Positions 1 through 64,000 of a DNA stretch of 64,000 bases are shown in pieces (within the stretch, counting starts at the first letter, position 1; each line of letters starts with the position of its first letter). The stretch spans positions 3,528,001 through 3,592,000 of the forward strand of contig CP020563.1 of NCBI GenBank assembly GCA_002082585.1, given 5' to 3'. The stretch comes from Kitasatospora albolonga. GTDB taxonomy: Bacteria > Actinomycetota > Actinomycetes > Streptomycetales > Streptomycetaceae. The position numbers and the translations under genes were made by a program. The notes beneath the pieces were generated by a model. That model was not told the DNA's origin. It worked only from the letters and a program-made list of their open reading frames with translations, and did no database searches.

Positions 1-67
1 CCTCCGCTCGGCACCATGGGCGGCCCTTCCCGTTCGTCTGCCGTAGGTCGGCTCGGGTCACCCTAAG

Positions 68-111
68 CCAGGGCCCCGCCGTGCCCGGTTTCGGGCAGGG
101 CGGGGCCCTGG
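68..111 (-). terminator. Strong hairpin terminator downstream of the aminotransferase
   Basis: A 13-bp perfect stem (CCAGGGCCCCGCC at 68-80 pairs with 99-111) encloses a second small stem (GTGCCCG/CGGGCA). It lies about 100 nt past the stop codon of the leftward aminotransferase gene. No other gene is visible in positions 1-214, so this is read as the terminator of that gene; it may also serve a gene outside the left edge. Confidence 0.65.
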
Positions 112-180
112 AATGTGCGCGAGAGTGCCCGGACGCTCACAACGTGTGTTCGCGGCCGACTGCTGAGCCGCGTGGCCGCG

Positions 181-239
181 CTGCACCGTGTGCTCGTGGA
201 CGGCTACCGCGCCGCTACACCGTGTGCTCGTCCGCGACC
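181..239. repeat. Imperfect duplication of the aminotransferase 3' end
   Basis: The last codons of the aminotransferase (the CACCGTGTGCTCGT core at about 218-231) reappear at about 184-197, 34 bp downstream of the gene end. A weaker third copy may lie near 140-155. The second copy is noncoding. This resembles other stop-codon-proximal duplications in the window. Confidence 0.5.
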
Positions 240-1588
240 GCCAGCGCGATGTCCAGCGCCGCCAGCCCTTCCTTCGCCTCGGCCTCGGTGACGTTGCAGG
301 CGGGGACGGCGTGGGTGCGGTTCATGTTGATGAACGGCCACAGGCCCTGCTTCTTCGCCGCCGCCCCGAAGGCCGCCATCGGCGCGTTCGCCTCGCCCGA
401 GGCGTTGTACGGGACGAGCGGCTCGCGAGTCTCCCGGTTCCGTACGAGCTCCAGCGCCCAGAAGGCGCCGAGGCCCCGCACCTCGCCCACCGAGGGGTGA
501 CGTTCGGCCAGTTCGCGCAGGCCGGGGCCGAGGACGGTCTCGCCGATCCGGGCCGCGTTCTCGACGACCTTCTCGTCCTCCATCACGCCGATGGTGGCGA
601 CGGCCGCCGCGCAGGCCAGCGGGTGGCCGGAGTAGGTGAGGCCGCCGGGGTAGGGGCGGGTCTCGAAGGTCGCGGCGATCTCGGCGCTGATAGCGACGCC
701 GCCGAGCGGTACGTAACCGGAGTTGACGCCCTTCGCGAAGGTCAGCAGGTCCGGTACGACGTCGAAGTGGTCGGCGGCGAACCAGGCACCGGTACGCCCG
801 AATCCGGCCATCACCTCGTCCAGCACGAAGACGATCCCGTACCGGTCGCAGATCTCGCGCACGCCCGCCAGATAGCCGGGCGGCGGGGTCATGATCCCGG
901 CCGTACCCGGGACCGTCTCCAGGATGATCGCGGCAATGGTGGCCGGGCCCTCGAAGGCGAGGGTGTCCTCCAGGTGCTGGAGCGCGCGGGCGCACTCCTC
1001 GGCCTCGGTCTCCGCGTAGAACGGCGAGCGGTAGAGGAAGGGCGCCCAGAAGCGGACGACCCCGGCCGAGCCGTTGTCGGAGGGCCAGCGGCGCGGGTCG
1101 CCGGTGAGGTTGATCGCGGTGGAGGTGGCGCCGTGGTACGAGCGGTAGGCGGAGAGCACCTTCGTACGGCCGGTGTGCAGCCGGGCCATGCGGATGGCGT
1201 TCTCGACGGCCTCGGCCCCGCCGTTGGTGAAGAAGATCTTGTCCAGGTCGCCCGGGGTGCGCCCGGCGATGAGGCGTGCGGCCTCGGAGCGCGCCTCGAC
1301 CGCGAACGCGGGCGCGAACGTGGCGAGTTTCCCGGCCTGCTCCTGGATCGCGGCGACCACGGTGGGGTGCTGGTAGCCGATGTTCGTGTAGACGAGCCCG
1401 CTGGTGAAGTCGAGGTAGCGGTTGCCGTCGTAGTCCCAGAAGTAGGACCCCTCGGCGCCGGCCACGGCGAGCGGGTCGATGAGGCCCTGGGCGGACCAGG
1501 AGTGGAACACGTGGGCGCGGTCCGCGGCCTTCACGGCCGCACCGGCCGCGGGGTCGGCGTACGGAACACGAGGGGCATGAGGGGTCAT
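215..1588 (-). CDS. Class III (aspartate/omega-type) PLP aminotransferase
   Basis: The 457-residue product is a fold-type I PLP enzyme of aminotransferase class III (the omega-amino acid:pyruvate and taurine:pyruvate group). Visible motifs include the N-terminal GxYFWDYDGNRYLDF segment, TNGGAEAVENAIRMAR for cofactor phosphate binding, FVLDEVMAGFGRTG with the PLP-binding Asp, and LTFAKGVNSGY containing the Schiff-base Lys. The ATG at 1588 was chosen because homology begins there; the upstream in-frame extension is low-complexity. It is divergent from the DJ-1/MarR pair. The exact amino donor cannot be told from sequence, and nothing in the neighbourhood specifies a pathway. Confidence 0.9.
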   Translation of the reverse strand: MTPHAPRVPYADPAAGAAVKAADRAHVFHSWSAQGLIDPLAVAGAEGSYFWDYDGNRYLDFTSGLVYTNIGYQHPTVVAAIQEQAGKLATFAPAFAVEARSEAARLIAGRTPGDLDKIFFTNGGAEAVENAIRMARLHTGRTKVLSAYRSYHGATSTAINLTGDPRRWPSDNGSAGVVRFWAPFLYRSPFYAETEAEECARALQHLEDTLAFEGPATIAAIILETVPGTAGIMTPPPGYLAGVREICDRYGIVFVLDEVMAGFGRTGAWFAADHFDVVPDLLTFAKGVNSGYVPLGGVAISAEIAATFETRPYPGGLTYSGHPLACAAAVATIGVMEDEKVVENAARIGETVLGPGLRELAERHPSVGEVRGLGAFWALELVRNRETREPLVPYNASGEANAPMAAFGAAAKKQGLWPFINMNRTHAVPACNVTEAEAKEGLAALDIALAVADEHTV

Positions 1589-1692
1589 GCGGCGAGCGTA
1601 GGCGCTGGTGGGGGGTGTGCTCCATGGCCATGTTGTACGGCGTCGGGCGCGGGGATCGGCAGGGTGTCGGGTCCGGGGCGGGGCCCATCCCA

Positions 1693-1729
1693 TTGACAGC
1701 ATGCTGCCTTCATGACAGGATTCTGTCAT
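1693..1729 (+). promoter_or_regulatory. Promoter with perfect ATGACAG-GATT-CTGTCAT operator
   Basis: A TTGACA hexamer at 1693-1698 is followed about 18 bp later by an AGGATT-like -10. A perfect inverted repeat, ATGACAG-N4-CTGTCAT (1712-1729), covers the -10 region. A smaller palindrome, CAGCATGCTG, sits at 1697-1706. The position, directly before a DJ-1/MarR operon, suggests autoregulation by the MarR protein at 2353-2844. That is inference. Confidence 0.55.
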
Positions 1730-1747
1730 CTACTCAGGGAGGCCGTC

Positions 1748-2356
1748 ATGGGCAGCACCAGAACCGTTCACCTCGCCGTGTACGACACGCTCGCCGACTG
1801 GGAGACCGGGTACACCACCGCGTTCCTCGCGCAGAACGGCTACACCGTGCGGACCGTGGGCCCGGACCGGGAGCCGGTCACCACCATGGGCGGGCTGCGC
1901 GTCCAGCCCGATCTGGCGCTGGCCGAGCTGCGGCCCGAGGACAGCGCGCTGCTCGTCCTGCCCGGTGCCGGGCTCTGGGACGCGGGGGACGAGCTGGCCC
2001 CGTTCGCCCGTACCGCGCGCGCCTTCCTCGACGCGGAGGTGCCGGTGGCGGCGATCTGCGGGGCGACGGCCGGACTGGCCCGCGAGGGGCTCCTCGACGA
2101 CCGGGCGCACACGAGCGCGGTCTCCTTCTACCTGGCGGCCACGGGGTACGGAGGCGGCGCGCGGTACGTGGAGGCCGACGCGGTGACGGACGGCGGGCTG
2201 ATCACGGCCGGGCCGACGGAGCCGGTGGCGCTGGCGCGGGAGGTGTTCGGGCTGCTGGGGGTGTACGGACCGAAGAAGCTGGACGCGTGGTACCGGCTGT
2301 TCCACGGCTCGGACCCGAGCGCGTACGAGGTGCTGGAAGGTGAGGACGAGGGATGA
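1748..2356 (+). CDS. DJ-1/PfpI family protein
   Basis: This 202-residue protein has the class I glutamine amidotransferase-like fold of the DJ-1/PfpI family. The nucleophile elbow reads PVAAICGATAGLAR, with the family cysteine in AICGAT about residues 100-106, and LLVLPGAGLWD matches the conserved segment before it. The ATG at 1748 was chosen for the AGGGAGG ribosome site at about 1736-1742. Its stop overlaps the following MarR gene by 4 nt, so the two are translationally coupled. Members act as stress-related hydrolases, glyoxalases or isonitrile hydratases; the substrate here is unknown. Confidence 0.85.
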   Translation: MGSTRTVHLAVYDTLADWETGYTTAFLAQNGYTVRTVGPDREPVTTMGGLRVQPDLALAELRPEDSALLVLPGAGLWDAGDELAPFARTARAFLDAEVPVAAICGATAGLAREGLLDDRAHTSAVSFYLAATGYGGGARYVEADAVTDGGLITAGPTEPVALAREVFGLLGVYGPKKLDAWYRLFHGSDPSAYEVLEGEDEG

Positions 2357-2844
2357 GCGGTGGTGACGGGCTGCCTTCGGAGCAGGAGCTGCTGAGCCGG
2401 AGCGCGCTGGCGGTGTTCCGGCTGAACGGCCAGTTCCTGGGCGTGGCCGAGGAACTGGCCCGGCCGAGCGGACTGACGGCCGCGTGGTGGCAGGTGCTGG
2501 GGGCGGTGCAGGTCGAGCCGCTGCCGGTGGCGGGGATCGCCCGGGCGATGGGGATCACCCGGCAGAGCGTGCAGCGGATCGCGGACCTGCTGGTGGAGCG
2601 GGGTCTCGCGGAGTACGTCGAGAACCCGGCCCACCGCCGCGCGAAGCTGTTGCGGGTGACGGACGCGGGGCGCGATGCGGTGGCCCGGATCGGCCCGCCG
2701 CACGCGGAGTTCGCCGCGCGGCTGGCGGGGGAGCTGGGGGCGGAGGGGTTCGCGGAGACGGTGCGGGTGCTGGAGCGGTTGTCGGGGGCGCTGGACGCGG
2801 TGGCCCGTTCCAGCCCGTCCGGCGGGGTCGGCGCCGACCTTTAG
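2353..2844 (+). CDS. MarR family transcriptional regulator
   Basis: The 163-residue product is a winged-helix MarR-type regulator. The recognition region (IARAMGITRQSVQRIADLL, about residues 58-76) is followed by the wing segment ENPAHRRAKLLRVTDAGR, typical of the family. The gene overlaps the DJ-1/PfpI gene by ATGA, so they form one operon, and the palindrome at 1712-1729 is a plausible operator for it. MarR proteins paired with DJ-1-like enzymes usually repress the operon until a reactive ligand is sensed; the ligand here is unknown. Confidence 0.88.
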   Translation: MSGGDGLPSEQELLSRSALAVFRLNGQFLGVAEELARPSGLTAAWWQVLGAVQVEPLPVAGIARAMGITRQSVQRIADLLVERGLAEYVENPAHRRAKLLRVTDAGRDAVARIGPPHAEFAARLAGELGAEGFAETVRVLERLSGALDAVARSSPSGGVGADL

Positions 2845-2863
2845 CCCGGGCGGGGGCCACCCA

Positions 2864-2999
2864 AGCCCGTCCGGCGTTTGAGGACGGAACCCTTGCCCTG
2901 GTGGGGGCGCGCCTGACTGCCGGGCTCCCCCGGGGCGCCGCCCCTGCCCGCGCACCGGACCCGCGCTCCCCGGTTCCGTCCTCAAACGCCGGACGGGCT
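2864..2999. repeat. 28-bp perfect inverted repeat, Streptomyces dispersed GGCGTTTGAGGA element
   Basis: AGCCCGTCCGGCGTTTGAGG and the bases after it (2864-2891) are repeated exactly in inverse orientation at 2972-2999, with 80 nt between the arms. The CCGGCGTTTGAGGA core is a common intergenic repeat of Streptomyces genomes (recalled, not searched). A related form is at 62592-62672. It fills most of the gap between the MarR gene and the kinase and may act as a terminator or RNA-processing stem. Confidence 0.7.
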
Positions 3000-3152
3000 G
3001 AAGGTGTCCGCCCTGGGCCGGAGGGAGGGCGCCCGGGCGGGCTGAGGCTTGGTGGAACCGGGGCCGTGGCGGGGTGAGTCGTAGAGGGCGGCGGCAGGCC
3101 CCGGGGCGGCGGAGCTATCCTCGTGCGGGCCACCCGGGGGAGGAAGCGCACC

Positions 3153-4907
3153 ATGGATCAGCTCAGGCCCGACGACCCGCACCGCATCGGCGCGTACCGC
3201 CTCCTCGGCCGGCTGGGCGAAGGCGGCATGGGCCAGGTCTTCCTCGCCCGCTCCGACCGGGGCCGTACCGTCGCCCTCAAGCTCGTCCGCCGCGAGCTCG
3301 CCGAGCAGCCCGAGTTCCGCGCCCGCTTCCGCCAGGAGGTCCGCGCCGCGCACCAGGTCGGCGGCGCCTGGACCGCCCCGGTCCTGGACTCCGACACCGA
3401 GGCCGCCGTCCCCTGGGTCGCCACCGGCTATGTCGCCGGGCCCTCCCTGCACCGCGTCGTCTCCGGCCGCCCCGGCGCCCCGGTCGCGGAATCGGGGGCG
3501 TACGGGCCGCTGCCGATACGTTCCGTCCAGCTCCTCGGCTCCGGGCTCGCCCACGCCCTCCAGCACATCCACGGCGCCGGGCTCATCCACCGCGACCTGA
3601 AGCCGTCCAACGTGCTGCTCACCATCGACGGCCCCCGGGTCATCGACTTCGGCATCGCCCGCGCCCTGGAGTCCCTGCCCGACGGCGATCTGACCCGCAC
3701 CGGCTCGATGATCGGCTCGCCCGGGTTCATGGCCCCGGAGCAGGTGCGCGGGGAGCGCGTGACGCCCGCGTGCGATGTGTTCTGCCTCGGCTCCGTGCTC
3801 GCGTACGCGGCATCCGGCCGCCTCCCCTTCGGTACGGCCGACAGCGGCGGGGTGCACGCGCTGATGTTCCGGATCACCCAGGAGGACCCGGACCTGACCG
3901 GAGTCCCGGCGGAGCTGACCGGGCTCGTACGGGAGTGCCTGGCCAAGGACCCGGCCGCCCGGCCCTCCACCGACGAGCTCCTGGCCCGCCTCGGCGAGGC
4001 GCGGGCGGACGAGCCCTGGCTCCCGGCCACCCTCATCGCCCAACTGGGCCGCCAGGCGGTGGGGCTGCTGGACGCGGAGGACCCGGAGCAGCCGACGCGC
4101 CCCGGCACCCCTCCCGCCTCCGTCCACGCGCTCCCCACCCAGGTCGCCCCGGTGCCCGCGCCGCCCGCGCCCGTCACTCCCCCGCCGACCCCGACCCCAC
4201 CGCCGTACGCGCACCAGCCTCAGCACCAGCCCCCGTACGGCCAGAGCTACGGCCCCGGCCCGGCGTACAACACCCCGCTGCCGCCCGCCTACTTCGCCCC
4301 GGCGACCGCCCCCACGCCCGTGCGCCGGTCCGCCGGGGCGACCGTCGCGCTCGTCGCCGTCGCGATCGTGGTGGCGATAGGCGCGGGCGGGTCCGTGTAC
4401 GCGTTCATGAACAACAAGGGCGGCGATACGCCCACCCCCGGCCCGTCGGCCTCCGCCTCGACCGGGAGCTCCACCGAAAACTCCGCCGGAAGCTCCACCG
4501 GGAGTTCCACCGGCGCTTCCGGCGAGACGACGGGCACCGACGACGAGGGCGGGGTCCCCGGCGACTACCTCGGCACCTGGACCGCCTCCCTCCCCGGCGA
4601 GCGGGGCGCGTCCTCCCGGGAGCTGACCATCCGCCAGGGCGACGTCGGCGACCAGGTCCTCTCCCTCACCGCCAAGGGCCCCCTGGCGCTGGGCGCCACG
4701 TACCACTGCGAGTTCACCGCGCCCCTGGCCGCCCGCCCCGCCGCCGGTGAACCGGTCAGGATCGGTCCCTCCACCGTCTCCGTGGGCAGACCGGCCTCGT
4801 CCTGCGCCCCCGGAAAGGCCACCGAGCTGACGCTCCTCCCCGACGGCACCCTGCGCCGGGCGACGATCGGTTCGGGCGAGACCGTGACCTACACCAGGTC
4901 GGACTGA
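3153..4907 (+). CDS. Membrane-anchored eukaryotic-type Ser/Thr protein kinase
   Basis: The 584-residue product starts at ATG 3153 behind GGGGGAGGAAG. Kinase motifs are all present: glycine loop GRLGEGGMGQVF (19-30), catalytic Lys43 in VALKLV, HRDLKPSN with Asp about 148, and DFG at about 165-167. A Pro-rich linker follows, then one transmembrane helix (about 396-418), a Ser/Thr-Gly linker, and an extracytoplasmic domain from TDDEGGVPGDYLGTW to the end. It therefore joins a cytoplasmic kinase to an external sensor-like domain. A truncated copy of that external domain is present at 9019-9180. The gene runs toward the MFS reading frame with 3 nt between stops. Confidence 0.93.
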   Translation: MDQLRPDDPHRIGAYRLLGRLGEGGMGQVFLARSDRGRTVALKLVRRELAEQPEFRARFRQEVRAAHQVGGAWTAPVLDSDTEAAVPWVATGYVAGPSLHRVVSGRPGAPVAESGAYGPLPIRSVQLLGSGLAHALQHIHGAGLIHRDLKPSNVLLTIDGPRVIDFGIARALESLPDGDLTRTGSMIGSPGFMAPEQVRGERVTPACDVFCLGSVLAYAASGRLPFGTADSGGVHALMFRITQEDPDLTGVPAELTGLVRECLAKDPAARPSTDELLARLGEARADEPWLPATLIAQLGRQAVGLLDAEDPEQPTRPGTPPASVHALPTQVAPVPAPPAPVTPPPTPTPPPYAHQPQHQPPYGQSYGPGPAYNTPLPPAYFAPATAPTPVRRSAGATVALVAVAIVVAIGAGGSVYAFMNNKGGDTPTPGPSASASTGSSTENSAGSSTGSSTGASGETTGTDDEGGVPGDYLGTWTASLPGERGASSRELTIRQGDVGDQVLSLTAKGPLALGATYHCEFTAPLAARPAAGEPVRIGPSTVSVGRPASSCAPGKATELTLLPDGTLRRATIGSGETVTYTRSD

Positions 4908-4926
4908 CCTCTACACCAGGTCGGAC
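4889..4926. repeat. 16-bp direct duplication spanning the kinase stop codon
   Basis: CTACACCAGGTCGGAC occurs at 4889-4904, inside the last kinase codons, and again at 4911-4926, where it forms the last codons of the opposing MFS frame. The period is 22 bp. The two genes therefore share a duplicated 3' end. Confidence 0.8.
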
Positions 4927-6209
4927 CGATCGGACCGAACGGACGGCGCTCCCGCCACCGGGACGGGCATCCGCCGCCGCAGCGCCCCCGTGAGCAGCGC
5001 CGCACCCCCCAGCAGCACCAGCACCACGATCATCGCCGCGCGCAGCCCCACGTGGTCGGCCAGGAAGCCCAGCGAGGGCGGGCCGACCAGGAACGCCGCG
5101 TACCCCGCCGTCGAGACCGCCGCGACCCGGGCCGAGGCGTCCCGCTCCCCCGCCCCTTCCCCCGCCGCCGAGATCGTCACCGGGAACCCCAGCGAGGCGC
5201 CGAGCCCCCACAGCACGACGGCCGCCCCGGCAAGCAGCGCGCTGGACGAGAAGACCACCAGCGCCACGCCCACCGCCGCCACGACCGCGCTGGCCCGGAC
5301 CACGGCCGCGGGCCCGTACCGCACGAGCAGCGGCCCGCCCGTGAACCGGCCCGTCGTCATCGCCACCGCGAACAGCAGGAACGTCAGCGAGCCCGCCGTC
5401 GCGCCCGTCCCGTGACCGTCCACCATCAGCAGCGGCAGCCAGTCGTTGGCGGAGCCCTCCGCGAACGCCATGGCCAGCACGATCAGCCCGATCAGCACCA
5501 GCCGCCGGTCCCGCCAGACCTCCAGCTGGGCCCGCCACCCACGGCCCCGCTCCCCATTGACGGACCCGCCGTCCTCGCTGCCGGAATCGCCGTCCCCGCA
5601 GCCCGCATCGCCGTCCTCGCGCCCCGTACCCGCCGGAACGGCCCGTACGGTCCACACCCCGGCCGCCGCCACGGCCACGGCGACCCCCGCCAGGTGCCAG
5701 CCGACCGGGAACCGTACCGCCGTCAGCCCCATCCCCAGCAGCGCCCCGACCACCGTCCCGAGGCTGAAGCAGCCGTGCAGCACCGGCAGGACCGGGCGCC
5801 CCACGGTCCGCTCCACGGCGGCGCCCTCGATGTTGAACGCCACCTCCGCGAGCCCCAACCCGGCCCCGAACAGCGCCAGACCGGCGAAGACCCCGCCGGA
5901 CACCTCCAGCGCCGCGCCCCCGGCCATCACCAGCAGCCCGGCGACGAGCAGCCCCGCGCCGAGCGCGATCACCGGCCGCCCGCCGTGCCTGCGTACGAGA
6001 CCGCCGGAGACCAGCACCCCCGCCATGGAGCCGACGGAGAGCCCGAACAGGACCAGCCCCATCGAGCCCGTGGAGGCGTCCAGCGCATCCCGCACGGCGG
6101 GCGTCCTCGCCACCCAGGACGCCAGGCTCACCCCGGTGGCGAGCATGAAGAGGAAGAGCGCGGTACGCCAGCGGCGGGTGCGGGCGTCGATGACCGGCGT
6201 GGGCTTCAT
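4911..6209 (-). CDS. Internal start: YbjJ-like MFS transporter
   Basis: Alternative reading of the second half of the fused frame, starting at ATG 6209 and giving 432 residues, a normal MFS length. It has about 12 hydrophobic segments, a central charged Gly/Asp/Ser-rich loop at about residues 190-225, and the LFGLSVGSMAGVLVSGGLVRRHG loop region typical of YbjJ-like carriers. The duplicated operator at 6253-6293 lies 45-85 nt upstream, where a promoter would be expected. The ribosome site is weak (GGCGCCCTCCCC). The substrate is unknown, and I regard this start as the ancestral gene. Confidence 0.6.
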   Translation of the reverse strand: MKPTPVIDARTRRWRTALFLFMLATGVSLASWVARTPAVRDALDASTGSMGLVLFGLSVGSMAGVLVSGGLVRRHGGRPVIALGAGLLVAGLLVMAGGAALEVSGGVFAGLALFGAGLGLAEVAFNIEGAAVERTVGRPVLPVLHGCFSLGTVVGALLGMGLTAVRFPVGWHLAGVAVAVAAAGVWTVRAVPAGTGREDGDAGCGDGDSGSEDGGSVNGERGRGWRAQLEVWRDRRLVLIGLIVLAMAFAEGSANDWLPLLMVDGHGTGATAGSLTFLLFAVAMTTGRFTGGPLLVRYGPAAVVRASAVVAAVGVALVVFSSSALLAGAAVVLWGLGASLGFPVTISAAGEGAGERDASARVAAVSTAGYAAFLVGPPSLGFLADHVGLRAAMIVVLVLLGGAALLTGALRRRMPVPVAGAPSVRSDRSDLV

Positions 6210-7541
6210 GGGGAGGGCGCCTCGGCAGACGGGAGAGGGAGGAGGAGAAGGCTTGAGCGTACGAACGTACACCTCAAGCGTACGTTCGTACACGCTCTCT
6301 GGGTGCAAGGGGCGCTTCTCCGCGTCCCGGAGACCTCGGGTGGTGACCCGGGAGGCGAGCGGGATCGCGGCGAGGGTGAGTCCGACGGCCGCGGCGACGA
6401 AGGTGGCGCGGATTCCCACGCCACGTCCGAGCAGGCCGCCGCCGAGGGCACCGAGGGGGACGACGCCGAGGACGATCAGGCGGTAGGCGGCGGTGACGCG
6501 GCCGAGGAGTTCGTCGGGGACCGCCGCCTGGCGCAGGGTGCTGACGACGATCTGGTTCAGCGAGGAGGCAAGGGCGGCGCCGAACAGGGCGGCCAGGGCC
6601 AGGGGCGTGCTGCCACCCAGCCCGAGGACGGCGTACCCGGCGGCCGGGGCGAGGGCGGCGAGCCAGGTGGTGGGGCCGCCCCCGATACGGGGCACGATGT
6701 GCTCGGCGAGCAGCGAGCCCGCGATCGCACCGGCTGCGGGGACGGCGATGAACAGGCCGTAGCTCGACAGGGGCAGTTGGTACGGGCCGGTGATCAGCAG
6801 CACGAGCAGACCGCCGGTGGCCGCGCCGAAGAAGTTGATCGCCGCCGAGATGAACGCGACGCGGCGCAGCAGGCCGTGGCGCCAGAAGTGGACCCATCCG
6901 GTACGGATGTCCTGGGCGATGGTGGCCGGTTCGGCACGGTGGCGCTCGTGCTCGTGCTCCTCGCCGGAGGTGCGCAGTGCGGGCAGCAGCAGGGCCGCGA
7001 GACCGGCGAGGGCGAACGCCGCCGCGCCGGTGTAGAAGGCCGCCGACGCCGCCAGGGCGAACAGCGCCGCCCCGGCGGGCGGACCGACGAACGTGTTGAT
7101 GACGGACTGGGTGGCGAACAGCCTGCCGTTGGCGCGTTCGAGCTTCTCGCGGGGCAGGAGACGGGGCGGGATGGCCAGGGCGGCGTTGTCGACCATCGTC
7201 TCGGCGCAGCCCGCGATGAACACGGCGGCGTAGAGCAGTGCGACGTGCCGCCATCCGCCGGTCAGGGAGAGGGCGAGCAGCGCGAATCCCGCGGCGCGCA
7301 GCCCGTTGCCGAGGACGAGTATCCGGCGCCGGTCCATGCGGTCGGCGAGCGCCCCGGTGGGGAGGGTGGCGAGCAGCCAGGGCAGGAACTGCGCCACCGT
7401 CGCGCCCGCCACCAGGAGCGGGTCACGGGTCAGCGTGGCGACGAGCAGCGGTGCGGCTGCCTGCAGGACCCCGTCGCCGAGGTTCGAGGCCGCCTGGGAC
7501 GCCCACAGCGCGGTGAACGGTCGGGGGGCGGCGACGGGCAT
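4911..7541 (-). CDS. Two MFS transporters fused in one 876-residue frame
   Basis: A single uninterrupted frame starts at ATG 7541 (behind GAGGAGA). Residues 1 to about 425 are an EntS-like, MFS_3-type exporter with about 12 membrane segments and the LADRMDRRR loop. Residues 445-876 are a second 12-helix MFS carrier of the YbjJ-like type. The join (about residues 426-444, ESVYERTLEVYVRTL) is encoded by what looks like the promoter/operator of the second gene. A deletion that removed the first gene's stop and probably a TetR gene would explain this. Whether a fused 24-helix protein is made is unknown. The second half can also start internally at 6209. Confidence 0.8.
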   Translation of the reverse strand: MPVAAPRPFTALWASQAASNLGDGVLQAAAPLLVATLTRDPLLVAGATVAQFLPWLLATLPTGALADRMDRRRILVLGNGLRAAGFALLALSLTGGWRHVALLYAAVFIAGCAETMVDNAALAIPPRLLPREKLERANGRLFATQSVINTFVGPPAGAALFALAASAAFYTGAAAFALAGLAALLLPALRTSGEEHEHERHRAEPATIAQDIRTGWVHFWRHGLLRRVAFISAAINFFGAATGGLLVLLITGPYQLPLSSYGLFIAVPAAGAIAGSLLAEHIVPRIGGGPTTWLAALAPAAGYAVLGLGGSTPLALAALFGAALASSLNQIVVSTLRQAAVPDELLGRVTAAYRLIVLGVVPLGALGGGLLGRGVGIRATFVAAAVGLTLAAIPLASRVTTRGLRDAEKRPLHPESVYERTLEVYVRTLKPSPPPSPVCRGALPMKPTPVIDARTRRWRTALFLFMLATGVSLASWVARTPAVRDALDASTGSMGLVLFGLSVGSMAGVLVSGGLVRRHGGRPVIALGAGLLVAGLLVMAGGAALEVSGGVFAGLALFGAGLGLAEVAFNIEGAAVERTVGRPVLPVLHGCFSLGTVVGALLGMGLTAVRFPVGWHLAGVAVAVAAAGVWTVRAVPAGTGREDGDAGCGDGDSGSEDGGSVNGERGRGWRAQLEVWRDRRLVLIGLIVLAMAFAEGSANDWLPLLMVDGHGTGATAGSLTFLLFAVAMTTGRFTGGPLLVRYGPAAVVRASAVVAAVGVALVVFSSSALLAGAAVVLWGLGASLGFPVTISAAGEGAGERDASARVAAVSTAGYAAFLVGPPSLGFLADHVGLRAAMIVVLVLLGGAALLTGALRRRMPVPVAGAPSVRSDRSDLV
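6253..6293 (-). promoter_or_regulatory. Tandem GTACGWWCGTAC operators inside the fused MFS frame
   Basis: GTACGAACGTAC (6259-6270) and GTACGTTCGTAC (6280-6291) are each near-palindromic and are reverse complements of one another. They are embedded in 21-bp direct units (AGCGTACGWWCGTACAC). Spacing of two helical turns is typical for a TetR-type repressor binding as a dimer pair. They lie just upstream of the second MFS domain, where its own promoter would be, although they are translated in the fused frame. No divergent regulator gene remains beside them. Confidence 0.65.
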
Positions 7542-7607
7542 GGGCGTCTCCTCGCGGTGATCTCATGGGTGATGGGCCGATGAGGCATGATGCCCAGAGG
7601 ATCACCT

Positions 7608-7633
7608 CACATGCAATAATGCTTTTGCCTGTG
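7608..7633. promoter_or_regulatory. Inverted repeat between the MFS frame and the CGNR regulator
   Basis: CACATGCAA (7608-7616) and TTGCCTGTG (7625-7633) form 9-bp arms with one mismatch and an 8-nt spacer, centred in the 137-nt divergent intergenic region. It is a candidate operator for the CGNR protein. The half-sites resemble those of the TTGCNTGNNCANGCAA sites at 43.8-49.1 kb but face outward. Confidence 0.45.
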
Positions 7634-7678
7634 AGAGCCACCTCGCGGGCGCAACGCCTTCGCGGAGAGGAGAAGCCG

Positions 7679-8272
7679 ATGGCGAGGTTCGGCCATATCG
7701 CGGGCGACCACATGCTCGACCTGGTGAACACCGTTGCCTGGCGGCTCGGCGGGCCCGAACGCACCGAGTCCCTGAGGACCTTCTCCGACGTCATCGAGTG
7801 GTGCGCGGAATCTGACCTGATCAGCGCGGACGAGGCCACGACCCTGCACGGCCTGGCCGCCCGGGACGGCGCCCGGGCCGAGCGGGAACGGGACCGGGTC
7901 GCCGAAGCCCGCGAGAGGGCCTACGCGACCCTCCTGGACGGGGACCCCAAAGCCGCCGCGGACCTCGCGGGCATGTACCGGGCGGCGATCGCCGCGGCCG
8001 ACCTGGTCCACGCGGGCGACCGCTGGCAGTGGCAGGACCGGGACACCGGCCTCCACCTGCCCCGCCACCGCATCGTCCGCGGACTCGTGACCCTCACCCA
8101 GCGCGACGACCTCGACCGCCTCCACCAGTGCGAGGACGCCAAGTGCGGCTGGGTCTACCTCGACACCTCACCGCGCCGTAACCGCCGCTGGTGCAACACG
8201 AAGGACTGCGGCGACCGCAACCGCGCCCGGGCCTACTACTCCCGGCAGAAGGCGAAGAGGGACCAGCCCTGA
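7679..8272 (+). CDS. CGNR zinc-finger (ABATE domain) regulator
   Basis: This 197-residue protein starts at ATG 7679 behind GGAGAGGAGAA. The N-terminal part ([16 protein letters not shown] onward) matches the ABATE stress-response domain. The C-terminal part is a CGNR-type zinc-binding DNA-binding domain, with Cys residues in [12 protein letters not shown] and [19 protein letters not shown]. The motif reads CGDR here instead of CGNR. Such proteins are predicted transcription factors. It is divergent from the fused MFS frame and may regulate it through the inverted repeat at 7608-7633. Confidence 0.85.
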
Positions 8273-8416
8273 TGCGGCCGGGGCTCCGGGATCTCCACGC
8301 TCCTTCCCGTCGGGCGCCCCGGGCGAACCCCTTCGTGCGACTTCCCGCAGGCGCCCCCGCCCCTCCCCCGAGCCCTATGCTGCGAGGGAGGAACAGGCCG
8401 AACGAGGAGGCGCCGG

Positions 8417-8968
8417 GTGGCGACAGGGCGCATCGATCCCGATCGGCGGGACCGCATCATCGACGCGGCGCTGGACCTGATCGCCGACGAGGGCGTCGCG
8501 GGGATGTCGCACCGCAAGGTGGCCGCCCGGGCCGGGGTGCCGCTCGGGTCGATGACGTACCACTTCGCGAGCATGAGCGAGCTGCTCCACGAAGCGTTCA
8601 CCCGCTTCTCCGGCACAATCGTCGCCGTCTTCGAGGAGCGTCTCGACGCCGCCACCACCCCCGACGAGGCCCGCGAGGCCGTGACCGATCTCGTCCACCA
8701 CCTCTCCAGCGGCAACCAGCGCGAGCTGGTCCTCACCCACGAGCTCTACACCCTCGCCGCCCGCGAACCCGCCTACCGCGAGCTCACCCGCACCTGGATG
8801 AGCCGCAGCCGGCGCGCCCTGGAATGGCACTTCGACGCCTCCACCGCCCGCCAGCTCGACGCGCTGATCGAGGGGCTGTCCATCCACCGCGCCCTGGAGA
8901 CCGAGCCCCACGACCGCGCCCTGACCGCCGAGGCCATCGCCCGGATCACGGCGGTGCCGCAGGGCTGA
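8417..8968 (+). CDS. TetR family transcriptional regulator
   Basis: A 183-residue TetR-type repressor with a GTG start at 8417, 5 nt after GAGGAGG. The helix-turn-helix occupies about residues 8-55 ([16 protein letters not shown] to [17 protein letters not shown]). The C-terminal ligand domain is typical of the TetR_C group that reads [16 protein letters not shown]. No target gene adjoins it: downstream is the recombined zone starting with the direct repeat at 8970, so the original partner may have been lost. Confidence 0.88.
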
Positions 8969-8969
8969 T

Positions 8970-9003
8970 CGGGAGCGGAGCCGCAGGACAGATCGGCGGG
9001 GCC
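8970..9003 (+). repeat. 34-bp direct repeat, left copy
   Basis: The segment beginning CGGGAGCGGAGCCGCAGGAC is identical over 34 bases to 11111-11144. It begins 2 nt after the TetR stop codon. The two copies bracket about 2.1 kb containing two short genes and IS debris, which suggests an insertion, or an ancient att-like or recombination site. Confidence 0.85.
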
Positions 9004-9018
9004 TCCGGCAACCCCGTC

Positions 9019-9180
9019 GGCACCGACGACGAGGGCGGGCTCCCCGCCGACTACCTCGGCACCCGGACCGCCTCCCTCCCCGGCGAGCGGGGCACGTCCT
9101 CCCGGGAACTGACCATCCGCCAGGGCGACATCGGCGACCAGATCCTCTCCCTCACCGCCGAAGGCCACCGAGCTGACGCT
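9019..9180 (+). pseudogene. Truncated copy of the Ser/Thr kinase extracellular domain
   Basis: Reading forward, this stretch gives [15 protein letters not shown], then [19 protein letters not shown] and LSLTAEG, almost identical to the kinase tail encoded at about 4532-4675. It then jumps to sequence matching 4815-4834 (AAGGCCACCGAGCTGACGCT), so about 140 bp are missing between short AAGG-type homologies. There is no start codon or kinase domain. It runs directly into a transposase fragment. This is a decayed partial duplication. Confidence 0.85.
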
Positions 9181-9339
9181 TCCCAACTGCGGACCGGCAA
9201 CGCACCCCGCGCGATGGCCACCTGGCGCAACCTCGCTATCGGACCCCTCCGCACGGCCGGAGTGAAGAACATCGCGGCAGGTCTCCGCCGCAACGCCCGC
9301 GACCCTCGCCGACCCCTCTCGCTCCTCGGCCTCGGATGA
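9168..9339 (+). pseudogene. C-terminal remnant of an ISAs1-type transposase
   Basis: The forward frame ending at 9339 reads [18 protein letters not shown], then [20 protein letters not shown] and [10 protein letters not shown], the characteristic C-terminus of ISAs1-family DDE transposases as I recall it. Nothing of the upstream catalytic domain is present. The sequence GACTACGCCGAAGCCCTG just after it (about 9360-9377) may be the old IS end, which is uncertain. The fragment is joined at its 5' side to the copied kinase tail. Confidence 0.75.
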
Positions 9340-9478
9340 CCACGGACCGGACGTCATGCGACTACGCCGAAGCCCTGCCCCCATCGAGCCCCGCACGCGA
9401 TCAATAAAGCCGCCTTCTCCGAGATAGCATGATTCTGGATCAGAAGCGTGAGGCGTATCGACAGGAGGGTGCATTCAC

Positions 9479-9700
9479 TTGCGTGACAAGAATCGCAGCG
9501 ATGGCGCAGGCATGGCAGTCCTGGGGTGCGGATGGATTGCCATAGCCATAATTTCCACAACGATCGGGCTGACAATCGCCGACCATGTGCACGAGGACCC
9601 GGACAAGGGTGGAACCATCAAGTTCGCATTTTCAGCCCTTGGTATAGCACTCGGGGGCGCGTGGGTGATTTTCCGAGTACGCGCACATCGCAGGCGATGA
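9479..9700 (+). CDS. Small two-helix membrane protein
   Basis: A 73-residue protein, probably starting at TTG 9479, with AGGAGGG about 9 nt upstream. It has two hydrophobic segments, about 12-36 (VLGCGWIAIAIISTTIGLTI) and about 46-67 (IKFAFSALGIALGGAWVIF), joined by an acidic loop HEDPDKGG, and ends in RVRAHRRR. I do not recognise a family. Its base composition is lower in G+C than its neighbours, and it sits inside the segment bracketed by the 34-bp repeats, which suggests acquisition. Convergent with the secreted protein gene at 9766. Confidence 0.6.
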   Translation: MRDKNRSDGAGMAVLGCGWIAIAIISTTIGLTIADHVHEDPDKGGTIKFAFSALGIALGGAWVIFRVRAHRRR

Positions 9701-9765
9701 CGGGCGTGCCGAAGATTCCCTCGTCGGCACACCCGTCAGGCTGACACCTGAAGCCGATAGCTAGC

Positions 9766-10782
9766 TCACTTGCATTTGAACGTCTTGGCGGGCCCGTTGA
9801 TCATGTTCTGCCCGAACCACGTTCCGTTCTTGTTCTTCAGCTGCCGCAGCAGTGCAGCCGCCCTGTACTGCTTCTTGTCGTTGGCACTCCAGGCGCGGCA
9901 GGTGTAGTTGGGGATAACGGTTACCAGCTTCTTGTTCTTTTCCGCCTGGACGTAACCCGCTACACCCACCCAGATGCCACTGCCCCGGTACTGCTGGACG
10001 TAGGCACCGAGCGCCCCGTCGCCGGCCTGGTCACACTGAAGTGAAGTCGAGGCGAAGACATTGGGGGTGCGGTTGGCGATGAAGAGGTTGTTCCAAGTGA
10101 CCTTGCACTTGGGACGCGCCGCTGCTGCGGCCGCAGCAGGCGCGAACGCCGACGCCGACGGCTTGGCCGTTGCGCCTGCTCGACCGATCTCCATCACGCC
10201 GTCGTGCTTCGCGGCCAGCGACCGAGCCGCATCGGTCAGTTCGCCGATGGCGATGGGGGATTCCCCGTTGAAAGTGGTCGAGTCCCAGAAAGTCAGCACA
10301 CCGGCCGGACTCAGCACGCCCACGCGATTGCTCTGCCCGTCGCTGACGACGGCAAGCGTCCCACCATCGGGAAGAAGCTGCGTCTTTACGGATTCTTCGT
10401 CGTCCGCGAAGACCGATTTCGGTACGTCCTTGTCGACCTTGACGCGCGTCACGGTCAGACGGTTGTTCCCGTCTCCATCAACGAGATGGAGCGTGAGCGT
10501 GCGATCCAGCCCCTCGTACACCTCTGCGATCGGCGCCCCGGCGAGACGAAGCCCCAAGGCCGCAGCGATATCCGCACCGAAAGCCTCTACATCACTCCCT
10601 GCGGCCTCGTAGGACTGCCCCGTCGTTACTTCCTCGCCGGAATCCCCGGAAATCTTCGCGCTGTCAACGATCCCCACCGCAGGGTTCTCCTCGGCGACCG
10701 CTGATCCAGGATTCACCACCAAAGATCCAGCCAGCACGATGCCGCCGAGTACCGATATGTAGCCTCTGCCGAAACGAGTCAA
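9766..10782 (-). CDS. Exported protein of unknown function
   Basis: Probable start TTG at 10782, 8 nt after AGGGGAGAA; a longer TTG start at 10809 is possible. The product (338 residues) opens with an Arg-containing signal peptide (TRFGRGYISVLGGIVLAGSL ending in AVA). A region about 30-200 with repeated Val/Asp-rich strands follows, then an Ala-rich linker (AFAPAAAAAAARPK). The C-terminal domain has Cys residues in RPKCKVTWNN, TSLQCDQAG, YTCRAWS and TFKCK, probably two disulfides. I do not recognise the family. It lies in the repeat-bracketed segment and is less G+C-rich than its neighbours. Confidence 0.7.
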   Translation of the reverse strand: MTRFGRGYISVLGGIVLAGSLVVNPGSAVAEENPAVGIVDSAKISGDSGEEVTTGQSYEAAGSDVEAFGADIAAALGLRLAGAPIAEVYEGLDRTLTLHLVDGDGNNRLTVTRVKVDKDVPKSVFADDEESVKTQLLPDGGTLAVVSDGQSNRVGVLSPAGVLTFWDSTTFNGESPIAIGELTDAARSLAAKHDGVMEIGRAGATAKPSASAFAPAAAAAAARPKCKVTWNNLFIANRTPNVFASTSLQCDQAGDGALGAYVQQYRGSGIWVGVAGYVQAEKNKKLVTVIPNYTCRAWSANDKKQYRAAALLRQLKNKNGTWFGQNMINGPAKTFKCK

Positions 10783-10809
10783 CTTTTCAGTTCTCCCCTG
10801 TTTGAGCAA

Positions 10810-11110
10810 GGCTGGTCAGCCTGCCCAGAACGATTTGATGAGCGACCCGCGGTCGACGTCCCGGGCCAGAAGAGCTCTCGAAAGCCGACCTTGATCAACT
10901 CATGGTCGAGAATCAGCATTGATCACCGAAAAGCAACTGTAAAGAAATATCACCTTTTCGGACATAAGATGACCGAAAACCCTCATCACCTCCATAAAAT
11001 GCGCCAACCTGCGGATCAGTTGGCCGAAAAGGCGCCACGACGCCCGGGTTTGCGCTCGTTCTCGGTCGGTGTCATCCGCACCGACCCCGACCCGGCATTT
11101 CCTCGCCCGC
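10810..11110. other. Gene-free A+T-richer upstream region with CCGAAAAG inverted repeat
   Basis: No supported gene lies between 10783 and 11384. The stretch 10890-11040 is A+T-rich for this genome. CCGAAAAG (10926-10933) and CTTTTCGG (10954-10961) form an inverted repeat, and further CCGAAAA copies occur at about 10973 and 11033. These may regulate the leftward exported-protein gene. The right copy of the 34-bp repeat begins at 11111. Confidence 0.4.
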
Positions 11111-11144
11111 CGGGAGCGGAGCCGCAGGACAGATCGGCGGGGCC
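11111..11144 (+). repeat. 34-bp direct repeat, right copy
   Basis: Identical over 34 bases to 8970-9003 and in the same orientation. The following sequence diverges at once (GCAGAGCGG here against TCCGGCAAC at the left copy). It marks the right border of the scarred 2.1 kb segment. Confidence 0.85.
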
Positions 11145-11384
11145 GCAGAGCGGATGGGGGGCGGCGGAGGAGCGTCGGCGCCGAGGGGTCGGTATGTGCC
11201 TGATTCCGATCCTGAGCTGTGGTTCTACCCAGGTCAGGATGCGAACGGGGATGGCTCCGGGGACTCCGACGGCGGCGTCAGCCGTTCCGCTGAAGGCCCG
11301 CCTGACCTTACAGGCACAACGCTCCCTAGGATGGGGGCAGTTGCGGCCTCGGCATGGCGCAAGTGCCTGATGAGGGGAATGGAC

Positions 11385-12158
11385 ATGACCGGGTTCGAGG
11401 ACAGGCTTGTGGCCATGCTCGCCGGCCTCCGCGAAAACGAGGCCGTCACGGTGTACGACGCGGAGGAAGGCCCCCTTGCCACCTGGCTCGCCGGGCCCGA
11501 GCACGCGCTTGAGGTGATGGAGAAGGCCGCTGGGCTGGCCCTCGCCCCGTCCATGGTCGGCAATTTCCACCGGTACGGCGTCCTGGGCTGCTACTGGAGG
11601 GCGACCGAGGACACCACCCTCGGCGGTGAGTTCGGGCTCAACCATCTGGTGAACGCCTGCGTGGGCTCGGTCCCCCGCACGATATCCGAAGCGGACTGGC
11701 CGACGTCGGAGCGTGGATACAGCGGACTGGTTGCCAACGTCTCCGAGGTCTATATGCCGGAGGTCGACATGGAGGGCGAGCTCACCGAACTCGTCCTCCA
11801 CGGCTTCGACGGCAACGTTCACACGGGGGACGGCGCGATCGCCGGGTTCAGGGCCGAGGACGGCGTCGTCCTCGACATGTCCGGGCACCCCGAGATCTGG
11901 TACTCCGTCAACACCTCCGGCACTGTCGTACGCCTCGGCCTCAGCTACCCCGAGTACCTGGAGACGCTGCTGCTCACCAGGGGCCTGCACGGCTGGCAGT
12001 ACCTGTTCGCCGATCCGCACGACCCAGGCTTCCCGGAGTACTTCCACCTGGACATCGGCCGCCACCTCGACTTCATCGCGCGGGCCTTCCCCCGCGACGA
12101 CTTCTCCGCGCTGCGGGCGCGGCATGAAGCTTTCACCCGAGCCCGCAAGGACAACTGA
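11385..12158 (+). CDS. SUKH/SMI1-like hypothetical protein
   Basis: The ATG at 11385 follows GAGGGGA at good spacing and gives 257 residues. The protein is acidic and globular without membrane segments. The pattern at its C-terminal half (VVRLGLSYPEYLETLLLTRG, then HGWQYLFADP) resembles SUKH/SMI1-KNR4-type proteins, many of which are immunity or toxin-neutralising proteins. The match is by eye and weak. No toxin gene adjoins it. It lies between the 34-bp repeat and an IS5 remnant, so it may be horizontally acquired cargo. Confidence 0.6.
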   Translation: MTGFEDRLVAMLAGLRENEAVTVYDAEEGPLATWLAGPEHALEVMEKAAGLALAPSMVGNFHRYGVLGCYWRATEDTTLGGEFGLNHLVNACVGSVPRTISEADWPTSERGYSGLVANVSEVYMPEVDMEGELTELVLHGFDGNVHTGDGAIAGFRAEDGVVLDMSGHPEIWYSVNTSGTVVRLGLSYPEYLETLLLTRGLHGWQYLFADPHDPGFPEYFHLDIGRHLDFIARAFPRDDFSALRARHEAFTRARKDN

Positions 12159-12345
12159 CCAGGGCCGCAGGGCACGCCACGTGCAGCCGGTGTCCACGAC
12201 AGAGCGGATCGCGTCCACGATCTCCCGGCGGAGGTGCTTCTCGGGACGGCCGCCCGCCTTCGCCGCGCAGGCCAGTGTCGGCAACAGGGGCTCGATCAGG
12301 GCCCATTCGCCGCCCCAGACGTTGGAGGGGTAGCGGCGTTGCGGT
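12155..12345 (-). pseudogene. N-terminal remnant of an IS5-type transposase
   Basis: Read leftward, the sequence gives GEWALIEPLLPTLACAAKAG, GRPEKHLRREIVDAIRSVV and DTGCTWRAL, the standard N-terminal (DUF4096-like) region of IS5-family transposases in actinomycetes. It breaks off at about 12155, right at the end of the preceding gene, and has no catalytic domain. No terminal repeats are visible. It supports this zone having been repeatedly hit by insertion sequences. Confidence 0.75.
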
Positions 12346-12423
12346 CACGGCGCCACTGCCTGGAACGACATGCCGCCGAGCAGTACACAGCAGCGGGCCG
12401 TGCGTCCGGCCTCAGCCGTTCAC

Positions 12424-12489
12424 TTGCCGTAGCGGAAACTCGTCTCTTTCCATCACGGAAACCATCCACTACTCTTTCCGTCATGGAAA
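12424..12489 (+). promoter_or_regulatory. Three TTTCC-N5-GGAAA operator-like sites
   Basis: TTGCCGTAGCGGAAA (12424-12438), TTTCCATCACGGAAA (12447-12461) and TTTCCGTCATGGAAA (12475-12489) share a TTTCC-N5-GGAAA palindrome, with starts 23 and 28 bp apart. The third overlaps the ATG of the membrane-protein gene at 12483. The wHTH regulator co-encoded at 12980 is the obvious candidate to bind them, which would give autorepression. The sites are seen directly; the assignment is inference. Confidence 0.6.
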
Positions 12490-12983
12490 CTCACGGGGTA
12501 CCGCCGACGCCGGAGCAGGCCCGTTCCGCCCTCGCCGACACCGAGCGCGTCCGGGCCTCCGCCACCGCGCTGTCGGCCACCCCCTGGCCGAACTGGTTCT
12601 TCGTCACGCTCACGCTCTACCTCGCCGCACTCCCGGTCATCTACGGAGGCTCCCTGGCCGACCCGGACTGGCTGCTGCCGCGCCCCGCCTGGACGGGCAT
12701 CATGCTGGCCGGTACGGCGGTGTTCATGGCGCTCTTCGCCCTCGCGGCCCGGGGCTGGCGCGAGAAGACCGGGGTGGCTCTGCGGCTGGACGTGCTGCCG
12801 AAGCGGGCGACCGTGCCCCTCATGGCCGGCCTGCCGGTGGTGCTGGTGGGAGCGGCCTTCGCGTTCCGCGCCACGGGGTGGGCGGTGTGGCTGGTCGCGG
12901 CCTCGCTGATCGGCGCCGCCGCCTCCGTCGGCTTCCACCTCGCCTTCGTACGCCTGCACCGGAAGGCCCGGGAGACCGCGTGA
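12483..12983 (+). CDS. Four-helix membrane protein in an operon with a wHTH regulator
   Basis: The 166-residue product has four hydrophobic segments, arranged in two pairs (about residues 38-58, 70-92, 110-130 and 134-155), with short charged ends. It resembles the small membrane proteins commonly encoded beside PadR/MarR-like wHTH regulators in Streptomyces. No enzymatic motif is visible. The stop codon overlaps the next gene by GTGA. The start codon lies inside an operator-like palindrome. Confidence 0.75.
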   Translation: METHGVPPTPEQARSALADTERVRASATALSATPWPNWFFVTLTLYLAALPVIYGGSLADPDWLLPRPAWTGIMLAGTAVFMALFALAARGWREKTGVALRLDVLPKRATVPLMAGLPVVLVGAAFAFRATGWAVWLVAASLIGAAASVGFHLAFVRLHRKARETA

Positions 12984-13288
12984 GCGCCGAGACCCGTGAC
13001 CCGCTGGAGGGTTTCGACGCCACCGTCCACGCCCCGAACCGGCTACGCGTCTGCGCCCTGCTGGACACGGCAGGCGAGGCCGAGTTCGGTGTCGTACAGA
13101 TACAACTCGGCCTCTCCGCCTCCGTGTTGAGCAAACACGTCAGCGTGCTGATGGACGCCGGTTACGTCGAGCAGCGCAAGGCCGTCCGCGACACCCGCCA
13201 GCGCGTGTGGCTCCGCCTGACCCGACGGGGGCAGGACGCCTACCAGGGGCACCTTGCCGCCCTGCGGGCGATCGTGGGGCCGTCGTAG
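12980..13288 (+). CDS. Winged-helix transcriptional regulator (HTH_34/MarR-like)
   Basis: This 102-residue single-domain wHTH protein starts at GTG 12980, overlapping the membrane gene by 4 nt. It reads NRLRVCALLDTAGEAEFGVV, then LGLSASVLSKHVSVLMDAGY as helix-turn-helix, and TRQRVWLRLTRRGQDAY as wing, matching the HTH_34 / ArsR-MarR-like group. It lacks a ligand domain. It probably controls its own operon through the three palindromes at 12424-12489. Confidence 0.82.
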   Translation: MSAETRDPLEGFDATVHAPNRLRVCALLDTAGEAEFGVVQIQLGLSASVLSKHVSVLMDAGYVEQRKAVRDTRQRVWLRLTRRGQDAYQGHLAALRAIVGPS

Positions 13289-13332
13289 GAGCAGAAGCAG
13301 GAGCAGAAGGCCGCAGCCGCTACCCGCTCCCG

Positions 13333-13803
13333 TCATAGCGGCCCCAGCACCTCTCGCGGCTCGGCCGACAGCTCAAGGGCTTCGAGCACCCTGAGCAACT
13401 GCCGTTCCTCGTAGCGGAAGTGGTTCTCCATGATCGCGGCAATGCCCTCCAAGTGCTGATCGAGCTCCTCTGGCGGCGCGGCCCGCTCGACCGCCGCACG
13501 GAGGCCGCCGAGCAGGTGGGCGATCATCGAATGGTCCTGTTCGAGCGCTCGCAGCACCGGGCGCAGCTCCGGATGGGCCGCCGCGATGGCCGGGAACAGG
13601 CTGCGGTCCTCGCCCTGGTGGTGGCCGTCGAGAGCCGCGCAGAAACCGTGGCAGTACAAGAGCAGTTCACGGGTGGCCGACTCCCCCGGGGTGCCGTCGG
13701 CGAGGGACGTACGGGTCAGGTGCAGCGCTTCGCGCAGTCGGTGGTGCACCTGACGGAGTTCTTGGCTCCAGGCGACAAGCCTGGTCGTCTCGCGCTCAGT
13801 CAC
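13333..13803 (-). CDS. Hemerythrin-domain protein
   Basis: The 156-residue protein, starting at GTG 13803, is a single hemerythrin/HHE domain. Candidate di-iron ligands appear in the usual order: HHRLREALH, DGHHQGEDRSLFP, EQDHSMIAHLL and MENHFRYEERQLL. Such proteins bind a non-heme di-iron centre and sense or handle oxygen or nitric oxide. It is divergent from the methyltransferase gene; the 240 nt between them hold no further supported gene. Confidence 0.85.
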   Translation of the reverse strand: MTERETTRLVAWSQELRQVHHRLREALHLTRTSLADGTPGESATRELLLYCHGFCAALDGHHQGEDRSLFPAIAAAHPELRPVLRALEQDHSMIAHLLGGLRAAVERAAPPEELDQHLEGIAAIMENHFRYEERQLLRVLEALELSAEPREVLGPL

Positions 13804-14043
13804 GCGAGGACGAAGGGTGCGACGAGTGCATCGTCGTTCTCCTTCGGTCCGGCGCCTCCATGCCTGGCACGGTCTGCCACCGGCACGCGACGCGGCCCAC
13901 AGAGTAGCGCAGCCCTCGCCCCGACGACACCCCCACCGTTTCGGCCAGTTATCTCGGATTGCTCCCGGAAGGCGCGGGACGAGCGGAACGATGAGACCCG
14001 TCCGCCGTTCCCCCATCCATCCGTCCAGGAGGAAGTAGCCCCC

Positions 14044-15177
14044 ATGCCGGACGTGCCGGACGTGCTGGACGCGTTGGGGGACCGGCGGCTGCGGCTGCTG
14101 GCCGCGATGGCCGACGCGGGTCTGTGGCCGGACGACTCGCCCTGGGTCCGGCGGGCCATGGAGGCCGTACCCCGGGACCGCTTCGCCCCCGAGACCGTCT
14201 GGAGGTGGACAGGACAGCGGTACGAGGCCGTGTGCCGGGCCGAGGCGCCGGAGGCGTGGGGCGGCGAGGTCTACCCCGATCCGTACGGCTCGACCGTCAC
14301 CCAGGTCACCGACGGCCTGCCGACCTCCAGCATCTCGTGCGCCGCCATCGTGGCGACCATGCTGGACTCGCTCGTCCTGGAACCCGGACACCGCGTGCTC
14401 GAACTGGGCACCGGCTCCGGCTGGAACGCCGCCCTGCTCGCCGAGCGCGCCGCACAGGTGACCAGCGTGGAGATCGACACCGGGCTCGCCGCTCACGCCC
14501 GGCAGCGCATCCAGGCGGCCGGGCCCGGGGGTCACGTCCACGTCATCACCGGGGACGGCGACGGCGGACCACCGGGAGATGCCGTTTTCGACCGGGTGAT
14601 CTCCACCTACGCCGTGGAACACGTGCCGTGGGCGTGGGTGAAGCGCACACGGCCGGGCGGCCGGATCGTCACGCCCTGGGGGCACACGGGGTGCGTCGCG
14701 CTCACCGTGGCGCAGGACGGCATGTCGGCGACCGGCTGGATGCAGGCACCTGCCCGCTTCATGCCCACCCGTCGCGCCGGGCGCCCACCCCTGTCGTTCG
14801 AACGCGTACGGGGAGGGGGCGGGGGCGTACCGGCCGAATTCACCAAACCCGTACGGGAGTTGTCCCACCCCGATGTGCTGTTCGCCCTGCGCGTGCTGCT
14901 GCCGGACGTACGGATCGACACCTCGACCGGGGCCGACGCACAGGCCGTGGCCCGGGTCAGCGACGGCCACTCCTCCTGGGCCGTCCTCGAAGAGGCGAGC
15001 GCCCTTCGCGGCGGGCAACGGGACCTGGTCCAGGAGGTGTTGCGCGCCTGGCGCGTGCGGGAAGAGCGCGGGGCGCCCGGGATGTACGACTTCGGGCTGC
15101 ACCTCACCCCCGACGCGCACCACACCTTCACCGGCGACGATCCGCACGGCCCCGGCTGGACACCGCTGGGCCGATAA
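14044..15177 (+). CDS. PCMT-like SAM-dependent methyltransferase
   Basis: The 377-residue protein starts at ATG 14044 behind AGGAGGAAG. The region about 35-220 resembles protein-L-isoaspartate O-methyltransferase, including VPRDRFAPE, the SAM-binding motif VLELGTGSGWNAALLAERA and VTSVEID. A C-terminal extension of about 150 residues is typical of the actinobacterial PCMT-like enzymes found with peptide-maturation or antibiotic clusters. No precursor peptide or ATP-grasp gene is visible nearby, so the substrate is unknown. Confidence 0.82.
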   Translation: MPDVPDVLDALGDRRLRLLAAMADAGLWPDDSPWVRRAMEAVPRDRFAPETVWRWTGQRYEAVCRAEAPEAWGGEVYPDPYGSTVTQVTDGLPTSSISCAAIVATMLDSLVLEPGHRVLELGTGSGWNAALLAERAAQVTSVEIDTGLAAHARQRIQAAGPGGHVHVITGDGDGGPPGDAVFDRVISTYAVEHVPWAWVKRTRPGGRIVTPWGHTGCVALTVAQDGMSATGWMQAPARFMPTRRAGRPPLSFERVRGGGGGVPAEFTKPVRELSHPDVLFALRVLLPDVRIDTSTGADAQAVARVSDGHSSWAVLEEASALRGGQRDLVQEVLRAWRVREERGAPGMYDFGLHLTPDAHHTFTGDDPHGPGWTPLGR

Positions 15178-15218
15178 AAGGCCCGGAGCCGGGGCCGTAC
15201 GGGCACGTTCCGTACGGG

Positions 15219-15626
15219 TCAACGGAACAGGTCGTACGCCGCGTTGAACAGGATCAGCGTGTGCACGAACCGCCCCGGGGACGTCGGCGGGTTCCGCCAC
15301 AAGAGCGGCCAGGTCCGGCCCTCCAGCGCCGGTACGGGCACGTAACTGATCCGGCCCGTCTCCGAGTTGAACGTGGTGACCTCGCGCGGCCAGGGGCGGT
15401 GCGCGGTCGACCCCGGCGGTACGAGGAAATAGACCCCGCGCCGCCCGCTCGCCTCGGCGACCATCGGGCCAGGCTCACCCACGATGATCTCCTCCATCCG
15501 GCGCGCCAGCCGCCTCCCGTCCTCACCGTCGACACGGACGGCGTCGAATTGCACGCCCGCCTTGCGGAGGTGAAATCCCGAATCCGGGACCCACGCGATT
15601 TTCAGGTTGCTCTTTGATGCGTTCAC
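15219..15626 (-). CDS. Hypothetical protein, primase/polymerase-N-like
   Basis: The start is uncertain: GTG at 15626 gives about 135 residues, and an in-frame GTG at 15686 gives 155. The sequence (KIAWVPDSGFHLRKAGVQFD, RGVYFLVPPGSTAHRPWP, RFVHTLILFNAAYDLF) resembles the small Streptomyces proteins annotated as bifunctional DNA primase/polymerase N-terminal-like, often beside HTH/DUF397 pairs. The acidic catalytic residues of a primase are not evident. It is divergent from the HTH regulator and may be linked to it. Confidence 0.55.
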   Translation of the reverse strand: MNASKSNLKIAWVPDSGFHLRKAGVQFDAVRVDGEDGRRLARRMEEIIVGEPGPMVAEASGRRGVYFLVPPGSTAHRPWPREVTTFNSETGRISYVPVPALEGRTWPLLWRNPPTSPGRFVHTLILFNAAYDLFR

Positions 15627-15634
15627 AGGACGAT

Positions 15635-15650
15635 GGTGACCTGGATCACC
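15635..15650. promoter_or_regulatory. GGTGA-N6-TCACC inverted repeat
   Basis: GGTGACCTGGATCACC lies between the hypothetical gene and the HTH/DUF397 pair. It is a candidate operator for the HTH protein or a nearby regulator; the assignment is speculative. Confidence 0.35.
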
Positions 15651-15782
15651 TAGCGTTATCCATGGCTGGCGAGGCTCGTCGCACACCCGTTGACCTGCGC
15701 GAACTTCGCTGTTGGGCAGTTGATTTCAGCCACATCGCGTAGTGACCGGTTGAGTTCGGTTGAGTCGAAAAGAGATCACGTC

Positions 15783-16619
15783 ATGGCAAGTGCGGAGAAC
15801 AAGGAATCGGCCAGCCCGGCGGCGAAGATCGTGGCCAAAGTGACGCGCATGTTGCGCGTCCAGCGGGATTGGTCGCAGGACCGGCTGGGGGACGAACTCG
15901 GCTACTCGGCTGCTGCCGTCAGCGCGATGGAGACCTGCGCCCAGCCCGCCAGTGACGCGATGCTGGTGGCGCTGAAGCGGGTCCTGAGCGAGGGCAGTGA
16001 GGTCTTCGAGACGGCCCGGCTGTACATGCGGATGGAACGGCTGCCCGAGCAGTTCCAGGACTACTCGCTGCTGGAGCAGGCCGCGATCAGCCTCCAACTG
16101 TTCGCCAACAACGTCATCCATGGGCTCTTCCAGACGGAGGCGTACGCGCGGGCGCTCATCGGTGGCTCGTATCCGCCGCTCTCCGACGAGCGTGTGGAAG
16201 AGCTGGTCCAGCTGCGCATGGCGCGCAAGGCCCTCTTCGACCGCGACCCGCTCCCGATGATCGAGATCATCATCGACGAGGCCGTCCTGCGCCGCGTCAT
16301 CGGCAGTGAGGAGATCATGCGGGAGCAGCTGCTGTATCTCGTGGAGTGCGCCCGGCGGCGCAATGTGACGCTGCTGGTGCTGCCTCTGGATGCCGGGAAG
16401 TATGGGGAATACGCGGCTGATCGCGGAGAGATGGACTTGGTAGAGACCTCGGAGCATGAGCATCTCGTCTATCTGGAGCCACAGGACGAGAGCCTGCTGA
16501 TCAGTGACCCGGCAAAGGTGAGCGTCTACGCTCAGCGCTATGCGAAGATCCGGTCACAGGCCCTGGGTCCTCGCGAATCGCTGGACCTCATCATGCGGTT
16601 GGCAGGAGTGAAGGAATGA
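15783..16619 (+). CDS. XRE-type regulator with DUF5753 (Scr1/BldB-partner class)
   Basis: The 278-residue protein has an N-terminal helix-turn-helix (about 15-72, QRDWSQDRLGDELGYSAAAV) and a C-terminal DUF5753 domain (about 95-270, FANNVIHGLFQTEAYARAL). This architecture is the standard Streptomyces partner of DUF397 proteins. Its stop overlaps the DUF397 start by ATGA. Such pairs influence development and antibiotic production; the small partner generally modulates the HTH protein. The ribosome site is weak. Confidence 0.88.
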   Translation: MASAENKESASPAAKIVAKVTRMLRVQRDWSQDRLGDELGYSAAAVSAMETCAQPASDAMLVALKRVLSEGSEVFETARLYMRMERLPEQFQDYSLLEQAAISLQLFANNVIHGLFQTEAYARALIGGSYPPLSDERVEELVQLRMARKALFDRDPLPMIEIIIDEAVLRRVIGSEEIMREQLLYLVECARRRNVTLLVLPLDAGKYGEYAADRGEMDLVETSEHEHLVYLEPQDESLLISDPAKVSVYAQRYAKIRSQALGPRESLDLIMRLAGVKE

Positions 16620-16912
16620 GCAGCACCCTCCGGTGGTTCACATCGAGCTACAGCAGCGGCAGCGGCGGCAACTGCATCGAGGTCGCCTTCGACTGGCGTA
16701 CGTCCTCCTACAGCAGCGACAGCGGCGGCAACTGCGTCGAGGTGTCCGCCGCCTGGCACAAGTCCTCCCACAGCAACGCCAGCGGTGGTGAGTGCGTCGA
16801 GGTCGCCGCCTGCCCCCACTCCGTCCACGTCCGCGACTCCAAGGTCCAGGACGGGCCCGCCTTCGCCGTCGCCCCCGACGCCTGGTCCACGTTCGTCACC
16901 TGGGCGGAGTGA
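16616..16912 (+). CDS. DUF397 protein with triplicated N-terminal motif
   Basis: The 98-residue DUF397 protein is translationally coupled to the HTH regulator. The usual single motif (W-x-SSYS-GSGGNCIEVA) appears three times in tandem at about residues 4-22, 24-43 and 44-63: SSYSSGSGGNCIEVA, SSYSSDSGGNCVEV and SSHSNASGGECVEVA. The normal ending (VHVRDSKVQDGPAFAV...W) follows once. Most family members are about 60-75 residues with one unit. The 3' end overlaps the opposing NACHT gene by 17 bp. Confidence 0.88.
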   Translation: MSSTLRWFTSSYSSGSGGNCIEVAFDWRTSSYSSDSGGNCVEVSAAWHKSSHSNASGGECVEVAACPHSVHVRDSKVQDGPAFAVAPDAWSTFVTWAE

Positions 16913-19355
16913 CGTTCTCGCCCGCGTAGTACGACAGGATCAGCCACTCGTGAAGCTCCTGGTGGCGGAACTGGTACGCCGGTCCCGCCGCCCGCAGCAG
17001 CCCCGCCCCGTACGCCCACCTCACGAAGCGGCCCAGGCGGAACGGCAGTCGGCCGCGCAGGAAGAAGAGCGCTAGAAGGTAGCGGCGCGAGGCGGGCATG
17101 CCCAGCAGGGCGAGCGGGACGGTGAGGGCGATGCCCGTGACGACCAGCGAGGTCGGCGTGATGGTGAAGAGGTCGACGGCCGGTGGCTGGAGCGCCAGTG
17201 TCCAGCAGTTGAACGCGGCGATGAGCATCGCGTGCTGCGTGGCGCGCACCACCTCGCCGAGCATCCCGCCGCGAGGGCTGTGCTGCCGTGTCACCCAGGG
17301 GTCCGGTTCCGCACGGCTGTTCCGCTGGATGACGAACCAGGCGACGGCCGGGACGAGGGCGATCGCGCCGATGCCCAGCATCATGTCAGCGGCGCGTACG
17401 TCCTGCGGCCCGAGCACCACGCCGATCGCGCCGCCGATGAACACCGTCAGCGGGCCGGAGAGCAGCACCACGGTACGGCGGATGGGCGGCATCGACCCGA
17501 GAGCCCGCCAGGGCACCAGCAGGGCGAAGGAGACCGTGCCCGCCGCCCCGGCCGCGACCGACCTGACCAGGTCGGAGGCGCCCAGCGCGGACGCGGACGC
17601 GTGGGCCAGGACGATCAGGCCGGGTGCCGCGAGCAGGCGCAGCAGCGCCGAGCCGAGCAGGGCGAGCAGCTGACGGCCTCTGCGCCCGCGCCACGGGCCC
17701 CTCACGTCCAGGCGTAGGGGCGTCTGCGGCTCCTGGCAGTACGACACCCAGGCCACCAGCATGCCGACCGGCACGGCCCAGAGCGCCGGGTGCCCGTACC
17801 AGGCAGACCCCGTGGACGGCCACCCGCGCAGCGCGACCAGGACGGCGAAAACGCCGGTCAGCGCGGCGGAACCGCCGATCAGCGCGTCCAGCGCGCGGAT
17901 GCGGCGCGGCCCGGCCATGGACCAGAGCCGGGCGGGGGTGAGGTCGCCGAGGACATGGTCGTCCGATCGCAGCAGCCGCTCGAACTCTCCCATCCTCCGC
18001 CGCCGCGCGGTGTCCAGCTCCGCCAGCCGCGCTTCCGCCCAGTCGACGGTCTCCCGCAGCCGTACGGGATCGATGCCGGGGGCGTCGGGTGCCGCGAGGA
18101 GCTGCCGGGCCCGCTCCCCGGTCTCGGCGATGTCCGCCCTGACCGCGTAGAACGAGGCGATGTGGCGCCGGAGCCCCTGCACGGCCGTGGCGTCCTCGTC
18201 CGACTCCGGACCGTTCAGGCCGACGTGCCAGGCGAGTTCGCTCAGCCAGCGGCGTACGTCCTCCTCCGCGTACGCCCGCTCGTCCTCCTCCGCGAAGTGC
18301 AGGCGGACCGTGGCCGGGATGTAGCGGGACAGCAGGTGCTCGTACAGGTCTCCGGCGGCCGCCCGCTCCACCAGCCCGGCCGGGTCGCGCGCGTAGGCCG
18401 TCACGGCGAGGGTGAGGCGCCAGGGGGAGGAGAGGCTGTGGGCGAGCGGACCGTCGGGGGCGGTCCGGAGCTCGGTCAGGACCGGTTCCCAGCGCTCCGC
18501 GTTGGGCCGGACCCGGGGGTGGTCGGCCAGGAAGGAGACGGCCTGGGCGCCGGTGAGGGGTTCGACGGCGAGGTGGTGGGCGTTGGCGAGGGGGTGTTCC
18601 TCGCGGAGGCGCTCGTACGGTTCGGCACGGCAGGTGAGGATCACCGGGCGCTGGTCCATGTTCCGGCGGTCCGAGCTGAGTTGGTCGAGCAGGGCCGCCG
18701 CGAGGGTGCCGGCCATCTCGTCCACGCCGTCGATGACGGGCATCACGTGGTGCCCCGTGACGAGTGCGCGCGTCTCCGCCGCGCTCAGCGCGTACAGGCG
18801 GGATATCTGCTCGGCGAACCACTCCTCGAACGGGCGCCCCGGCTCCCAGGCCGTGGCGGGGACGCGGACGGGGACCGGTGTGCCCGGCTCGCGCGGTTCG
18901 AGCAGCGCCAGCACCAGACGGGTCGCCAGCATGGTCTTTCCGGCACCCGCTTCGCCGGTGATCACGACGCGGCGGGGACGCAGCGTACGGACGTGGTCGA
19001 CGGCCCCGGCGCGCGGACGCGGGTCGCCCGGGGTCCGGAAGCGCGTGTCGATGCCCGGGGTGCCGTCCCCGAGGAGCCGCGCCAACGCCGCCCGTTCCTC
19101 GGCCCGTACGAGACCGGCCAGCCGGTTCGCGCTCGCCTCCGCCTCCGGGCGGCGCTTGAGGATCGCCACGGCGGCCAGCCACGCGGCGAGCGCGGCCAGC
19201 GGTACGGCCACGACCCCGGCCGTGTCGCCCGGCTCCAGCCCGCCCCCGACCAGGGTCCGTACCGTCCAGAGCAGGCCGCCCACCGTGACCAGGGCCAGCA
19301 GGGGGGTCAGGAATCGCAGCACGCTGTGGATGCGCTGTTCCCGTTTGGCTTCCAT
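16896..19355 (-). CDS. Membrane NACHT-domain STAND NTPase
   Basis: The 819-residue protein begins with two N-terminal membrane helices (about 12-33 and 46-67). The NACHT NTPase follows: Walker A GEAGAGKT (134-141) and Walker B VMPVIDGVDE (204-213). A helical region leads into about 8 C-terminal membrane segments (about 490-760) and the end motif YQFRHQELHEWL, typical of actinobacterial NACHT proteins. NACHT proteins act in signalling and, in some families, antiphage defence. This one has no recognisable sensor repeat or effector enzyme. It converges on the HTH/DUF397 pair. Confidence 0.85.
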   Translation of the reverse strand: MEAKREQRIHSVLRFLTPLLALVTVGGLLWTVRTLVGGGLEPGDTAGVVAVPLAALAAWLAAVAILKRRPEAEASANRLAGLVRAEERAALARLLGDGTPGIDTRFRTPGDPRPRAGAVDHVRTLRPRRVVITGEAGAGKTMLATRLVLALLEPREPGTPVPVRVPATAWEPGRPFEEWFAEQISRLYALSAAETRALVTGHHVMPVIDGVDEMAGTLAAALLDQLSSDRRNMDQRPVILTCRAEPYERLREEHPLANAHHLAVEPLTGAQAVSFLADHPRVRPNAERWEPVLTELRTAPDGPLAHSLSSPWRLTLAVTAYARDPAGLVERAAAGDLYEHLLSRYIPATVRLHFAEEDERAYAEEDVRRWLSELAWHVGLNGPESDEDATAVQGLRRHIASFYAVRADIAETGERARQLLAAPDAPGIDPVRLRETVDWAEARLAELDTARRRRMGEFERLLRSDDHVLGDLTPARLWSMAGPRRIRALDALIGGSAALTGVFAVLVALRGWPSTGSAWYGHPALWAVPVGMLVAWVSYCQEPQTPLRLDVRGPWRGRRGRQLLALLGSALLRLLAAPGLIVLAHASASALGASDLVRSVAAGAAGTVSFALLVPWRALGSMPPIRRTVVLLSGPLTVFIGGAIGVVLGPQDVRAADMMLGIGAIALVPAVAWFVIQRNSRAEPDPWVTRQHSPRGGMLGEVVRATQHAMLIAAFNCWTLALQPPAVDLFTITPTSLVVTGIALTVPLALLGMPASRRYLLALFFLRGRLPFRLGRFVRWAYGAGLLRAAGPAYQFRHQELHEWLILSYYAGENVTPPR

Positions 19356-19450
19356 GGAGCCGATCTTCCCCGAACATCCGTGCTGGAAGCGGCGGTTCGG
19401 GGAAGGCTCCGGCCTCCCGGCCAGGCGGTCCGCTCGGGCATAGTGGGGGC

Positions 19451-19876
19451 ATGCCTGAGCGATCCGTACCCGTCCTCGTCTACGACGGCGACTGCGCCTT
19501 CTGCACGAGCTCGGTGAACTTCCTGACGCGGTACGTGCGTCCGCGATGCACCGTCACCCCGTGGCAGTTCGCCGACCTGGACGCCCTCGGCACCACCCGG
19601 GAGCGGGCCGGGCACGAGGTGCTGTGGATCTCGCCGCTCGGGGCGGTGCACGGGGGTGCGCAGGCGGTCGCCAAGCTCCTGCTGAGCGCCGGTGGGGGCT
19701 GGGCGTGGCTCGGCGGCCTGCTCACCCTGCCTCCGGTGCGGTGGATCGCCCACGGCGTCTACCGGGCCGTCGCCGCCAACCGCACCCGGCTGCCGGGCGG
19801 TTCCCCGGCCTGCGCGCTGCCGACGGACCGCAGGCCGGGGCCGGGACCGGGGCCGGGCGTACGGTCGGCTCCCTAG
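19451..19876 (+). CDS. DCC-family (DUF393) thiol-disulfide-like protein
   Basis: The 141-residue protein opens with LVYDGDCAFCTSSVNFL, containing the DxDCxxC signature that names the DUF393/DCC family, a thioredoxin-like group. The central GGAQAVAKLLLSAGGGW and LPPVRWIAHGVYRAVAANR segments are also typical. The C-terminus is a Pro/Gly-rich tail. It is divergent from the NACHT gene across 95 nt. Its redox partner is unknown. Confidence 0.85.
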   Translation: MPERSVPVLVYDGDCAFCTSSVNFLTRYVRPRCTVTPWQFADLDALGTTRERAGHEVLWISPLGAVHGGAQAVAKLLLSAGGGWAWLGGLLTLPPVRWIAHGVYRAVAANRTRLPGGSPACALPTDRRPGPGPGPGVRSAP

Positions 19877-19949
19877 GCGCGGGCCGGAGCCGTTCCAGGG
19901 CGCGAAAAAGTGGGCTCCGCTGTCGGCGGCATGCCTTACTCTGCGGTAC

Positions 19950-19995
19950 GGGCCGCGCCCCTTTCGCTTCTCTCATCTCGGGTGACGCGCGGCCC
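19950..19995 (+). terminator. Hairpin after the DCC gene
   Basis: GGGCCGCG (19950-19957) pairs with CGCGGCCC (19988-19995). It lies between the DCC stop and the start of the exported propeller gene, so it could be a terminator or a 5' leader stem. Confidence 0.4.
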
Positions 19996-20022
19996 CTTCA
20001 TATCGTGGGGGTATCAGTAACT

Positions 20023-22023
20023 GTGCGTACGCGCAGAATTTCGACCGCGACGGCGTTCGCGGTCCTCTTCAGTTCCGTGGTGCTGGTCGGCGGGGCGGCG
20101 AGCCCGGCCGCCGCCGACAGCAGCAGAATCCTTCCTGCCGCCTCCGTGGGCGACATCGTCACCGACGGTCTGCACCAGCGGGTGTTCGTCAGCGACCCGG
20201 CGTCCGGCAAGGTCGTCGCCACCGACTACTCCGGCAAGGTCGTCGCCACGTTCGCCGCGCTGCCGGGCGTGCGGGGTCTTGAGCTCTCGCCCGACTCCAC
20301 CACCCTGTACGCGGCCGTCCCCGGCGCCGACGCCATCGTCGCGATCGACACCGCCACGCTGAAGGAGTTCGCCCGGTACGACATCGGCGCGGACACCCGG
20401 CCGACGCACCCGGCCCTCGCGGGCGGCAAGCTCTGGTTCGGGTACGGCGGCGACGGCGGGGGCGGGGGCAACATCGGTTCGCTGGACCTGTCGGGCGAGG
20501 AGCCCGTGGTCACGCTGGACCAGGCACCGGACCCGAACCGCCTCTGGAACTCCGCTCCGCTGCTGGCCTCGACGCCGGGCGCGCCGACGACGCTGGCCGC
20601 CGGGACGCAGGACCAGAGCTCCTCCCGTATCGCCGTGTACGACGTCGCCTCGGGGACGGCCGCACAGACCGCGCTCCAGTCGACCGGTTCGAGCTACCTC
20701 CAGGATCTCGCGCTCACCCCGGACGGTCAGCAGATCGTCGTGGCGAGCAGCAGCCCGTACCACCACCAGGTGTTCCGGACCTCGGACCTCGCCGCCGGGA
20801 AGAGCTACCCGAGCACCGCCTACCCCAACGCCGTCGAGATCGCGCCGAACGGGACGGTCGCGGCGGGCGTCGACGGCTGGTACGACCCGGACGTGTACAT
20901 CTTCCCGAAGGGCGCCGCCAAGGCGGTACGCACGTACGACTTCCCCAACACGGGCATGCACAGCGGCTCCGACACCCTGGTGCCTGCGGCCCTGTCCTGG
21001 GCGCCCGACGGGAGCCGGCTCTTCGCCGTCACGGTGAACAGCCAGAACGTCCGCTCGCTGCGGGTGCTCACCAACACCAACAAGTCCGTCACCTCGCTGA
21101 AGGTCAACGCCCCGGCCAAGGCCCCCCGCGCCAAGAAGCTGACCGCCAGCGGGAAGGTCACGGCCACCGTGGCGTTCCCGGCCGGTTCCAAGGTCACGGT
21201 GGTGCGGACGGACATCGAGTCGCCGAAGGGCAAGTCGCTCGGTACGAAGCCGCTGAACGCCAACGGCACGTTCTCCTTCACCGACACCCCGCCCGCCGGT
21301 GGCAAGGTGACGTACCGGGCCACCTACGCGGCTGGCGCCACGCACACCGCGTCGACCGGGGCCGACGCGGTCACCGTCTCGCGCGCAGCGACCTCGCTGA
21401 AGCTGGACCGGAACAAGTCGCTCCACGCGTACAACAAGAACGTCACCTTCACCGCGACCCTCGGCAAGACGCACAAGAACCGCGTCGTCGAGCTGTGGGC
21501 CGACCCCTTCGGCGCCGACAAGCCGAAGAAGCTGGTCAAGAAGGGCAAGGTCAACTCCAAGGGCAAGCTGTCCGTCAAGGTCAACCTGAAGCGCGACACG
21601 ACGGTGACCGCCGTGTTCGCGGGTGACGGCCGGTACGCGCCGAAGACGGTGAAGTCGACCGCGTACGCCAAGGTCAAGGTCTCGCTGAAGCTGTCGAAGC
21701 ACTACAGGACGGCGAAGATCGGGAAGACCTCGTACGCGTACTACAACAAGAAGAAGAACCCCGACTTCACCACGACGATGACCTACTACAAGGGTCGCGC
21801 CCAGCGGCTGAGCCTTCAGCTCAACTACCAGGGCAAGTGGTACGACACGGGTCAGGCGTACTTCCCGCTCGGCGCCAAGGGCAAGTCGGTCGTGATGCTC
21901 GAAGGCCCCCACGACGTCGGCTACAAGATGCGCGTGCGTGCCTCGTACATCAACAATTCCTCCGGCGACAGCGTCAACTCCACGACGCACACCGGCTGGA
22001 AGTACTTCATCTTCACGAAGTAG
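20023..22023 (+). CDS. Exported beta-propeller protein with Ig-like repeats
   Basis: The probable start GTG 20023 (alternative GTG 20005) gives 666 residues. A signal peptide (RTRRISTATAFAVLFSSVVL ending AAA) is followed by a YVTN/lactonase-like propeller (about 45-360), with repeats such as VGDIVTDGLHQRVFVSD and GLELSPDSTTLYAAVPG. A Lys-rich C-terminal half has two Ig-like/Big3-type domains (about 360-560) and a final domain rich in Tyr/Lys. There is no sorting signal or membrane anchor, so it is probably secreted to the surface or medium. Function unknown. Confidence 0.8.
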   Translation: MRTRRISTATAFAVLFSSVVLVGGAASPAAADSSRILPAASVGDIVTDGLHQRVFVSDPASGKVVATDYSGKVVATFAALPGVRGLELSPDSTTLYAAVPGADAIVAIDTATLKEFARYDIGADTRPTHPALAGGKLWFGYGGDGGGGGNIGSLDLSGEEPVVTLDQAPDPNRLWNSAPLLASTPGAPTTLAAGTQDQSSSRIAVYDVASGTAAQTALQSTGSSYLQDLALTPDGQQIVVASSSPYHHQVFRTSDLAAGKSYPSTAYPNAVEIAPNGTVAAGVDGWYDPDVYIFPKGAAKAVRTYDFPNTGMHSGSDTLVPAALSWAPDGSRLFAVTVNSQNVRSLRVLTNTNKSVTSLKVNAPAKAPRAKKLTASGKVTATVAFPAGSKVTVVRTDIESPKGKSLGTKPLNANGTFSFTDTPPAGGKVTYRATYAAGATHTASTGADAVTVSRAATSLKLDRNKSLHAYNKNVTFTATLGKTHKNRVVELWADPFGADKPKKLVKKGKVNSKGKLSVKVNLKRDTTVTAVFAGDGRYAPKTVKSTAYAKVKVSLKLSKHYRTAKIGKTSYAYYNKKKNPDFTTTMTYYKGRAQRLSLQLNYQGKWYDTGQAYFPLGAKGKSVVMLEGPHDVGYKMRVRASYINNSSGDSVNSTTHTGWKYFIFTK

Positions 22024-22048
22024 GCCGTCGGGCCACCGCAACTGATCG

Positions 22049-22092
22049 ACAGGGTGGTGCGGGACCTCCTTCAAGGTTCCGCACCGCCCTGT
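22049..22092 (+). terminator. Bidirectional hairpin terminator
   Basis: ACAGGGTGGTGCGGGACC (22049-22066) pairs, with two mismatches, with GGTTCCGCACCGCCCTGT (22075-22092) around an 8-nt loop. It lies between the convergent propeller and VanZ genes. Confidence 0.75.
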
Positions 22093-22151
22093 ATGTTCAC
22101 GCGATCCACAGCGCCTTCATCTTGTTCACACGTTCACTGCGCCGTCTTCGA

Positions 22152-23066
22152 TCAGCCCATGAACACGGAGCATTCCCTGCCGAAGCCGCGGTGGACGGCG
22201 ACGTCCCCCGGAGCCCACTCGACGAAGACGCAGCGGGGCAGGCCGAGGAACGACGCCGGATAGCGCACCCGGACGCCGTCCTCCCGATGGCGTATTCCGT
22301 CCGCGAGTACCGAGACGGCGTCGAACACCTCTTCATGAAGGCTGTCGTCCGCCTCCCAGGCCGCATACGTCTCCAGACCGGTCCCGGCGAACCGGCTGTG
22401 CAGTTCCCGCTCCAGTGACGCCTGACGCTGCTCCGCGCCGAGGAACACCCCGGCCACGGCGGCCGCGACGAGAACGGCCGCGCCCCCCAGGGTGAGCACC
22501 GTCTGCCTTCGGGAGTGCCTGAGCGCCCCGTCCGCCCGCCTGCGGAGCCACCATACGAAACTCCCCGCGAGAACACCGAGCGCGCCGCCCGCGCTGTTCG
22601 CGATGAGGTCGGCCACGTCATTGGCCCCGAGCCCGGTCACCGCCTGAAGGCACTCGACCAGGAACGACAGGCCCGCCATGGCTACCAGCACGCGCGGTGG
22701 CCTGCCGGTCAGCAGGGTCCAGAAGAAGGCAGCCGGAACGAACAGAGCCACGTTCAGCAGCACTTCGGTGCTCGAGAACGGGTCGTACGAGATCCGCTGC
22801 CAGCCGTTGGCCGACCAGTGGAGCAGTTGCCGAGGGGCGAAGCCCGGGCTTCCGTCACGGAAGAGTGCCACGGACAGGATCAGACCGACGGAAGCGAACG
22901 CGGCGAAGACCAGGCCACCGTGCCGACCGTGCCACCGGTGACCGGCTCCTCGGCGACGTACCGCCCACGCCACCCCGGCCGAGGCCAGGGTCAGGACGAG
23001 CAGCGGCAGGACCACACCCTCGGCGGACAGCGACCAGACGGTATGAACCACGTCAGGAAGACTCAT
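22152..23066 (-). CDS. VanZ-like family membrane protein
   Basis: The 304-residue protein has N-terminal helices (about 15-35 and 48-66). The VanZ-like core follows: STEVLLNVALFVPAAFFWTL, LSFLVECLQAVTGLGANDVA and DLIANSAGGALGVLAG. A further helix (about 190-210) leads into a soluble C-terminal domain of about 90 residues. VanZ-like proteins have been tied to glycopeptide or lipid-level effects, but this function is not established. The start overlaps the preceding lipoprotein gene by 4 nt, so they are coupled. Confidence 0.85.
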   Translation of the reverse strand: MSLPDVVHTVWSLSAEGVVLPLLVLTLASAGVAWAVRRRGAGHRWHGRHGGLVFAAFASVGLILSVALFRDGSPGFAPRQLLHWSANGWQRISYDPFSSTEVLLNVALFVPAAFFWTLLTGRPPRVLVAMAGLSFLVECLQAVTGLGANDVADLIANSAGGALGVLAGSFVWWLRRRADGALRHSRRQTVLTLGGAAVLVAAAVAGVFLGAEQRQASLERELHSRFAGTGLETYAAWEADDSLHEEVFDAVSVLADGIRHREDGVRVRYPASFLGLPRCVFVEWAPGDVAVHRGFGRECSVFMG

Positions 23067-23569
23067 CGGTCCGTCACGTCTCTGTCAGCGTCCGTGTCGC
23101 CGCAGTTGTCGACCACGTATTCCGCCAGATCATCCAGCTGGCCACGTGCCGCTTCCTCGGATATTCCAGTGAAGAGAATATGGCCGTTTTCGTCCATGGT
23201 GTCCCATACGCTGAGGTCCGGGAACCTGTCGAGCTGGACGAGCGCGTCCTCTGCGGCGTCCTCGTCCGTCAGGGCGAGCTCAGCCCACGAGCAATACCAT
23301 CGGAACTGTGCGGTTTGCTCGCCCACTCCCCGTTCGAACTTCATGGGCCCCTCGGGGCCGGGGGGTTCAGCGATCAGCTGCTGAGGGCGAGGGTGCCAGA
23401 CATCCCCGGGAGCAAGCTTCAAGCGCCCGGTCTCCGCAACGTACTCCGCCAGAATCCCTTCCTCATCCAGCAGAACTGGGTGACCCGCCTCAATGCCGTC
23501 AGGGCTACAGGCAGTCAATGATCCCGCCAGAATGAACACAAGGAGTGCCCGTCCTGCCCAGGAAACCAT
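23063..23569 (-). CDS. Putative lipoprotein
   Basis: Start ATG 23569 with GGAAAGG upstream; the product is 168 residues. The N-terminus (VSWAGRALLVFILAGSLTAC) ends in a lipobox LTAC, giving a lipid-anchored extracytoplasmic protein. The rest is acidic, with Cys residues in RWYCSW and DNCGD. I do not recognise the family. It is translationally coupled to the VanZ-like gene. Confidence 0.78.
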   Translation of the reverse strand: MVSWAGRALLVFILAGSLTACSPDGIEAGHPVLLDEEGILAEYVAETGRLKLAPGDVWHPRPQQLIAEPPGPEGPMKFERGVGEQTAQFRWYCSWAELALTDEDAAEDALVQLDRFPDLSVWDTMDENGHILFTGISEEAARGQLDDLAEYVVDNCGDTDADRDVTDR

Positions 23570-23647
23570 AATGGCGCCTTTCCGGCGGTCGATCGTTGTG
23601 CGCACACGCATTACACACAACGATCGACACTGTCATTTCTGCTGCCG

Positions 23648-24073
23648 TCAGTAGTCCAGGCTGCCCGAGAAATCCGTGCTCGGCCTCTCGCCATTCTTCC
23701 GCTCGTTCACGCAGGTGAACTGCAGTCGGAAGGCGGTGCTCTTCTTGGTGTACTTACCCATGTTCTGCCACTTGTCGAGCGGGGGGTAGTAGCGAGCCGC
23801 CGAGGTGCCCCCCGTGTTCACGTTCTTCGTCCGCATCTTGGCCTCAAGCTTGCCCGTGTCGGACAGCTTCACCCGCACCTGCTTGTTCGCGACGCTGGTG
23901 TACCTGGTGTTGTTGGACGTGTACCAGGAGCACGGCCCCCAGGCAGTCGCCCCGGAAAGCGGGGCCTGTGCCGCCTGGGCCACCGGCATGGAGCCGAACA
24001 GAATCGCACCAGTGAGTGCCACGGTCACGGCACCTGCCAGCCTGGGCTTCGCTACGATGCGCTTGGTTCTCAC
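23648..24073 (-). CDS. Small exported protein
   Basis: GTG at 24073 follows AAGGAGAA and gives 141 residues. A signal peptide (KPRLAGAVTVALTGAILFGS ending AQA) is followed by a basic mature domain of about 100 residues, with two Cys (WGPCSWY and FTCVNERK) that may form a disulfide. The sequence pattern resembles small secreted Streptomyces proteins of unknown role. No enzyme motif is seen. The 295 nt upstream to the PucR stop contain an A+T-rich promoter region and no further gene. Confidence 0.75.
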   Translation of the reverse strand: MRTKRIVAKPRLAGAVTVALTGAILFGSMPVAQAAQAPLSGATAWGPCSWYTSNNTRYTSVANKQVRVKLSDTGKLEAKMRTKNVNTGGTSAARYYPPLDKWQNMGKYTKKSTAFRLQFTCVNERKNGERPSTDFSGSLDY

Positions 24074-24368
24074 AATGTTCTCCTTCGCTGTGGACAGTGA
24101 GGCCACCGCCCCGTGGCGTAGCACCGCCACGGGGCACCTCGTACTGATCGACCGACATGGGAAAGCACAGCAGAAGGAAAGGTCGACCCACAAAGGAGGG
24201 TGAAAAAGGACATGAAAAGTCCCGCTCTCCCGACAACTCCCCCGCGCCCCGCTTCCCCCATTTATGCGCCAGTCAGGTCGCGCGAAGGAAATTTAGTTGA
24301 TCATGGGGCTGGAATGCAAGATCCGGCCAAGTATCCACAGGGATCGGCCTTCTCGGAGGAATCCGTCG

Positions 24369-25958
24369 TCACCAGTCGGCGTGCACCTCCCGGGCCCGCA
24401 GCGCCAGCCACAGGTCGTAGCGGGCGCTCGGGGGGCGGAGCAGCGAGCGCTGGAGCACGGTCTCCAGCCGGGTGAGGCGCTTGCGGGCTCCGGGGACGGA
24501 GATCCCCAGCTCGGCCGCTGTCGGACCGAGCCGGCCCTCGCACCTCAGCCAGGCCCGCAGGGTGTCCTCGGCAGCCGCCCCGCCCACCGGGGCGGCGATC
24601 GGGGCCAGTTGGCGGGCGGCCCACTCCTGGACGGCGGGGCGGCGCAGGACCTCATCGAGGTCGTGCGCCGCCCCGTCGGCCGTACGAGAAGTGCTCCCGG
24701 CGTCCTGTGTGCAGGCCGGGGCGGGGGTGGCGCGGATGCGGAGGGCCAGGTCCAGCGCCGACTGGTCGGCCAGCCGGTGGAGGTCCAGGCCGAGCAGCTC
24801 GCCGATCAGCCTGAGGCGGGCGGCCAGGGTGTTGCGGTGGACCTTGAGGTGGTCGGTCGCGTGCGAGGAGAAGGCCAGCCAGGAGGCCGCCGTGGCCGCC
24901 AGCTCCTGGCTCCCCGGGTCCTGGGCCCGGCGCGGGACGTGCCTCAGGAGCGGGGTCAGCAGCGCGTCGGCCCACTGCCGCCCGGCGTCCCCGACGACCA
25001 GCGCGGGTTCCGGGGCGAGGCCGAACCGGGCGTGCCGGTCGGGCAGTTCGCGGGCGACGGCCAGGGCGTGGAACGCCTGGCGGTAACCGGTGGCGGTCTC
25101 GGCCAGCGGCACCTGCTCGCTGACGCCCACCACGCAGCCCGCCACCAGCCCGGCGACCGCCTCGTCGGTGGGGGCGGGGCCCTCCGGATGCTCCGGCCCG
25201 TCCGCCACGGGCATCACGATGATGAGGTGGCGGGCGTAGACCGGGCACCGCACGATCCAGGACCGCCCGCCGTCCGCCCCCGCGCAGACCCGGGCCACCT
25301 CGTCCCGCCGGTCCCCGGGGCACTCCACGACACACACCCGTACGGGGTCGGGGAGCCGGGGGCGCAGCGCACCGGCCACCTGCTGGGCGATGGAGAGCTG
25401 GCCCGTCATCAGCAGGTGCAGCACCGCCTCCCGGCCGCGCGACTCGGCGAGGTCCACCCGGCGCCGCTTCCGTTCGACCGCCTCGGCCGCCCAGCGCAGG
25501 GAGAGCGGCATCAGCACGTCGGCCAGCAGCGTGGCGAGCCCGGCGGCCACGGGACGGGGCGTGACGACGGCGAGGAGGGGCGCGGCGGCTGTTCCTGAGC
25601 CGTTTCCGGGGCTCGTGCCGTGGGGGTCGGTGCGTACGTCGTTCAGGTCGTGCAGGGGGAAGAGGAGCACGGTGTGCGCTCCGGTGTCGTGGGAGTACGC
25701 CAGGGCCCCGCGCTCCTTCAGCGCCCTTACGCCCTCGGCCACCAGACCGGCCACATCGGGGGGTTCGGGCTGAGGGGCGTCCGGCCGCCGGGGGCCGAGC
25801 ACGGTTCCCGACGCGCTCAGGACGGTCCCGTCGGAACTCACGATTCCGGCCCAGCCGTCGGCCCGTCCGGACAGCCAGCGCAGCAGCTCGGCCACCCCGC
25901 CGTTCCGGGCCAGCCGCTGCATCCTCAGCAGGTCGTCGGCCCGTTGCCGCGCTCGCAC
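24369..25958 (-). CDS. PucR/CdaR-type transcriptional regulator
   Basis: The 529-residue protein starts at GTG 25958 after GGGGGATC. The N-terminal half contains the GAF-like segment with DGWAGIVSSDGTVLSASG. A PucR/CdaR helix-turn-helix (FSSHATDHLKVHRNTLAARL, about 365-395) follows, with a further HTH-like segment near the C-terminus (LGPTAAELGISVPGARKRL). Family members activate purine or sugar-acid catabolism or other loci. No obvious target adjoins it: divergent to it is a beta-clamp gene. Confidence 0.82.
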   Translation of the reverse strand: MRARQRADDLLRMQRLARNGGVAELLRWLSGRADGWAGIVSSDGTVLSASGTVLGPRRPDAPQPEPPDVAGLVAEGVRALKERGALAYSHDTGAHTVLLFPLHDLNDVRTDPHGTSPGNGSGTAAAPLLAVVTPRPVAAGLATLLADVLMPLSLRWAAEAVERKRRRVDLAESRGREAVLHLLMTGQLSIAQQVAGALRPRLPDPVRVCVVECPGDRRDEVARVCAGADGGRSWIVRCPVYARHLIIVMPVADGPEHPEGPAPTDEAVAGLVAGCVVGVSEQVPLAETATGYRQAFHALAVARELPDRHARFGLAPEPALVVGDAGRQWADALLTPLLRHVPRRAQDPGSQELAATAASWLAFSSHATDHLKVHRNTLAARLRLIGELLGLDLHRLADQSALDLALRIRATPAPACTQDAGSTSRTADGAAHDLDEVLRRPAVQEWAARQLAPIAAPVGGAAAEDTLRAWLRCEGRLGPTAAELGISVPGARKRLTRLETVLQRSLLRPPSARYDLWLALRAREVHADW

Positions 25959-26289
25959 ATGATCCCCCGATCATCCCGCCGCGGGGCCGCACTCCGCCGG
26001 GCGCCCGTACCTGGTGCACGGGCCCCACTGTGCGGACTGATACCCCGCCGTCGCCTCACTGGGCGCCTTGAACCTCCCCGTGCCCCTACCCGCCGGTCTA
26101 TGGTCCGAACGTGCTCCGGACGCCGTGCCGGAACGCGCGGGTGGCGGTGGCAGCGGCTCACGGGGGTGGTCGCTGGTGCCGGTTCCGGTGCGTCCGGAGC
26201 CGGGTGGCGGGCGGTGGTCCCGGTCGATTGTCAGTGGTGGGCCCTAACGTCGTAGGGGTTCGGACGACAGCCGTGAGAGAGGCCCCGCC
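25959..26289. other. Divergent intergenic region
   Basis: No supported gene. A weak promoter candidate for the beta clamp is TTGTCA (26228-26233) with GTAGGG 18 bp later. I see no repeat or structured RNA. Confidence 0.35.
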
Positions 26290-27429
26290 ATGGAGTTCCG
26301 CATCGAGCGCAGTGCCCTGGCCGAAGCCGTGGCCTGGGCCGCCCGCGTCCTGCCGGTCCGCTCCCCCGTTCCCGTACTGGGCGGGCTGCTGCTGGACACG
26401 GAGAGCGGGCGGCTGCGGGTGAGCGGGCTCGACTACGAGGCGTCCGCGCGCATCGACGTGGAGGCCGCCGAGGTGCTGCGCCCGGGGAAGGTGCTCGTGA
26501 TGGGGCGGCGGCTCCTCGACATCTGCAAGGTGCTGCCGGAGGGGGCGGTGGCGTGCGCGGTGGAGGGTTCGCGGTTCACCGTGTCGGGGGACGGGGCCCG
26601 CTTCGGCCTCTCCGTGCTGCCCCTGGACGACTATCCGGAGCTGCCCGAACTGCCGCAGGTGCGAGGGGCGGTGGAGGTCGCGGAGTTCGCGGCGGCCGTC
26701 GCCGATGTGGCGGTGGCGGCGGGGCGGGACGACACCCTGCCCGCGCTCACCGGCATCCGGCTGGGGCTCGACGGGGGGTCGGGGACGATGACGCTCGCCG
26801 CGACCGACCGGTACCGCTTCGCCGTGCGGACGCTCCCGTGGAAGGCGGCCGCCCCCGACGAGAGCGCCGATGTGATCGTCTCCGCCCGCCGGTTGACGGA
26901 GATCGCCCGCTCGCTGGGGCGGTCGGGGCTGGTGAGCGTCGCCCTGGACGCCGGTTCGGCGGGGTTCGAGCACGCGGGGATGCGGACCACCGTGCGGCTG
27001 CTGGAGGGGCGGCTCCCGCGCCACGACAAGCTCTTCGCGATGGAGGACCCGGCCGTGGCGGTGGTGGACCGGGCGCGGCTGGTGGAGGCCGTCAAGCGGG
27101 TCTCGGTGGTCGCCGACGGGGACAGCCCGGTGCAGATGACGTTCTCCGCCGCCGACAACTCCGTACATCTCCAGGCGGGTTACGAGGACGACGTGGCCTC
27201 CCAGCGGCTGCCCGCGACGCTGGAGGGCGCCCCGGAGCTGACCGTGGCGTTCAACCCGGGGTATCTGGCGGACGCGCTCGCCTCCTTCGACGATCCGTCG
27301 CTGCGGCTGCTGCTGATGGGGGCGGGGCAGCGGGCGATGATCACGGGCGGGGCGGGGCCGGACGGCGCCCACGGGCAGCCGCAGCGGCACCGGCATCTGC
27401 TGATGTCGGTGAAGCCGCTGGTGGGGTGA
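26290..27429 (+). CDS. DNA polymerase III beta (sliding clamp) paralogue
   Basis: The 379-residue product has the normal beta-clamp length and three-domain pattern: RSPVPVLGGLLLDTESGRLRV, then ALTGIRLGL..LAATDRYRFAVR, and VAFNPGYLADAL...SLRLLLMGAGQRAMITG near the end. Because the neighbourhood lacks dnaA and recF, this is probably a second clamp, not the oriC-linked dnaN. Streptomyces often carry such a paralogue. It immediately precedes the TCD1/trypsin-NTPase cassette in the same direction. Its role (repair or backup replication) is not shown. Confidence 0.88.
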   Translation: MEFRIERSALAEAVAWAARVLPVRSPVPVLGGLLLDTESGRLRVSGLDYEASARIDVEAAEVLRPGKVLVMGRRLLDICKVLPEGAVACAVEGSRFTVSGDGARFGLSVLPLDDYPELPELPQVRGAVEVAEFAAAVADVAVAAGRDDTLPALTGIRLGLDGGSGTMTLAATDRYRFAVRTLPWKAAAPDESADVIVSARRLTEIARSLGRSGLVSVALDAGSAGFEHAGMRTTVRLLEGRLPRHDKLFAMEDPAVAVVDRARLVEAVKRVSVVADGDSPVQMTFSAADNSVHLQAGYEDDVASQRLPATLEGAPELTVAFNPGYLADALASFDDPSLRLLLMGAGQRAMITGGAGPDGAHGQPQRHRHLLMSVKPLVG

Positions 27430-27560
27430 GAGCGGGGCGGGGAGGGACGGTGGCGCGGTGATTTCCCGTGGGCCGGACGGGGTCGCACCGGCACGGCTAC
27501 GATCGTCATCTTCGATGCGTCGAAGGCGAGTTGTTGGAGACGAGTTGCTGGAGGCGAGTC

Positions 27561-27950
27561 GTGGTGAGCGACGGTCCCGTCCACACGGTTGAGGTCCCGC
27601 TCGGTGACGGCAGCGACGAGACCATGCGGGTCCAGATCCGGGAGGTGGACGAGACGCTCGTCCGGGTGGGGCGCGGAGGCCGTTCCGTCGCCCGGGCGGA
27701 GCGGTCGTTCGCGCAGATGCTGGACAGTGTGCGCCCCGTGGCCGAGAGCTTCGTCGGGCGGTTCAGGGGGCTGGCGAACGCGCCGGACGAGATCACGCTG
27801 GAGTTCGGCGTGTCGCTCTCGGCCGAGGCGGACGTGGTGATCGCCAGCACGGCGACGGCGGCCAACTTCTCGGTGACCCTGACCTGGAACAGGAACGAGA
27901 CGGCCGCATCCGGAGGGGACTCCTCCGGGGACTCCCCTCCGGAACGCTGA
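27561..27950 (+). CDS. CU044_2847-type trypsin-co-occurring protein (TCD1)
   Basis: The start is GTG 27561 (or 27564) after GGAGGCG, giving about 129 residues. The beta-strand-rich core (HTVEVPLGDGSDETMRVQI, ESFVGRFRGLANAPDEITLE and FGVSLSAEADVVIASTATAA) matches the small trypsin-co-occurring domain found next to trypsin-fold proteases in actinomycetes. The next gene, 41 nt on, encodes exactly such a protease, so the two form a cassette. The domain is thought to be a substrate or regulator of the protease; this has not been shown here. Confidence 0.82.
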   Translation: MVSDGPVHTVEVPLGDGSDETMRVQIREVDETLVRVGRGGRSVARAERSFAQMLDSVRPVAESFVGRFRGLANAPDEITLEFGVSLSAEADVVIASTATAANFSVTLTWNRNETAASGGDSSGDSPPER

Positions 27951-27991
27951 CTTCGGACGGGATCGAGCGCCGACAGGGACGGGGGGTCGCT

Positions 27992-30900
27992 GTGACGGGG
28001 GTTCAGCGCGGGAGCGAGGCGGAGTCCGTACTCGTCTCGGCGGTGGTCAGGGTCAGGGGCCCGGCCGGGGAGATCGGGGGCGCCGGGTTCCTCATCGCGC
28101 CCGAACTGGTGCTGACCTGCGCCCATGTGGTGTCGGACGCGCTGGAGCGGGACCGGGAGGAGACCGTCGGGCCCGGCACCGAAGTCCGGCTGGACCTGCC
28201 GCTGGCCTGGGACGCCGGAAGCGGCGACGCCGACGGCTGGAGCGCGGAGGTCCGGTACTGGGTCCCGATCAGGCCCGACCAGACCGGGGACATCGCCGTA
28301 CTGCGCCTGCGGCAGCCGATCCCCGGCGCCCGCCCGCTGCCCCTGGCCGACCCCCGGGACGGCGTATGGGACCACCGTGCGCGAGCCGTGGGCTTCACCC
28401 GCGAGGCCCCCGACGGCATCTGGCAGAGCGGTACGTTGCGTGGCCCCACCGGCAAGGGGTGGGTCCAGCTCTCACGGGCACACGGCGAGGCGGTCCACGT
28501 CGAGGGGGGCTTCAGCGGCAGCCCCGTATGGAGCGACGAACTGGGCGCCGCCGTAGGGATGATGGTGGCGGCACAGCCGGTCCGCGAGGCCCAGCAGGCG
28601 TTCGCCCTGCGGACCCGGACCCTGGTGCACGAGGTGCCCGAGCTCGCTCCCGTGGTGGACCCGGCCAGCCCCTTCCGGGGCCTGGAGCCCTTCCAGGAGG
28701 GCGACGCGGATGTCTACTTCGGCCGGGACGACGACATCGAGCGGGTGGTCACGGCGCTGCGGGGCGAACGGCACACCGTCACGGTGTACGGCCCGTCCGG
28801 CTGCGGCAAGTCCTCCCTGGCACTGGCCGGGGCCGTGCCGAGGATGCGGCGGGACGGCTATCTGGTCCTGCGGGTGAACGCCACCGACGTGACCTCTCCG
28901 CGGGCCGCGCTCGCCACCGGGCTGACCGAGATCGCGCGGTCGGGGGCGTACGGGCCGCCGCGCGCAAGGAACGCCGGAGAGGTGGAGGCATGGCTCGCCG
29001 ACGGGGGGCTCGTGGACACGGTCCACCGCGTCCTGGGCCCGACGGCCGGCCGGGTCCTGGTCGTACTCGATCAGGCCGAGGCGCTCCTCGACGGTTCCCC
29101 CGCCGTGGCCGAGGAAGCCGCTCGCCTGCTGTCGCCCGCGTCGCGGCACAGCCGGTTACGCGTACTGATCACGTTGCGGGCCGACTTCGTGGGCGCGGCG
29201 CTGAACCACGCCCACTTCGGCTCCCTCCTGAAGGAAGGCGTGACCGTACCGCTCGCGCCGATGTCACGGGACCAACTCGCGGCGGTGATCGGCGAGCCGG
29301 TCGAACGGGTCCCGGCCGTCGCGTACGACACGGGGCTGGAACGGCGCATCCTCGACGACGCGGGCGGTGAACCGGGCGTCCTGCCGCTGCTCGGGTTCGT
29401 CCTGTCCGAACTCTGGCGGCTGAAGGCCGGCGGCCGCTTGCTGACCTCCGTCTACGAGGAGATGGGCGGGGTGTCCGGCGCGCTGCGCCGCCGTGCCGAG
29501 CAGGCGTGGGAGGAGTGCGTCGGGAGGAAGGGCGGTGCCGGACCGGCGGCCGACGCGGAGGGACGGACGGAGGGACGGGCGGAGGGACGGACGGAAGAAG
29601 CCCTGCGGCTGCTCAGCGGCCTCGTCCGGGTGCTGCCCGGCAGTGAGGCTCCGCTGCGGCGGCGGCTCACCCGGGAGGAGGCCGGTGAGGAGCGGTGGCG
29701 GATCGCCGAGGCCCTCGCCGAGCGGCGGCTGCTCGTCCTCCGCGGGGACCCGGGCGAGGCACAGAGCGTCGAGCTCGCCCATGAGGCGCTGATCAGTGCC
29801 TGGCCGACGCTCGCCCACCAGGTGGCCGCCGACGGGGAGTTCCTCGTCGGCAGGGCCGAACTCGGGCACGACCTCGACCGGTGGCGGAAGGCGGACAGAT
29901 CGCCGGACTTCCTCCCCGACGGGCTGCACCTGCGGAACCTGAAACACCGGCTGCGCGACCGCGAGGCGGAACTCACCTCGGAGGAACGGGAGTTCCTCGG
30001 CCGGGCGCAACGGCGCGAGCGGGCCCGGCACACCGGGAGGCGGGTGAAGTGGACCGCCGTCGCCCTCGCGTTCGCGCTGTTCGTGGGACTCGGCACCTTC
30101 CTCCTCCACCAGTCACGGGTCGGCGCGCAGCAGGAGGCCGAGGGGCGGTCCCGCTCCCTCTCGCTGCTGTCGGACCAACTGGCACCGCAGGACCCGGCGA
30201 AGGCCGCCCTGATCGCGATGGCGGCGTACGACGTCTCCCCGACGCAGGAGGCCCGCAGCGCACTGCTGCGCCGCTACGACCACTCCAAGCAGGACGCGTG
30301 GGTGCTCAGCGGTACCGAGGGCGAGATCGCCGACGTGGCGGCGAGCCGGGACGGCCGGGTGGTGCTCGCCGGATCGGAGCAAGGACGGGCCACCCTTTTT
30401 CTCCGTACGGCCGGGGGCCGGGTGCTGCGGGAACACCTGCGGCTTCCGGAGCTGATCCGCTCTCCGCTCGTCAGCGGGGACGGGCGGCGGATCGCGTACA
30501 CGACGACGGACGGCCATCTGTACTGGCGCGAGGTGCGGGCCCCGGCGGACGGCCGGACGCCGCTGCTGGGACCCGTGAGCCGCATCGCCGATCGCACGTT
30601 CGGCGAAGGAGGCGGCACGGAGGCCATGGACCTCTCCCGGGACGGCAGGCAGGTGGTCACGAAGTCCTACGGCGGGGAGGTGCGGGTGTGGGACCTGCGG
30701 ACGAAGCGGTCCCGGCGGATGCCCGGGCTCCTGCCGCACACCTCAGGCATACGGTCCGGCCCCGGCACGGACACGCTCCTGGCCAGCAGGCGCACGCCGA
30801 CGGCGGACGGCGCGTCGGTCGCGGCCGTAAACCTGCGTACCGGAGCGGTACGTGAACTGGCGAAGGGTGTCCGTCACGAAGGCGGCGGGGTGCTGCGCAC

Positions 30901-32320
30901 GTCGGGCGACGGCAGCGTGGTGGTCGTCTGCCGGGAGAAGGGAGAGCTCGGTGACGGTGCTCAGTACCGGTCACTTCGCGTGGCCGACGGCCGCGAACTG
31001 AACCGCTACGACCAGGAGGACGGCTTCTGCGGGCCCGTCGCGGTCGACGTGACCGGGGCGCACTTCGCGGCAAGAACCGCCTCCGGCCGGTGGGCGCTGG
31101 TGCCCAACCGGCCGGGCGCGCGGGCGACCCATTTCACCGGCCCGGAGAAGCCGGAGATGATGGTCGAAGGGCTCGTCGGAGAGCCGGGGGCGCCGACGGT
31201 GCTCACCTGGGGCGGGGACGCGGTGACCGGTGTGGTGCTGACCCGGTCCGAGACCACGGACGCGAGCCTCATCACCAGCCATCCGGTCCTGCTCGACGGA
31301 GACCTCGCGGTCGTCCGCCTCGGCACCGCCGACGCCGACGGCCGGACTCTCCGGGAGAACAGACTCGCGGTCGTCGGCCCGGAGGGAGATGTGGTCTCCG
31401 AGACGGCGCTGCCCGCCCGGGACGTGCCCACCTGGTCCAACCCCGGGTTCGAGCAGAACGTGCTGGCGGTCAACGGACCGGGCACCCTGGTCGCCAACAC
31501 GGTGGGGCCGGGCAAGGTCCAGATCCACGAACTGCCCTCCCTGAAGAAGCTCGCGGACATCACGACGGCCCCGCCACCGGCCGACGGGGACCGGACCCCG
31601 CTCTCCCTCCGTTTCACCGGGGACGGCGACGAACTGGTGACGCTCTCGGGCGACCGCGTCGAGCACTGGCACCCCCGCGACGGACGCCGCCTCTCGCCCC
31701 CGGTCGACCTGGACGGGCTGGGGCTCACCGGGAAGGGCGGCTCCGGTTTCCGGGTGAGCGCGTCCTCCGAGCCGGGGCGGGTGGCGGTCATGGTGGAAGG
31801 CACCCCGGTCTCGTACGTCGTCGATCTGCGCACCGGCGAGGAACGCCGCGAGCTCCGCCTGCGGCTGGGCACGGACATCACGTCGATCGTCCGCATCCGC
31901 GGCGGGCGGTACGCGTCCGCGTACGCCCGGGGCGGCATGGTGGAGCTGTGGTCGGCCCCGCCCGGCAGACCGCCGGAACGGACGGTGAGCTCCCTGGGCC
32001 CCTTGAACTCCGGCAGGTGGACGGCCGGGGTCTCGGAGGACGGCTCGCAGTTCATCCTGGCCAACGGGAACACCGTGCGGTTCCAGAGCGTCGAGGACCC
32101 CGGCCGCTTCGAGTCGTACGACTTCGGGAAGGAGCAGGAGTTCCTCGCCATGAGCAGGAGCGGCAGGACGCTGCTGCGGTCCGTGGAGGGCTCCACGGAC
32201 GTGATCCGCCTCGATCCGTCCCTCTGGAGGCGGCACCTCTGCACGGTCGTCGGCCGCGACCTCACGGCGGACGAACGGCAGGGGCTGCCGCACGACCTTC
32301 CGGACAGGATCTGCCCCTGA
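27992..32320 (+). CDS. Trypsin-nSTAND NTPase-propeller fusion
   Basis: A 1442-residue protein starting at GTG 27992. A trypsin-fold protease domain has the triad His45 (TCAHVV), Asp100 (TGDIAVL) and Ser175 (GGFSGSP). An nSTAND1 NTPase begins with SPFRGLEPFQEGDADVYFGR, Walker A GPSGCGKSS (267-275) and Walker B VLVVLD (355-360). One transmembrane helix (about 686-707) precedes a C-terminal WD40/propeller-like half (about 760-1440). This architecture belongs to NTP-dependent conflict or signalling systems of multicellular bacteria. I infer a surface-sensing, NTP-gated protease. Confidence 0.9.
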   Translation: MTGVQRGSEAESVLVSAVVRVRGPAGEIGGAGFLIAPELVLTCAHVVSDALERDREETVGPGTEVRLDLPLAWDAGSGDADGWSAEVRYWVPIRPDQTGDIAVLRLRQPIPGARPLPLADPRDGVWDHRARAVGFTREAPDGIWQSGTLRGPTGKGWVQLSRAHGEAVHVEGGFSGSPVWSDELGAAVGMMVAAQPVREAQQAFALRTRTLVHEVPELAPVVDPASPFRGLEPFQEGDADVYFGRDDDIERVVTALRGERHTVTVYGPSGCGKSSLALAGAVPRMRRDGYLVLRVNATDVTSPRAALATGLTEIARSGAYGPPRARNAGEVEAWLADGGLVDTVHRVLGPTAGRVLVVLDQAEALLDGSPAVAEEAARLLSPASRHSRLRVLITLRADFVGAALNHAHFGSLLKEGVTVPLAPMSRDQLAAVIGEPVERVPAVAYDTGLERRILDDAGGEPGVLPLLGFVLSELWRLKAGGRLLTSVYEEMGGVSGALRRRAEQAWEECVGRKGGAGPAADAEGRTEGRAEGRTEEALRLLSGLVRVLPGSEAPLRRRLTREEAGEERWRIAEALAERRLLVLRGDPGEAQSVELAHEALISAWPTLAHQVAADGEFLVGRAELGHDLDRWRKADRSPDFLPDGLHLRNLKHRLRDREAELTSEEREFLGRAQRRERARHTGRRVKWTAVALAFALFVGLGTFLLHQSRVGAQQEAEGRSRSLSLLSDQLAPQDPAKAALIAMAAYDVSPTQEARSALLRRYDHSKQDAWVLSGTEGEIADVAASRDGRVVLAGSEQGRATLFLRTAGGRVLREHLRLPELIRSPLVSGDGRRIAYTTTDGHLYWREVRAPADGRTPLLGPVSRIADRTFGEGGGTEAMDLSRDGRQVVTKSYGGEVRVWDLRTKRSRRMPGLLPHTSGIRSGPGTDTLLASRRTPTADGASVAAVNLRTGAVRELAKGVRHEGGGVLRTSGDGSVVVVCREKGELGDGAQYRSLRVADGRELNRYDQEDGFCGPVAVDVTGAHFAARTASGRWALVPNRPGARATHFTGPEKPEMMVEGLVGEPGAPTVLTWGGDAVTGVVLTRSETTDASLITSHPVLLDGDLAVVRLGTADADGRTLRENRLAVVGPEGDVVSETALPARDVPTWSNPGFEQNVLAVNGPGTLVANTVGPGKVQIHELPSLKKLADITTAPPPADGDRTPLSLRFTGDGDELVTLSGDRVEHWHPRDGRRLSPPVDLDGLGLTGKGGSGFRVSASSEPGRVAVMVEGTPVSYVVDLRTGEERRELRLRLGTDITSIVRIRGGRYASAYARGGMVELWSAPPGRPPERTVSSLGPLNSGRWTAGVSEDGSQFILANGNTVRFQSVEDPGRFESYDFGKEQEFLAMSRSGRTLLRSVEGSTDVIRLDPSLWRRHLCTVVGRDLTADERQGLPHDLPDRICP

Positions 32321-32388
32321 ACGCCGTGCGGCTCCGGACACGCCCCCGGACATGCCCCGGACAGCCCCGGGCACGCCCAGGACACGCC
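32321..32388. repeat. Imperfect 12-bp GGACACGCCC tandem repeat
   Basis: Between the two convergent stop codons, units such as CGGACACGCCCC, CGGACATGCCCC and AGGACACGCCCT repeat about five times. There is no gene here, and the array lies directly after a stop codon. Confidence 0.5.
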
Positions 32389-33480
32389 CTAGTCCTGCGG
32401 CCGGACCCCCGCCTCGTCCACCACGGCCGACTTGATCAGGGCGTCGGCGCCGAGCAGTTCGCCCTTCTTGCCCATCTCGGTGTCCTCGGCCAGGAAGGAC
32501 CGCGAGCCCAGGTAGGCCAGGGTCTCCGGGTCGAAGACCCACTCCGAGTGCCAGGAGTACTGCTTGTCCACGCGGGCGATGCCCAGCCCCTTGCGGCCGA
32601 TCGCGTCCACCGCGTCCGGCACCTCGATGACGCCGGGGATCAGGGCCGCGGCCTTGTAGAGCGCGGCAGCCGTCCCGGGCGGCATCACGCCGCCGCCGAT
32701 CAGGCCGCCGATCTCGTCGAACACGGCCTGGTCGTGATCCTGGCCCTCATGCTTCGGAGTCAGGGCGGTGAGGTGGGCGAGGAGCTCGCGCGGATCGGTC
32801 GGCAGGGTCTCCAGCCAACGGTAGGTGGGCCGGCCGATGCCCGGCGCCGTGCCCTCGGTGTCGCCGAGGTGGGCGTTGACGGGGAGGGTCGAGCCGTCCT
32901 GGCGGACGAGGCCGAGCTTCATCTGCGGGCCGGGCTTCTGGGAGGACCAGGACTCCACCTCCTCCAGCGGGGTCGTCACCAGCTTGCCGCTGGTGAAGTC
33001 GCCGTGCTGGATCTTGCTGCGGTAGTAGAGGTACTGGTCGTCGCGGACCGGGCCCACGTCGCTCTTCGCCGCCGCGTCCGAGATCCGGTTCAGCACCAGG
33101 GCCACCGGCTGCGCCTGCCCGGCACGCTCGGAGGCCGACGTGCCGCTTCCCGGCCGTACGGGGCCCTCTCCGCCGTTCTGCGCGGAGTAGCCCGCCACCA
33201 GCGCCCCGGCCAGGGCCAGCGCGGTGACCGGCGCCAGGAAGGACGGGCGCAGGAGGCGCGGGCGGGCCGGGGAGCGGTCCCGGGCCGAGGCGGCGGAGGC
33301 TGCGGCGGTGTCGTGGTCGATCTGGTTCATCAGGCGTTCCCTGTGGTGCTCGTGGCGGCCCGGCGGAAGGTCGAATCCGGTGGCGGGCGGCAGCAGCCGC
33401 GCCAGCTCGGCGCGGTCGTCCCGGCCGCCCCGGCCGTCGCGACCGTTCCGGCCGTCGTCGGTACCCGTCGTCGCGGTCAT
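32389..33480 (-). CDS. CU044_5270-type membrane protein, sigma-factor partner
   Basis: The 363-residue protein has a cytoplasmic N-terminus (about 1-75, including ATGFDLPPGRHEHHRERLMN), one transmembrane helix (about 80-100, FLAPVTALALAGALVAGYSA) and an extracytoplasmic domain (PTYRWLETLPTDPRELLAHL), the layout of the CU044_5270 family. It overlaps the ECF sigma gene by ATGA, so it is co-translated with it. By position it could be an anti-sigma or signal-receiving factor. It lacks an obvious HxxxCxxC zinc anti-sigma motif. Confidence 0.82.
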   Translation of the reverse strand: MTATTGTDDGRNGRDGRGGRDDRAELARLLPPATGFDLPPGRHEHHRERLMNQIDHDTAAASAASARDRSPARPRLLRPSFLAPVTALALAGALVAGYSAQNGGEGPVRPGSGTSASERAGQAQPVALVLNRISDAAAKSDVGPVRDDQYLYYRSKIQHGDFTSGKLVTTPLEEVESWSSQKPGPQMKLGLVRQDGSTLPVNAHLGDTEGTAPGIGRPTYRWLETLPTDPRELLAHLTALTPKHEGQDHDQAVFDEIGGLIGGGVMPPGTAAALYKAAALIPGVIEVPDAVDAIGRKGLGIARVDKQYSWHSEWVFDPETLAYLGSRSFLAEDTEMGKKGELLGADALIKSAVVDEAGVRPQD

Positions 33481-34229
33481 CGCGATCCCCCCTCTCCTGG
33501 CAGGGCGACGAATGCCGCCCTGCCTCCTACCTCTCCGCGGCCCAGGAGGGGTTCCCGCCGCTCCCGCCCGGCTCCGCGCCGATCCTGTCCGGCTTCCCGC
33601 CGCTCCTGGGTCATTTCGCCGCGCTCCCGCGCCAGGTGCTCGCCCGCCAGGCCGCGCAGCCGCGTACGGGCCCGGGAGAGCCGTGAGCGTACGGTGCCGA
33701 CGGGGACGTCCAGCGCTGCCGCCGCCTGCGCGTAGTCGAGCCCGGCCCAGACGCAGAGCGCCAGCACCTCCCGCTCGGGCTGCCGCAGGCGGTCCAGGAC
33801 CGCCCGTACGGCGGCCAGTTCGCGCTGGTGGTCCAGCCGCTCGGCGGAGGCGTCCGCGAAGTCCTCGGTCTCCTTCGGCCTCGGCTGCCGGGCCAGGAAC
33901 GCGAGGCGGCGGCCGACCCCGCGCCGGTGGTTGCGCGCCTTGTTGGTGGCGATGCCGAGCAGCCAGGGGCGCAGCGGGCCGCCCTCCGGGTCGATCTGCT
34001 CCCGGGTGCGCCAGGCGGCGAGGAAGGTCTCCGACATCACGTCCTCGGCGGCGGAGAGATCACCGGTGAGGCGGCAGGCGTGGCCGTACACGGACTTCGC
34101 ATACCGGTCGTAGAGGGTGCCGAACGCCTCCCGGTCGCCCGCGCGAATCCGTTCCCGTACGCGTACGTCGTCGTCCGGACCGCCGTCGGGCGGTTGTGCC
34201 GGGCGTGCCGGCTGTTCGTTGTGCTCCAC
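33477..34229 (-). CDS. ECF-type RNA polymerase sigma factor
   Basis: The 250-residue protein contains sigma region 2 (REAFGTLYDRYAKSVYGHAC, LSAAEDVMSETFLAAWRTR) and region 4 (LRQPEREVLALCVWAGLDYA, VPVGTVRSRLSRARTRLR). The C-terminal tail after region 4 is about 60 residues of charged low-complexity sequence (repeated RRE/GR), unusual for ECF factors. It is coupled to the CU044_5270-like gene. The target promoters cannot be deduced from this window. Confidence 0.9.
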   Translation of the reverse strand: MEHNEQPARPAQPPDGGPDDDVRVRERIRAGDREAFGTLYDRYAKSVYGHACRLTGDLSAAEDVMSETFLAAWRTREQIDPEGGPLRPWLLGIATNKARNHRRGVGRRLAFLARQPRPKETEDFADASAERLDHQRELAAVRAVLDRLRQPEREVLALCVWAGLDYAQAAAALDVPVGTVRSRLSRARTRLRGLAGEHLARERGEMTQERREAGQDRRGAGRERREPLLGRGEVGGRAAFVALPGEGGSR

Positions 34230-34334
34230 GCCCCGTACCTCTCCGCGGCGGCCACCGGGTTCCCGTGGCCCGCGTCACAGAGGGGCGGTCGGATGTCTCC
34301 CCCGATCCTGCCAGCGCCCTCCCGGAACGCCGGA

Positions 34335-34373
34335 ACGGGGGTGCGCCCGGCTCGGAGCCGGACACACCCCCGT
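34335..34373 (-). terminator. Terminator of the chitinase gene
   Basis: ACGGGGGTG (34335-34343) pairs with CACCCCCGT (34365-34373) around an inner CCGGCTC/GAGCCGG stem. It lies 30 nt past the chitinase stop. Confidence 0.7.
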
Positions 34374-34402
34374 ACGGGATGGTTCACACGCAAGCAGGTC
34401 GG

Positions 34403-35287
34403 TCAGCAGCCCAGGTTCGGGCCCGTGGTGGTGCCGAGGACCTGGGTGAACTGGGTGAACTTGTTGATGCGGCTCTGGACCTGGGCCGGGTTGCCGCCGT
34501 TGCACTCGATCGCGCCGTTGATGGAGCGGATCGTCTCGCCGAAGCCGGGGCCGTTGACGATGGCGTTGTGGCCCGTGATGGTGCCGGGGCCGGTCTGGGT
34601 GTTCCAGTACCAGAGGGCGGTGCGCCAGGCGATGGCGGCGTTCTGCTCGACCAGGTAGGGGTTGTTCAGCAGGTCGATGCCGAGCGCGTCACCGGCGGCC
34701 TTGTAGTTGAAGTTCCAGCTCAGCTGGATCGGGCCCTTGCCGTAGTACGCGGACTGGCCCGCGGGGCAGCCGTAGGGCTGGTTCCGGTCGCAGTAGTGCG
34801 GGTAGTTCGCCTCGTTGATCTCCTTGATGTACACCAGCCCGCCGGTCTCGTGGCTGACGTTGGCGAGGAACGCGGCGGCCTCGCGCTTCTTGATCTCGGT
34901 GCTTCCGGTGTTGGCGAAGGCCGGGTAGGAGCTGAGGGCAGCGGTCAGGCCGCTGTAGGTGTAGAAGGAGTTCCGGTTCGGGAACATCTGGTTGAACTGG
35001 GCCTCGCTGACGACGAAGCCGGTACCCGGCTGCTCGCCGCCACCGCCCGTACCGCAGGCGCCGTTGTCGGCCCAGACGTCGGAGGAGCCGGGCCGCTCGT
35101 TCTGGGTCCACCACTTGGCGGTGTAGTTGCGGCCGTTGTACGAGGCGGTCTGGCCGCCCGTGTAGACGGACGAGGAGTTCCAGGCCGTGAAGCAGGTGGC
35201 GGCCTGGGCGGTGGCGGCGGGGAGGACGACGAGTGCCGCGACGACCGCGCCGAGCGCTACCAGCAGGCTGAGTACACGTCTGATCAC
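34403..35287 (-). CDS. Secreted family 19 chitinase with chitin-binding domain
   Basis: The GTG at 35287 follows AAGGAG and gives 294 residues. A signal peptide (RRVLSLLVALGAVVAALVVL ending AQA) is followed by a CBM5/12-type chitin-binding domain (about 31-75, with Trp in FTAWNSSSVYTGG and AKWWTQNERPGS) and a short Gly linker. The GH19 catalytic domain has FLANVSHETGG containing the catalytic Glu, plus YYGKGPIQLSWNFNYKAAG. It hydrolyses chitin outside the cell. The DasR-like sites at 35363-35390 fit N-acetylglucosamine control. Confidence 0.93.
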   Translation of the reverse strand: MIRRVLSLLVALGAVVAALVVLPAATAQAATCFTAWNSSSVYTGGQTASYNGRNYTAKWWTQNERPGSSDVWADNGACGTGGGGEQPGTGFVVSEAQFNQMFPNRNSFYTYSGLTAALSSYPAFANTGSTEIKKREAAAFLANVSHETGGLVYIKEINEANYPHYCDRNQPYGCPAGQSAYYGKGPIQLSWNFNYKAAGDALGIDLLNNPYLVEQNAAIAWRTALWYWNTQTGPGTITGHNAIVNGPGFGETIRSINGAIECNGGNPAQVQSRINKFTQFTQVLGTTTGPNLGC

Positions 35288-35362
35288 GTGATCACACTCC
35301 TTAGACGCGGCGCTACGTCCGGCCGTGCGCCGCCGTGGGGGTGCCGGACACTCAAGCGACGA

Positions 35363-35390
35363 TGGTCTGGACCTGTCAAGGTCTAGACCA
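35363..35390 (-). promoter_or_regulatory. Two DasR-like (dre) boxes upstream of the chitinase
   Basis: TGGTCTGGACCT (35363-35374) and AGGTCTAGACCA (35379-35390) match the TGGTCTAGACCA core of DasR-responsive elements and the paired direct-repeat boxes known from Streptomyces chitinase promoters. They lie about 75-100 nt upstream of the GTG. Confidence 0.8.
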
Positions 35391-35574
35391 GCTTTCGTGA
35401 CGGGGCCGCGCACGCCGCGCCGGGCCGCCGCCACCGGGTGACAACGATGCCATTCCGCCTCTCAACTGGCTTGATTCCGGCGGACGTTCCTTTCAACCGG
35501 GCGGCGGGAGGGGCGGAAACCGGAGGTAAAAATTCCTGAGCCGTCCAGCATGCGGGACGACTGGAGCGGGGCCC

Positions 35575-35940
35575 TCAGCTCTCCACGACGTACAGCGGAA
35601 CGCCGAACCCGTCGCGGGTCGAGATCAGATCCTGGATGGCCCTCTGCTCGGAGTCCGAACCATAGGTCACCCTGATCAGCGCCCGGTCCTCCTTCTCCGA
35701 GCACGGGTTGTAGGCACCGACACCGACGCCCTTGCCCAGTGCGGTGATCTCCTCGGCAAGAGCCCTGTGCTCGGCGAGGGCCCTCGTCACCTCGGCCGCG
35801 GCAGGCAGCTGATCGCACGGCGGGTGGGCCGCCTCCGAGGTTCCGACCATGCCCCTGACGAAGAGCACCGCCGCCACCGCCACCACCACCAGGACCAGTG
35901 CGATCCCGCCGCCGATGGCCATCTTCGTTGTCGACTTCAT
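35575..35940 (-). CDS. Single-span membrane protein at the end of the bacteriocin cassette
   Basis: The ATG at 35940 follows CGGAGGT and gives 121 residues. A short cytoplasmic start (KSTTKMAIGG) leads into one hydrophobic helix (about 9-30) and an extracytoplasmic domain with two Cys (HPPCDQLP and NPCSEKED). It is the last gene of the leftward lactococcin-972-type cassette, 47 nt after the ABC ATPase. An accessory or immunity role is plausible from position only. I do not recognise the family. Confidence 0.7.
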   Translation of the reverse strand: MKSTTKMAIGGGIALVLVVVAVAAVLFVRGMVGTSEAAHPPCDQLPAAAEVTRALAEHRALAEEITALGKGVGVGAYNPCSEKEDRALIRVTYGSDSEQRAIQDLISTRDGFGVPLYVVES

Positions 35941-35987
35941 GGGGACCTCCGGTAAAGGCACAGCACGCCGTATCACCGGCCGCTGAT

Positions 35988-36659
35988 TCACTGGTTGTTG
36001 ACAAGGCGTTCGGCCGGTCTGCCGGAAGCGACCTCGTGCCGGGACTCACACGCATCGACGATCTCGCTGTCATGTGTGGAGATGATGACCGTACGGCCGC
36101 TCGCGGCGAAGTCCGTGAACAGGTCGATGACCATCGTGCGGTTGGCGGCGTCGAGAGAGGCGGTGGGCTCGTCCACGAACAGGATGCGGGCCTGTTTGTA
36201 GATCGCACGCGCCAGAGCGAGCCGCTGCTTCTCACCGCCGCTCAGGTGGCTGGCGGGCTCCTCCTCCCGCCCGGCCAGCCCCGTCCGTCCAAGGGCCTGC
36301 GCGAGCCGTTCCCGATCGCCGAGAACACGTCGGCCCAGCGGGCTCGCCCGCATCGTGATGTTGAATGCGACGGACTCCTCGTCCATGAGGCCGTAGTCCT
36401 GAAGGACGAACGCCGCGTGATCGCGCCAGAAGCGGCGCCGCGCCGCCGCACCGTAATCCGTGACGACGTCCCCGTCGATCGTGATGCGCCCCCGGTCGAC
36501 GGGGAGCAGCAGGCCGAGACAGTGCAGCAGGGTGGTCTTCCCCGACCCGCTGGGACCGACGAGAGCCGTCATGGTTCCGGGGCGGCAGCTGAGGGTCTCG
36601 CTGTCGAGAACCGGCCGACCACCGATCGCCACGGAGATGTCCTGGGCCTCTACGAGCAT
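35988..36659 (-). CDS. ABC transporter ATP-binding protein (lactococcin-972 type)
   Basis: The 223-residue ATPase has Walker A GPSGSGKTTLL (about 36-46), signature LSGGEKQRLALARAI and Walker B RILFVDEPTASLD. Its size and the SETLSCRPGTMTALVGPSG pattern fit the MacB/LolD-like ATPases that accompany lactococcin-972-type bacteriocins. It follows the DUF1430-type membrane gene by 15 nt and presumably powers it. In characterised loci such ATPase/membrane pairs give immunity or export; which applies here is unknown. Confidence 0.85.
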   Translation of the reverse strand: MLVEAQDISVAIGGRPVLDSETLSCRPGTMTALVGPSGSGKTTLLHCLGLLLPVDRGRITIDGDVVTDYGAAARRRFWRDHAAFVLQDYGLMDEESVAFNITMRASPLGRRVLGDRERLAQALGRTGLAGREEEPASHLSGGEKQRLALARAIYKQARILFVDEPTASLDAANRTMVIDLFTDFAASGRTVIISTHDSEIVDACESRHEVASGRPAERLVNNQ

Positions 36660-36674
36660 TTCCTGTAACTCCGA

Positions 36675-38642
36675 TCAGACGCGGCGTCGGCCGATGGCGG
36701 TGAACATCCAACGGGTGGCGAGGAGATGGCAGAGGGGGGCGACGATCGCCGCGAACGCGGCGGCCAGGAGAACCGCCCCTGCCTCGTCCGGCTGCTGGAA
36801 CAGAAGAACGACGCCCACGAGGCCGGCGCCGGCCAGTAGCTCCTTGGCCACCCGGACCTGGAGAATCCGCCTCCACGGCCGACCCGCCAGCCTCAGCGGG
36901 AAGTCGCGCTTCGCATGGAGACGAGCACTGATCACCGCGCTGACACCGGCCACAACGGCGAACGCGGTGAAGAGGGCCACGAGCGCGAGATTCAGCAGCC
37001 AGGTGACGTACGCGGCGAACTGCGCCTTGAGGAGCCCCTCCTCCGCGACGTGGACGAGGTTCACCTCGCCCTCGAAGCCGGCCGCGCGCATCCGGTCCGG
37101 TGCAAGCCCCTGACGGTCAAGCAACTCCTGCGTCGGCGCCAGACCGGAGAAGACGATGTTCTTCGTCGACATCATGGACGTCAGGTCGGCGTCGGAGAAG
37201 GTGCCGTGAAGGGAGGGAACGACGGCGACGAGAACGTCGGAGAGGAAGAGGAGCTCGCCGTTTCCGGTGCTCACCGGAAGCCGGAGACCTCCTGCCGGCT
37301 CCAGATACCGGAGCTGTGCCGCCAGTTCGCCACCGGATTCCTTGCTCCTCGACCAGAGTGTGAACTGCTCCCCGAACTCCTTGACCACCATGCCCTGGAC
37401 CCGGCTGAAGGGCACGGGGGTGAGCGATGGCTCCGGCGCGTCCGCGGTCAAGAGGTCGAGCCAGCGCTGGTTCACGAAAGCGACTGCCGAATAGGCTCCG
37501 AAATCCGTTTCCCAGGCGCCCTCGGTCACCGTGTACGACAACGCGGCCGTGTCAGCTGATTCCGCCTCCTTGACGAAGGTGCCGATCTGCGGTTCGACGC
37601 GGTCCATCTCCTCCAGGCTCATCGCGAACTGTACGGCCACCTGGTCCGAGAGCCGGTGCCACCGGGCGGTCTCGGCGCTCGCCTCGGCGGAATCCCGGTA
37701 CGCGGTCCACGCGGGCCCGGCGGCGCCCACCACCAGGACGAAGGTCAGCGCCTGGAGCACCACGGCCGAGGTGCGCAGACTCTTCACCGCGGGCTGCCGG
37801 GTCGCCAGCATGGTCGCGCTCGGCCAGGCGGACATGGAGAGGGCGATCGCCGCGAGCAGGGAAGCGGCGATGACGGCAGCCTGGAGACCGGCCAGCACCT
37901 TGATGAACGAGGGCACGTGGGCCCAGCCGTGCAGCACGCCCACGTAGACCGCGCTCGCCGCCGCGACGACGAGCGCTGACATGAGCAGGGCCCCGAAGAA
38001 CCCTCCCAGGTCCTGCAGGTGGATGCGCGGAGTCGGGCAGCCGCCCAGCACCCGCAGGGCACGGCCCCGCGCCTTCACCGACAGCCAGAACAGCGCCAGT
38101 GCCGCGATGAGCGCGAACGCGGCGATGACGGCGGCTCCGAAACTCCCCGCCTCCACCACGAAGACGAAGCTGTCCACGAGGGAGGATTCCGTACGGTGCG
38201 TCCGTACGGCCTCGGAGGCCAGGGACTTCTCGAGCTCACCGAGGCCGGCGCTGTCACCGGTCAGGAGATAGGTGCCGTCGGGAGGAGAGTGGTCGAGCCG
38301 TTCCCTGCCCATGACCTCGACCGGGTCACCGCCACCGAACCAGGCGACCCGGGTGGGAAAGGCACCATCGTTGAGAGGGACGAAGACCTTCTTGCCGCTG
38401 TCGCCCGCGAGATCGGGTGCGATCTTCACCAGGCCGAGACGCAGACGCGCGTCCAGGTCCTGGAGCCTCGTGAACGCTTCACGGTCCGTCAGTTCCGATT
38501 CCTTGAAATCGAGACCGATCCTGCTCTTGGCTCCGACGGCCTGGGGAAATTCCCGGTCATGGAAGTCGGTGACGATTCCCGCCACCAGGGCCAGCAGGGC
38601 GAACAACGTCCCCGCGACCACCACGACGATGCGCCTGTGCAC
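36675..38642 (-). CDS. Bacteriocin-associated integral membrane protein (DUF1430-like)
   Basis: This 655-residue protein starts at GTG 38642 after GGGGGAAC. It has an N-terminal helix (about 4-25), a large extracytoplasmic domain (about 26-165), a first bundle of about four helices (165-320), a second outside domain (about 330-550) and a final bundle of three to four helices. This is an FtsX/MacB-like duplicated layout, matching the bacteriocin-associated integral membrane (DUF1430) family. It sits between the bacteriocin precursor and the ABC ATPase. Confidence 0.82.
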   Translation of the reverse strand: MHRRIVVVVAGTLFALLALVAGIVTDFHDREFPQAVGAKSRIGLDFKESELTDREAFTRLQDLDARLRLGLVKIAPDLAGDSGKKVFVPLNDGAFPTRVAWFGGGDPVEVMGRERLDHSPPDGTYLLTGDSAGLGELEKSLASEAVRTHRTESSLVDSFVFVVEAGSFGAAVIAAFALIAALALFWLSVKARGRALRVLGGCPTPRIHLQDLGGFFGALLMSALVVAAASAVYVGVLHGWAHVPSFIKVLAGLQAAVIAASLLAAIALSMSAWPSATMLATRQPAVKSLRTSAVVLQALTFVLVVGAAGPAWTAYRDSAEASAETARWHRLSDQVAVQFAMSLEEMDRVEPQIGTFVKEAESADTAALSYTVTEGAWETDFGAYSAVAFVNQRWLDLLTADAPEPSLTPVPFSRVQGMVVKEFGEQFTLWSRSKESGGELAAQLRYLEPAGGLRLPVSTGNGELLFLSDVLVAVVPSLHGTFSDADLTSMMSTKNIVFSGLAPTQELLDRQGLAPDRMRAAGFEGEVNLVHVAEEGLLKAQFAAYVTWLLNLALVALFTAFAVVAGVSAVISARLHAKRDFPLRLAGRPWRRILQVRVAKELLAGAGLVGVVLLFQQPDEAGAVLLAAAFAAIVAPLCHLLATRWMFTAIGRRRV

Positions 38643-38735
38643 TGTTCCCCCGGGCTTTCGGTCGTACTCGTCCTACGCTGGGAACGGTCGTGTCCCGGCG
38701 CCCGAGGGCGCCGGGACACGACCACTCACCCGAGA

Positions 38736-39071
38736 TCAGCAGGTGCGGTAGTAGTACTCGGCTCCCAGGCTCGGGCTGTTGATCGTGGACAGCTCGGCTA
38801 TGGACTTCTTGCCCGAAGCCGTGTTGATGCTCCGCGAGTGGGACTGCAGCTTCCCGTCGATGTACCGCTCCACCGTCGAACCGTGGCACTTGTTCACCGT
38901 GTAGTAGGAGCGAAGCTTGGCGTTCTCGAACCCATACTGCCAGGTCCCGCCCGAAGACGGGTGCTGCGTCTTCATACCCACCGAAACCCAGGCGCTCGCG
39001 GGCACAGCAGCGGCCCCCAGGACAGCAACAGACAGTGCTGCCGCAGTGAGCGTGGCCTTCATCCTGTTCAT
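38736..39071 (-). CDS. Lactococcin 972-like bacteriocin precursor
   Basis: The ATG at 39071 follows GGAGAGGG and gives 111 residues. A signal peptide (NRMKATLTAAALSVAVLGAA ending ASA) is followed by a mature part of about 84 residues with the lactococcin-972 family hallmarks: GGTWQYGFENAKLRSYY, then CHGSTVERY and the ending GAEYYYRTC. The two Cys (VNKCHG and the last residue) could pair. Lactococcin 972 blocks septum formation through lipid II in Lactococcus; that activity is not shown here. It heads a leftward cassette with DUF1430-like and ABC genes. Confidence 0.85.
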   Translation of the reverse strand: MNRMKATLTAAALSVAVLGAAAVPASAWVSVGMKTQHPSSGGTWQYGFENAKLRSYYTVNKCHGSTVERYIDGKLQSHSRSINTASGKKSIAELSTINSPSLGAEYYYRTC

Positions 39072-39576
39072 GGTTCCCTCTCCCCGTTCTGCAGAACACC
39101 CCAGTGGAACCCCGTCGAGTCCTGGGGATGGGTGTCTCCCTCGCGCGCATCCGAAAATGCGGGCGAGGCTTTCTCGACGGGCACGGCAGACCTGCGGAAG
39201 TGATGGTTGAAGATCACCCAACTCCGGTCAACCAGGGAGCGTGTCATTCCGCTACTACGGGCACGTTCCAGCATGGCCGGATTTCCAACTGCCGCCCCCG
39301 ATCAGGGATTTTCCAACCAACTGGCCGATATTCGCCGATAACTGCGGCTACATGCATGAGAAACGTCACACGCACCCGGAGCAACGGAACAGTCCGGTGC
39401 ACTTGAGGACCCCCGTGCGTGCCCGAGTGCGTCCGGTCGTCCCGCGTGCCACGGCATGGCGGACTTCCCGAAGTCGTCGAAGGTCGGCAAGTAGGAACGG
39501 AATGCTGTGCTCCGGCATCCCGGGCTGGTGCCATGAGGGGGTCACTTTCCTCCGTGGAGAAGGGAGTTCGCCCGGG
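39072..39576. other. Gene-free divergent region upstream of the bacteriocin precursor
   Basis: No supported gene in about 500 nt. The part 39200-39370 is A+T-richer than its surroundings and probably holds the promoters for the precursor (-) and the AKR-like gene (+). No clear palindromic operator was seen. Short frames here have no convincing start or family match. Confidence 0.4.
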
Positions 39577-40530
39577 ATGCGGACCACAACGATGGGCAGG
39601 GACGGGCCGGTCGTCGGCCGGCTGGGGCTGGGTGCGATGGGTCTCTCCTACCGCTACGCCCCGGGCCTGCGGGACCGGACCAAGGCCGTGTCGCTGGTCC
39701 GGGAGGCGGTGGACCTCGGGGTCAACCTGGTCGAGACGGCCGACGCCTACGCGGCCGGGGAGAACGAGCGGCTGATCGGTGAGGCCATCCGGGGGCGGCG
39801 GGACGAGGTGGTGCTCTGCACCGGCGGCGGTCTGCTCGGCGACCCGGACGGCGTGCTGCGGCCCGCGGGTGGTCCGCAGGCGCTGCGGGACGCGGTCGAC
39901 GAGAGCCTGCGCCGGCTGCACGTGGACCACATCGACCTCTATCTGCTGCGCCGCGTCGATCCCGGCGTACCGCTGGAGGAGAGCTGGGGCGCGCTGGCCG
40001 AGCAGGTCTGGGCGGGGAAGATCCGCATGCTGGGGCTGCCCGTCGTCACCGTGCAGGAGGCCCGCGACGCCGAGGCCGTGCACGAGGCGGCGGCGATGGC
40101 CGCCGAGGTGTCGCTGTTCACCCGCCGCGGTCTCGACGACGTCGTGCCGTACGCGGTGGAGCGCCGCATCGCCCTGCTGGCCGGTGCCCCCCTCGGGCGC
40201 GGTCTGCTGGCCGGTGCGCTCTCCCGCCACGACGACCTGCCGCCGGGCGACTGGCGGCGCACCCAGCCCCGCTTCGCCCCCCGGGCCCTCCGCCACAACG
40301 TCGCGCTCACCCGGGCCGTCGCCCAGGTGGCGGCCCGGCACGGGGCCACCCCGGCGCAGGTCGCCCTGGCGTGGCTGCTCCGGCTCGGCGACCACGTGGT
40401 ACCGCTGCCCGGCACGAGGGCCTCGTACCACCTCGCGGAGAACCTCGGCGGCGACCGCATCCGCCTGACCGAACAGGACCTGACCGACCTGGAGTTCCTG
40501 CCCCGCCCGGCAGGCGCGGCCGAGGTGTGA
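39577..40530 (+). CDS. Aldo/keto-reductase-like protein lacking catalytic Lys/His
   Basis: The ATG at 39577 follows GAGAAGGGA and gives 317 residues, a normal AKR length with the fold evident (VGRLGLGAMGLSYRYAPG, NLVETADAYAAGENERLIG). The AKR Asp and Tyr remain in TADAY. The Lys of ATKFG is replaced (VVLCTGGGLL), and the His of YYQHRVDP is replaced (LYLLRRVDPGVP). The NADPH-contact strand is also altered (AAEVSLFTRR). It is therefore probably not a normal reductase. It is followed by a serine-hydrolase-like gene with similarly lost residues, probably one operon. Confidence 0.78.
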   Translation: MRTTTMGRDGPVVGRLGLGAMGLSYRYAPGLRDRTKAVSLVREAVDLGVNLVETADAYAAGENERLIGEAIRGRRDEVVLCTGGGLLGDPDGVLRPAGGPQALRDAVDESLRRLHVDHIDLYLLRRVDPGVPLEESWGALAEQVWAGKIRMLGLPVVTVQEARDAEAVHEAAAMAAEVSLFTRRGLDDVVPYAVERRIALLAGAPLGRGLLAGALSRHDDLPPGDWRRTQPRFAPRALRHNVALTRAVAQVAARHGATPAQVALAWLLRLGDHVVPLPGTRASYHLAENLGGDRIRLTEQDLTDLEFLPRPAGAAEV

Positions 40531-40595
40531 GCCGCACCCGGGCCGCTCACGCACCGCTGCCCTCTGACTCCCCACCACTTCTGGAGTTCCTGAAC

Positions 40596-41828
40596 ATGAC
40601 GACCTCTCTGGTACGGCAGGTCCTCCCGCGGCCACGGCTGCGGGCGACGACGACCGGCGTCCACGGCACCACGGCACCCGGGTTCGCCTCCGTGCGCCAC
40701 TCCTTCGAACGGGCCTGCCGGGAAGCGGGTCCACCCGGTTCCCAGGGGGCCGCGCTGGCGGTCGTACGGGACGGTCAGCTGGTGGTCGACCTGTGGCAGG
40801 GCACCGCCGACCCGGTCGCCGGGGCGCCGTGGACCGGCGACACCCTCGCCCCGGTGCTGACGGGCTCTCACGGCATCCTGGCCACAGCGGTCCTGCTCCT
40901 CGCCGACATGGGCGCGCTCGCCCTGGACCGGCCCGTGGCGGACTACTGGCCGGAGTTCGCGGTGCGCGGCAAGGGCGCGGTGACGCTGCGGGACGTGCTG
41001 ACGTTCACCGCCCGGCTGCCGGGCATGGCGGCGGGGATCGACCAGCGGGACGTGGAGAACCCGCGCATGATGGCCGCGCTGCTCGAACTGGACGGCCCGG
41101 AGGACGACCCCCGGGCCGGTGGTGTGCTGCACGGGCCGTGGACCGCCGGGTGGATCGTCGCCGAGGTGGTCCGCCGGGTCGACGGCCGCGACCTCGACCT
41201 GTTCTTCCTGGAGGAGATCGCCGGTCCGCTGGGCCTGGACGTCCACTTCGGGCTCGTACCCGACCAACTGCCGCACACCGCCCGTATCTCGTACGACACC
41301 GGCTTCCGCTCCCGGTTCCCGGCACCGGACGGCGGGGCGGACGGCCTCTGCGGGCGGGTGTGGAACAACCCGTCCCCGTTCCCCGCGGATGCCGGGGTGT
41401 GGAGCGAGCGGCGGCGACGCCACGCGATGATCCCCTCGCTGGGGGTGTACGCGTCGGCCCGCGGGCTCGCCCGGCTCCAGGGCGTCCTGGCCGCCGACGC
41501 CGTACGGGCCCCGGGCGAGGAGCCGCTGCTGCTGTCGCGGCGCACGCTCGACCGGGCGCGGAGGTTCTGGGTGGAGGGCCTGGACCCGCTGCTCGGCGGA
41601 GTCAGCGCCTACGGGGAGGGGGGCCTGCAACTCCTCGACGAGGGCCCCCACCCGGCCGCCTGCGCGGGCGCCTTCGGCCACCAGGGTCCGGGCGGTGTCG
41701 CCTACCGGTCCTGGCCCCGGGCCAGGACCGGCGCCGCCTGGGCCGGGAGCCGACTGACAGCGGGGCCCGGCACACAGGTCCTGGACGAGGTGGCGGGGGC
41801 GGTGGAGCGGGGGCTGCGGGTGGGGTGA
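40596..41828 (+). CDS. Serine hydrolase/beta-lactamase-like protein with lost active site
   Basis: The ATG at 40596 follows CTGGAG and gives 410 residues with the class C beta-lactamase/EstB-type fold (PVADYWPEFAVRGKGAVTLR, VFGHQ-like FGHQGPGGVAYRSW). The catalytic S-x-x-K block, normally FSCTKG in close relatives, reads VLTGSHGI: the Ser and Lys positions are Thr and His. The HTAGLP block reads FTARLP, and the Tyr of the Y-x-N region is absent (VLHGPWTAG). Catalysis by the usual route is unlikely. It is 65 nt behind the AKR-like gene. Confidence 0.8.
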   Translation: MTTSLVRQVLPRPRLRATTTGVHGTTAPGFASVRHSFERACREAGPPGSQGAALAVVRDGQLVVDLWQGTADPVAGAPWTGDTLAPVLTGSHGILATAVLLLADMGALALDRPVADYWPEFAVRGKGAVTLRDVLTFTARLPGMAAGIDQRDVENPRMMAALLELDGPEDDPRAGGVLHGPWTAGWIVAEVVRRVDGRDLDLFFLEEIAGPLGLDVHFGLVPDQLPHTARISYDTGFRSRFPAPDGGADGLCGRVWNNPSPFPADAGVWSERRRRHAMIPSLGVYASARGLARLQGVLAADAVRAPGEEPLLLSRRTLDRARRFWVEGLDPLLGGVSAYGEGGLQLLDEGPHPAACAGAFGHQGPGGVAYRSWPRARTGAAWAGSRLTAGPGTQVLDEVAGAVERGLRVG

Positions 41829-41936
41829 GTGGGGAGACCCCGGGGGGCGGGGGCCTCCCCGGGGGCCGCCCGAGCCCGGGGCCAAACCGGGCCCCAAGCC
41901 CACGGTCCGCCCGCGCAGCCGCGCCCCCAAAGCACC

Positions 41937-42536
41937 TCAATCCCCCCGGTCCCCCCGGTCCGCAGCCAACCCATGCAGGACGACGCCCCACACCGCGTCC
42001 CCCGCCGCCACCGCCCCCGGCGCCGCGTCCGGGGGCGTCCCCCGGGCGGCCATGGCGCCCTCCGCCAGGTGTGCCAGCAGGGCCACCGCGTCCTCGGGTG
42101 CGACGCCGGGGCGGAGCCGCCGGGTGCTGTGGGCCCGGTCGAGCAGGCGGCGGAGGGGCGGGAGCCAGAGCTCGGCCAGCGGGGGCGCGTCCTCGGGCGG
42201 GTCGGCTTCCAGGCGGCGGACGGCGCGTACGAAGGGGTCCTCGTGCGCCAGCCGGGCCAGCGCGCCGATCAGGGTCCGCAGGTCCCGCAACGGGTCGGCG
42301 GCGGGGGCGCGTTGCTCCAGCTCCTCCAGGCAGCGCCGGAAGCGGGCGCGCCCGGTCGTGCGCACCTCGTCGGCCAGGGCGCTCTTGTTCCGGAAGTGGA
42401 AGGTCAGCGCGCCGACCGAGGTCGCGGCCCGCCGGGCCACCCGCTGGAGGGAAACACCGTCGTAGCCCCGCTCGGCGAACTCGACGGCCGCCGCCGCCAA
42501 CACGGTCCGGCGCGTCCTGGCCGCCCGTTCCTGCAT
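41937..42536 (-). CDS. TetR regulator, possibly butyrolactone-receptor-like
   Basis: The ATG at 42536 follows GAGGAGAAGG and gives 199 residues. The N-terminal DNA-binding domain reads RTRRTVLAAAAVEFAERGYD, VSLQRVARRAATSVGALTFHF, close to the ArpA/ScbR group. The C-terminal domain is more divergent (LADEVRTTGRARFRRCLEE). It is divergent from the IS701-like gene, with the 10-bp inverted repeat at 42587-42611 between them as likely operator. The ligand is unknown. Confidence 0.85.
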   Translation of the reverse strand: MQERAARTRRTVLAAAAVEFAERGYDGVSLQRVARRAATSVGALTFHFRNKSALADEVRTTGRARFRRCLEELEQRAPAADPLRDLRTLIGALARLAHEDPFVRAVRRLEADPPEDAPPLAELWLPPLRRLLDRAHSTRRLRPGVAPEDAVALLAHLAEGAMAARGTPPDAAPGAVAAGDAVWGVVLHGLAADRGDRGD

Positions 42537-42586
42537 GCGCCTTCTCCTCGAACCTCGGCAAGTCGTCGAACTCCCCCTCAGAAATA

Positions 42587-42611
42587 TAACGAACATTCTC
42601 TATGTTTGTTA
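42587..42611. promoter_or_regulatory. TAACGAACAT-N5-ATGTTTGTTA inverted repeat
   Basis: Ten-base arms with one mismatch and a 5-nt spacer lie in the 110-nt divergent region between the TetR and IS701-like genes. It is the likely TetR operator controlling both. Confidence 0.65.
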
Positions 42612-42646
42612 GTCTGCTCAACGACGCTCACCTGGGAGGGACTGAA

Positions 42647-43765
42647 GTGACGACGACGCACGAAACGCCCGACACGGCGACGGGCCGACCGCTGGGCGAC
42701 CTGTCCCGGCTCCTGTTCGGCCATCTGCACCGCTCCGACCAGCAGCGTTGGGGGCGCGTGTACCTACAGGGCCTGCTGCGCACGGACGGGAAGAAGACCG
42801 TGCGGCGCATGGCGGCCGTCGTGACCGGCTCCGAGGCCGCGTCGACGTCACTGCACCAGTTCGTGAACGCCAGCCCGTGGGAGTGGGCCCCGGCGCGCGG
42901 CGAGCTGGCCCGCTGGGCCGCCCGGTCGCTGCCGGTGCGGGCCTGGACCCTGGCACCGGCGGTGCTGCCCAAGCGGGGCGACCGCTCGGCCGGGGTGCAC
43001 CAGCGCTTCCTCCCGGATTCCGGGCGTACCGTCAACTGCCAGCTGGGCATCGGCCTGTTCCTGGACGTCGGGCGGGCCCACGTCCCGGTCGACTGGCGCC
43101 TCTTCCTCCCTCCCCGGTTCACCGGCGACACCGCCGTACGCGACCGGGCGAAGATCCCCGCGGCGACCCGGGCCCAGCCGCTGTGGGAGCACGCCCTGAG
43201 CCTGGTCCAGGAGATGGCGCCCCGGGCGGACGGGCGGACGGCGCCGGTGGTGGCCGACCTGACCGCCCTGTGCGACATCGCGCCGCTGGCCCGGCGGCTC
43301 CGGGACGGCGGGCACCCCTTCGTCCTCGCCATCCCGGGCCAGAGCACCCTGGACGGACCCGAACTGCCTCCGGGCGAACGGGAGTCGGCGCGGGCGCTGC
43401 TGCTGCGCCGGGGCGTACGGCACCCGGCGGGGGCGGGGCGGCAGATCCTCTCGTACGAGCTCCCCGCGCGCGGGCCGAGGCCGGGCGGCGAGCACGGCCA
43501 CGGGCCGGGCCAGCTGATGGCCGAGTGGGACGCGGGCACCGGGCGGCCGGGCCGGATCTGGCTGACGAACATCACCGACCGCCACCCGGCCGAACTGCTG
43601 GAGCTGGCCCGTTCGCCCCGGGGCGCGCAGGCGGCGGTCCGGCGCATGGGCGAGGACTTCGGCCTGCTCGACTTCGAAGGGCGCTCCTTCCCCGGCTGGC
43701 ACCGGCACATGACGCTCGTCTCGGCGGCCTACGCATGCAGCGCCCTGGAGGGCATGACCCCCTGA
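42647..43765 (+). CDS. IS701-type transposase-like protein
   Basis: The GTG at 42647 follows GGGAGGG and gives 372 residues. LSRLLFGHLHRSDQQRWGRV, GLLRTDGKKTVRRMAAVVTG and HQRFLPDSGRTVNCQLGIGL are typical of IS701/DDE_5 transposases. The gene is intact, single, without visible terminal repeats or target duplication, and under an operator shared with TetR. Domesticated IS701-like genes of this kind occur beside butyrolactone-receptor loci in Streptomyces (recollection). I suspect a non-mobile regulatory or retired role. Confidence 0.78.
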   Translation: MTTTHETPDTATGRPLGDLSRLLFGHLHRSDQQRWGRVYLQGLLRTDGKKTVRRMAAVVTGSEAASTSLHQFVNASPWEWAPARGELARWAARSLPVRAWTLAPAVLPKRGDRSAGVHQRFLPDSGRTVNCQLGIGLFLDVGRAHVPVDWRLFLPPRFTGDTAVRDRAKIPAATRAQPLWEHALSLVQEMAPRADGRTAPVVADLTALCDIAPLARRLRDGGHPFVLAIPGQSTLDGPELPPGERESARALLLRRGVRHPAGAGRQILSYELPARGPRPGGEHGHGPGQLMAEWDAGTGRPGRIWLTNITDRHPAELLELARSPRGAQAAVRRMGEDFGLLDFEGRSFPGWHRHMTLVSAAYACSALEGMTP

Positions 43766-43770
43766 TCCCA

Positions 43771-43852
43771 TTGCTTGCTTATGCAAGTATATACCAGTCG
43801 GAGCCGTCTCCGTAAGCTCCAACACTCCCCAGATGATTGCATGGGCATGTAT
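43771..43852 (+). promoter_or_regulatory. Paired TTGCNTGNNCANGCAA-type sites before marR (66 bp apart)
   Basis: TTGCTTGCTTATGCAA (43771-43786) and TTGCATGGGCATGTAT (43837-43852) precede the MarR gene at 43889. The first is a full palindrome; the second keeps the left half and CANG. The 66-bp start-to-start distance recurs at three other promoters in this block. Confidence 0.7.
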
Positions 43853-43888
43853 CTTGTTGCTATCGCAGTCGAGAAGGGGAGCTGTTCC

Positions 43889-44332
43889 ATGACGATCAAC
43901 CAACAGCCACGCGCCGCCTCCGATCAGGCCATGTGGGACGCCGTCCTCGGCCTGCACACCTTCGTGGAGCGCCAGCTCGCACACACCCTCCAGCGCCGCT
44001 ACGGCGTCGGCCTGTCCGAGTACCGGGCCCTGGAGACCCTTTACCAGGCCGAGAAGGGCGAGTGCCGCATGCAGGAGCTCGCGGACCACATCGGCCTGGG
44101 CCAGAGCTCGGTGACGCGCCTGGTGGGACGGCTGGACAGCGCCGGATACGCCTACAAGGACAACTGCGCCGACGACAAGCGCGGCGTCTTCGCCGTCATC
44201 ACCGACGAGGGCCGCAAGCGCTACCAGGAAGCCCGTGCCGCCTACGCCGACGTCCTCAGCTCGGCCCTCAACACCGCGAGCGCCGACGACCAGCTCGCCC
44301 GGGCGGTGCAGGCGCTGCGCAGCGCAGCCTGA
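43889..44332 (+). CDS. MarR family regulator, candidate master of the local regulon
   Basis: The ATG at 43889 follows GAGAAGGGGAGCTG and gives 147 residues. The winged helix is clear: LSEYRALETLYQAEKGECRM, LADHIGLGQSSVTRLVGRLD and DDKRGVFAVITDEGRKRYQ. Cys residues at CRMQEL and NCADDKR could serve as redox switches, as in OhrR-type MarR proteins, but that is speculative. The paired TTGC sites before its own gene and before three neighbouring units suggest it controls them. Confidence 0.87.
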   Translation: MTINQQPRAASDQAMWDAVLGLHTFVERQLAHTLQRRYGVGLSEYRALETLYQAEKGECRMQELADHIGLGQSSVTRLVGRLDSAGYAYKDNCADDKRGVFAVITDEGRKRYQEARAAYADVLSSALNTASADDQLARAVQALRSAA

Positions 44333-44395
44333 CGCGATCACGACGGGCGACAGACGGCGGGAGGCGACCGGGATGCCCCGGCGCCCCGCCGCCTT

Positions 44396-44480
44396 TTGCA
44401 TGTTCGGACCTCTTCCGGGACGGAGAGAGCTGCGGCCCGGGCCACGCGAGCACCCACCACATACTTGCTTGACCAGGCAA
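44396..44480 (+). promoter_or_regulatory. Paired TTGC-type sites between marR and the receptor-like TetR (69 bp apart)
   Basis: TTGCATGTTCGGACCT (44396-44411, only the left half conserved) and TTGCTTGACCAGGCAA (44465-44480, near-perfect palindrome) are 69 bp apart. They could serve the TetR gene at 44712 or the end of the marR transcript. Confidence 0.5.
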
Positions 44481-44545
44481 AAATTTCAGGTCGCCACCCC
44501 ACCCCCGCCCCCGTGACGAGCGCCCGCAGCACCTCCCCACCAAGA

Positions 44546-44696
44546 AAAAAGAATGATCTCTTTATTTTGCGCCCGGACTCAAGCGGTGAACCCTTGAGCC
44601 CTTCGGAATTGATCCACCCTCAAAGCAGACAAAAGATACCGAAGGGCGCTTGCCTCGACCTCGATCGAGCCAGGTAACATAAGGGTCATTCTTTTT
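44546..44696 (+). promoter_or_regulatory. AAAAAGAATGA / TCATTCTTTTT inverted pair before the receptor-like TetR
   Basis: AAAAAGAATGA (44546-44556) and its exact reverse complement (44686-44696) are 129 nt apart. The second overlaps the region just before the ribosome site of the TetR gene. They are possible autoregulatory operators; they do not obviously match the published ARE consensus as I remember it. Confidence 0.45.
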
Positions 44697-44711
44697 GGGA
44701 AGGTGAGGGGC

Positions 44712-45344
44712 ATGGCGCAACTGAAACAGGAGCGGGCGGAACAGACCCGTCGCACTCTTCTCCATGCGGCGGCAGAGGTCTTCGACGAGTTCGGTTACGC
44801 GGGTGCCAGCGTCACCCGCATCCTCAAGCGCGCCGGGGTGACGGCGGGGGCGCTCTACTTCCACTTCGGTTCCAAGGAGGATCTCGCCAAGGCGGTGATG
44901 AACAGCCAGCCGGAGACCCTGGTCCCGCTGGTCGCCGCCGGGGGGCTGCAACGGCTCATCGACCTCACCCTCGTATGGTCGTGGCAGCTCCAGCGCGACC
45001 CGCTGCTCCGGGCCGGTGTACGGCTGACGAACGAGCAGACCTCCGCCGGCGGCCCCGAGAACGCCGACCCGTACGAGAAGTTCCGCGCGATCATGACCGG
45101 CTTCCTCCAGGACGCCCAGAACGACGGGGAGCTGCAGCCGGGCGTCGATCCGTCCGTGGTCGCGGAGTTCGTGGTCGCCGCCTGTACCGGCATGCAGATG
45201 TACTCCAACGTCGTCAGCGGCCGCAAGGACCTGCCCGAGCGCACCCAGCAGATGTGGAACCTGATCCTCCCGGGCATCGCCGTCCCGTCCGTGATCACCC
45301 GCGCCGACGCGAGCCCCGCCCGGGGCGCCGCGATGATGCCCTGA
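44712..45344 (+). CDS. ScbR/ArpA-type gamma-butyrolactone receptor-like TetR
   Basis: The ATG at 44712 follows AAGGTGAGGGG and gives 210 residues. The DNA-binding domain (RAEQTRRTLLHAAAEVFDEF, VTRILKRAGVTAGALYFHF, GSKEDLAKAVM) and the C-terminal pattern LLRAGVRLTNEQ, FVVAACTGMQMYSNVVSGR, ILPGIAVPSVITRADAS match the ScbR/ArpA autoregulator-receptor family. No AfsA/ScbA-type synthase gene lies in this window, so it is an orphan here. It may sense a butyrolactone or related signal, or be a pseudoreceptor. Confidence 0.87.
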   Translation: MAQLKQERAEQTRRTLLHAAAEVFDEFGYAGASVTRILKRAGVTAGALYFHFGSKEDLAKAVMNSQPETLVPLVAAGGLQRLIDLTLVWSWQLQRDPLLRAGVRLTNEQTSAGGPENADPYEKFRAIMTGFLQDAQNDGELQPGVDPSVVAEFVVAACTGMQMYSNVVSGRKDLPERTQQMWNLILPGIAVPSVITRADASPARGAAMMP

Positions 45345-45411
45345 CCGTTCCGGTCCTCACCGACCGCCGCCCCCTGCTCGACGGCCCCGGTCTCCGGGAG
45401 ATCGCCGAGGA

Positions 45412-45452
45412 CGGTTCTGCCGCCGTCCTCGCGGTGGACGGCGGCAGAACCG
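45412..45452. terminator. 17-bp perfect hairpin (first of two)
   Basis: CGGTTCTGCCGCCGTCC (45412-45428) pairs perfectly with 45436-45452 around a 7-nt loop, between convergent TetR and SMR genes. Probably a bidirectional terminator. Confidence 0.75.
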
Positions 45453-45465
45453 CGCTGTGACGGGT

Positions 45466-45524
45466 AGTACGCCCCGGGCGGCCGCCGCCCATTCCTGATG
45501 GGAGGCAGCCGCCCGGGGCGTACT
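45466..45524. terminator. 17-bp perfect hairpin (second of two)
   Basis: AGTACGCCCCGGGCGGC (45466-45482) pairs perfectly with 45508-45524, enclosing a smaller CCCAT/ATGGG stem. It lies 41 nt before the stop of the SMR gene. Confidence 0.75.
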
Positions 45525-45564
45525 GTCCGAAGAAGCCTGGGGCACCGGGGCCGGGGAGGAACAG

Positions 45565-45984
45565 TCAGACCTGGAGGGCGCCGGGCCGCTCCGCGATCCG
45601 CTGCTCGGGCGGCTGGGGGGCTGCCACCGCCTCGGGCTTCGTGCGGTCGGCGAGCTTGAGCCAGATGACACCGACGATGATGACCGTCAGCCAGAGGCCC
45701 TTGGCCAGGGTGAGGGTCTCGTCGAAGAAGACCGGGCCGAGGACGGCGGCGCCGACCGCGCCGATGCCCGCCCAGACCGCGTAACCGATGCTGACCTCGA
45801 TGGTGCGGAGAGCCAGGCTCAGTGCGTAGAGCGTCAGCAGGAAGAACACCACGGCGACCAGGGACCAGGTCAGGATGGTGAAGCCCTCGCTGCCGCCGAC
45901 GGCGAGCGCGTATCCGATCTCGAAGACTCCCGCGAGCAGGAGGGAGAGCCAGGCGTTGGTGGAGCTCTTGGCCGCGTTGGACAT
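45565..45984 (-). CDS. SMR-family efflux subunit (second of pair)
   Basis: The ATG at 45984 gives 139 residues with four membrane helices and the SMR signature: LAGVFEIGYALAVGGSEGF includes the essential Glu, and IGYAVWAGIGAVGAAVLG includes the GYAxW motif. It carries a C-terminal extension of about 25 residues. It follows another SMR gene by 82 nt; paired SMR genes (EbrAB/YkkCD type) usually encode heterodimeric drug exporters or guanidinium-type exporters. The substrate is unknown. Confidence 0.88.
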   Translation of the reverse strand: MSNAAKSSTNAWLSLLLAGVFEIGYALAVGGSEGFTILTWSLVAVVFFLLTLYALSLALRTIEVSIGYAVWAGIGAVGAAVLGPVFFDETLTLAKGLWLTVIIVGVIWLKLADRTKPEAVAAPQPPEQRIAERPGALQV

Positions 45985-46066
45985 GGGAGGTGGTTCCTCT
46001 CTCAGGGATGGCGTCAGGTGGTTCGAGGGGGGCACTGCGTGCGGAGCCGGGGGGTGTTCACCGGGC

Positions 46067-46387
46067 TCAGGCGGAACCGCTCAGCTGGAGGCCGACGACA
46101 CCGCCGATGACCAGGACGATGCCGATCGCCTTGTTCCAGTTCAGACGCTGGCCGAAGAACAGCGCGCCGAGGATGGTGATACCGACGCCCGCGACGGAGG
46201 TCCACAGGGCGTAGCCGACGCCGACGTCGAAGGTCAGCAGCGCCTTGCTGAGGAAGAAGGTCGCGGCGGCACCGCTGGCCAGGGTGATGGCGGTCCACTT
46301 GCGGTTCTTGAAGCCCTCGGCCTTTCCGGCGGCGATGGCGACAACGATCTCGAAGATGATGGCGATGGCGAGGTGCAGCCAGTGCAT
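46067..46387 (-). CDS. SMR-family efflux subunit (first of pair)
   Basis: The 106-residue, four-helix protein has WLHLAIAIIFEIVVAIAAGK with the essential Glu, and VGYALWTSVAGVGITILGAL. It is standard SMR length, unlike its longer partner. It is the upstream member of the pair and 191 nt downstream of the deaminase gene, so the three may share a promoter region near 47083-47166. No TTGC-type site was seen immediately before it. Confidence 0.88.
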   Translation of the reverse strand: MHWLHLAIAIIFEIVVAIAAGKAEGFKNRKWTAITLASGAAATFFLSKALLTFDVGVGYALWTSVAGVGITILGALFFGQRLNWNKAIGIVLVIGGVVGLQLSGSA

Positions 46388-46537
46388 GGGAGGTCCTTCC
46401 CTACGGTGAATGAACAGAAGTGAGGGGGAAATCGGCGTGAAGGCGCGGGTCGTGGGGTGTGGGGCGTGAAGGGCGTACGAGGAGCCGTACGGCGGTGGCG
46501 CGGGGCTGAGCGGGACTGAGCTGGAGCCCGGCTGTCG

Positions 46538-46582
46538 CGGAACTCAGCTCCACGGAACTCGGCTCCGCGGAACTCGGCTCAG
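46538..46582. repeat. Three 15-bp tandem repeats at the deaminase 3' end
   Basis: CGGAACTCAGCTCCA, CGGAACTCGGCTCCG and CGGAACTCGGCTCAG follow one another, starting inside the last codon/stop of the deaminase and continuing downstream. Confidence 0.75.
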
Positions 46583-47046
46583 CTCCTGGTGAGGAAATCC
46601 TGGAACGGCTGCTCCGCCTCGGGCAGGTGCAGGGCCGTGACCTTGACGGGCCAGTCCGCCGGGTCCTGGGCGAAGAGGGTGTACGTGCTCGTGTAGTCGA
46701 AGCCGTACCGGGCGGCGGTCTTCCGGTCGGCGGCGTGCACGACATGGCCGATGCCCGCGTACCGCGCCGCCAGGTAGCACAGCGCGCAGGGCTCACCGGA
46801 GGCGAACAGAGTGGCTCCCGCCACGGCCCGGAGCCCGTGCCGGGCGGCGGCCTCCCGGAGGGCGACGACCTCGGCGTGGGCGGTCGGGTCGTTGTCCTCC
46901 CGGACCCGGTTGAAGCCGGTGCCCAGGACGCGCCCACCGCCCACGATCACGCCGGAGAAGGGGATGCCCCCCTGTGCGACATGCTCGCGGCTGAGCCGGA
47001 TCGCTTCGTGGGCGTACTCCGTCAGTTCGCTTTCGTCTGTACCCAT
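46579..47046 (-). CDS. Nucleoside/tRNA-type deaminase (CDA fold)
   Basis: The ATG at 47046 follows GGGAGAC and gives 155 residues. The zinc site is complete: TAHAEVVAL (His and catalytic Glu) and PCALCYLA (two Cys). The fold fits guanine/cytosine or small-molecule nucleoside deaminases. The TTGC site pair at 47083-47166 lies 37-120 nt upstream, placing it in the putative MarR regulon. With the SMR pair downstream, modification and export of a toxic base analogue is one idea (inference only). Confidence 0.85.
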   Translation of the reverse strand: MGTDESELTEYAHEAIRLSREHVAQGGIPFSGVIVGGGRVLGTGFNRVREDNDPTAHAEVVALREAAARHGLRAVAGATLFASGEPCALCYLAARYAGIGHVVHAADRKTAARYGFDYTSTYTLFAQDPADWPVKVTALHLPEAEQPFQDFLTRS

Positions 47047-47082
47047 GAGCAGTTCGTCTCCCGAGTTACCCTGATCGATCCA

Positions 47083-47166
47083 TTGCCTGCACATGCAAGC
47101 TTTTACTTCTCATGAATCGCCGTCGGCGATCCGATCCGAGGACACTAATCTTGCATGTGCATATAA
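47083..47166 (-). promoter_or_regulatory. Paired TTGC-type sites before the deaminase (68 bp apart)
   Basis: TTGCCTGCACATGCAA (47083-47098, full palindrome) and TTGCATGTGCATATAA (47151-47166, degenerate right end) lie in the gap between the deaminase start and the Old Yellow Enzyme stop. Confidence 0.7.
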
Positions 47167-47172
47167 CCAGTG

Positions 47173-48363
47173 TCAAGCGTTGCTGTACGCCCGGGCGTTG
47201 GCCAGGGTCGCCAGCGGCTCGAGCACCTGAGGGTCGAACGGCGCCAGGGCCGCGCCCTCGGCCACCCTGCGCGGCAGATCGGGGTTGGCCAGCGCGCCCG
47301 TCCCGATCGCCAGGACATCGGCGTGCGGCCCGTCCAGGACGTACCGCGCCACCGCGTCCTCGTGCAGCCCGCCATTGGCGATGACGGGGAGCCCGGTGAC
47401 CTTCCGGGCGAGCGCGGGAAGCGTCGGCCCGTGCGGCAGCCAGTCCCGTCCGCTGCCCGCGAGGTGCAGATAGTTGGCCCCGGCCGAGGCGACCGCCGTG
47501 AAGAGGGCACCCGCCTCGGCGTCACCCCCCTGCCACCGCCACGAGAAGTTGTTGATCTTCCCCTGGGAGAGCCGGACACCGACCGGGAAGCCGGGCCCGA
47601 CCGCGCTCCTGACCTCGGCCGTCACCTCCCGTACGAGCCGTGAGCGGCCCTCGGCGTCCCCGCCGTACGCATCGGTGCGCAGATTGGTGTACGGGGTGAG
47701 GAACTGGTCGAGCAGATAGCCGTTGGCCCCGTGGACCTCCACCCCGTCGAAGCCGACGGCACGGGCCCGTACGGCGGCGGCCGCGAAGCCCTCTACGGCC
47801 TCGGCGATCTGCTCGCGGGTCATCTCCAGCGGTACGGGCCAGGGGCCGCCGCCCCGGTACTTGGCCAGCTGCTCGCCCATCGGCCGCACCGCCGACGGGC
47901 CCGCGGCCCGGTCGCGGAACCGGTTGCCCTGTGCGAGGGCCCCGGCGTGCATCAGCTGGAGGACGACGCGCGCCCCGGCGGCGTGCGCCCTCTCCACGAC
48001 GGGCCGCCAGGCGTCGGCCTGCGCCTCGTCGGTGATGCCGGGCTGGTGCAGGTACCCCTGGCTGAAGGCCCGGTCGGTGTAGGTCCCCTCGGTGATGAGG
48101 AGCCCGAAACCGCCCTCGGCGAAGGCCGCGTAGTACCCGGCCATCTCGTCGGTCGCCCGGCCGTCCTCGGTCGCGGAGACCCGGGTCATGGGGGCGAGGG
48201 CGAACCTGTTGCGCAGATCGAGCCCCGCGAACCGGCAGGCGGCGAGGGCGGGATGGGCGTCACCCACCGGGACGGACCCGGCGCCACTCATCGGAGCGGG
48301 ATGGATGCCGGTCGTCGGAGCGGGATGGATGCCGGTCGTCGGGGCGGGATGGATGCCGGTCAC
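47173..48363 (-). CDS. NADH:flavin oxidoreductase / Old Yellow Enzyme
   Basis: The GTG at 48363 is 1 nt after the DsbA-like stop, so the genes are coupled; an ATG at 48291 is an alternative. The product (396 residues) is an FMN-dependent OYE-type TIM barrel: RNRFALAPMTRVSATEDGRA, LQLMHAGALAQ, GFDGVEVHGANGYLLDQFLTPYTN and PVIANGGLHEDAV. It reduces activated alkenes or quinone-like electrophiles. The first 24 residues are three copies of TGIHPAP(T), encoded by a 24-bp tandem repeat, an unusual addition. Confidence 0.88.
   Translation of the reverse strand: MTGIHPAPTTGIHPAPTTGIHPAPMSGAGSVPVGDAHPALAACRFAGLDLRNRFALAPMTRVSATEDGRATDEMAGYYAAFAEGGFGLLITEGTYTDRAFSQGYLHQPGITDEAQADAWRPVVERAHAAGARVVLQLMHAGALAQGNRFRDRAAGPSAVRPMGEQLAKYRGGGPWPVPLEMTREQIAEAVEGFAAAAVRARAVGFDGVEVHGANGYLLDQFLTPYTNLRTDAYGGDAEGRSRLVREVTAEVRSAVGPGFPVGVRLSQGKINNFSWRWQGGDAEAGALFTAVASAGANYLHLAGSGRDWLPHGPTLPALARKVTGLPVIANGGLHEDAVARYVLDGPHADVLAIGTGALANPDLPRRVAEGAALAPFDPQVLEPLATLANARAYSNA
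48292..48363. repeat. 24-bp tandem repeat, three copies, at the OYE start
   Basis: Units at 48292-48315, 48316-48339 and 48340-48363 are nearly identical (GGATGGATGCCGGTCGT core). They encode the repeated TGIHPAPT at the N-terminus of the Old Yellow Enzyme if translation begins at 48363. Confidence 0.85.
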
Positions 48364-48364
48364 G

Positions 48365-49021
48365 TCAGCACTTCCCGTCGATGCCGCAGGCGGCGCCGTA
48401 ACCGGCGTTCTCCTCCTGCTGCGCCCGGGCGTCCAGGATCGCCTTGCGCACCTGGGCGGGACGCGGGACGCCTTCGATCCGGACATCGCCGATGAGCATG
48501 GTGGGAACCACCTGCACCTGATGGGCCGCCGCTTCCCGCAGGGCCTCCTGGTGCCGGGCGCGGTAGGTGCCGTCCGCCAGCGCGGCCCGGAACCCGGCCT
48601 CGTCCAGGCCGATCCCACCGGCCAGCGCGGCGAGGACGTCGGCCTGCCCCAGATCCTGGTCCTCCTGGAAGAAGGCGCGGAACATCCGCCGGGTGTACTC
48701 GGTGCCGAGGCCGTGCTCGGCGGCGTACTGGTAACCCTCGAAGGCGAGGGCGGTGTAGGGCTGGGGGGACACGGTGGGGAGCGTGATGTCGACCCCCAGG
48801 CGTCGGGCCATGGGGTAGACGGCCCGCTCCCAGATGGCGGGCAGGTACTCGTCCTCCGGCCGCAGGGTGGGCTGCGGGTGGGCCCGCAGCTCGAAGGGCA
48901 TCCACTCGACTTCCACATCGGCGCCGACGTCCTTGATCGCCTCTTCGAGCGGGCCCTCGGCCAGCATGCAGAAGGGGCAGACGTAGTCGGACCAGATCTT
49001 GATCTTCACGGGATCAGCCAT
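48365..49021 (-). CDS. DsbA-family (FrnE-like) oxidoreductase
   Basis: The ATG at 49021 follows GGAG and gives 218 residues. The thioredoxin-like fold starts with VKIKIWSDYVCPFCMLAEG, carrying the CPFC active site, and VVPTMLIGDVRIEGV has the cis-Pro loop. FrnE/DsbA-like proteins are cytoplasmic thiol-disulfide enzymes. Extra Cys residues at the end (GAACGIDGKC) suggest further disulfides. It heads a unit with the OYE gene and has two TTGC-type sites upstream. Confidence 0.87.
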   Translation of the reverse strand: MADPVKIKIWSDYVCPFCMLAEGPLEEAIKDVGADVEVEWMPFELRAHPQPTLRPEDEYLPAIWERAVYPMARRLGVDITLPTVSPQPYTALAFEGYQYAAEHGLGTEYTRRMFRAFFQEDQDLGQADVLAALAGGIGLDEAGFRAALADGTYRARHQEALREAAAHQVQVVPTMLIGDVRIEGVPRPAQVRKAILDARAQQEENAGYGAACGIDGKC

Positions 49022-49038
49022 GCGCAGGCTCCATATAT

Positions 49039-49118
49039 TTGATCGAGCAAGCAACAACATCTCGCGACGGGACGACGGGAGACGGGAGGGATTTCCAGAA
49101 GGTTGCACGATCATGCAC
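49039..49118 (-). promoter_or_regulatory. Paired TTGC-type sites before the DsbA/OYE unit (64 bp apart)
   Basis: TTGATCGAGCAAGCAA (49039-49054) and TTGCACGATCATGCAC (49103-49118) lie 18-97 nt upstream of the DsbA-like start, with 64 bp between their starts. Confidence 0.65.
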
Positions 49119-49247
49119 TTTGATGTCAAGCCTCCCGCCCCCGCCCCGGCCGCGCCGGGCAGCGAAAACGGCGGCGGCCCGAACTCCCGCGAGAGTTCGG
49201 GCCGCCGCCGTGACGGTGGTGCCTGTGCGCTGCTCCTGCGGACCTGC

Positions 49248-50531
49248 CTACAGGAAGGAGTTGATCTCGATCGTCTCGGTCCGGCCGGGACCGACGCCGA
49301 TCGCGGAGATCGGGGCGCCCGACATCTCCTCCAGGGCCTTCACGTACGCCTGCGCGTTCTTCGGCAGATCGGAGAAGGTCTTGGCCTTGGTGATGTCCTC
49401 GGACCAGCCCGGCAGGTTCTCGTAGATCGGCTTCGCGTGGTGGAAGTCGGTCTGGTTGTACGGGAGTTCCTCGACGCGCTTGCCGTCGATCTCGTACGCC
49501 ACACAGACCGGGATCTGCTCCCAGCCGGTGAGCACGTCCAGCTTGGTGAGGAAGAAGTCGGTCAGGCCGTTGACCCGGGTCGCGTACCGCGCGATCGGGG
49601 CGTCGAACCAGCCGCAGCGGCGGTCACGGCCGGTGGTGACACCACGCTCGCCGCCGATGCGCCGCAGCGCCTCGCCGTCCTCGTCGAACAGCTCCGTCGG
49701 GAACGGACCGGCGCCCACCCGCGTCGTATAAGCCTTGAGGATGCCGATGACACGGGTGATCTTCGTCGGGCCGACACCGGCACCGGTGCAGGCGCCGCCC
49801 GCCGTCGGGTTCGACGAGGTGACGAAGGGGTACGTGCCGTGGTCGACGTCGAGCAGCGTGCCCTGGCCGCCCTCGAAGAGCACGACCTTGCCCTCGTCGA
49901 TCGCATCGTTCAGGATCAGGGTCGTGTCGGCGACGAACGGCTTGATCTGCTCCGCGTACTGGAGCATGTCCTCGACGACCTTGCCGGCCTCGATGGCCCG
50001 GCGGTTGAAGACCTTGGCCAGGAGCTGGTTCTTCTGCTCCAGGGCGGCCTCGACCTTCTGCACCAGGATCGACTCGTCGTAGAGGTCCTGGACGCGGATG
50101 CCCACCCGGTTGATCTTGTCGGCGTACGTCGGACCGATACCGCGGCCCGTCGTGCCGATCTTGCGCTTGCCGAGGAAGCGCTCGCTCACCTTGTCGAGCG
50201 TGACGTTGTACGGAGTGATCAAATGAGCGTTGCCGCTGATCAGAAGCTTGGACGTGTCGACGCCTCGCTCGTTCAGACCGCTCAGCTCGGAGAGCAGGAC
50301 CGCCGGGTCGACCACGACACCGTTCCCGATGACCGGGGTACAGCCCGGCGACAGGATTCCGGAGGGGAGGAGATGCAGTGCGTACTTCTGGTCGCCCACG
50401 ACGACCGTGTGACCGGCGTTGTTCCCGCCTTGGTATCGCACGACATAGTCCACGGAACCACCGAGGAGATCGGTGGCCTTCCCCTTGCCCTCGTCACCCC
50501 ACTGAGCACCGAGCAGCACAAGTGCGGGCAC
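49248..50531 (-). CDS. purA: Adenylosuccinate synthetase
   Basis: The GTG at 50531 follows GAAGGGG and gives 427 residues, the normal PurA length. The GTP-binding motif ([20 protein letters not shown]), [20 protein letters not shown] and [20 protein letters not shown] are all present. It joins IMP and aspartate with GTP to give adenylosuccinate, the first committed step of AMP synthesis in the cytoplasm. It is divergent from the DAGK-like gene. Confidence 0.98.
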
Positions 50532-50655
50532 AGGCGTACACCCCTTCCGGGCGGGGCATGTCCAAGGCCAGGGGGCGTACGTAAAGGTCGTACCTGCCGC
50601 ACGACGATGTACGGCAAAGCCTGAGCCGTCGAACCGGGTGCCCCGGAATAGACGA

Positions 50656-50683
50656 AGCCCCTGGCGCAATAGCGCAAGGGGCT
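50656..50683. promoter_or_regulatory. AGCCCCT hairpin in the purA/DAGK-like divergent region
   Basis: AGCCCCTGGCGC (50656-50667) pairs with GCGCAAGGGGCT (50672-50683) around AATA. It lies 125 nt upstream of purA and 35 nt before the DAGK-like start, so it is within a leader. It could be an attenuator or a terminator-like stem. Confidence 0.5.
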
Positions 50684-50717
50684 CTTGCACCAAGATGCTA
50701 CCCGAGGAAGGACCGAG

Positions 50718-51599
50718 GTGTCGGCTGCAGAGCCCCCCGGCGACGGCGGCGACCAGCTCCTGGTGGTCATCGACCCGGCCGCCCGCCGGACCGACGGCGA
50801 GTCCGTCCGGATCGCGAAGGACGTGCTGAGCGCCGGCTCGCGCGCCAAGATCTGCCTTCCGGACACCCCGGAGGAGTTCGCCCGGGCCCTGTCCCGGCGG
50901 GGTGCGCGCCGCCCGGTGGTGGTCGGCGACGACCACGCGCTGCTGCGGGCCGTGGCCCAGCTCCACCGGGAGCGGGAGCTCGCCCGGGGCGTCCTCTCCC
51001 TGATCCCCGTGGGCGCCGCGCACGCCCTGGAGGTGGCCCACGCCCTCGGTGTGCCCCGGGGCGCGGTGGCGGCGGCCCGGACGGCGCTGGACGGGGCGGT
51101 GCGCCGGCTGGACCTGCTGGTGGACGACAGCGACGGAGTGGTGCTCGGGCGGCTGCGCATCCCCGCCCCCACGCCCCCGCCCGGTACGGGGCCCCCGCAC
51201 ACGGGCGTCACGGCCGTCTGGGACACCTGCCGCTCCCTGGTGACCTCCCTGGTCCGCCCGGCGGCCCCGGGCGCCGCCACCGCGCCCCCGGGGACGTACC
51301 GGCTGCGGGTCGAGGCGGACGGGGTGCTGCTGAGCGACCTGGACGCGCCCGTGCGGGGCGTCTCGGTGCTCTCCCAGGGCGACGGGGGCCTCGCCGACGT
51401 GGTCGTCCGCACCTCGGACGGCGAGGACGTCACGGCGGAGGCCAAGGCCGTCACCGTCTCGGGCGCGGACTTCCGCTACCGGGCCGACATACGCACCGGC
51501 GGCCCCGTGCGGACCCGGACGTGGACGGTGCGGGCGGGCGCCTGGGGGCTGATGCTGCCGGTCCCGGCGAGCGCGGACGGGGCGGCGGGCGCACGCTGA
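50718..51599 (+). CDS. Diacylglycerol-kinase-like protein with degenerate GGDGT motif
   Basis: The GTG at 50718 follows GAGGAAGGACC and gives 293 residues. The layout follows the DAGK_cat family ([20 protein letters not shown] near the N-terminus), and purA beside a DAGK-like gene is a conserved Streptomyces arrangement as I recall. The catalytic/nucleotide motif GGDGT(I/V)NEV reads [13 protein letters not shown], so kinase activity is doubtful. The C-terminal half ([20 protein letters not shown]) is beta-rich as in the family. Possibly a lipid-binding pseudoenzyme. Confidence 0.72.
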
Positions 51600-51649
51600 A
51601 GAGGCAGGGACACAGCAGACATACGAAGACGGCTGCGGAGGTGACCGTC

Positions 51650-51922
51650 ATGACCAGGGTTGCTGTCGGATGGCACATCGACCTCGAATTCGAGGAGGAC
51701 TCGCACCGCACCCGCGCCGCGGCTCTCGTCCGTCTCTCCGACGGAACCGAGGTACGCGCCCACGGCTACGCCAGCCGCCACCCCTCGGACGAGGACCAGC
51801 AGCGGGTGGGCGAGGAGATCGCCGGGGCCCGGGCGCTCAACGAGATGGCGATGAAGCTGCTGACCAAGGCGCACGACGAGATCGACGAGGCGTCGGGCAG
51901 GAGGTCGTACCCGCTGACCTGA
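51650..51922 (+). CDS. DUF1876 protein
   Basis: The ATG at 51650 follows GGAGGTG and gives 90 residues. VAVGWHIDLEFEED, TRAAALVRLSDGTEVRAHG and RVGEEIAGARALNEMAMKLL match the small actinobacterial DUF1876 family, which has a double-stranded-RNA-binding-like fold. Function unknown. Its last codons (YPLT, then stop) are the first unit of the repeat array downstream. Confidence 0.85.
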   Translation: MTRVAVGWHIDLEFEEDSHRTRAAALVRLSDGTEVRAHGYASRHPSDEDQQRVGEEIAGARALNEMAMKLLTKAHDEIDEASGRRSYPLT

Positions 51923-52096
51923 GACGCAGGGGGCCGTGGGCAGGGCCCGTACCCGCGACCTGAAACAGGAAGCCGTACCCGCTGACCTGAACAGGGGGTC
52001 GGACCCGCTGATCTGAAACAGGGGGTCGGACCCGCTGATCTGAAACAGGAAGCCGTACCCGCGACCCGGGACAGGGAGTCGGACCCGTCGGCCTGA
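51908..52096. repeat. 27-bp tandem array extending from the DUF1876 stop codon
   Basis: The end of the DUF1876 gene (TACCCGCTGACCTGA at 51908-51922) recurs, with CAGGAAGCCG or CAGGGGGTCGG as spacer, at about 51949, 51976, 52003, 52030, 52056 and 52083: about seven copies, period 27 bp from the second copy on. Copies vary by a few bases (GCTGACC, GCTGATC, GCGACC). Each carries a degenerate YPLT-stop. The array lies between the DUF1876 gene and the next membrane-protein gene. Confidence 0.8.
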
Positions 52097-52135
52097 AGCG
52101 GAACCGCCCCCGCACCCCACCGCGTCCCCCGCCAC

Positions 52136-52471
52136 ATGGACACCCGACGCGAAGCCCTCACCGACACCGCGGGCTGCGCGGCCGCCGTGCTCGGCGCCCT
52201 CGCGGGCATCGCGCTCTGGCTCCCGTACGGCCGACGCGGTCTCTCCGGCGGCTTCGAGGGCGAGACCGCCCCGGGCGTCTTCCTGCTGGGCGTGCCCGTC
52301 ATGGTCCTCGGCGGGGCGACCGCCGCCCTGGCCCTCTTCGCCCTCGTACGGGGCCGGTGGCGCCCCGCGCTCGGACTGCTCGCGGCCCTCGCGGGGATCG
52401 CCGCCCTCGGGTACGGATGCGATGCGCTGAGCGGCCCCCAGTCCCTGGAGGACTGCGGCCCGCCCTGCTGA
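52136..52471 (+). CDS. Small membrane protein
   Basis: A 111-residue protein with three predicted helices (about 12-32, 45-68 and 75-92) and a Cys-containing end (GYGCDALSG, EDCGPPC). The ribosome site before ATG 52136 is weak and the tandem array ends about 40 nt upstream, so expression is uncertain. No family is recognised. It runs toward the P450 gene. Confidence 0.55.
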   Translation: MDTRREALTDTAGCAAAVLGALAGIALWLPYGRRGLSGGFEGETAPGVFLLGVPVMVLGGATAALALFALVRGRWRPALGLLAALAGIAALGYGCDALSGPQSLEDCGPPC

Positions 52472-52501
52472 CGAACCCGTCGTCGTAGAAGAGCCCCCCG
52501 C

Positions 52502-53707
52502 CTACACCTCCACCACCAGCTCCTTCAGCCCCCGGATCACATACCCCGGCTGCCACTCCGGCTCCGCCACCAGCCGCATCGTGGGCGCCTTCCGCAGCAA
52601 CTCCCCGAAGGAGGCCGCCAGTTCGAGCCGGGCGAGCGGAGCGCCCAGGCAGTAGTGGATACCCGCGCCGAAGCTGACGTGCGGGTTGTCCGCCCGGGTC
52701 AGGTCCAGCGTGTCCGGGTCCGTGAACCGCTCCGGGTCCCGGTTGGCCGAGCCGAACAGCAGCGCCACCTCCGCGCCGCGCCCGATCACCTGCCCGCCGA
52801 TCTCGATGTCGTCCAGCACCCACCGCTCGAACAGCTGCAACGGGGTGTCGTAGCGCAGGAGTTCCTCCACGGCCGTGGGCAGCGAGGCGGGCGCGGCACG
52901 GAGGGCGGCGAGCTGCTCCGGGTGGTGGAAGAGGGTGCGCCAGCCGTTGACCGTGGTGTTCACCGTGGCCTCGTGGCCCGCGTTCAGCAGCAGCACGCAG
53001 GTGGAGACCATCTCCTGCTCGGTCAGCCGCTCGCCCTCGTCGTGGGCGGCGATGAGCGCCGAGATCAGGTCGTCGCCGGGGGCCTTGCGCCGCTCCGCGA
53101 TGAGCCCGCGCAGATACGCGGAGAACTCCTCCGACGCCCGCACCGCCGCCTTCGCCGTCTCCTCCGACGGGTTCAGCTCGAACATCCCGCAGATCGCCGC
53201 CGACCAGGGCCGCAGCGGTGCCCGGTCCTCCTCCGGTACGCCGAGCATCTCCGCGATCACGGCGACCGGCAGGGGCTCGGCGACCTCGGCGAGCAGGTCC
53301 CCGCCGCCCTGGGCCACGAGCGCGTCGACGAGTCCGGCGGCCAGCCGCCGTACGGTCGGGGCGAGGTTCTCGACCGTACGCGGGGTGAACGCCTTGGAGA
53401 CGAGCCGCCGGATACGGGGGTGGTCGGGGGCCTCCAGATCCAGCAGCCCCTGCCCGTTGAGCGTGGTGAACGGCTCGTGCGCGGCGGGCGGCGGGGTGCG
53501 GCCGAACTCCTCGTGGGTGAAGCGGTGCAGATACGTACGGCCCAGGCGGCGGTCGCGCAGGAGGGCGGATACGTCGGAGTGGTGCGGGATCAGCCACTGC
53601 CCGGTCGGCTCGAACCAGTGCGCCCGGCCCGCGGCGCGCAGGGCGGCGTAGGCGGGGTAGGGATCGGCGACGAACGCGGGCGACCAGGGGTCGAAGGACA
53701 CGTGCAT
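52502..53707 (-). CDS. Cytochrome P450
   Basis: The 401-residue soluble bacterial P450 (CYP105/107-like size) has the I-helix LLLNAGHEATVNTTVNG with the AGxxT motif, ExxR in TAVEELLRYDTP, and the heme-thiolate loop HVSFGAGIHYCLGAPLARLE with the axial Cys. It needs ferredoxin/reductase partners, and none is adjacent. The substrate is unknown. Confidence 0.95.
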   Translation of the reverse strand: MHVSFDPWSPAFVADPYPAYAALRAAGRAHWFEPTGQWLIPHHSDVSALLRDRRLGRTYLHRFTHEEFGRTPPPAAHEPFTTLNGQGLLDLEAPDHPRIRRLVSKAFTPRTVENLAPTVRRLAAGLVDALVAQGGGDLLAEVAEPLPVAVIAEMLGVPEEDRAPLRPWSAAICGMFELNPSEETAKAAVRASEEFSAYLRGLIAERRKAPGDDLISALIAAHDEGERLTEQEMVSTCVLLLNAGHEATVNTTVNGWRTLFHHPEQLAALRAAPASLPTAVEELLRYDTPLQLFERWVLDDIEIGGQVIGRGAEVALLFGSANRDPERFTDPDTLDLTRADNPHVSFGAGIHYCLGAPLARLELAASFGELLRKAPTMRLVAEPEWQPGYVIRGLKELVVEV

Positions 53708-53779
53708 GACCCGACGCTACCGGCGCCCGCCACGACCGCAAGGGGTCCGGGCCGCCGCAGGAGCCCGGGGCCCGGCGCT

Positions 53780-53870
53780 GGTCCCGGACCCCGGGGCTTG
53801 CCCCCGGACCCCCGGGGCTTGCCCCAGCCCCAGCCCCGGACCCGGACCCGAACCCAGCCCCAGCCCCGGG
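53780..53870. repeat. Low-complexity CCCGGGGCTTGCCCC / CAGCCCCAGCCCCGG repeats
   Basis: ACCCCCGGGGCTTGCCCC occurs twice nearly in tandem (about 53789-53825), followed by two copies of CAGCCCCAGCCCCGG. It fills the space between the response-regulator stop and the P450 start and probably contains the terminator of the two-component genes. Confidence 0.5.
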
Positions 53871-53871
53871 A

Positions 53872-54579
53872 TCACCCCGGCGTCACCAGCCGTGCCTCGT
53901 ACGCGAACACCGCCGCCTGCGTCCGGTCGCGCAGGCCGAGCTTCACCAGGATGCGGCTGACGTGCGTCTTGATCGTGGACTCGGCGACGATCAGGTGCGA
54001 GGCGATCTCCGCGTTGGAGAGCCCCTGCGCGATCAGGACGAGCACCTCCGTCTCGCGCTCCGTGAGGTCCCCGACCTTGGCGAGCGCGGGCGGGCGCGGG
54101 GCCTCCGCGAGCTTGGAGAACTCGGTGATCAGCCGCCGGGTCACGGTCGGCGCGAGCAGCGCCTCGCCCGAGGCCACCACCCGTACGCCGTCCGCGAGCT
54201 GCCGGGCCGAGGCGTCCTTGAGGAGGAAGCCCGAGGCCCCGGCCCGCAGCGCCTGGTACACGTACTCGTCCAGGTCGAACGTCGTCAGCACCAGCACCTT
54301 GGCGTCCACCACCTGCGCGACGATCTCGCGGGTGGCGTCGATGCCGTTCATCCCCGGCATCCGGATGTCCATCAGGACGACGTCCGGGAAGAGGGCGGCG
54401 ACCTTGTCGATGGCGTCCCGGCCGTCGACCGCCTCCCCCACGACGGTGATGCCCGGCATGGCGTTGAGCAGGACGGAGAAGCCCTCGCGGACCATCATCT
54501 GGTCGTCCACGATCAGGACGCGGATGTCGTCGGCGCGGGTGCCGTCGGCCTGGGGGCCGCCTGCGCGGAGGTCGCTCAT
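53872..54579 (-). CDS. NarL/LuxR-type response regulator
   Basis: The ATG at 54579 overlaps the kinase stop by ATGA. The 235-residue protein has a receiver domain (IRVLIVDDQMMVREGFSVLL; phosphoacceptor Asp in PDVVLMDIRMPGMNG; LVLTTFDLDEYVYQALRAGA) and a LuxR-type HTH (LTERETEVLVLIAQGLSNAE, VAESTIKTHVSRILVKLGLR). It is phosphorylated by the adjacent histidine kinase. Its targets are not evident in the window. Confidence 0.95.
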   Translation of the reverse strand: MSDLRAGGPQADGTRADDIRVLIVDDQMMVREGFSVLLNAMPGITVVGEAVDGRDAIDKVAALFPDVVLMDIRMPGMNGIDATREIVAQVVDAKVLVLTTFDLDEYVYQALRAGASGFLLKDASARQLADGVRVVASGEALLAPTVTRRLITEFSKLAEAPRPPALAKVGDLTERETEVLVLIAQGLSNAEIASHLIVAESTIKTHVSRILVKLGLRDRTQAAVFAYEARLVTPG

Positions 54580-55928
54580 GCCTGGTCCGCCTTCTTGTAC
54601 GGAAGGGGTTCGGCACCCGGCGCGGCGGCGGGCTCGTCCGGCTCCCGCTCCGCCTGCGGTACGGGCAGGAAAACCGCCACCTCGTACCCGCCGTCCTCCG
54701 TGGACTCGGCCGTCATCACCCCGTTCAGCATCGCCACCCGCTCCCGCATCCCCGTGACCCCGTGCCCGGCCCCGGGCGACGGCTTGACCAGGCCCGTCGG
54801 GGGCCCGTTGACGATCCGCAGCCCGATCCCGCCGAGGACGTACGAGAGCTCGACCCGGGCCGTGGCGCCCGGTGCGTGCCGCAGGGTGTTGCTGAGGGCC
54901 TCCTGAATGATCCGGTACGCCGACAGCTCGACGCCCTGGGGCAGCTCGCGGACGGCTCCGGTGATCACCTTCTCCGTCTCCAGGCCCGTTTCGCGGACGT
55001 TGTCCAGGAGCCCGTCGAGCACGGCGAGGGTGGGCTGCGGGGCGTCCGGGGCCTCGTAGTCCTCCGCCCGTACGACTCCGAGGACGCGGCGCAGCTCGGT
55101 GAGGGCGGCCACCGCGTTCTCCCGGATGGTGACGAACGCCTGCTCCAGCTCGGGCGGCGGGTTCTCCACCCGGTAGGGGGCGGCCTCGGCCTGGATCGCG
55201 ACGACCGACATGTGGTGGGCGACCACGTCGTGCAGCTCCCGGGCGATGGTGGTGCGCTCCTCCAGCAGCGTGCGCCGGTCGCGCTCGACGGCGGTGACGG
55301 TGCGCTGGACGGTGACCTCGCGCTCCGCGTCGCGGACCTCGCGCTCGGCGTCGCGCCGGATCTGGACCACGGCGACGACGAGCAGGGCCAGGGCCGTCAG
55401 GACAGCCAGACTCGCGGTGTTCGAGGGGTTGCCGCCCTCCAGGGACACTCCGAACAGCAGGGTCAGCAGCCACATCCAGGCTGCCGTACGGGGCCGGGTC
55501 CGGGCGGCCACGACCACCAGGACCACCATCTGCGCGACGAAGGCGCCGGGCTGCCAGAGCCCACCGCTGCCGAAGACCGCGCAGAAGAAGGTCGCGAGCA
55601 TCGAGCCCCAGAACGCGGCGACCGGCCTGACCAGGGTCATCACGACCGCGATCGCGGGCACCAGCCCCATGAAGACCCGGAACTCCCAGCTGGCGAACCC
55701 CGCCACCATCACCATCAGGGCGGCGAACAGCACCAGGGCGTGCGGGGTCCAGACGGCGAACTGCCGCAGCCCCTCGGGCAGCCGGCGTATGAAGCGCCCC
55801 TCCGGCGAGAGGGGCGGCAGCGGACGGTAGGCGAACGCATGGCGGAAGAGGTCCTCCCGCAGGCCGTCCATCGCATTGGCGGCCGCCCGGAACTCCGGGG
55901 TGCTGGTCTTCGTCTGGGTCTCGGTCAC
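54576..55928 (-). CDS. NarL-type sensor histidine kinase
   Basis: The GTG at 55928 gives 450 residues. About six membrane helices fall in residues 60-200. A charged linker, then the HisKA_3 dimerisation box ERTTIARELHDVVAHHMSVV with the phosphoacceptor His, and the HATPase region (LSAYRIIQEALSNTLRHAPG, VTGMRERVAMLNG) follow. The membrane arrangement resembles DesK-type sensors. It is co-translated with the response regulator. Confidence 0.93.
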   Translation of the reverse strand: MTETQTKTSTPEFRAAANAMDGLREDLFRHAFAYRPLPPLSPEGRFIRRLPEGLRQFAVWTPHALVLFAALMVMVAGFASWEFRVFMGLVPAIAVVMTLVRPVAAFWGSMLATFFCAVFGSGGLWQPGAFVAQMVVLVVVAARTRPRTAAWMWLLTLLFGVSLEGGNPSNTASLAVLTALALLVVAVVQIRRDAEREVRDAEREVTVQRTVTAVERDRRTLLEERTTIARELHDVVAHHMSVVAIQAEAAPYRVENPPPELEQAFVTIRENAVAALTELRRVLGVVRAEDYEAPDAPQPTLAVLDGLLDNVRETGLETEKVITGAVRELPQGVELSAYRIIQEALSNTLRHAPGATARVELSYVLGGIGLRIVNGPPTGLVKPSPGAGHGVTGMRERVAMLNGVMTAESTEDGGYEVAVFLPVPQAEREPDEPAAAPGAEPLPYKKADQA

Positions 55929-56251
55929 GCTTCAACGGTAGGCGGCGGCGGAGGGCCGGTCGTCAGCACCGATGCGGATTCCCCGGCGTCCGCCTCAAGT
56001 ACTACGCGGACGCCGTCCCCCCGCCGCACGGCCGAACGCCCCGCTCAGGGGCGGGGCCGCCGCACCACCGGACGGGCCCCGCGCAGACGGCCCGCCGCAC
56101 CGCCGGACGGCCCCACGCAGACGGCCCGCCGCAGGGCCGAGCGCCCCTCACGGACGGCCCGCCGCGCACCCGGAAACCCCCCTCGTGGACGACCTGCCGC
56201 CCAACCGGAAACCCCCCTCACTGACGGCCCGCCGCGCCCCCGGCCCCCCTC
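55929..56251. repeat. Intergenic proline-codon-like repeats (GACGGCCCGCCGC and CCGGAAACCCCCCTC)
   Basis: Between the kinase start and the NmrA-like stop, GACGGCCCGCCGC-type units recur several times, and CCGGAAACCCCCCTC occurs at 56170-56184 and 56205-56219 (period 35). No gene is supported; frames here are low-complexity. Confidence 0.55.
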
Positions 56252-57073
56252 TCACGCGCGGAAGAACTCCGCGTGCTCCTCGGCCCACTGCGCGAACGTC
56301 CGGGCCGGGCGTCCGGTGACCTTCTCGACGGTGTCGATCACGGTCCGCCCCTCCGGCGGGGTGTCCCGGTAGACGTCGATCAGGAACCCGATCACGTCCT
56401 CGGGCATCCCGTCGGCCCGCCACCCGGTGACCGCCTCCTCCTCGGTGAGCTCGACCAGCTCGATCTTCCGGCCCCGCGCCGCCACGAGAGCCGCCACCTT
56501 GTCGCCGACGGTCAGCGCCTGCGGTCCGGTGACCAGGTAGACCTGCCCGCCGTGGCCGTCCTCGGTGAGCGCCGTCGCCGCGACCGCGCCGATGTCGGAC
56601 TCGTGGACCATCGCGCTCAGCCGGTCGACGAAGGGCTCACGGACGGTGTCCTCGGCCTTGATGCCGGGCGCCCACTCCAGGGCGTTCGCCATGAACTCGA
56701 CCGGCATGACGACGGTCCAGGCGAGCCCGCTCCCCCGTACCGCGGTCTCCATCGGGGTGTCTCCGCCCCCGTTGAGCACGGTCACCCGGCGCACCCCCGC
56801 CTCGCGGGCCAGCCGCATGATCTCCTCACCCGTCGTGAGCGGGGCGAAGAGGCCGCCGTCGAAGGTGATCAGGTGCAGCCCGGTCACGCCGTCGAGCGCG
56901 CTCTCCAGCGAGGCCGGGTCGGCGAGGTCGCCGCGTACGGTCTCGACGCCCGCGGGGAACTCCGCGCGCGCCGGGTCACGCGTGAGGGCCCGGACGTGCT
57001 CGCCGCGCTCCAGCAGTTGTTCGACCACTCGACGGCCGACCGTTCCCGTGGCTCCGGTCACCAGGATCGTCAT
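56252..57073 (-). CDS. NmrA-like NAD(P)-binding oxidoreductase
   Basis: The 273-residue Rossmann protein starts TILVTGATGTVGRRVVEQLL with the GxxGxxG motif. VTVLNGGGDTPMETAVRGSG and WTVVMPVEFMANALEWAPG match the NmrA/SDR-a5 group of extended short-chain dehydrogenase-like proteins. These act as NAD(P)H-quinone reductases or redox sensors. The substrate is unknown. Confidence 0.9.
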   Translation of the reverse strand: MTILVTGATGTVGRRVVEQLLERGEHVRALTRDPARAEFPAGVETVRGDLADPASLESALDGVTGLHLITFDGGLFAPLTTGEEIMRLAREAGVRRVTVLNGGGDTPMETAVRGSGLAWTVVMPVEFMANALEWAPGIKAEDTVREPFVDRLSAMVHESDIGAVAATALTEDGHGGQVYLVTGPQALTVGDKVAALVAARGRKIELVELTEEEAVTGWRADGMPEDVIGFLIDVYRDTPPEGRTVIDTVEKVTGRPARTFAQWAEEHAEFFRA

Positions 57074-57162
57074 GGCGGATCTCCTTCGTTCGGTTCGACA
57101 ACAACCAACTTAGGGACCCTTGCGGTCAACTCCTGTCCGCAATAAAACAGCAGATCAGGAGC

Positions 57163-58059
57163 TCACCACGCCAGCTGGGTGATCTCCTCCGCCACGATCG
57201 CGCAGGCGTCCGCGGCCGGGTCGATCAGCGGGAAGTGCCCGACATCGCCGAGCAGCGTCACCCCGACGACCTCGCCGGACTTCGCCGCCGCGTCGGCGTA
57301 CGCCTCCGAGACGGCCAGCGGGACGACGATGTCGTCCTCGCCGTGGACGATCGCGGTGGCGATCCCGGTGGGCAGGAGTGCGGCCGGGTCGGCCTGAGCC
57401 GTACGGTCGGGGTCGAGGCCGACGCCCGACTCCCCTCCCCCGCCGAGCAGTTGGGTGACCGCACCACCGCACACGCCCAGCTCCACGGCCGTGGCGAAGT
57501 CCGCGATCGGGGCCAGCGCGACCACGCCCCGCAGCGGCGGCGGGGCGGGCAGGTGCCACGGCGACCCCTCGGGCAGGACGTGCCGCGCCGCCGCCCAGAG
57601 CGCGAGGTGCCCGCCCGCCGAGTGCCCGGTGACCACGATCCGGCGTACGTCGGCCTCCGGCAGCTCCCGGGCGGCGAGGGCCGGTACGGCGTCGAGCGCG
57701 GCGGCCACGTCGTCGAAGGTCTCGGGCCAGCGCCCCGCCACGGGGTCACCGCCGCTCCCCTCGCCGCCGGGCGCCTCCCCGCCGCGCCGGTACTCCACGC
57801 TCGCCACGGCGAACCCCCGCCGGGCCAGGAAGTCCGCGAGCGGGGAGACGTGCGCCCGGTCGTAGGGGGCCCGCCAGGCGCCGCCGTGCAGCAGGACGAC
57901 GAGCGGGGCGGCGGTGCGGCCGTCGCGCGGGGCGTAGAAGTCGATGACCTGGTCGGGGTGGTGCCCGTAGGCGGCGGTCCGGTCGGGGGCGACCACGGGG
58001 TGCGCGAACGCCGACGCGCTCTCGGCCGCGTCCCGGTCACGCGCGGCAGAATCCGACAT
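57163..58059 (-). CDS. Alpha/beta hydrolase, probable kynurenine formamidase
   Basis: The ATG at 58059 gives 298 residues. Carboxylesterase-type motifs are present: LVVLLHGGAWRAPYDRAHV (HGGAW oxyanion), VVTGHSAGGHLALWAAARH with the nucleophile Ser, TAIVHGEDDIVVP with the acid, and GDVGHFPLIDP with the His. It is directly downstream of kynureninase and tryptophan dioxygenase, so hydrolysis of N-formylkynurenine is the most likely job. A general esterase cannot be excluded. Confidence 0.8.
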   Translation of the reverse strand: MSDSAARDRDAAESASAFAHPVVAPDRTAAYGHHPDQVIDFYAPRDGRTAAPLVVLLHGGAWRAPYDRAHVSPLADFLARRGFAVASVEYRRGGEAPGGEGSGGDPVAGRWPETFDDVAAALDAVPALAARELPEADVRRIVVTGHSAGGHLALWAAARHVLPEGSPWHLPAPPPLRGVVALAPIADFATAVELGVCGGAVTQLLGGGGESGVGLDPDRTAQADPAALLPTGIATAIVHGEDDIVVPLAVSEAYADAAAKSGEVVGVTLLGDVGHFPLIDPAADACAIVAEEITQLAW

Positions 58060-58182
58060 GCTGCTCAACCGTCCTATGCCTGTGTGCTGTGCCTGTGTCA
58101 GGTGCCCAACTGGGTTGACCTGCGGGGACGGTACCAGCCCTCGGCACCGTCCCCGCCCGGTCGCACATACGTTGACGGTCCG

Positions 58183-59418
58183 TCAGTCCGCCGGGGTCTC
58201 CGCCAGCACCTCGGCCAGGACCCGCGCCGCCCGTTCCGCGTCGGCGAACCCCACGTACAACGGGGTGAAACCGAACCGCAGCACGTCCGGCCGGCGCAGG
58301 TCGCCCACGACGCCCCGCTCGATGAGCCGACGCATCACGGGCCCGGCGTCCGCGCAGCGCAGGGCGACCTGGCTGCCGCGTTCGGCGTGCGCGGCCGGGG
58401 TGGCGGAGGTGACCCGCCCGGCCGGTACGTACGCCTCGACGCACTCCAGGAAGAAGTCCGTCAGGGCGAGGGACTTGGCCCGTACGGCGTCCACCGACAC
58501 CCCGTCCCACACGTCCAGCGCCGCTTCCAGCGTGAGCATGGAGACGATGTCGGGCGTGCCGACCCGGCCCCGTACGGAACCGTCCGCCGGGGCGTAGTCG
58601 GGGGTCATGCCGAACGGGTCGGCGTGCGAGTTCCACCCCGGCAGCGGGGAGTCGAAGGCGGCCTGGTGACGCTCGGCGACATACAGATACGCGGGCGAAC
58701 CGGGGCCGCCGTTCAGGTACTTGTAGGTGCAGCCGACCGCCAGGTCCACCCCGTGCTCGTCAAGACCGACCGGCAGGGCGCCCGCGCTGTGGCAGAGGTC
58801 CCAGACGGCGATCCCGCCCGCCGCGTGGACGGCGGCGGTCAGGGCGGGCAGGTCGTGCAGCCGCCCCGTGCGGTAGTCGACCTGGTTGAGGAGGACGGCC
58901 GCCGTACGCTCCCCGAGCGCGGACGGTACGTCGGCGGGGTCGACGGGCACGATCCGGTGGCCGGTCAGCCGGGCGGCGGAGGCGGCGATGTACCCGTCCG
59001 TGGGAAACGTCGTGGCGTCAACCAGGATCTCGTCGCGTCCCCCGCCCGCGAGCGCGGCGAGGCGGGTGGCCGCGACGACGGCCTTGAAGACGTTCACGCT
59101 GGTCGAGTCACCGACGACGATCTGTCCGGCGGCGGCCCCGACGAGCGGGGCGATCCGGTCGCCGATCCGCTCGGGCGCGGTCCACCAGCCGCTCTCGTCC
59201 CAGGACCGGATGCGCAGCTCGCCCCACTGGCGGGTGAGGACGTCCTGCACCCGGGCGGGGACATGGGCGGGGAGCGCGCCGAGCGAGTTGCCGTCGAGGT
59301 AGACGCCGTCGTCGAGGGCGAAGAGGGCGCGGCGGTCGGCCAGCGGGTCGGCGGCGTCGAGGGCGAGTGCCCGCTCACGGAACGTCTCACGGGAGGTGTC
59401 ACGAGAGGTCTCAGACAT
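58183..59418 (-). CDS. kynU: Kynureninase
   Basis: The ATG at 59418 overlaps the dioxygenase stop by 8 nt and gives 411 residues. Motifs include DGVYLDGNSLGALP, GDSTSVNVFKAVVAA, AAGGIAVWDLCHSAGALPVG and VGCTYKYLNGGPGSPAYLYV, with the PLP-binding Lys. It cleaves kynurenine to anthranilate and alanine. It is the middle gene of a tryptophan-to-anthranilate operon. Confidence 0.95.
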   Translation of the reverse strand: MSETSRDTSRETFRERALALDAADPLADRRALFALDDGVYLDGNSLGALPAHVPARVQDVLTRQWGELRIRSWDESGWWTAPERIGDRIAPLVGAAAGQIVVGDSTSVNVFKAVVAATRLAALAGGGRDEILVDATTFPTDGYIAASAARLTGHRIVPVDPADVPSALGERTAAVLLNQVDYRTGRLHDLPALTAAVHAAGGIAVWDLCHSAGALPVGLDEHGVDLAVGCTYKYLNGGPGSPAYLYVAERHQAAFDSPLPGWNSHADPFGMTPDYAPADGSVRGRVGTPDIVSMLTLEAALDVWDGVSVDAVRAKSLALTDFFLECVEAYVPAGRVTSATPAAHAERGSQVALRCADAGPVMRRLIERGVVGDLRRPDVLRFGFTPLYVGFADAERAARVLAEVLAETPAD

Positions 59419-60259
59419 GGCTGCGCGCCGTCCACAGCTCGGGGAACACGTTCTTCGTGGCGCGCTTCTCCAGCCAGGCGACCCCGGCGGAACCGCCGGT
59501 ACCGGTCTTGGAGCCCATCGCGCGCCGGGTGGCGACCAGGTGGTCGTTGCGCCATCGCCAGACGAGTTCGCCGACATCGGTGAGCAGCTCGCCGAGGCGG
59601 ACCAGCTCGTCGTTCTGGTCGTCGGAGGCGTAGATCTGCGCCCACACCGCCTCGACCTCGGGCGAGGGAACGTACCGCTGGGTGAGGTCCCGGTTGATGA
59701 CCTCCTCCGGGATGGCGTACCCGCGCCGGGCCAGCAGCGCAAGCGTCTCGTCGTACAGGCTGGGCTCCCCGAGCGCCTTCTCCAGCTCGGCGTACACGCG
59801 GGGCGCGCCCCGGTGCGGCACCAGCATGGAGGCGGATTTGTCGCCGAGCAGGAACTCCATCCGCCGGTACATCGCGGACTGGAACCCGGAGCCCTCGCCG
59901 AGCGAGCCCCGGTAGGAGTTGAACTGGGCGGGGGTGAGTCCGGCGAGCGGCCGCCAGGACTCGTTGAGCGCCTCCAGCTCGCGCAGCGACCGCTTCAGCG
60001 CGTCGCGCGCGACGGGTATGCGGTCCTCGCGCAGGGCGCGGGTGGCCGTCTCCCACTCATGGACGATGACGGTGAACCACAGCTCCATGACCTGGGTGGT
60101 GACCAGGAAGACCATCTCGCCGGGATCGTCCGAGCGGAGGTGCTGGAGGTGGGTGAGGACATCCGCCTGGACATAGTCCTCGTACGGAGTGGTGCCCGCG
60201 AAGTCCAGGTACGGGGTGTCCGCACCGGTGGCTTCGGGGTCGGGGTGGTTGGTCGACAT
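59411..60259 (-). CDS. kynA: Tryptophan 2,3-dioxygenase
   Basis: The ATG at 60259 follows GAGGAGA and gives 282 residues, the usual bacterial length. PYEDYVQADVLTHLQHLRSD, TTQVMELWFTVIVHEWETAT, SGFQSAMYRRMEFLLGDK and WRWRNDHLVATRRAMGSKTG are family signatures; the last contains the heme-ligand His region. It opens tryptophan to N-formylkynurenine. It is the first gene of the kynurenine operon. Confidence 0.97.
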   Translation of the reverse strand: MSTNHPDPEATGADTPYLDFAGTTPYEDYVQADVLTHLQHLRSDDPGEMVFLVTTQVMELWFTVIVHEWETATRALREDRIPVARDALKRSLRELEALNESWRPLAGLTPAQFNSYRGSLGEGSGFQSAMYRRMEFLLGDKSASMLVPHRGAPRVYAELEKALGEPSLYDETLALLARRGYAIPEEVINRDLTQRYVPSPEVEAVWAQIYASDDQNDELVRLGELLTDVGELVWRWRNDHLVATRRAMGSKTGTGGSAGVAWLEKRATKNVFPELWTARSHV

Positions 60260-60387
60260 CGCTGTCTCCTCGACACGAGCTTCCGGGTAGCGGTCCGCCC
60301 CTTCCATGAGGTGATGGGCTCCGGTCCCCTGCTCGCATACTAAGCGTCTCCCCGCCCTGTGCGCGTGGGCGGGGAGCGCCGGGAAGG

Positions 60388-60801
60388 TCAGCTGAGGATG
60401 TCGGCGGCGGTCGGCGAGGAGTCGCGCAGGAACGTCGAGCAGCGCTCGTGCTCCTCGGTCTCCCCGATGGACCCGGCGGCGCGCGCGAGGGCGTGCAGGG
60501 CGCGCAGGAAGCCGCGGTTCGGCTCGTGCTCGAACGGTACGGGGCCGTGGCCCTTCCAGCCCGCCCGGCGCAGGGCGTCGAGGCCCCGGTGGTAGCCGGT
60601 ACGGGCGTACGCGTACGACTCGACGACCCGGCCGCCCTCGTACGCCTCGTCGGCGAGCTGCGCCCAGGCGAGCGAGGAGGTGGGGTACTTCGCGGCGACC
60701 TCGGCGGGCGGGGTGCCTGCGGCGAGCAGCTCGCGCGGCTCGGGGTCGTCGGGGAGGTGGGTCGGGGCGGGGCCCCCGAGCAGGTTCTCGTGGATGGACA
60801 T
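60388..60801 (-). CDS. DUF3151 protein
   Basis: The 137-residue protein (LLGGPAPTHLPDDPEPRELL, YPTSSLAWAQLADEAYEGGR, HEPNRGFLRALHALARAAGS) is a clear member of the actinobacterial DUF3151 family of unknown function. It is the gene upstream of the kynurenine operon on the same strand; 128 nt separate them. Confidence 0.88.
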   Translation of the reverse strand: MSIHENLLGGPAPTHLPDDPEPRELLAAGTPPAEVAAKYPTSSLAWAQLADEAYEGGRVVESYAYARTGYHRGLDALRRAGWKGHGPVPFEHEPNRGFLRALHALARAAGSIGETEEHERCSTFLRDSSPTAADILS

Positions 60802-60995
60802 GGATCAAGTGTGCCTGGACCGGAGCCCGGGTGACACCTCACGGCCCGCCTTCCGGTACGCGCTCCGGGGGCGGGGAAGGGGCTCACCGCTCGGGCCCGG
60901 CTCCGGTTCCCGGCGGCCCGGGGACCGGCAGGCTCGGGACCGGGTCACCGCCCGTACCGGCCCGGGGACCGGCGGCCCGGGAGCGGGGAGCCGGG

Positions 60996-62519
60996 TCACC
61001 GCCCGCCTCCCCGCTCCCGCTCGGGCTCCAGCGGCGGGGCCACCACCCCGCAGTGGACGGTGCACTCGGGCCGCTCCTCCTGCCGCTCCCCGGCGGCCGG
61101 GACCTGCGGGGTGCGGACGGTCCACCAGGCGAGGAGCGCGCCCGCCACCAGCAGCCCGGCGCACATCGGCATCGCCCGCCGGAAGGTCGCGGCGAACTCG
61201 CCCGCGTCCCGGTACGCCTCAGGCCCCATCCCCGCGAGCAGGGGCAGGGCGGCCACCGCGATCAGCCCGGCGGCCCGGGCGGCGGCGTTGTTGATCCCGC
61301 TGGCGAGACCGGCCCGCCCCGTGTCCACGGCGGCCAGGACCGTCGCGGTGAGCGGGGCCACGACCACGACGAGCCCGGCACCGAGCACCAGGACGGCGGG
61401 CAGCACCTCGGTGACGTACCCGCCGAAGGAAGCGCTGTCCGGCCCCACCCGCAGCATCAGGAGCATTCCGGCGGCGGCCAGCAGCGGGCCCACCGTGAGC
61501 GGGACGCGCGGCCCGATCCGCCGCCCCAGCTCCCCCGACCAGGCGGAGAACAGCAGCATGAGCACGGTGGTCGGCAGCAGCGCGGTACCGGCGCCCAGCG
61601 CCGAGTACCCGGCCACGACCTGGAGCTGGATCGCGGAGAGGAAGAAGAAGCCGCCGAGGGCCGCGTAGACGCAGAAGGTCACCAGGTTGACCGAGGTGAA
61701 CAGCCGGGAGCGGAAGATCGACGGCGGCAGCATCGGGGCCGCCCGCCGCTGCTCCACCCGGACGAACGCCACCCCGAGGGCCACCCCGCCGAGGGCCGCC
61801 CCGATCACGAGCGGCGAGGCGCCCTGCTCCGGGGCCTCGATCAGCGCGTACGTCACCCCGGCCAGCGCGAGCGCCCCGAGCGCGGCCCCCAGCACGTCGA
61901 ACCGGCCGTGCGCCGCCGGATCGCGCGACTCCGGTACGTGGCGGAGGGCGACGGGCACGCAGAGGGCGGCGAGCGGCAGGTTCAGCAGGAAGACCCACCG
62001 CCAGCCGGGTCCGTCCACGAGCCACCCGCCCACGAACGGCCCCACGGCCGCCCCGACCCCGCCGAACCCGGACCAGAGCCCCACGGCCCGCGCCCGGTCG
62101 TCCGGATGGAAGCTGGCCTGGATGAGCGCGAGGGACCCCGGCGTGAGCAGCGCCCCGCCGACCCCCTGAAGGGCGCGGGCGGCGATGAGCACCTCCGCGT
62201 TCGGGGCGATCCCGCAGAGCAGCGAGGCGGCGGCGAACCACACCACCCCCACCACGAACACCCGCCGCCGCCCGTACCGGTCACCGAGCGCCCCGCCGAG
62301 CAGGATCAGCCCGGCGAGGGTCAGCATGTACGCGTTGACGGTCCACTGGAGCGCGGCCAGATCGGTGTCGAGGTCGGCGCCGATGCGGGGCAGGGCGACG
62401 TTGATGACGGTCGAGTCGAGCATCGCCATCCCGGACCCGAGCACGGTGGTGAGCACGACCCACCGCCCGACGGGCGAGGCGACCCGGATCTCCCCGGGCA
62501 CGGAGGGGGCTGGAGCCAT
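60996..62519 (-). CDS. DHA2 (EmrB/QacA) family MFS transporter
   Basis: The 507-residue protein has about 14 membrane helices. VLTTVLGSGMAMLDSTVINV, ALPRIGADLDTDLAALQWTV, LGGALGDRYGRRRVFVVGVV and LQGVGGALLTPGSLALIQAS are typical of the drug:H+ antiporter DHA2 family. The C-terminal tail (ECTVHCGVVAPPLEPERERG) contains a Cys-x3-Cys-like pair. Substrate unknown. Confidence 0.93.
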   Translation of the reverse strand: MAPAPSVPGEIRVASPVGRWVVLTTVLGSGMAMLDSTVINVALPRIGADLDTDLAALQWTVNAYMLTLAGLILLGGALGDRYGRRRVFVVGVVWFAAASLLCGIAPNAEVLIAARALQGVGGALLTPGSLALIQASFHPDDRARAVGLWSGFGGVGAAVGPFVGGWLVDGPGWRWVFLLNLPLAALCVPVALRHVPESRDPAAHGRFDVLGAALGALALAGVTYALIEAPEQGASPLVIGAALGGVALGVAFVRVEQRRAAPMLPPSIFRSRLFTSVNLVTFCVYAALGGFFFLSAIQLQVVAGYSALGAGTALLPTTVLMLLFSAWSGELGRRIGPRVPLTVGPLLAAAGMLLMLRVGPDSASFGGYVTEVLPAVLVLGAGLVVVVAPLTATVLAAVDTGRAGLASGINNAAARAAGLIAVAALPLLAGMGPEAYRDAGEFAATFRRAMPMCAGLLVAGALLAWWTVRTPQVPAAGERQEERPECTVHCGVVAPPLEPERERGGGR

Positions 62520-62591
62520 GGAGCCAGCCTGCCCCGGCAGGTCCGGCCCCGCACTCCCGTGGCCCCGTCATGGGGGCGGAGCCCGCACAAT

Positions 62592-62694
62592 CAAGCCCCT
62601 CCGGCGATCGAGGAGAAGCGTGCCCAGGGGCTGGGCCCGCACAAATAAGCCCCTCCGGCGATTGAGGAGCGGGGGCCCGGGGGCAGCGCCCCCG
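62592..62694. repeat. Streptomyces CCTCCGGCGATTGAGGA repeats plus GC hairpin
   Basis: AAGCCCCTCCGGCGATCGAGGA (core 62595-62614) and AAGCCCCTCCGGCGATTGAGGA (core 62648-62667) are direct repeats, variants of the element at 2864-2999. A CGGGGGC-AGC-GCCCCCG hairpin (62678-62694) follows and probably terminates the leftward PLP-enzyme gene. Confidence 0.7.
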
Positions 62695-62717
62695 AACACC
62701 ACCGACCGCCGCACGGC

Positions 62718-63893
62718 TCACACGGTCCGCACCGCCCCCACCGCCCGGATCAGCGCCTCCACCCCCCGCTCCACCTTCCCCCGGGGGCACCCCACGTTCA
62801 GCCGGACGAACCCCGGCGCCCCGTACACCGCACCGCCCATCACCGCCACCTTCTCCCGCTCCACCAGCACCCGCTGCAACGCCTCGTCGTCCACCACCCC
62901 CGCCGCCCGCAGGTCGATCCAGGCCAGGTATCCGGCCTGCGGCGGCTCCCAGCCCAGCTCGGGCAGGTCGGCGGAGAGCCTCTCCGCCACGTACGCCAGG
63001 TTCCCCGCCACATACGCCCGCACCGCGTCCAGCCACGCCGCCCCCTCCCGGTACGCCGCGATGTGCGCGGTCAGCGACAGGACCGCCGGGGACGCGAGCC
63101 CCTCCGCGGTCTGCATCCGCCGCAGGTACTCCGCCCGGTCGGCGGGGTCGCCGATGATCCCGTACGAACCGGTCAGCGCGGGAAAGTTGAAGGACTTCGA
63201 CCCGGAGGAGACGACCGCCCAGCGCCCGGCGCCCGCCACCCGCGTCCACGGCACATGGACCTGCCCCTCGTGCACGAAGTCCGCGTGGATCTCGTCGCTG
63301 ACGACCGCCACCCCGTGCCGTTCCGCGCGTTCCGCCATCCGGGCCAGCTCGTCGGCCGTCCAGACCCGCCCGGTCGGGTTGTGCGGCGAGCAGACCACCA
63401 GCACCTTGGCGTCCGCCCGGGACAGCTCCCGCTCCAGCGCCTCCCCGTCCCCCACGGGGACCGCGCGCAGCTCCCGCCCGAGCCCGGTGATCGCCTTGCG
63501 GAAACCGTCGTACGTGGGGGTGTGGACCACGACCCCGTCCCCCGGCTCCGTCCACATCTGGAGGAGCTGGGAGAGCTGGCTGAGGACGGAGGGCCCGTAC
63601 ACGAGCTGCCTGGTGTCGATCCCGGTGCCGTACCGGGTGGCGTACCAGTGGGCGATCGCCGAGAGGAAGTCGTCCTGCTGCCAGGTGGTGTAGCCGAAGA
63701 CGCCGTGCTCCACCCGGGCCCGCAGCGCGGCGAGCACCTCGGGGGCGGTGGTGAAGTCCATGTCGGAGATGGTGAAGGGCAGCAGCCCGTCGACCCCGAA
63801 CCGGTCGGCGACCCCGTCCCACTGGACGCACCAGGTGCCCCGGCGGTCAACAGTGGTGTCGAAGTCGTACGGTCCGTGCTGCTGCTCGGCCAC
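62718..63893 (-). CDS. MalY/PatB-type PLP-dependent C-S lyase/aminotransferase
   Basis: The GTG at 63893 follows AAGGAGG and gives 391 residues. The MalY/PatB signature is clear: TWCVQWDGVADRFGVDGLLP, FTISDMDFTTAPEVLAALRA, VLVVCSPHNPTGRVWTADEL, VVSDEIHADFVHEG and VVSSGSKSFNFPALTGSYGI with the PLP Lys. It is a fold-type I enzyme, usually a cystathionine beta-lyase and sometimes a regulator. The window ends just upstream. Confidence 0.93.
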   Translation of the reverse strand: MAEQQHGPYDFDTTVDRRGTWCVQWDGVADRFGVDGLLPFTISDMDFTTAPEVLAALRARVEHGVFGYTTWQQDDFLSAIAHWYATRYGTGIDTRQLVYGPSVLSQLSQLLQMWTEPGDGVVVHTPTYDGFRKAITGLGRELRAVPVGDGEALERELSRADAKVLVVCSPHNPTGRVWTADELARMAERAERHGVAVVSDEIHADFVHEGQVHVPWTRVAGAGRWAVVSSGSKSFNFPALTGSYGIIGDPADRAEYLRRMQTAEGLASPAVLSLTAHIAAYREGAAWLDAVRAYVAGNLAYVAERLSADLPELGWEPPQAGYLAWIDLRAAGVVDDEALQRVLVEREKVAVMGGAVYGAPGFVRLNVGCPRGKVERGVEALIRAVGAVRTV

Positions 63894-63932
63894 GGGTGGC
63901 CCTCCTTGTTCTCGTTGCTCTCGGCACAGCAA

Positions 63933-63966
63933 CGGGCCCGGCCCCCTGGAGGGAGGACCGGGCCCG
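63933..63966 (-). terminator. GC-rich hairpin upstream of the PLP-enzyme gene
   Basis: CGGGCCCGG (63933-63941) pairs with CCGGGCCCG (63958-63966). It lies 40 nt upstream of the ribosome site. It may be the terminator of a gene beyond the window edge or a leader stem. Confidence 0.5.
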
Positions 63967-64000
63967 AGGCCGTACATCCGTACTGACTGCTGACCGCCGG

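Follow-up and report, generated by a model that had tools for sequence, protein, structure and literature searches.

Which protein reads the paired TTGC-type palindromes found in a single locus of Kitasatospora albolonga, and what do they control? In the window (the whole 64,000-nucleotide stretch of DNA analyzed here), eight such sites form four pairs, at 43771/43837, 44396/44465, 47083/47151, and 49039/49103, with start-to-start distances of 66, 69, 68, and 64 bp. These values, taken from a preliminary description of the locus, were all correct on recount. Counted over the 12 fixed positions of the 16-bp motif TTGCnTGnnCAnGCAA, mismatches number, in the same order, 1, 2, 4, 0, 0, 2, 2, and 2, with at most two in 7 of the 8 sites. 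The view that each pair combines one good and one weak site holds for the first three pairs but not for the fourth, in which both sites have two mismatches. The paired sites are real. The answer that we consider very likely is that a MarR autorepressor uses these 16-bp operators to repress three units, that a ligand releases it, and that the operator at 44465 is a relic.

The proposed repressor is a MarR-family regulator of 147 amino acids encoded at 43889..44332 on the forward strand. Its assignment is based on a winged helix-turn-helix domain scoring above curated cut-offs (PF12802, 40.4 bits against 27; PF01047, 33.6 bits against 24.6) and, by sequence, on the palindromic operators in its own promoter. 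In a profile search, the nearest solved structures were 3zpl (E 1.5e-21) and 3zmd, which we take to be the SCO3205-DNA complex and AbsC, respectively. Gln72, Ser73, and Arg77 of the protein align with Arg72, Ser73, and His77, the base-contacting residues given for SCO3205 in the available part of its description (PMC3737563); Ser73 and Arg77 are invariant among 15 homologues. The marR promoter carries a distal operator, TTGCTTGCTTATGCAA (43771..43786, 1 mismatch, with an overlapping dyad from 43775), and a proximal one, TTGCATGGGCATGTAT (43837..43852, 2 mismatches), the 3' end of which overlaps TATCTT (43850-43855), the putative -10 of marR. Among aligned marR promoters, TTGCATGnnCATGTA is present in 24 of 27 and CATGTA in 27 of 27. 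This MarR protein is very probably the binder of the paired sites.

The link between the operators and MarR comes from comparison of loci. A local regulon with the neighboring MarR as binder, as first proposed, is supported by the presence of a site (at most 3 mismatches) in 42 of 43 marR-homologue promoters and by its absence from MarR-less controls. Motif pairs are also conserved at orthologous loci, as expected: the marR promoter pair occurs in 28 of 33 orthologues of at least 60% identity, two of them from Kribbella, with at most 3 mismatches allowed per site and a shifted register scored in L058, L087, L088, L090, and L103. The distal site, at the same threshold, is kept in 28 of the 33 orthologous promoters. 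Five of these close orthologues have a single site at marR; below 60% identity, homologues show either one site or a different spacing. At the stricter threshold of at most 2 mismatches, both marR sites are found in 12 of 19 loci (L058-L076). Wide neighborhoods were taken for the 29 best MarR matches outside the strain's own genome, and from 20 loci the counts leave out L089, L091, L093, L095, L101, and L102, whose contigs equal in length others already included, as well as L106 (29% identity). Because the marR loci were chosen via their MarR, co-occurrence of site and regulator is partly built in, a bias lessened by the SMR2 and L133 controls. Among 18 MarR-linked SMR2 loci, all 8 with SMR2 first in the operon have a pair directly upstream, while the deaminase or other genes intervene in the remaining 10. 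By contrast, no site (at most 2 mismatches, within 450 bp upstream) was found at any of 8 SMR2 homologues from 7 genomes without a close MarR, and a homologous biosynthetic locus of 19.9 kb remote from MarR was free of sites even with 3 mismatches allowed. Likewise, none of 18 exact matches remote from marR has a partner at up to 3 mismatches.

Two of the remaining pairs precede units encoded on the reverse strand. The first unit starts with a guanine/cytidine-deaminase-fold enzyme (46579..47046; PF00383, 64.5 bits), whose best solved match is the guanine deaminase 1wkq (E 2e-17), and continues with two adjacent proteins, SMR transporter subunit 2 (46067..46387) and subunit 1 (45565..45984). 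Both exceed the PF00893 cut-off of 23.7 (72.2 and 69.9 bits, respectively), and none of the listed NCBIfam SMR models reached its own cut-off with either of them. The operator near the gene (47083..47098) is exact and stands 37 bp ahead of the ATG and downstream of the predicted promoter, and its partner (47151..47166, 2 mismatches) lies in the spacer between the predicted -35 and -10. Promoter comparison across loci places the probable -35, TTGACA, at 47171..47176 on the reverse strand, and an operator stands 4 bp from this hexamer in 13 of 13 deaminase/SMR promoters. The second unit encodes a DsbA-like thiol oxidoreductase (48365..49021; PF01323, 102.9 bits), presumably FrnE-like, and, downstream of it, an old-yellow-enzyme (OYE) family oxidoreductase (47173..48363; PF00724, 215 bits). 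Its operators are located near the gene (49039..49054, 2 mismatches, an overlapping register at 49035 scoring slightly higher) and in the promoter spacer (49103..49118, 2 mismatches). The same comparison predicts its -35, also TTGACA, at 49124..49129 on the reverse strand, and an operator lies 5 bp from this hexamer in 7 of 7 DsbA promoters. Among the promoters of the deaminase and DsbA units, most have a poor -10 hexamer.

From this arrangement we infer that a MarR dimer binds the TTGCnTGnnCAnGCAA operators and represses marR itself as well as the deaminase-SMR2-SMR1 operon and the DsbA-OYE unit. In the promoters of the deaminase operon and of the DsbA-OYE unit, the operator that fills the gap between -35 and -10 would block RNA polymerase. 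The second operator, 64-68 bp downstream in the presumed leader, probably strengthens repression, with MarR occupying the two sites independently or with weak cooperativity. In the marR promoter, one of the sites overlaps the likely -10. Release of MarR would be brought about by a ligand, probably the compound made by the ancestral biosynthetic cluster or one that resembles it, and would switch on export through the SMR pair. The genes had been suggested to detoxify a reactive small molecule; export and tailoring within a natural-product cluster may be the better interpretation of their functions.

To have more than one operator is common for MarR proteins: the available parts of published reports describe two or three for SCO3205, NadR/FarR, and SAV4189. 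For SCO3205 from Streptomyces coelicolor, the protein of the nearest solved structure, two pseudopalindromic operators lie in the 119 nt that separate its gene from a divergent neighbor, and autoregulation has been proposed (PMC3737563). Its consensus is TTnAAnnnTCAA instead of TTGCnTGnnCAnGCAA, and the part of that report available mentions neither an SMR pair nor a biosynthetic cluster (PMC3737563). According to a partial account, SAV4189 from S. avermitilis represses itself and a co-transcribed efflux-protein gene, its binding covering the putative -35 and -10 (PMC6036246). The TTGCC...CAA ends of the three palindromes in its own promoter resemble the sites described here, whereas the 13-bp palindrome with a 3-nt centre, the number of sites, and the organization as a MarR-efflux operon instead of a divergent SMR pair differ (PMC6036246). 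A MarR/exporter pairing is also seen for CtcS of the chlortetracycline pathway, which, according to an excerpt, represses a divergent exporter gene and binds DNA less well in the presence of tetracycline and chlortetracycline, the products of that pathway; the pathway is another one, however, and the operator is a CTTGTC inverted repeat (PMC6905112). Finally, the Neisseria repressors NadR/FarR use several operators set apart from each other, of which one covers the promoter and another is remote (PMC2791445). The two strong NadR operators are separated by more than 100 bp, an interval that contains a weaker third operator and an IHF site, and the part of the source available describes NadR/FarR without a biosynthetic cluster, unlike the relatives of the locus studied here (PMC2791445).

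The constant spacing within pairs had suggested looping, i.e. a special MarR mechanism in which the two operators of a pair would be joined in a DNA loop or in a rigid cooperative complex. Spacing is narrow at the three promoters, with 61-71 bp in all but one of 48 pairs, and a preference for one helical phase is seen for the deaminase pairs (67-69 bp in 13 of 13, R 0.91) and the DsbA pairs (61-66 bp in 7 of 7, R 0.65), although these loci are from close relatives. A precedent also exists, since distant operators acting with IHF bending have been proposed for NadR/FarR in the excerpt available (PMC2791445). However, marR pairs, spaced at 62-77 bp, spread over the helical turn (Rayleigh R 0.19, p ~0.36; the register is ambiguous in a few), which leaves looping unsupported. 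Moreover, in diverged loci marR and the SMR/deaminase operon are divergent, each promoter having one site, which explains the pair. A DNA loop of about 65 bp is also mechanically costly. On these grounds, rigid looping was rejected, and we regard the looping model in general as unlikely.

Independent or weakly cooperative binding of MarR being preferred, the pair at 44396/44465 still requires explanation. It lies before an ScbR-type TetR receptor homologue (44712..45344, forward strand; NF041196, 226.9 bits for a cut-off of 150), which had been counted as a regulon member. The exact operator TTGCTTGACCAGGCAA (44465..44480) contains a -35, TTGACC (44469-44474). In 19 of 20 relatives a -10 follows downstream at a distance of 16-19 bp, but it is gone at this operator in the window. 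Its partner at 44396..44411 (4 mismatches) lies in a conserved element, TTTTGCATGTTCGG, and the surrounding TTTTGCATGnTCGG recurs before the same operator in relatives. There the pair stands in front of an operon that encodes adenylation, carrier, ectoine-synthase-like, dehydrogenase, and transglutaminase proteins. Homology to relatives ends at about 44481 at the furthest and restarts at about 44649, and at this deletion junction (44481..44649) one relative, L059, carries about 7.4 kb extra. Judged from these alignments, the 44465 operator is a relic of the promoter of the lost biosynthetic operon. The ScbR-type gene is probably not a member of the MarR regulon, as the ancestral operator does not stand in front of the scbR-type gene in cluster-bearing relatives. 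Since the pair belongs to an operon missing from the genome, the suggested butyrolactone link through the 44465 site is an accident of the deletion.

A link of the sites to butyrolactone signaling through binding of the ScbR-type TetR protein in place of MarR is highly improbable. An ScbR-family gene does lie in the middle of the locus, with a conserved operator about 230 bp before it in the window, but the sites persist in loci without an ScbR homologue in the stretch of DNA covered around marR (L064-L072, L074-L076, L104, and L105), and in cluster-bearing relatives of the S. griseus group the operator is found before the adenylation gene, 7-8 kb from scbR. The pair was rejected as scbR operators because in relatives it heads the adenylation-gene operon.

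With MarR as the regulator, the locus looks like what remains of a small natural-product cluster, with parts for control and export kept and the production genes lost in this strain. It is best read as an orphan shell, with a cluster-situated MarR as the repressor of tailoring genes and of a paired SMR exporter. In relatives, the cluster encodes an EctC-like cupin (PF06339, 101.7 bits in L059 and 111.9 in L104, cut-off 27), the only match in the genome of the window being 36% identical and located elsewhere. In an alignment with 5onn, the iron ligands Glu57, Tyr84, and His92 are retained in the Kribbella protein (L104), as are Arg25, Thr40, and Tyr52; Trp21 and Asn38 are unmatched. The iron ligands are shared with ectoine synthase EctC, and the gene, unlike that of EctC in the partial account available, sits with adenylation, carrier, dehydrogenase, and transglutaminase genes (PMC6344544). 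The L059 dehydrogenase, below the NCBIfam equivalog cut-offs for PigA (342 bits against 500) and RedW (329.7 against 650), appears to be a relative of the RedW/PigA prolyl-carrier-protein dehydrogenases, not a proven member. The adenylation protein was found in none of 396 genomes searched phylum-wide at E 1e-90, but this set had no known carrier and the result is therefore uninformative; a search of six genomes with known carriers gave usable positives. We assume that the adenylation domain may take proline, and that a product of the pyrrolyl-tetrahydropyrimidine type would fit the cluster genes. The predicted product is perhaps an ectoine-like cyclic amidine.

A search of titles and the beginnings of abstracts found no description of the biosynthetic cluster or of a Streptomyces MarR-SMR system. 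The locus offers a defined operator, a likely regulator, and a ready reporter for the ligand of this cluster. It also illustrates that single-genome regulon maps can mislead, the operator before the TetR gene being the leftover of a missing operon. More tentatively, and about as easy to doubt as to accept, the locus would be the shell, with regulation and self-resistance, that survives from a hitherto undescribed natural-product family. MarR would sense, and the SMR pair export, a cyclic amidine assembled by a stand-alone adenylation domain, a carrier protein, a dehydrogenase, a transglutaminase, and an ectoine-synthase-like cyclase; non-producers would keep the MarR-SMR switch, perhaps as immunity to producing neighbors. 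As the biosynthetic core is recurrently absent while MarR and SMR are kept, orphan self-resistance, in which non-producers might resist the producers' compound, becomes a testable idea.

The distribution of the motif agrees with such a confined regulon. A scoring matrix trained out-of-sample, on the marR promoters of relatives, places sites of the marR locus at ranks 1-9 in the window. Site 44396 ranks 15th with a score of 7.2, below the best of each of 6 simulated 64-kb sequences (10.0-14.4), and alone it is not recognizable as a site; 49039 (13.9) falls inside this range and its overlapping register 49035 (15.3) just above. A functionless chance cluster of TTGC-rich palindromes is scarcely conceivable, for although the window shows no enrichment at up to 3 mismatches (14 places against 11.8 in shuffles), all 7 places with at most 2 lie within 5.4 kb (60 simulated 64-kb sequences gave a mean of 0.75 and a maximum of 3, and no pair 40-100 bp apart), and the sites are conserved across species and in a second genus, Kribbella. 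The only two exact matches in the 8.03-Mb genome are both at the marR locus. With up to 2 mismatches allowed, the count rises to 42 places, of which 7 fall inside the 5.4-kb locus, against 108 for the reversed pattern, i.e. no global enrichment. The genome scan suggested for random pairs elsewhere returned, at this threshold, only three pairs less than 100 bp apart, those of marR, the deaminase, and DsbA. Isolated sites with two mismatches also occur elsewhere in the genome, for example at 2868316, 405255, and 4012221.

The eight 16-bp TTGC-type sites, putative MarR operators with 12 fixed positions, were all found where the preliminary description had placed them, in pairs at 43771/43837, 44396/44465, 47083/47151 and 49039/49103. 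Two sites, 44465 and 47083, match the motif exactly; 43771 departs from it at one position, 43837, 47151, 49039 and 49103 at two each, and 44396 at four. At up to three mismatches the motif means nothing in the window, because its 14 matches compare with 11.8 expected from shuffles. At two or fewer, the window has seven matches, all inside the 5.4 kb of the regulon; 60 simulated sequences averaged 0.75 per 64 kb, never exceeded 3 and held no pairs 40–100 bp apart. The exact motif occurs at two places in the 8.03-Mb genome, both at the locus; allowing one mismatch gives four places, three at the locus (five for a control pattern), and allowing two gives 42, seven at the locus (108 for the control). 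At this last threshold, the only three pairs less than 100 bp apart in the whole genome are those of marR, the deaminase operon and DsbA. When a symmetric matrix was built from 30 sites in the marR promoters of relatives, with the window left out, its top nine window positions all fell at the locus and covered seven of the eight named sites, two of these positions being overlapping registers. Site 49039 scored inside the range of best scores from six simulated sequences, and 44396 ranked 15th, below that range. Elsewhere in the genome, isolated and unpaired two-mismatch sites at 2868316, 405255 and 4012221 are possible remote regulon members, the first resembling the biosynthetic-operon operator discussed below.

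Conservation was assessed in stretches of 16–20 kb round the best 29 MarR matches in genus-mates, plus named S. griseus-group and Kribbella loci. The resulting set of 43 marR promoters comprises the window, loci L058–L086 and 13 of the 20 named loci; the other seven were omitted (six on contigs already included, one at 29% identity). A site with at most three mismatches lies within 330 bp upstream in 42 of the 43, where the shuffle rate predicts about 0.06 per 330 bp; the exception, L086, encodes a MarR of 42% identity. Pairing is likewise conserved in orthologous loci: of the 43 promoters, 28 have pairs 40–100 bp apart, and all 28 belong to the 33 loci with a MarR at least 60% identical; none of the ten below this level has one. 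Five close orthologues, L064, L065, L098, L099 and L100, lack a marR pair, and a shifted register was used for the scored pair in L058, L087, L088, L090 and L103. Requiring at most two mismatches per site leaves marR pairs in 12 of the 19 loci L058–L076. All 13 S. griseus-group loci whose deaminase or SMR operon promoter was examined, the window among them, have the pair there, and the DsbA pair is present in 7/7 examined.

The far operator has TTGACA at a distance of 4 bp in the deaminase/SMR promoter (13/13 loci) and of 5 bp in the DsbA promoter (7/7), so that it would fill the spacer and reach the predicted -10. The near operator, toward the start codon, lies 67–69 bp (deaminase/SMR) or 61–66 bp (DsbA) further downstream. 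The near site of marR is TTGCATGnnCATGTA in 24 of the 27 promoters aligned, and all 27 share CATGTA; it overlaps a putative -10 hexamer of the form TAnnnT, for example TATCTT or TACTCT, and this would explain its imperfect symmetry. The constant spacing had been taken to suggest looping or cooperative binding. Rigid looping is not supported, because marR pair spacings (62–71 bp in 27 of 28, one of 77) show no preferred helical phase (Rayleigh R 0.19, p about 0.36). Spacings are tighter for the deaminase pair (R 0.91) and the DsbA pair (R 0.65, p about 0.05), but come from close relatives only; at the deaminase promoter rigid looping keeps a small probability. Since marR is transcribed divergently from the SMR or deaminase operon in the diverged loci, one operator per promoter, as in SCO3205, is the simple explanation of how the pairing arose.

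The fourth pair, 44396/44465, had been described as preceding the receptor-like TetR gene, scbR (44712–45344, +), within the local regulon; relatives show it in front of other genes. Twelve of 19 S. griseus-group relatives carry a gene set headed by the operator that immediately follows marR (43889–44332, +), and scbR comes after this set, 7–8 kb from marR. In the relative L059, the set encodes an adenylation protein (PF00501), a carrier-sized protein without a Pfam match, an ectoine-synthase-like cupin (PF06339), an acyl-CoA dehydrogenase (nearest the PigA and RedW models, below both cut-offs), a transglutaminase (PF01841), an arylmalonate-decarboxylase/EutA-like (Amdase-like) protein and a phosphopantetheinyl-transferase-like protein. 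Beside marR in the diverged Streptomyces loci L066, L067, L070 and L074 and in Kribbella (L104, L105) there are likewise adenylation, carrier, EctC-like, dehydrogenase and Amdase-like genes, so their presence is probably ancestral. Among the 33 loci with MarR of at least 60% identity, 18 have the first four of these genes, two (L069, L096) have a part of them or fragments, and 13, including the window, have none within the stretch examined. Searched at 1e-60, the window genome gave no hit for the adenylation protein, although four of five other genomes tested did, and its only EctC match, 36% identical and located elsewhere, is presumably a housekeeping copy. Each of the 13 S. griseus-group promoters examined has its -35 within the operator (TTGACC in 12 and ATGACC in the other) and a TAnnnT -10 at 17–18 bp; six of seven diverged promoters have such a -10 at 16 or 19 bp. 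The window keeps TTGACC in operator 44465 and has no TAnnnT -10 at such spacing. Homology to relatives breaks off no later than about 44481 and is found again from about 44649; between scbR and SMR1 the window further lacks two genes, about 1.4 kb, that are present in L059. The lost operon, the -35 kept without its -10 and the homology break together argue that the fourth pair is a relic that did not evolve to control scbR. Upstream of the biosynthetic promoter (before 4193 in L059; about 44435–44450 in the window) is a Crp-like box, GTGA-N6-TCAC; it matches 8/8 letters in 13 of 20 relatives and 7/8 in six, centred 28–30 bp before the -35 in these 19, and is degenerate in the window.

That MarR is the binder, as first proposed, is supported by sequence comparison, in which sites track MarR across loci. 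SMR2 is first in its operon in eight of 18 MarR-linked SMR2 loci, and all eight have the pair directly upstream; in the other ten, deaminase or other genes lie between. None of eight control SMR2 homologues (65–70% identity, seven genomes) from genomes without a close MarR (best MarR matches no closer than about 40% identity, lowest E 1.6e-24) has a site with at most two mismatches within 450 bp. In relative G203, the biosynthetic core (49–64% identity) lies at L133 without MarR, and the marR-SMR locus, L064, lacks the core; L133, on another contig than marR, has no site with up to three mismatches in 19.9 kb. Among the 23 exact-match loci listed in a genus scan, own genome aside, five adjoin marR, four of them with a partner site, and none of the 18 away from marR has one. 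The best solved relatives of MarR are 3zpl (SCO3205 with DNA) and 3zmd. SCO3205 is reported to contact bases through Arg72, Ser73 and His77 (PMC3737563); the aligned residues are Gln72, Ser73 and Arg77, the latter two invariant in 15 homologues, and the differences are in keeping with a different operator core. Cysteine 93, near the start of the wing, is also invariant in the 15 and could have a redox or electrophile role.

The arrangement had been described as not standard for MarR proteins, yet paired or multiple operators are on record for SCO3205 (PMC3737563), SAV4189 (PMC6036246), CtcS (PMC6905112) and NadR/FarR (PMC2791445), and the regulon is a further case of such control. No description of the locus or cluster was found in the titles or abstract openings listed from open-licence literature. 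Most likely, MarR represses its own gene, the deaminase-SMR operon and DsbA-OYE until a ligand releases it. By analogy with CtcS, whose binding is reportedly weakened by products of its own pathway (PMC6905112), the ligand may be the product of the biosynthetic cluster. The Kribbella EctC-like protein keeps the iron ligands Glu57, Tyr84 and His92 and the contacts Arg25, Thr40 and Tyr52, with Trp21 and Asn38 unmatched, which suggests a cyclic amidine product. Cyclic amidines are cations of the sort that SMR proteins export, and the predicted product could leave by this route.

Upstream of marR, an IS701-family DDE gene (42602–43765, +) adjoins it in many S. griseus-group loci. Its homologues, at 38–44% identity, lie next to the cluster in Kribbella (L104 and L105) and in L133 as well, and the gene may belong to the cluster rather than be a recent insertion. 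Divergent from it, in the window as in relatives, is a second ScbR-like TetR gene (41937–42596, -; 37% over the matched part).
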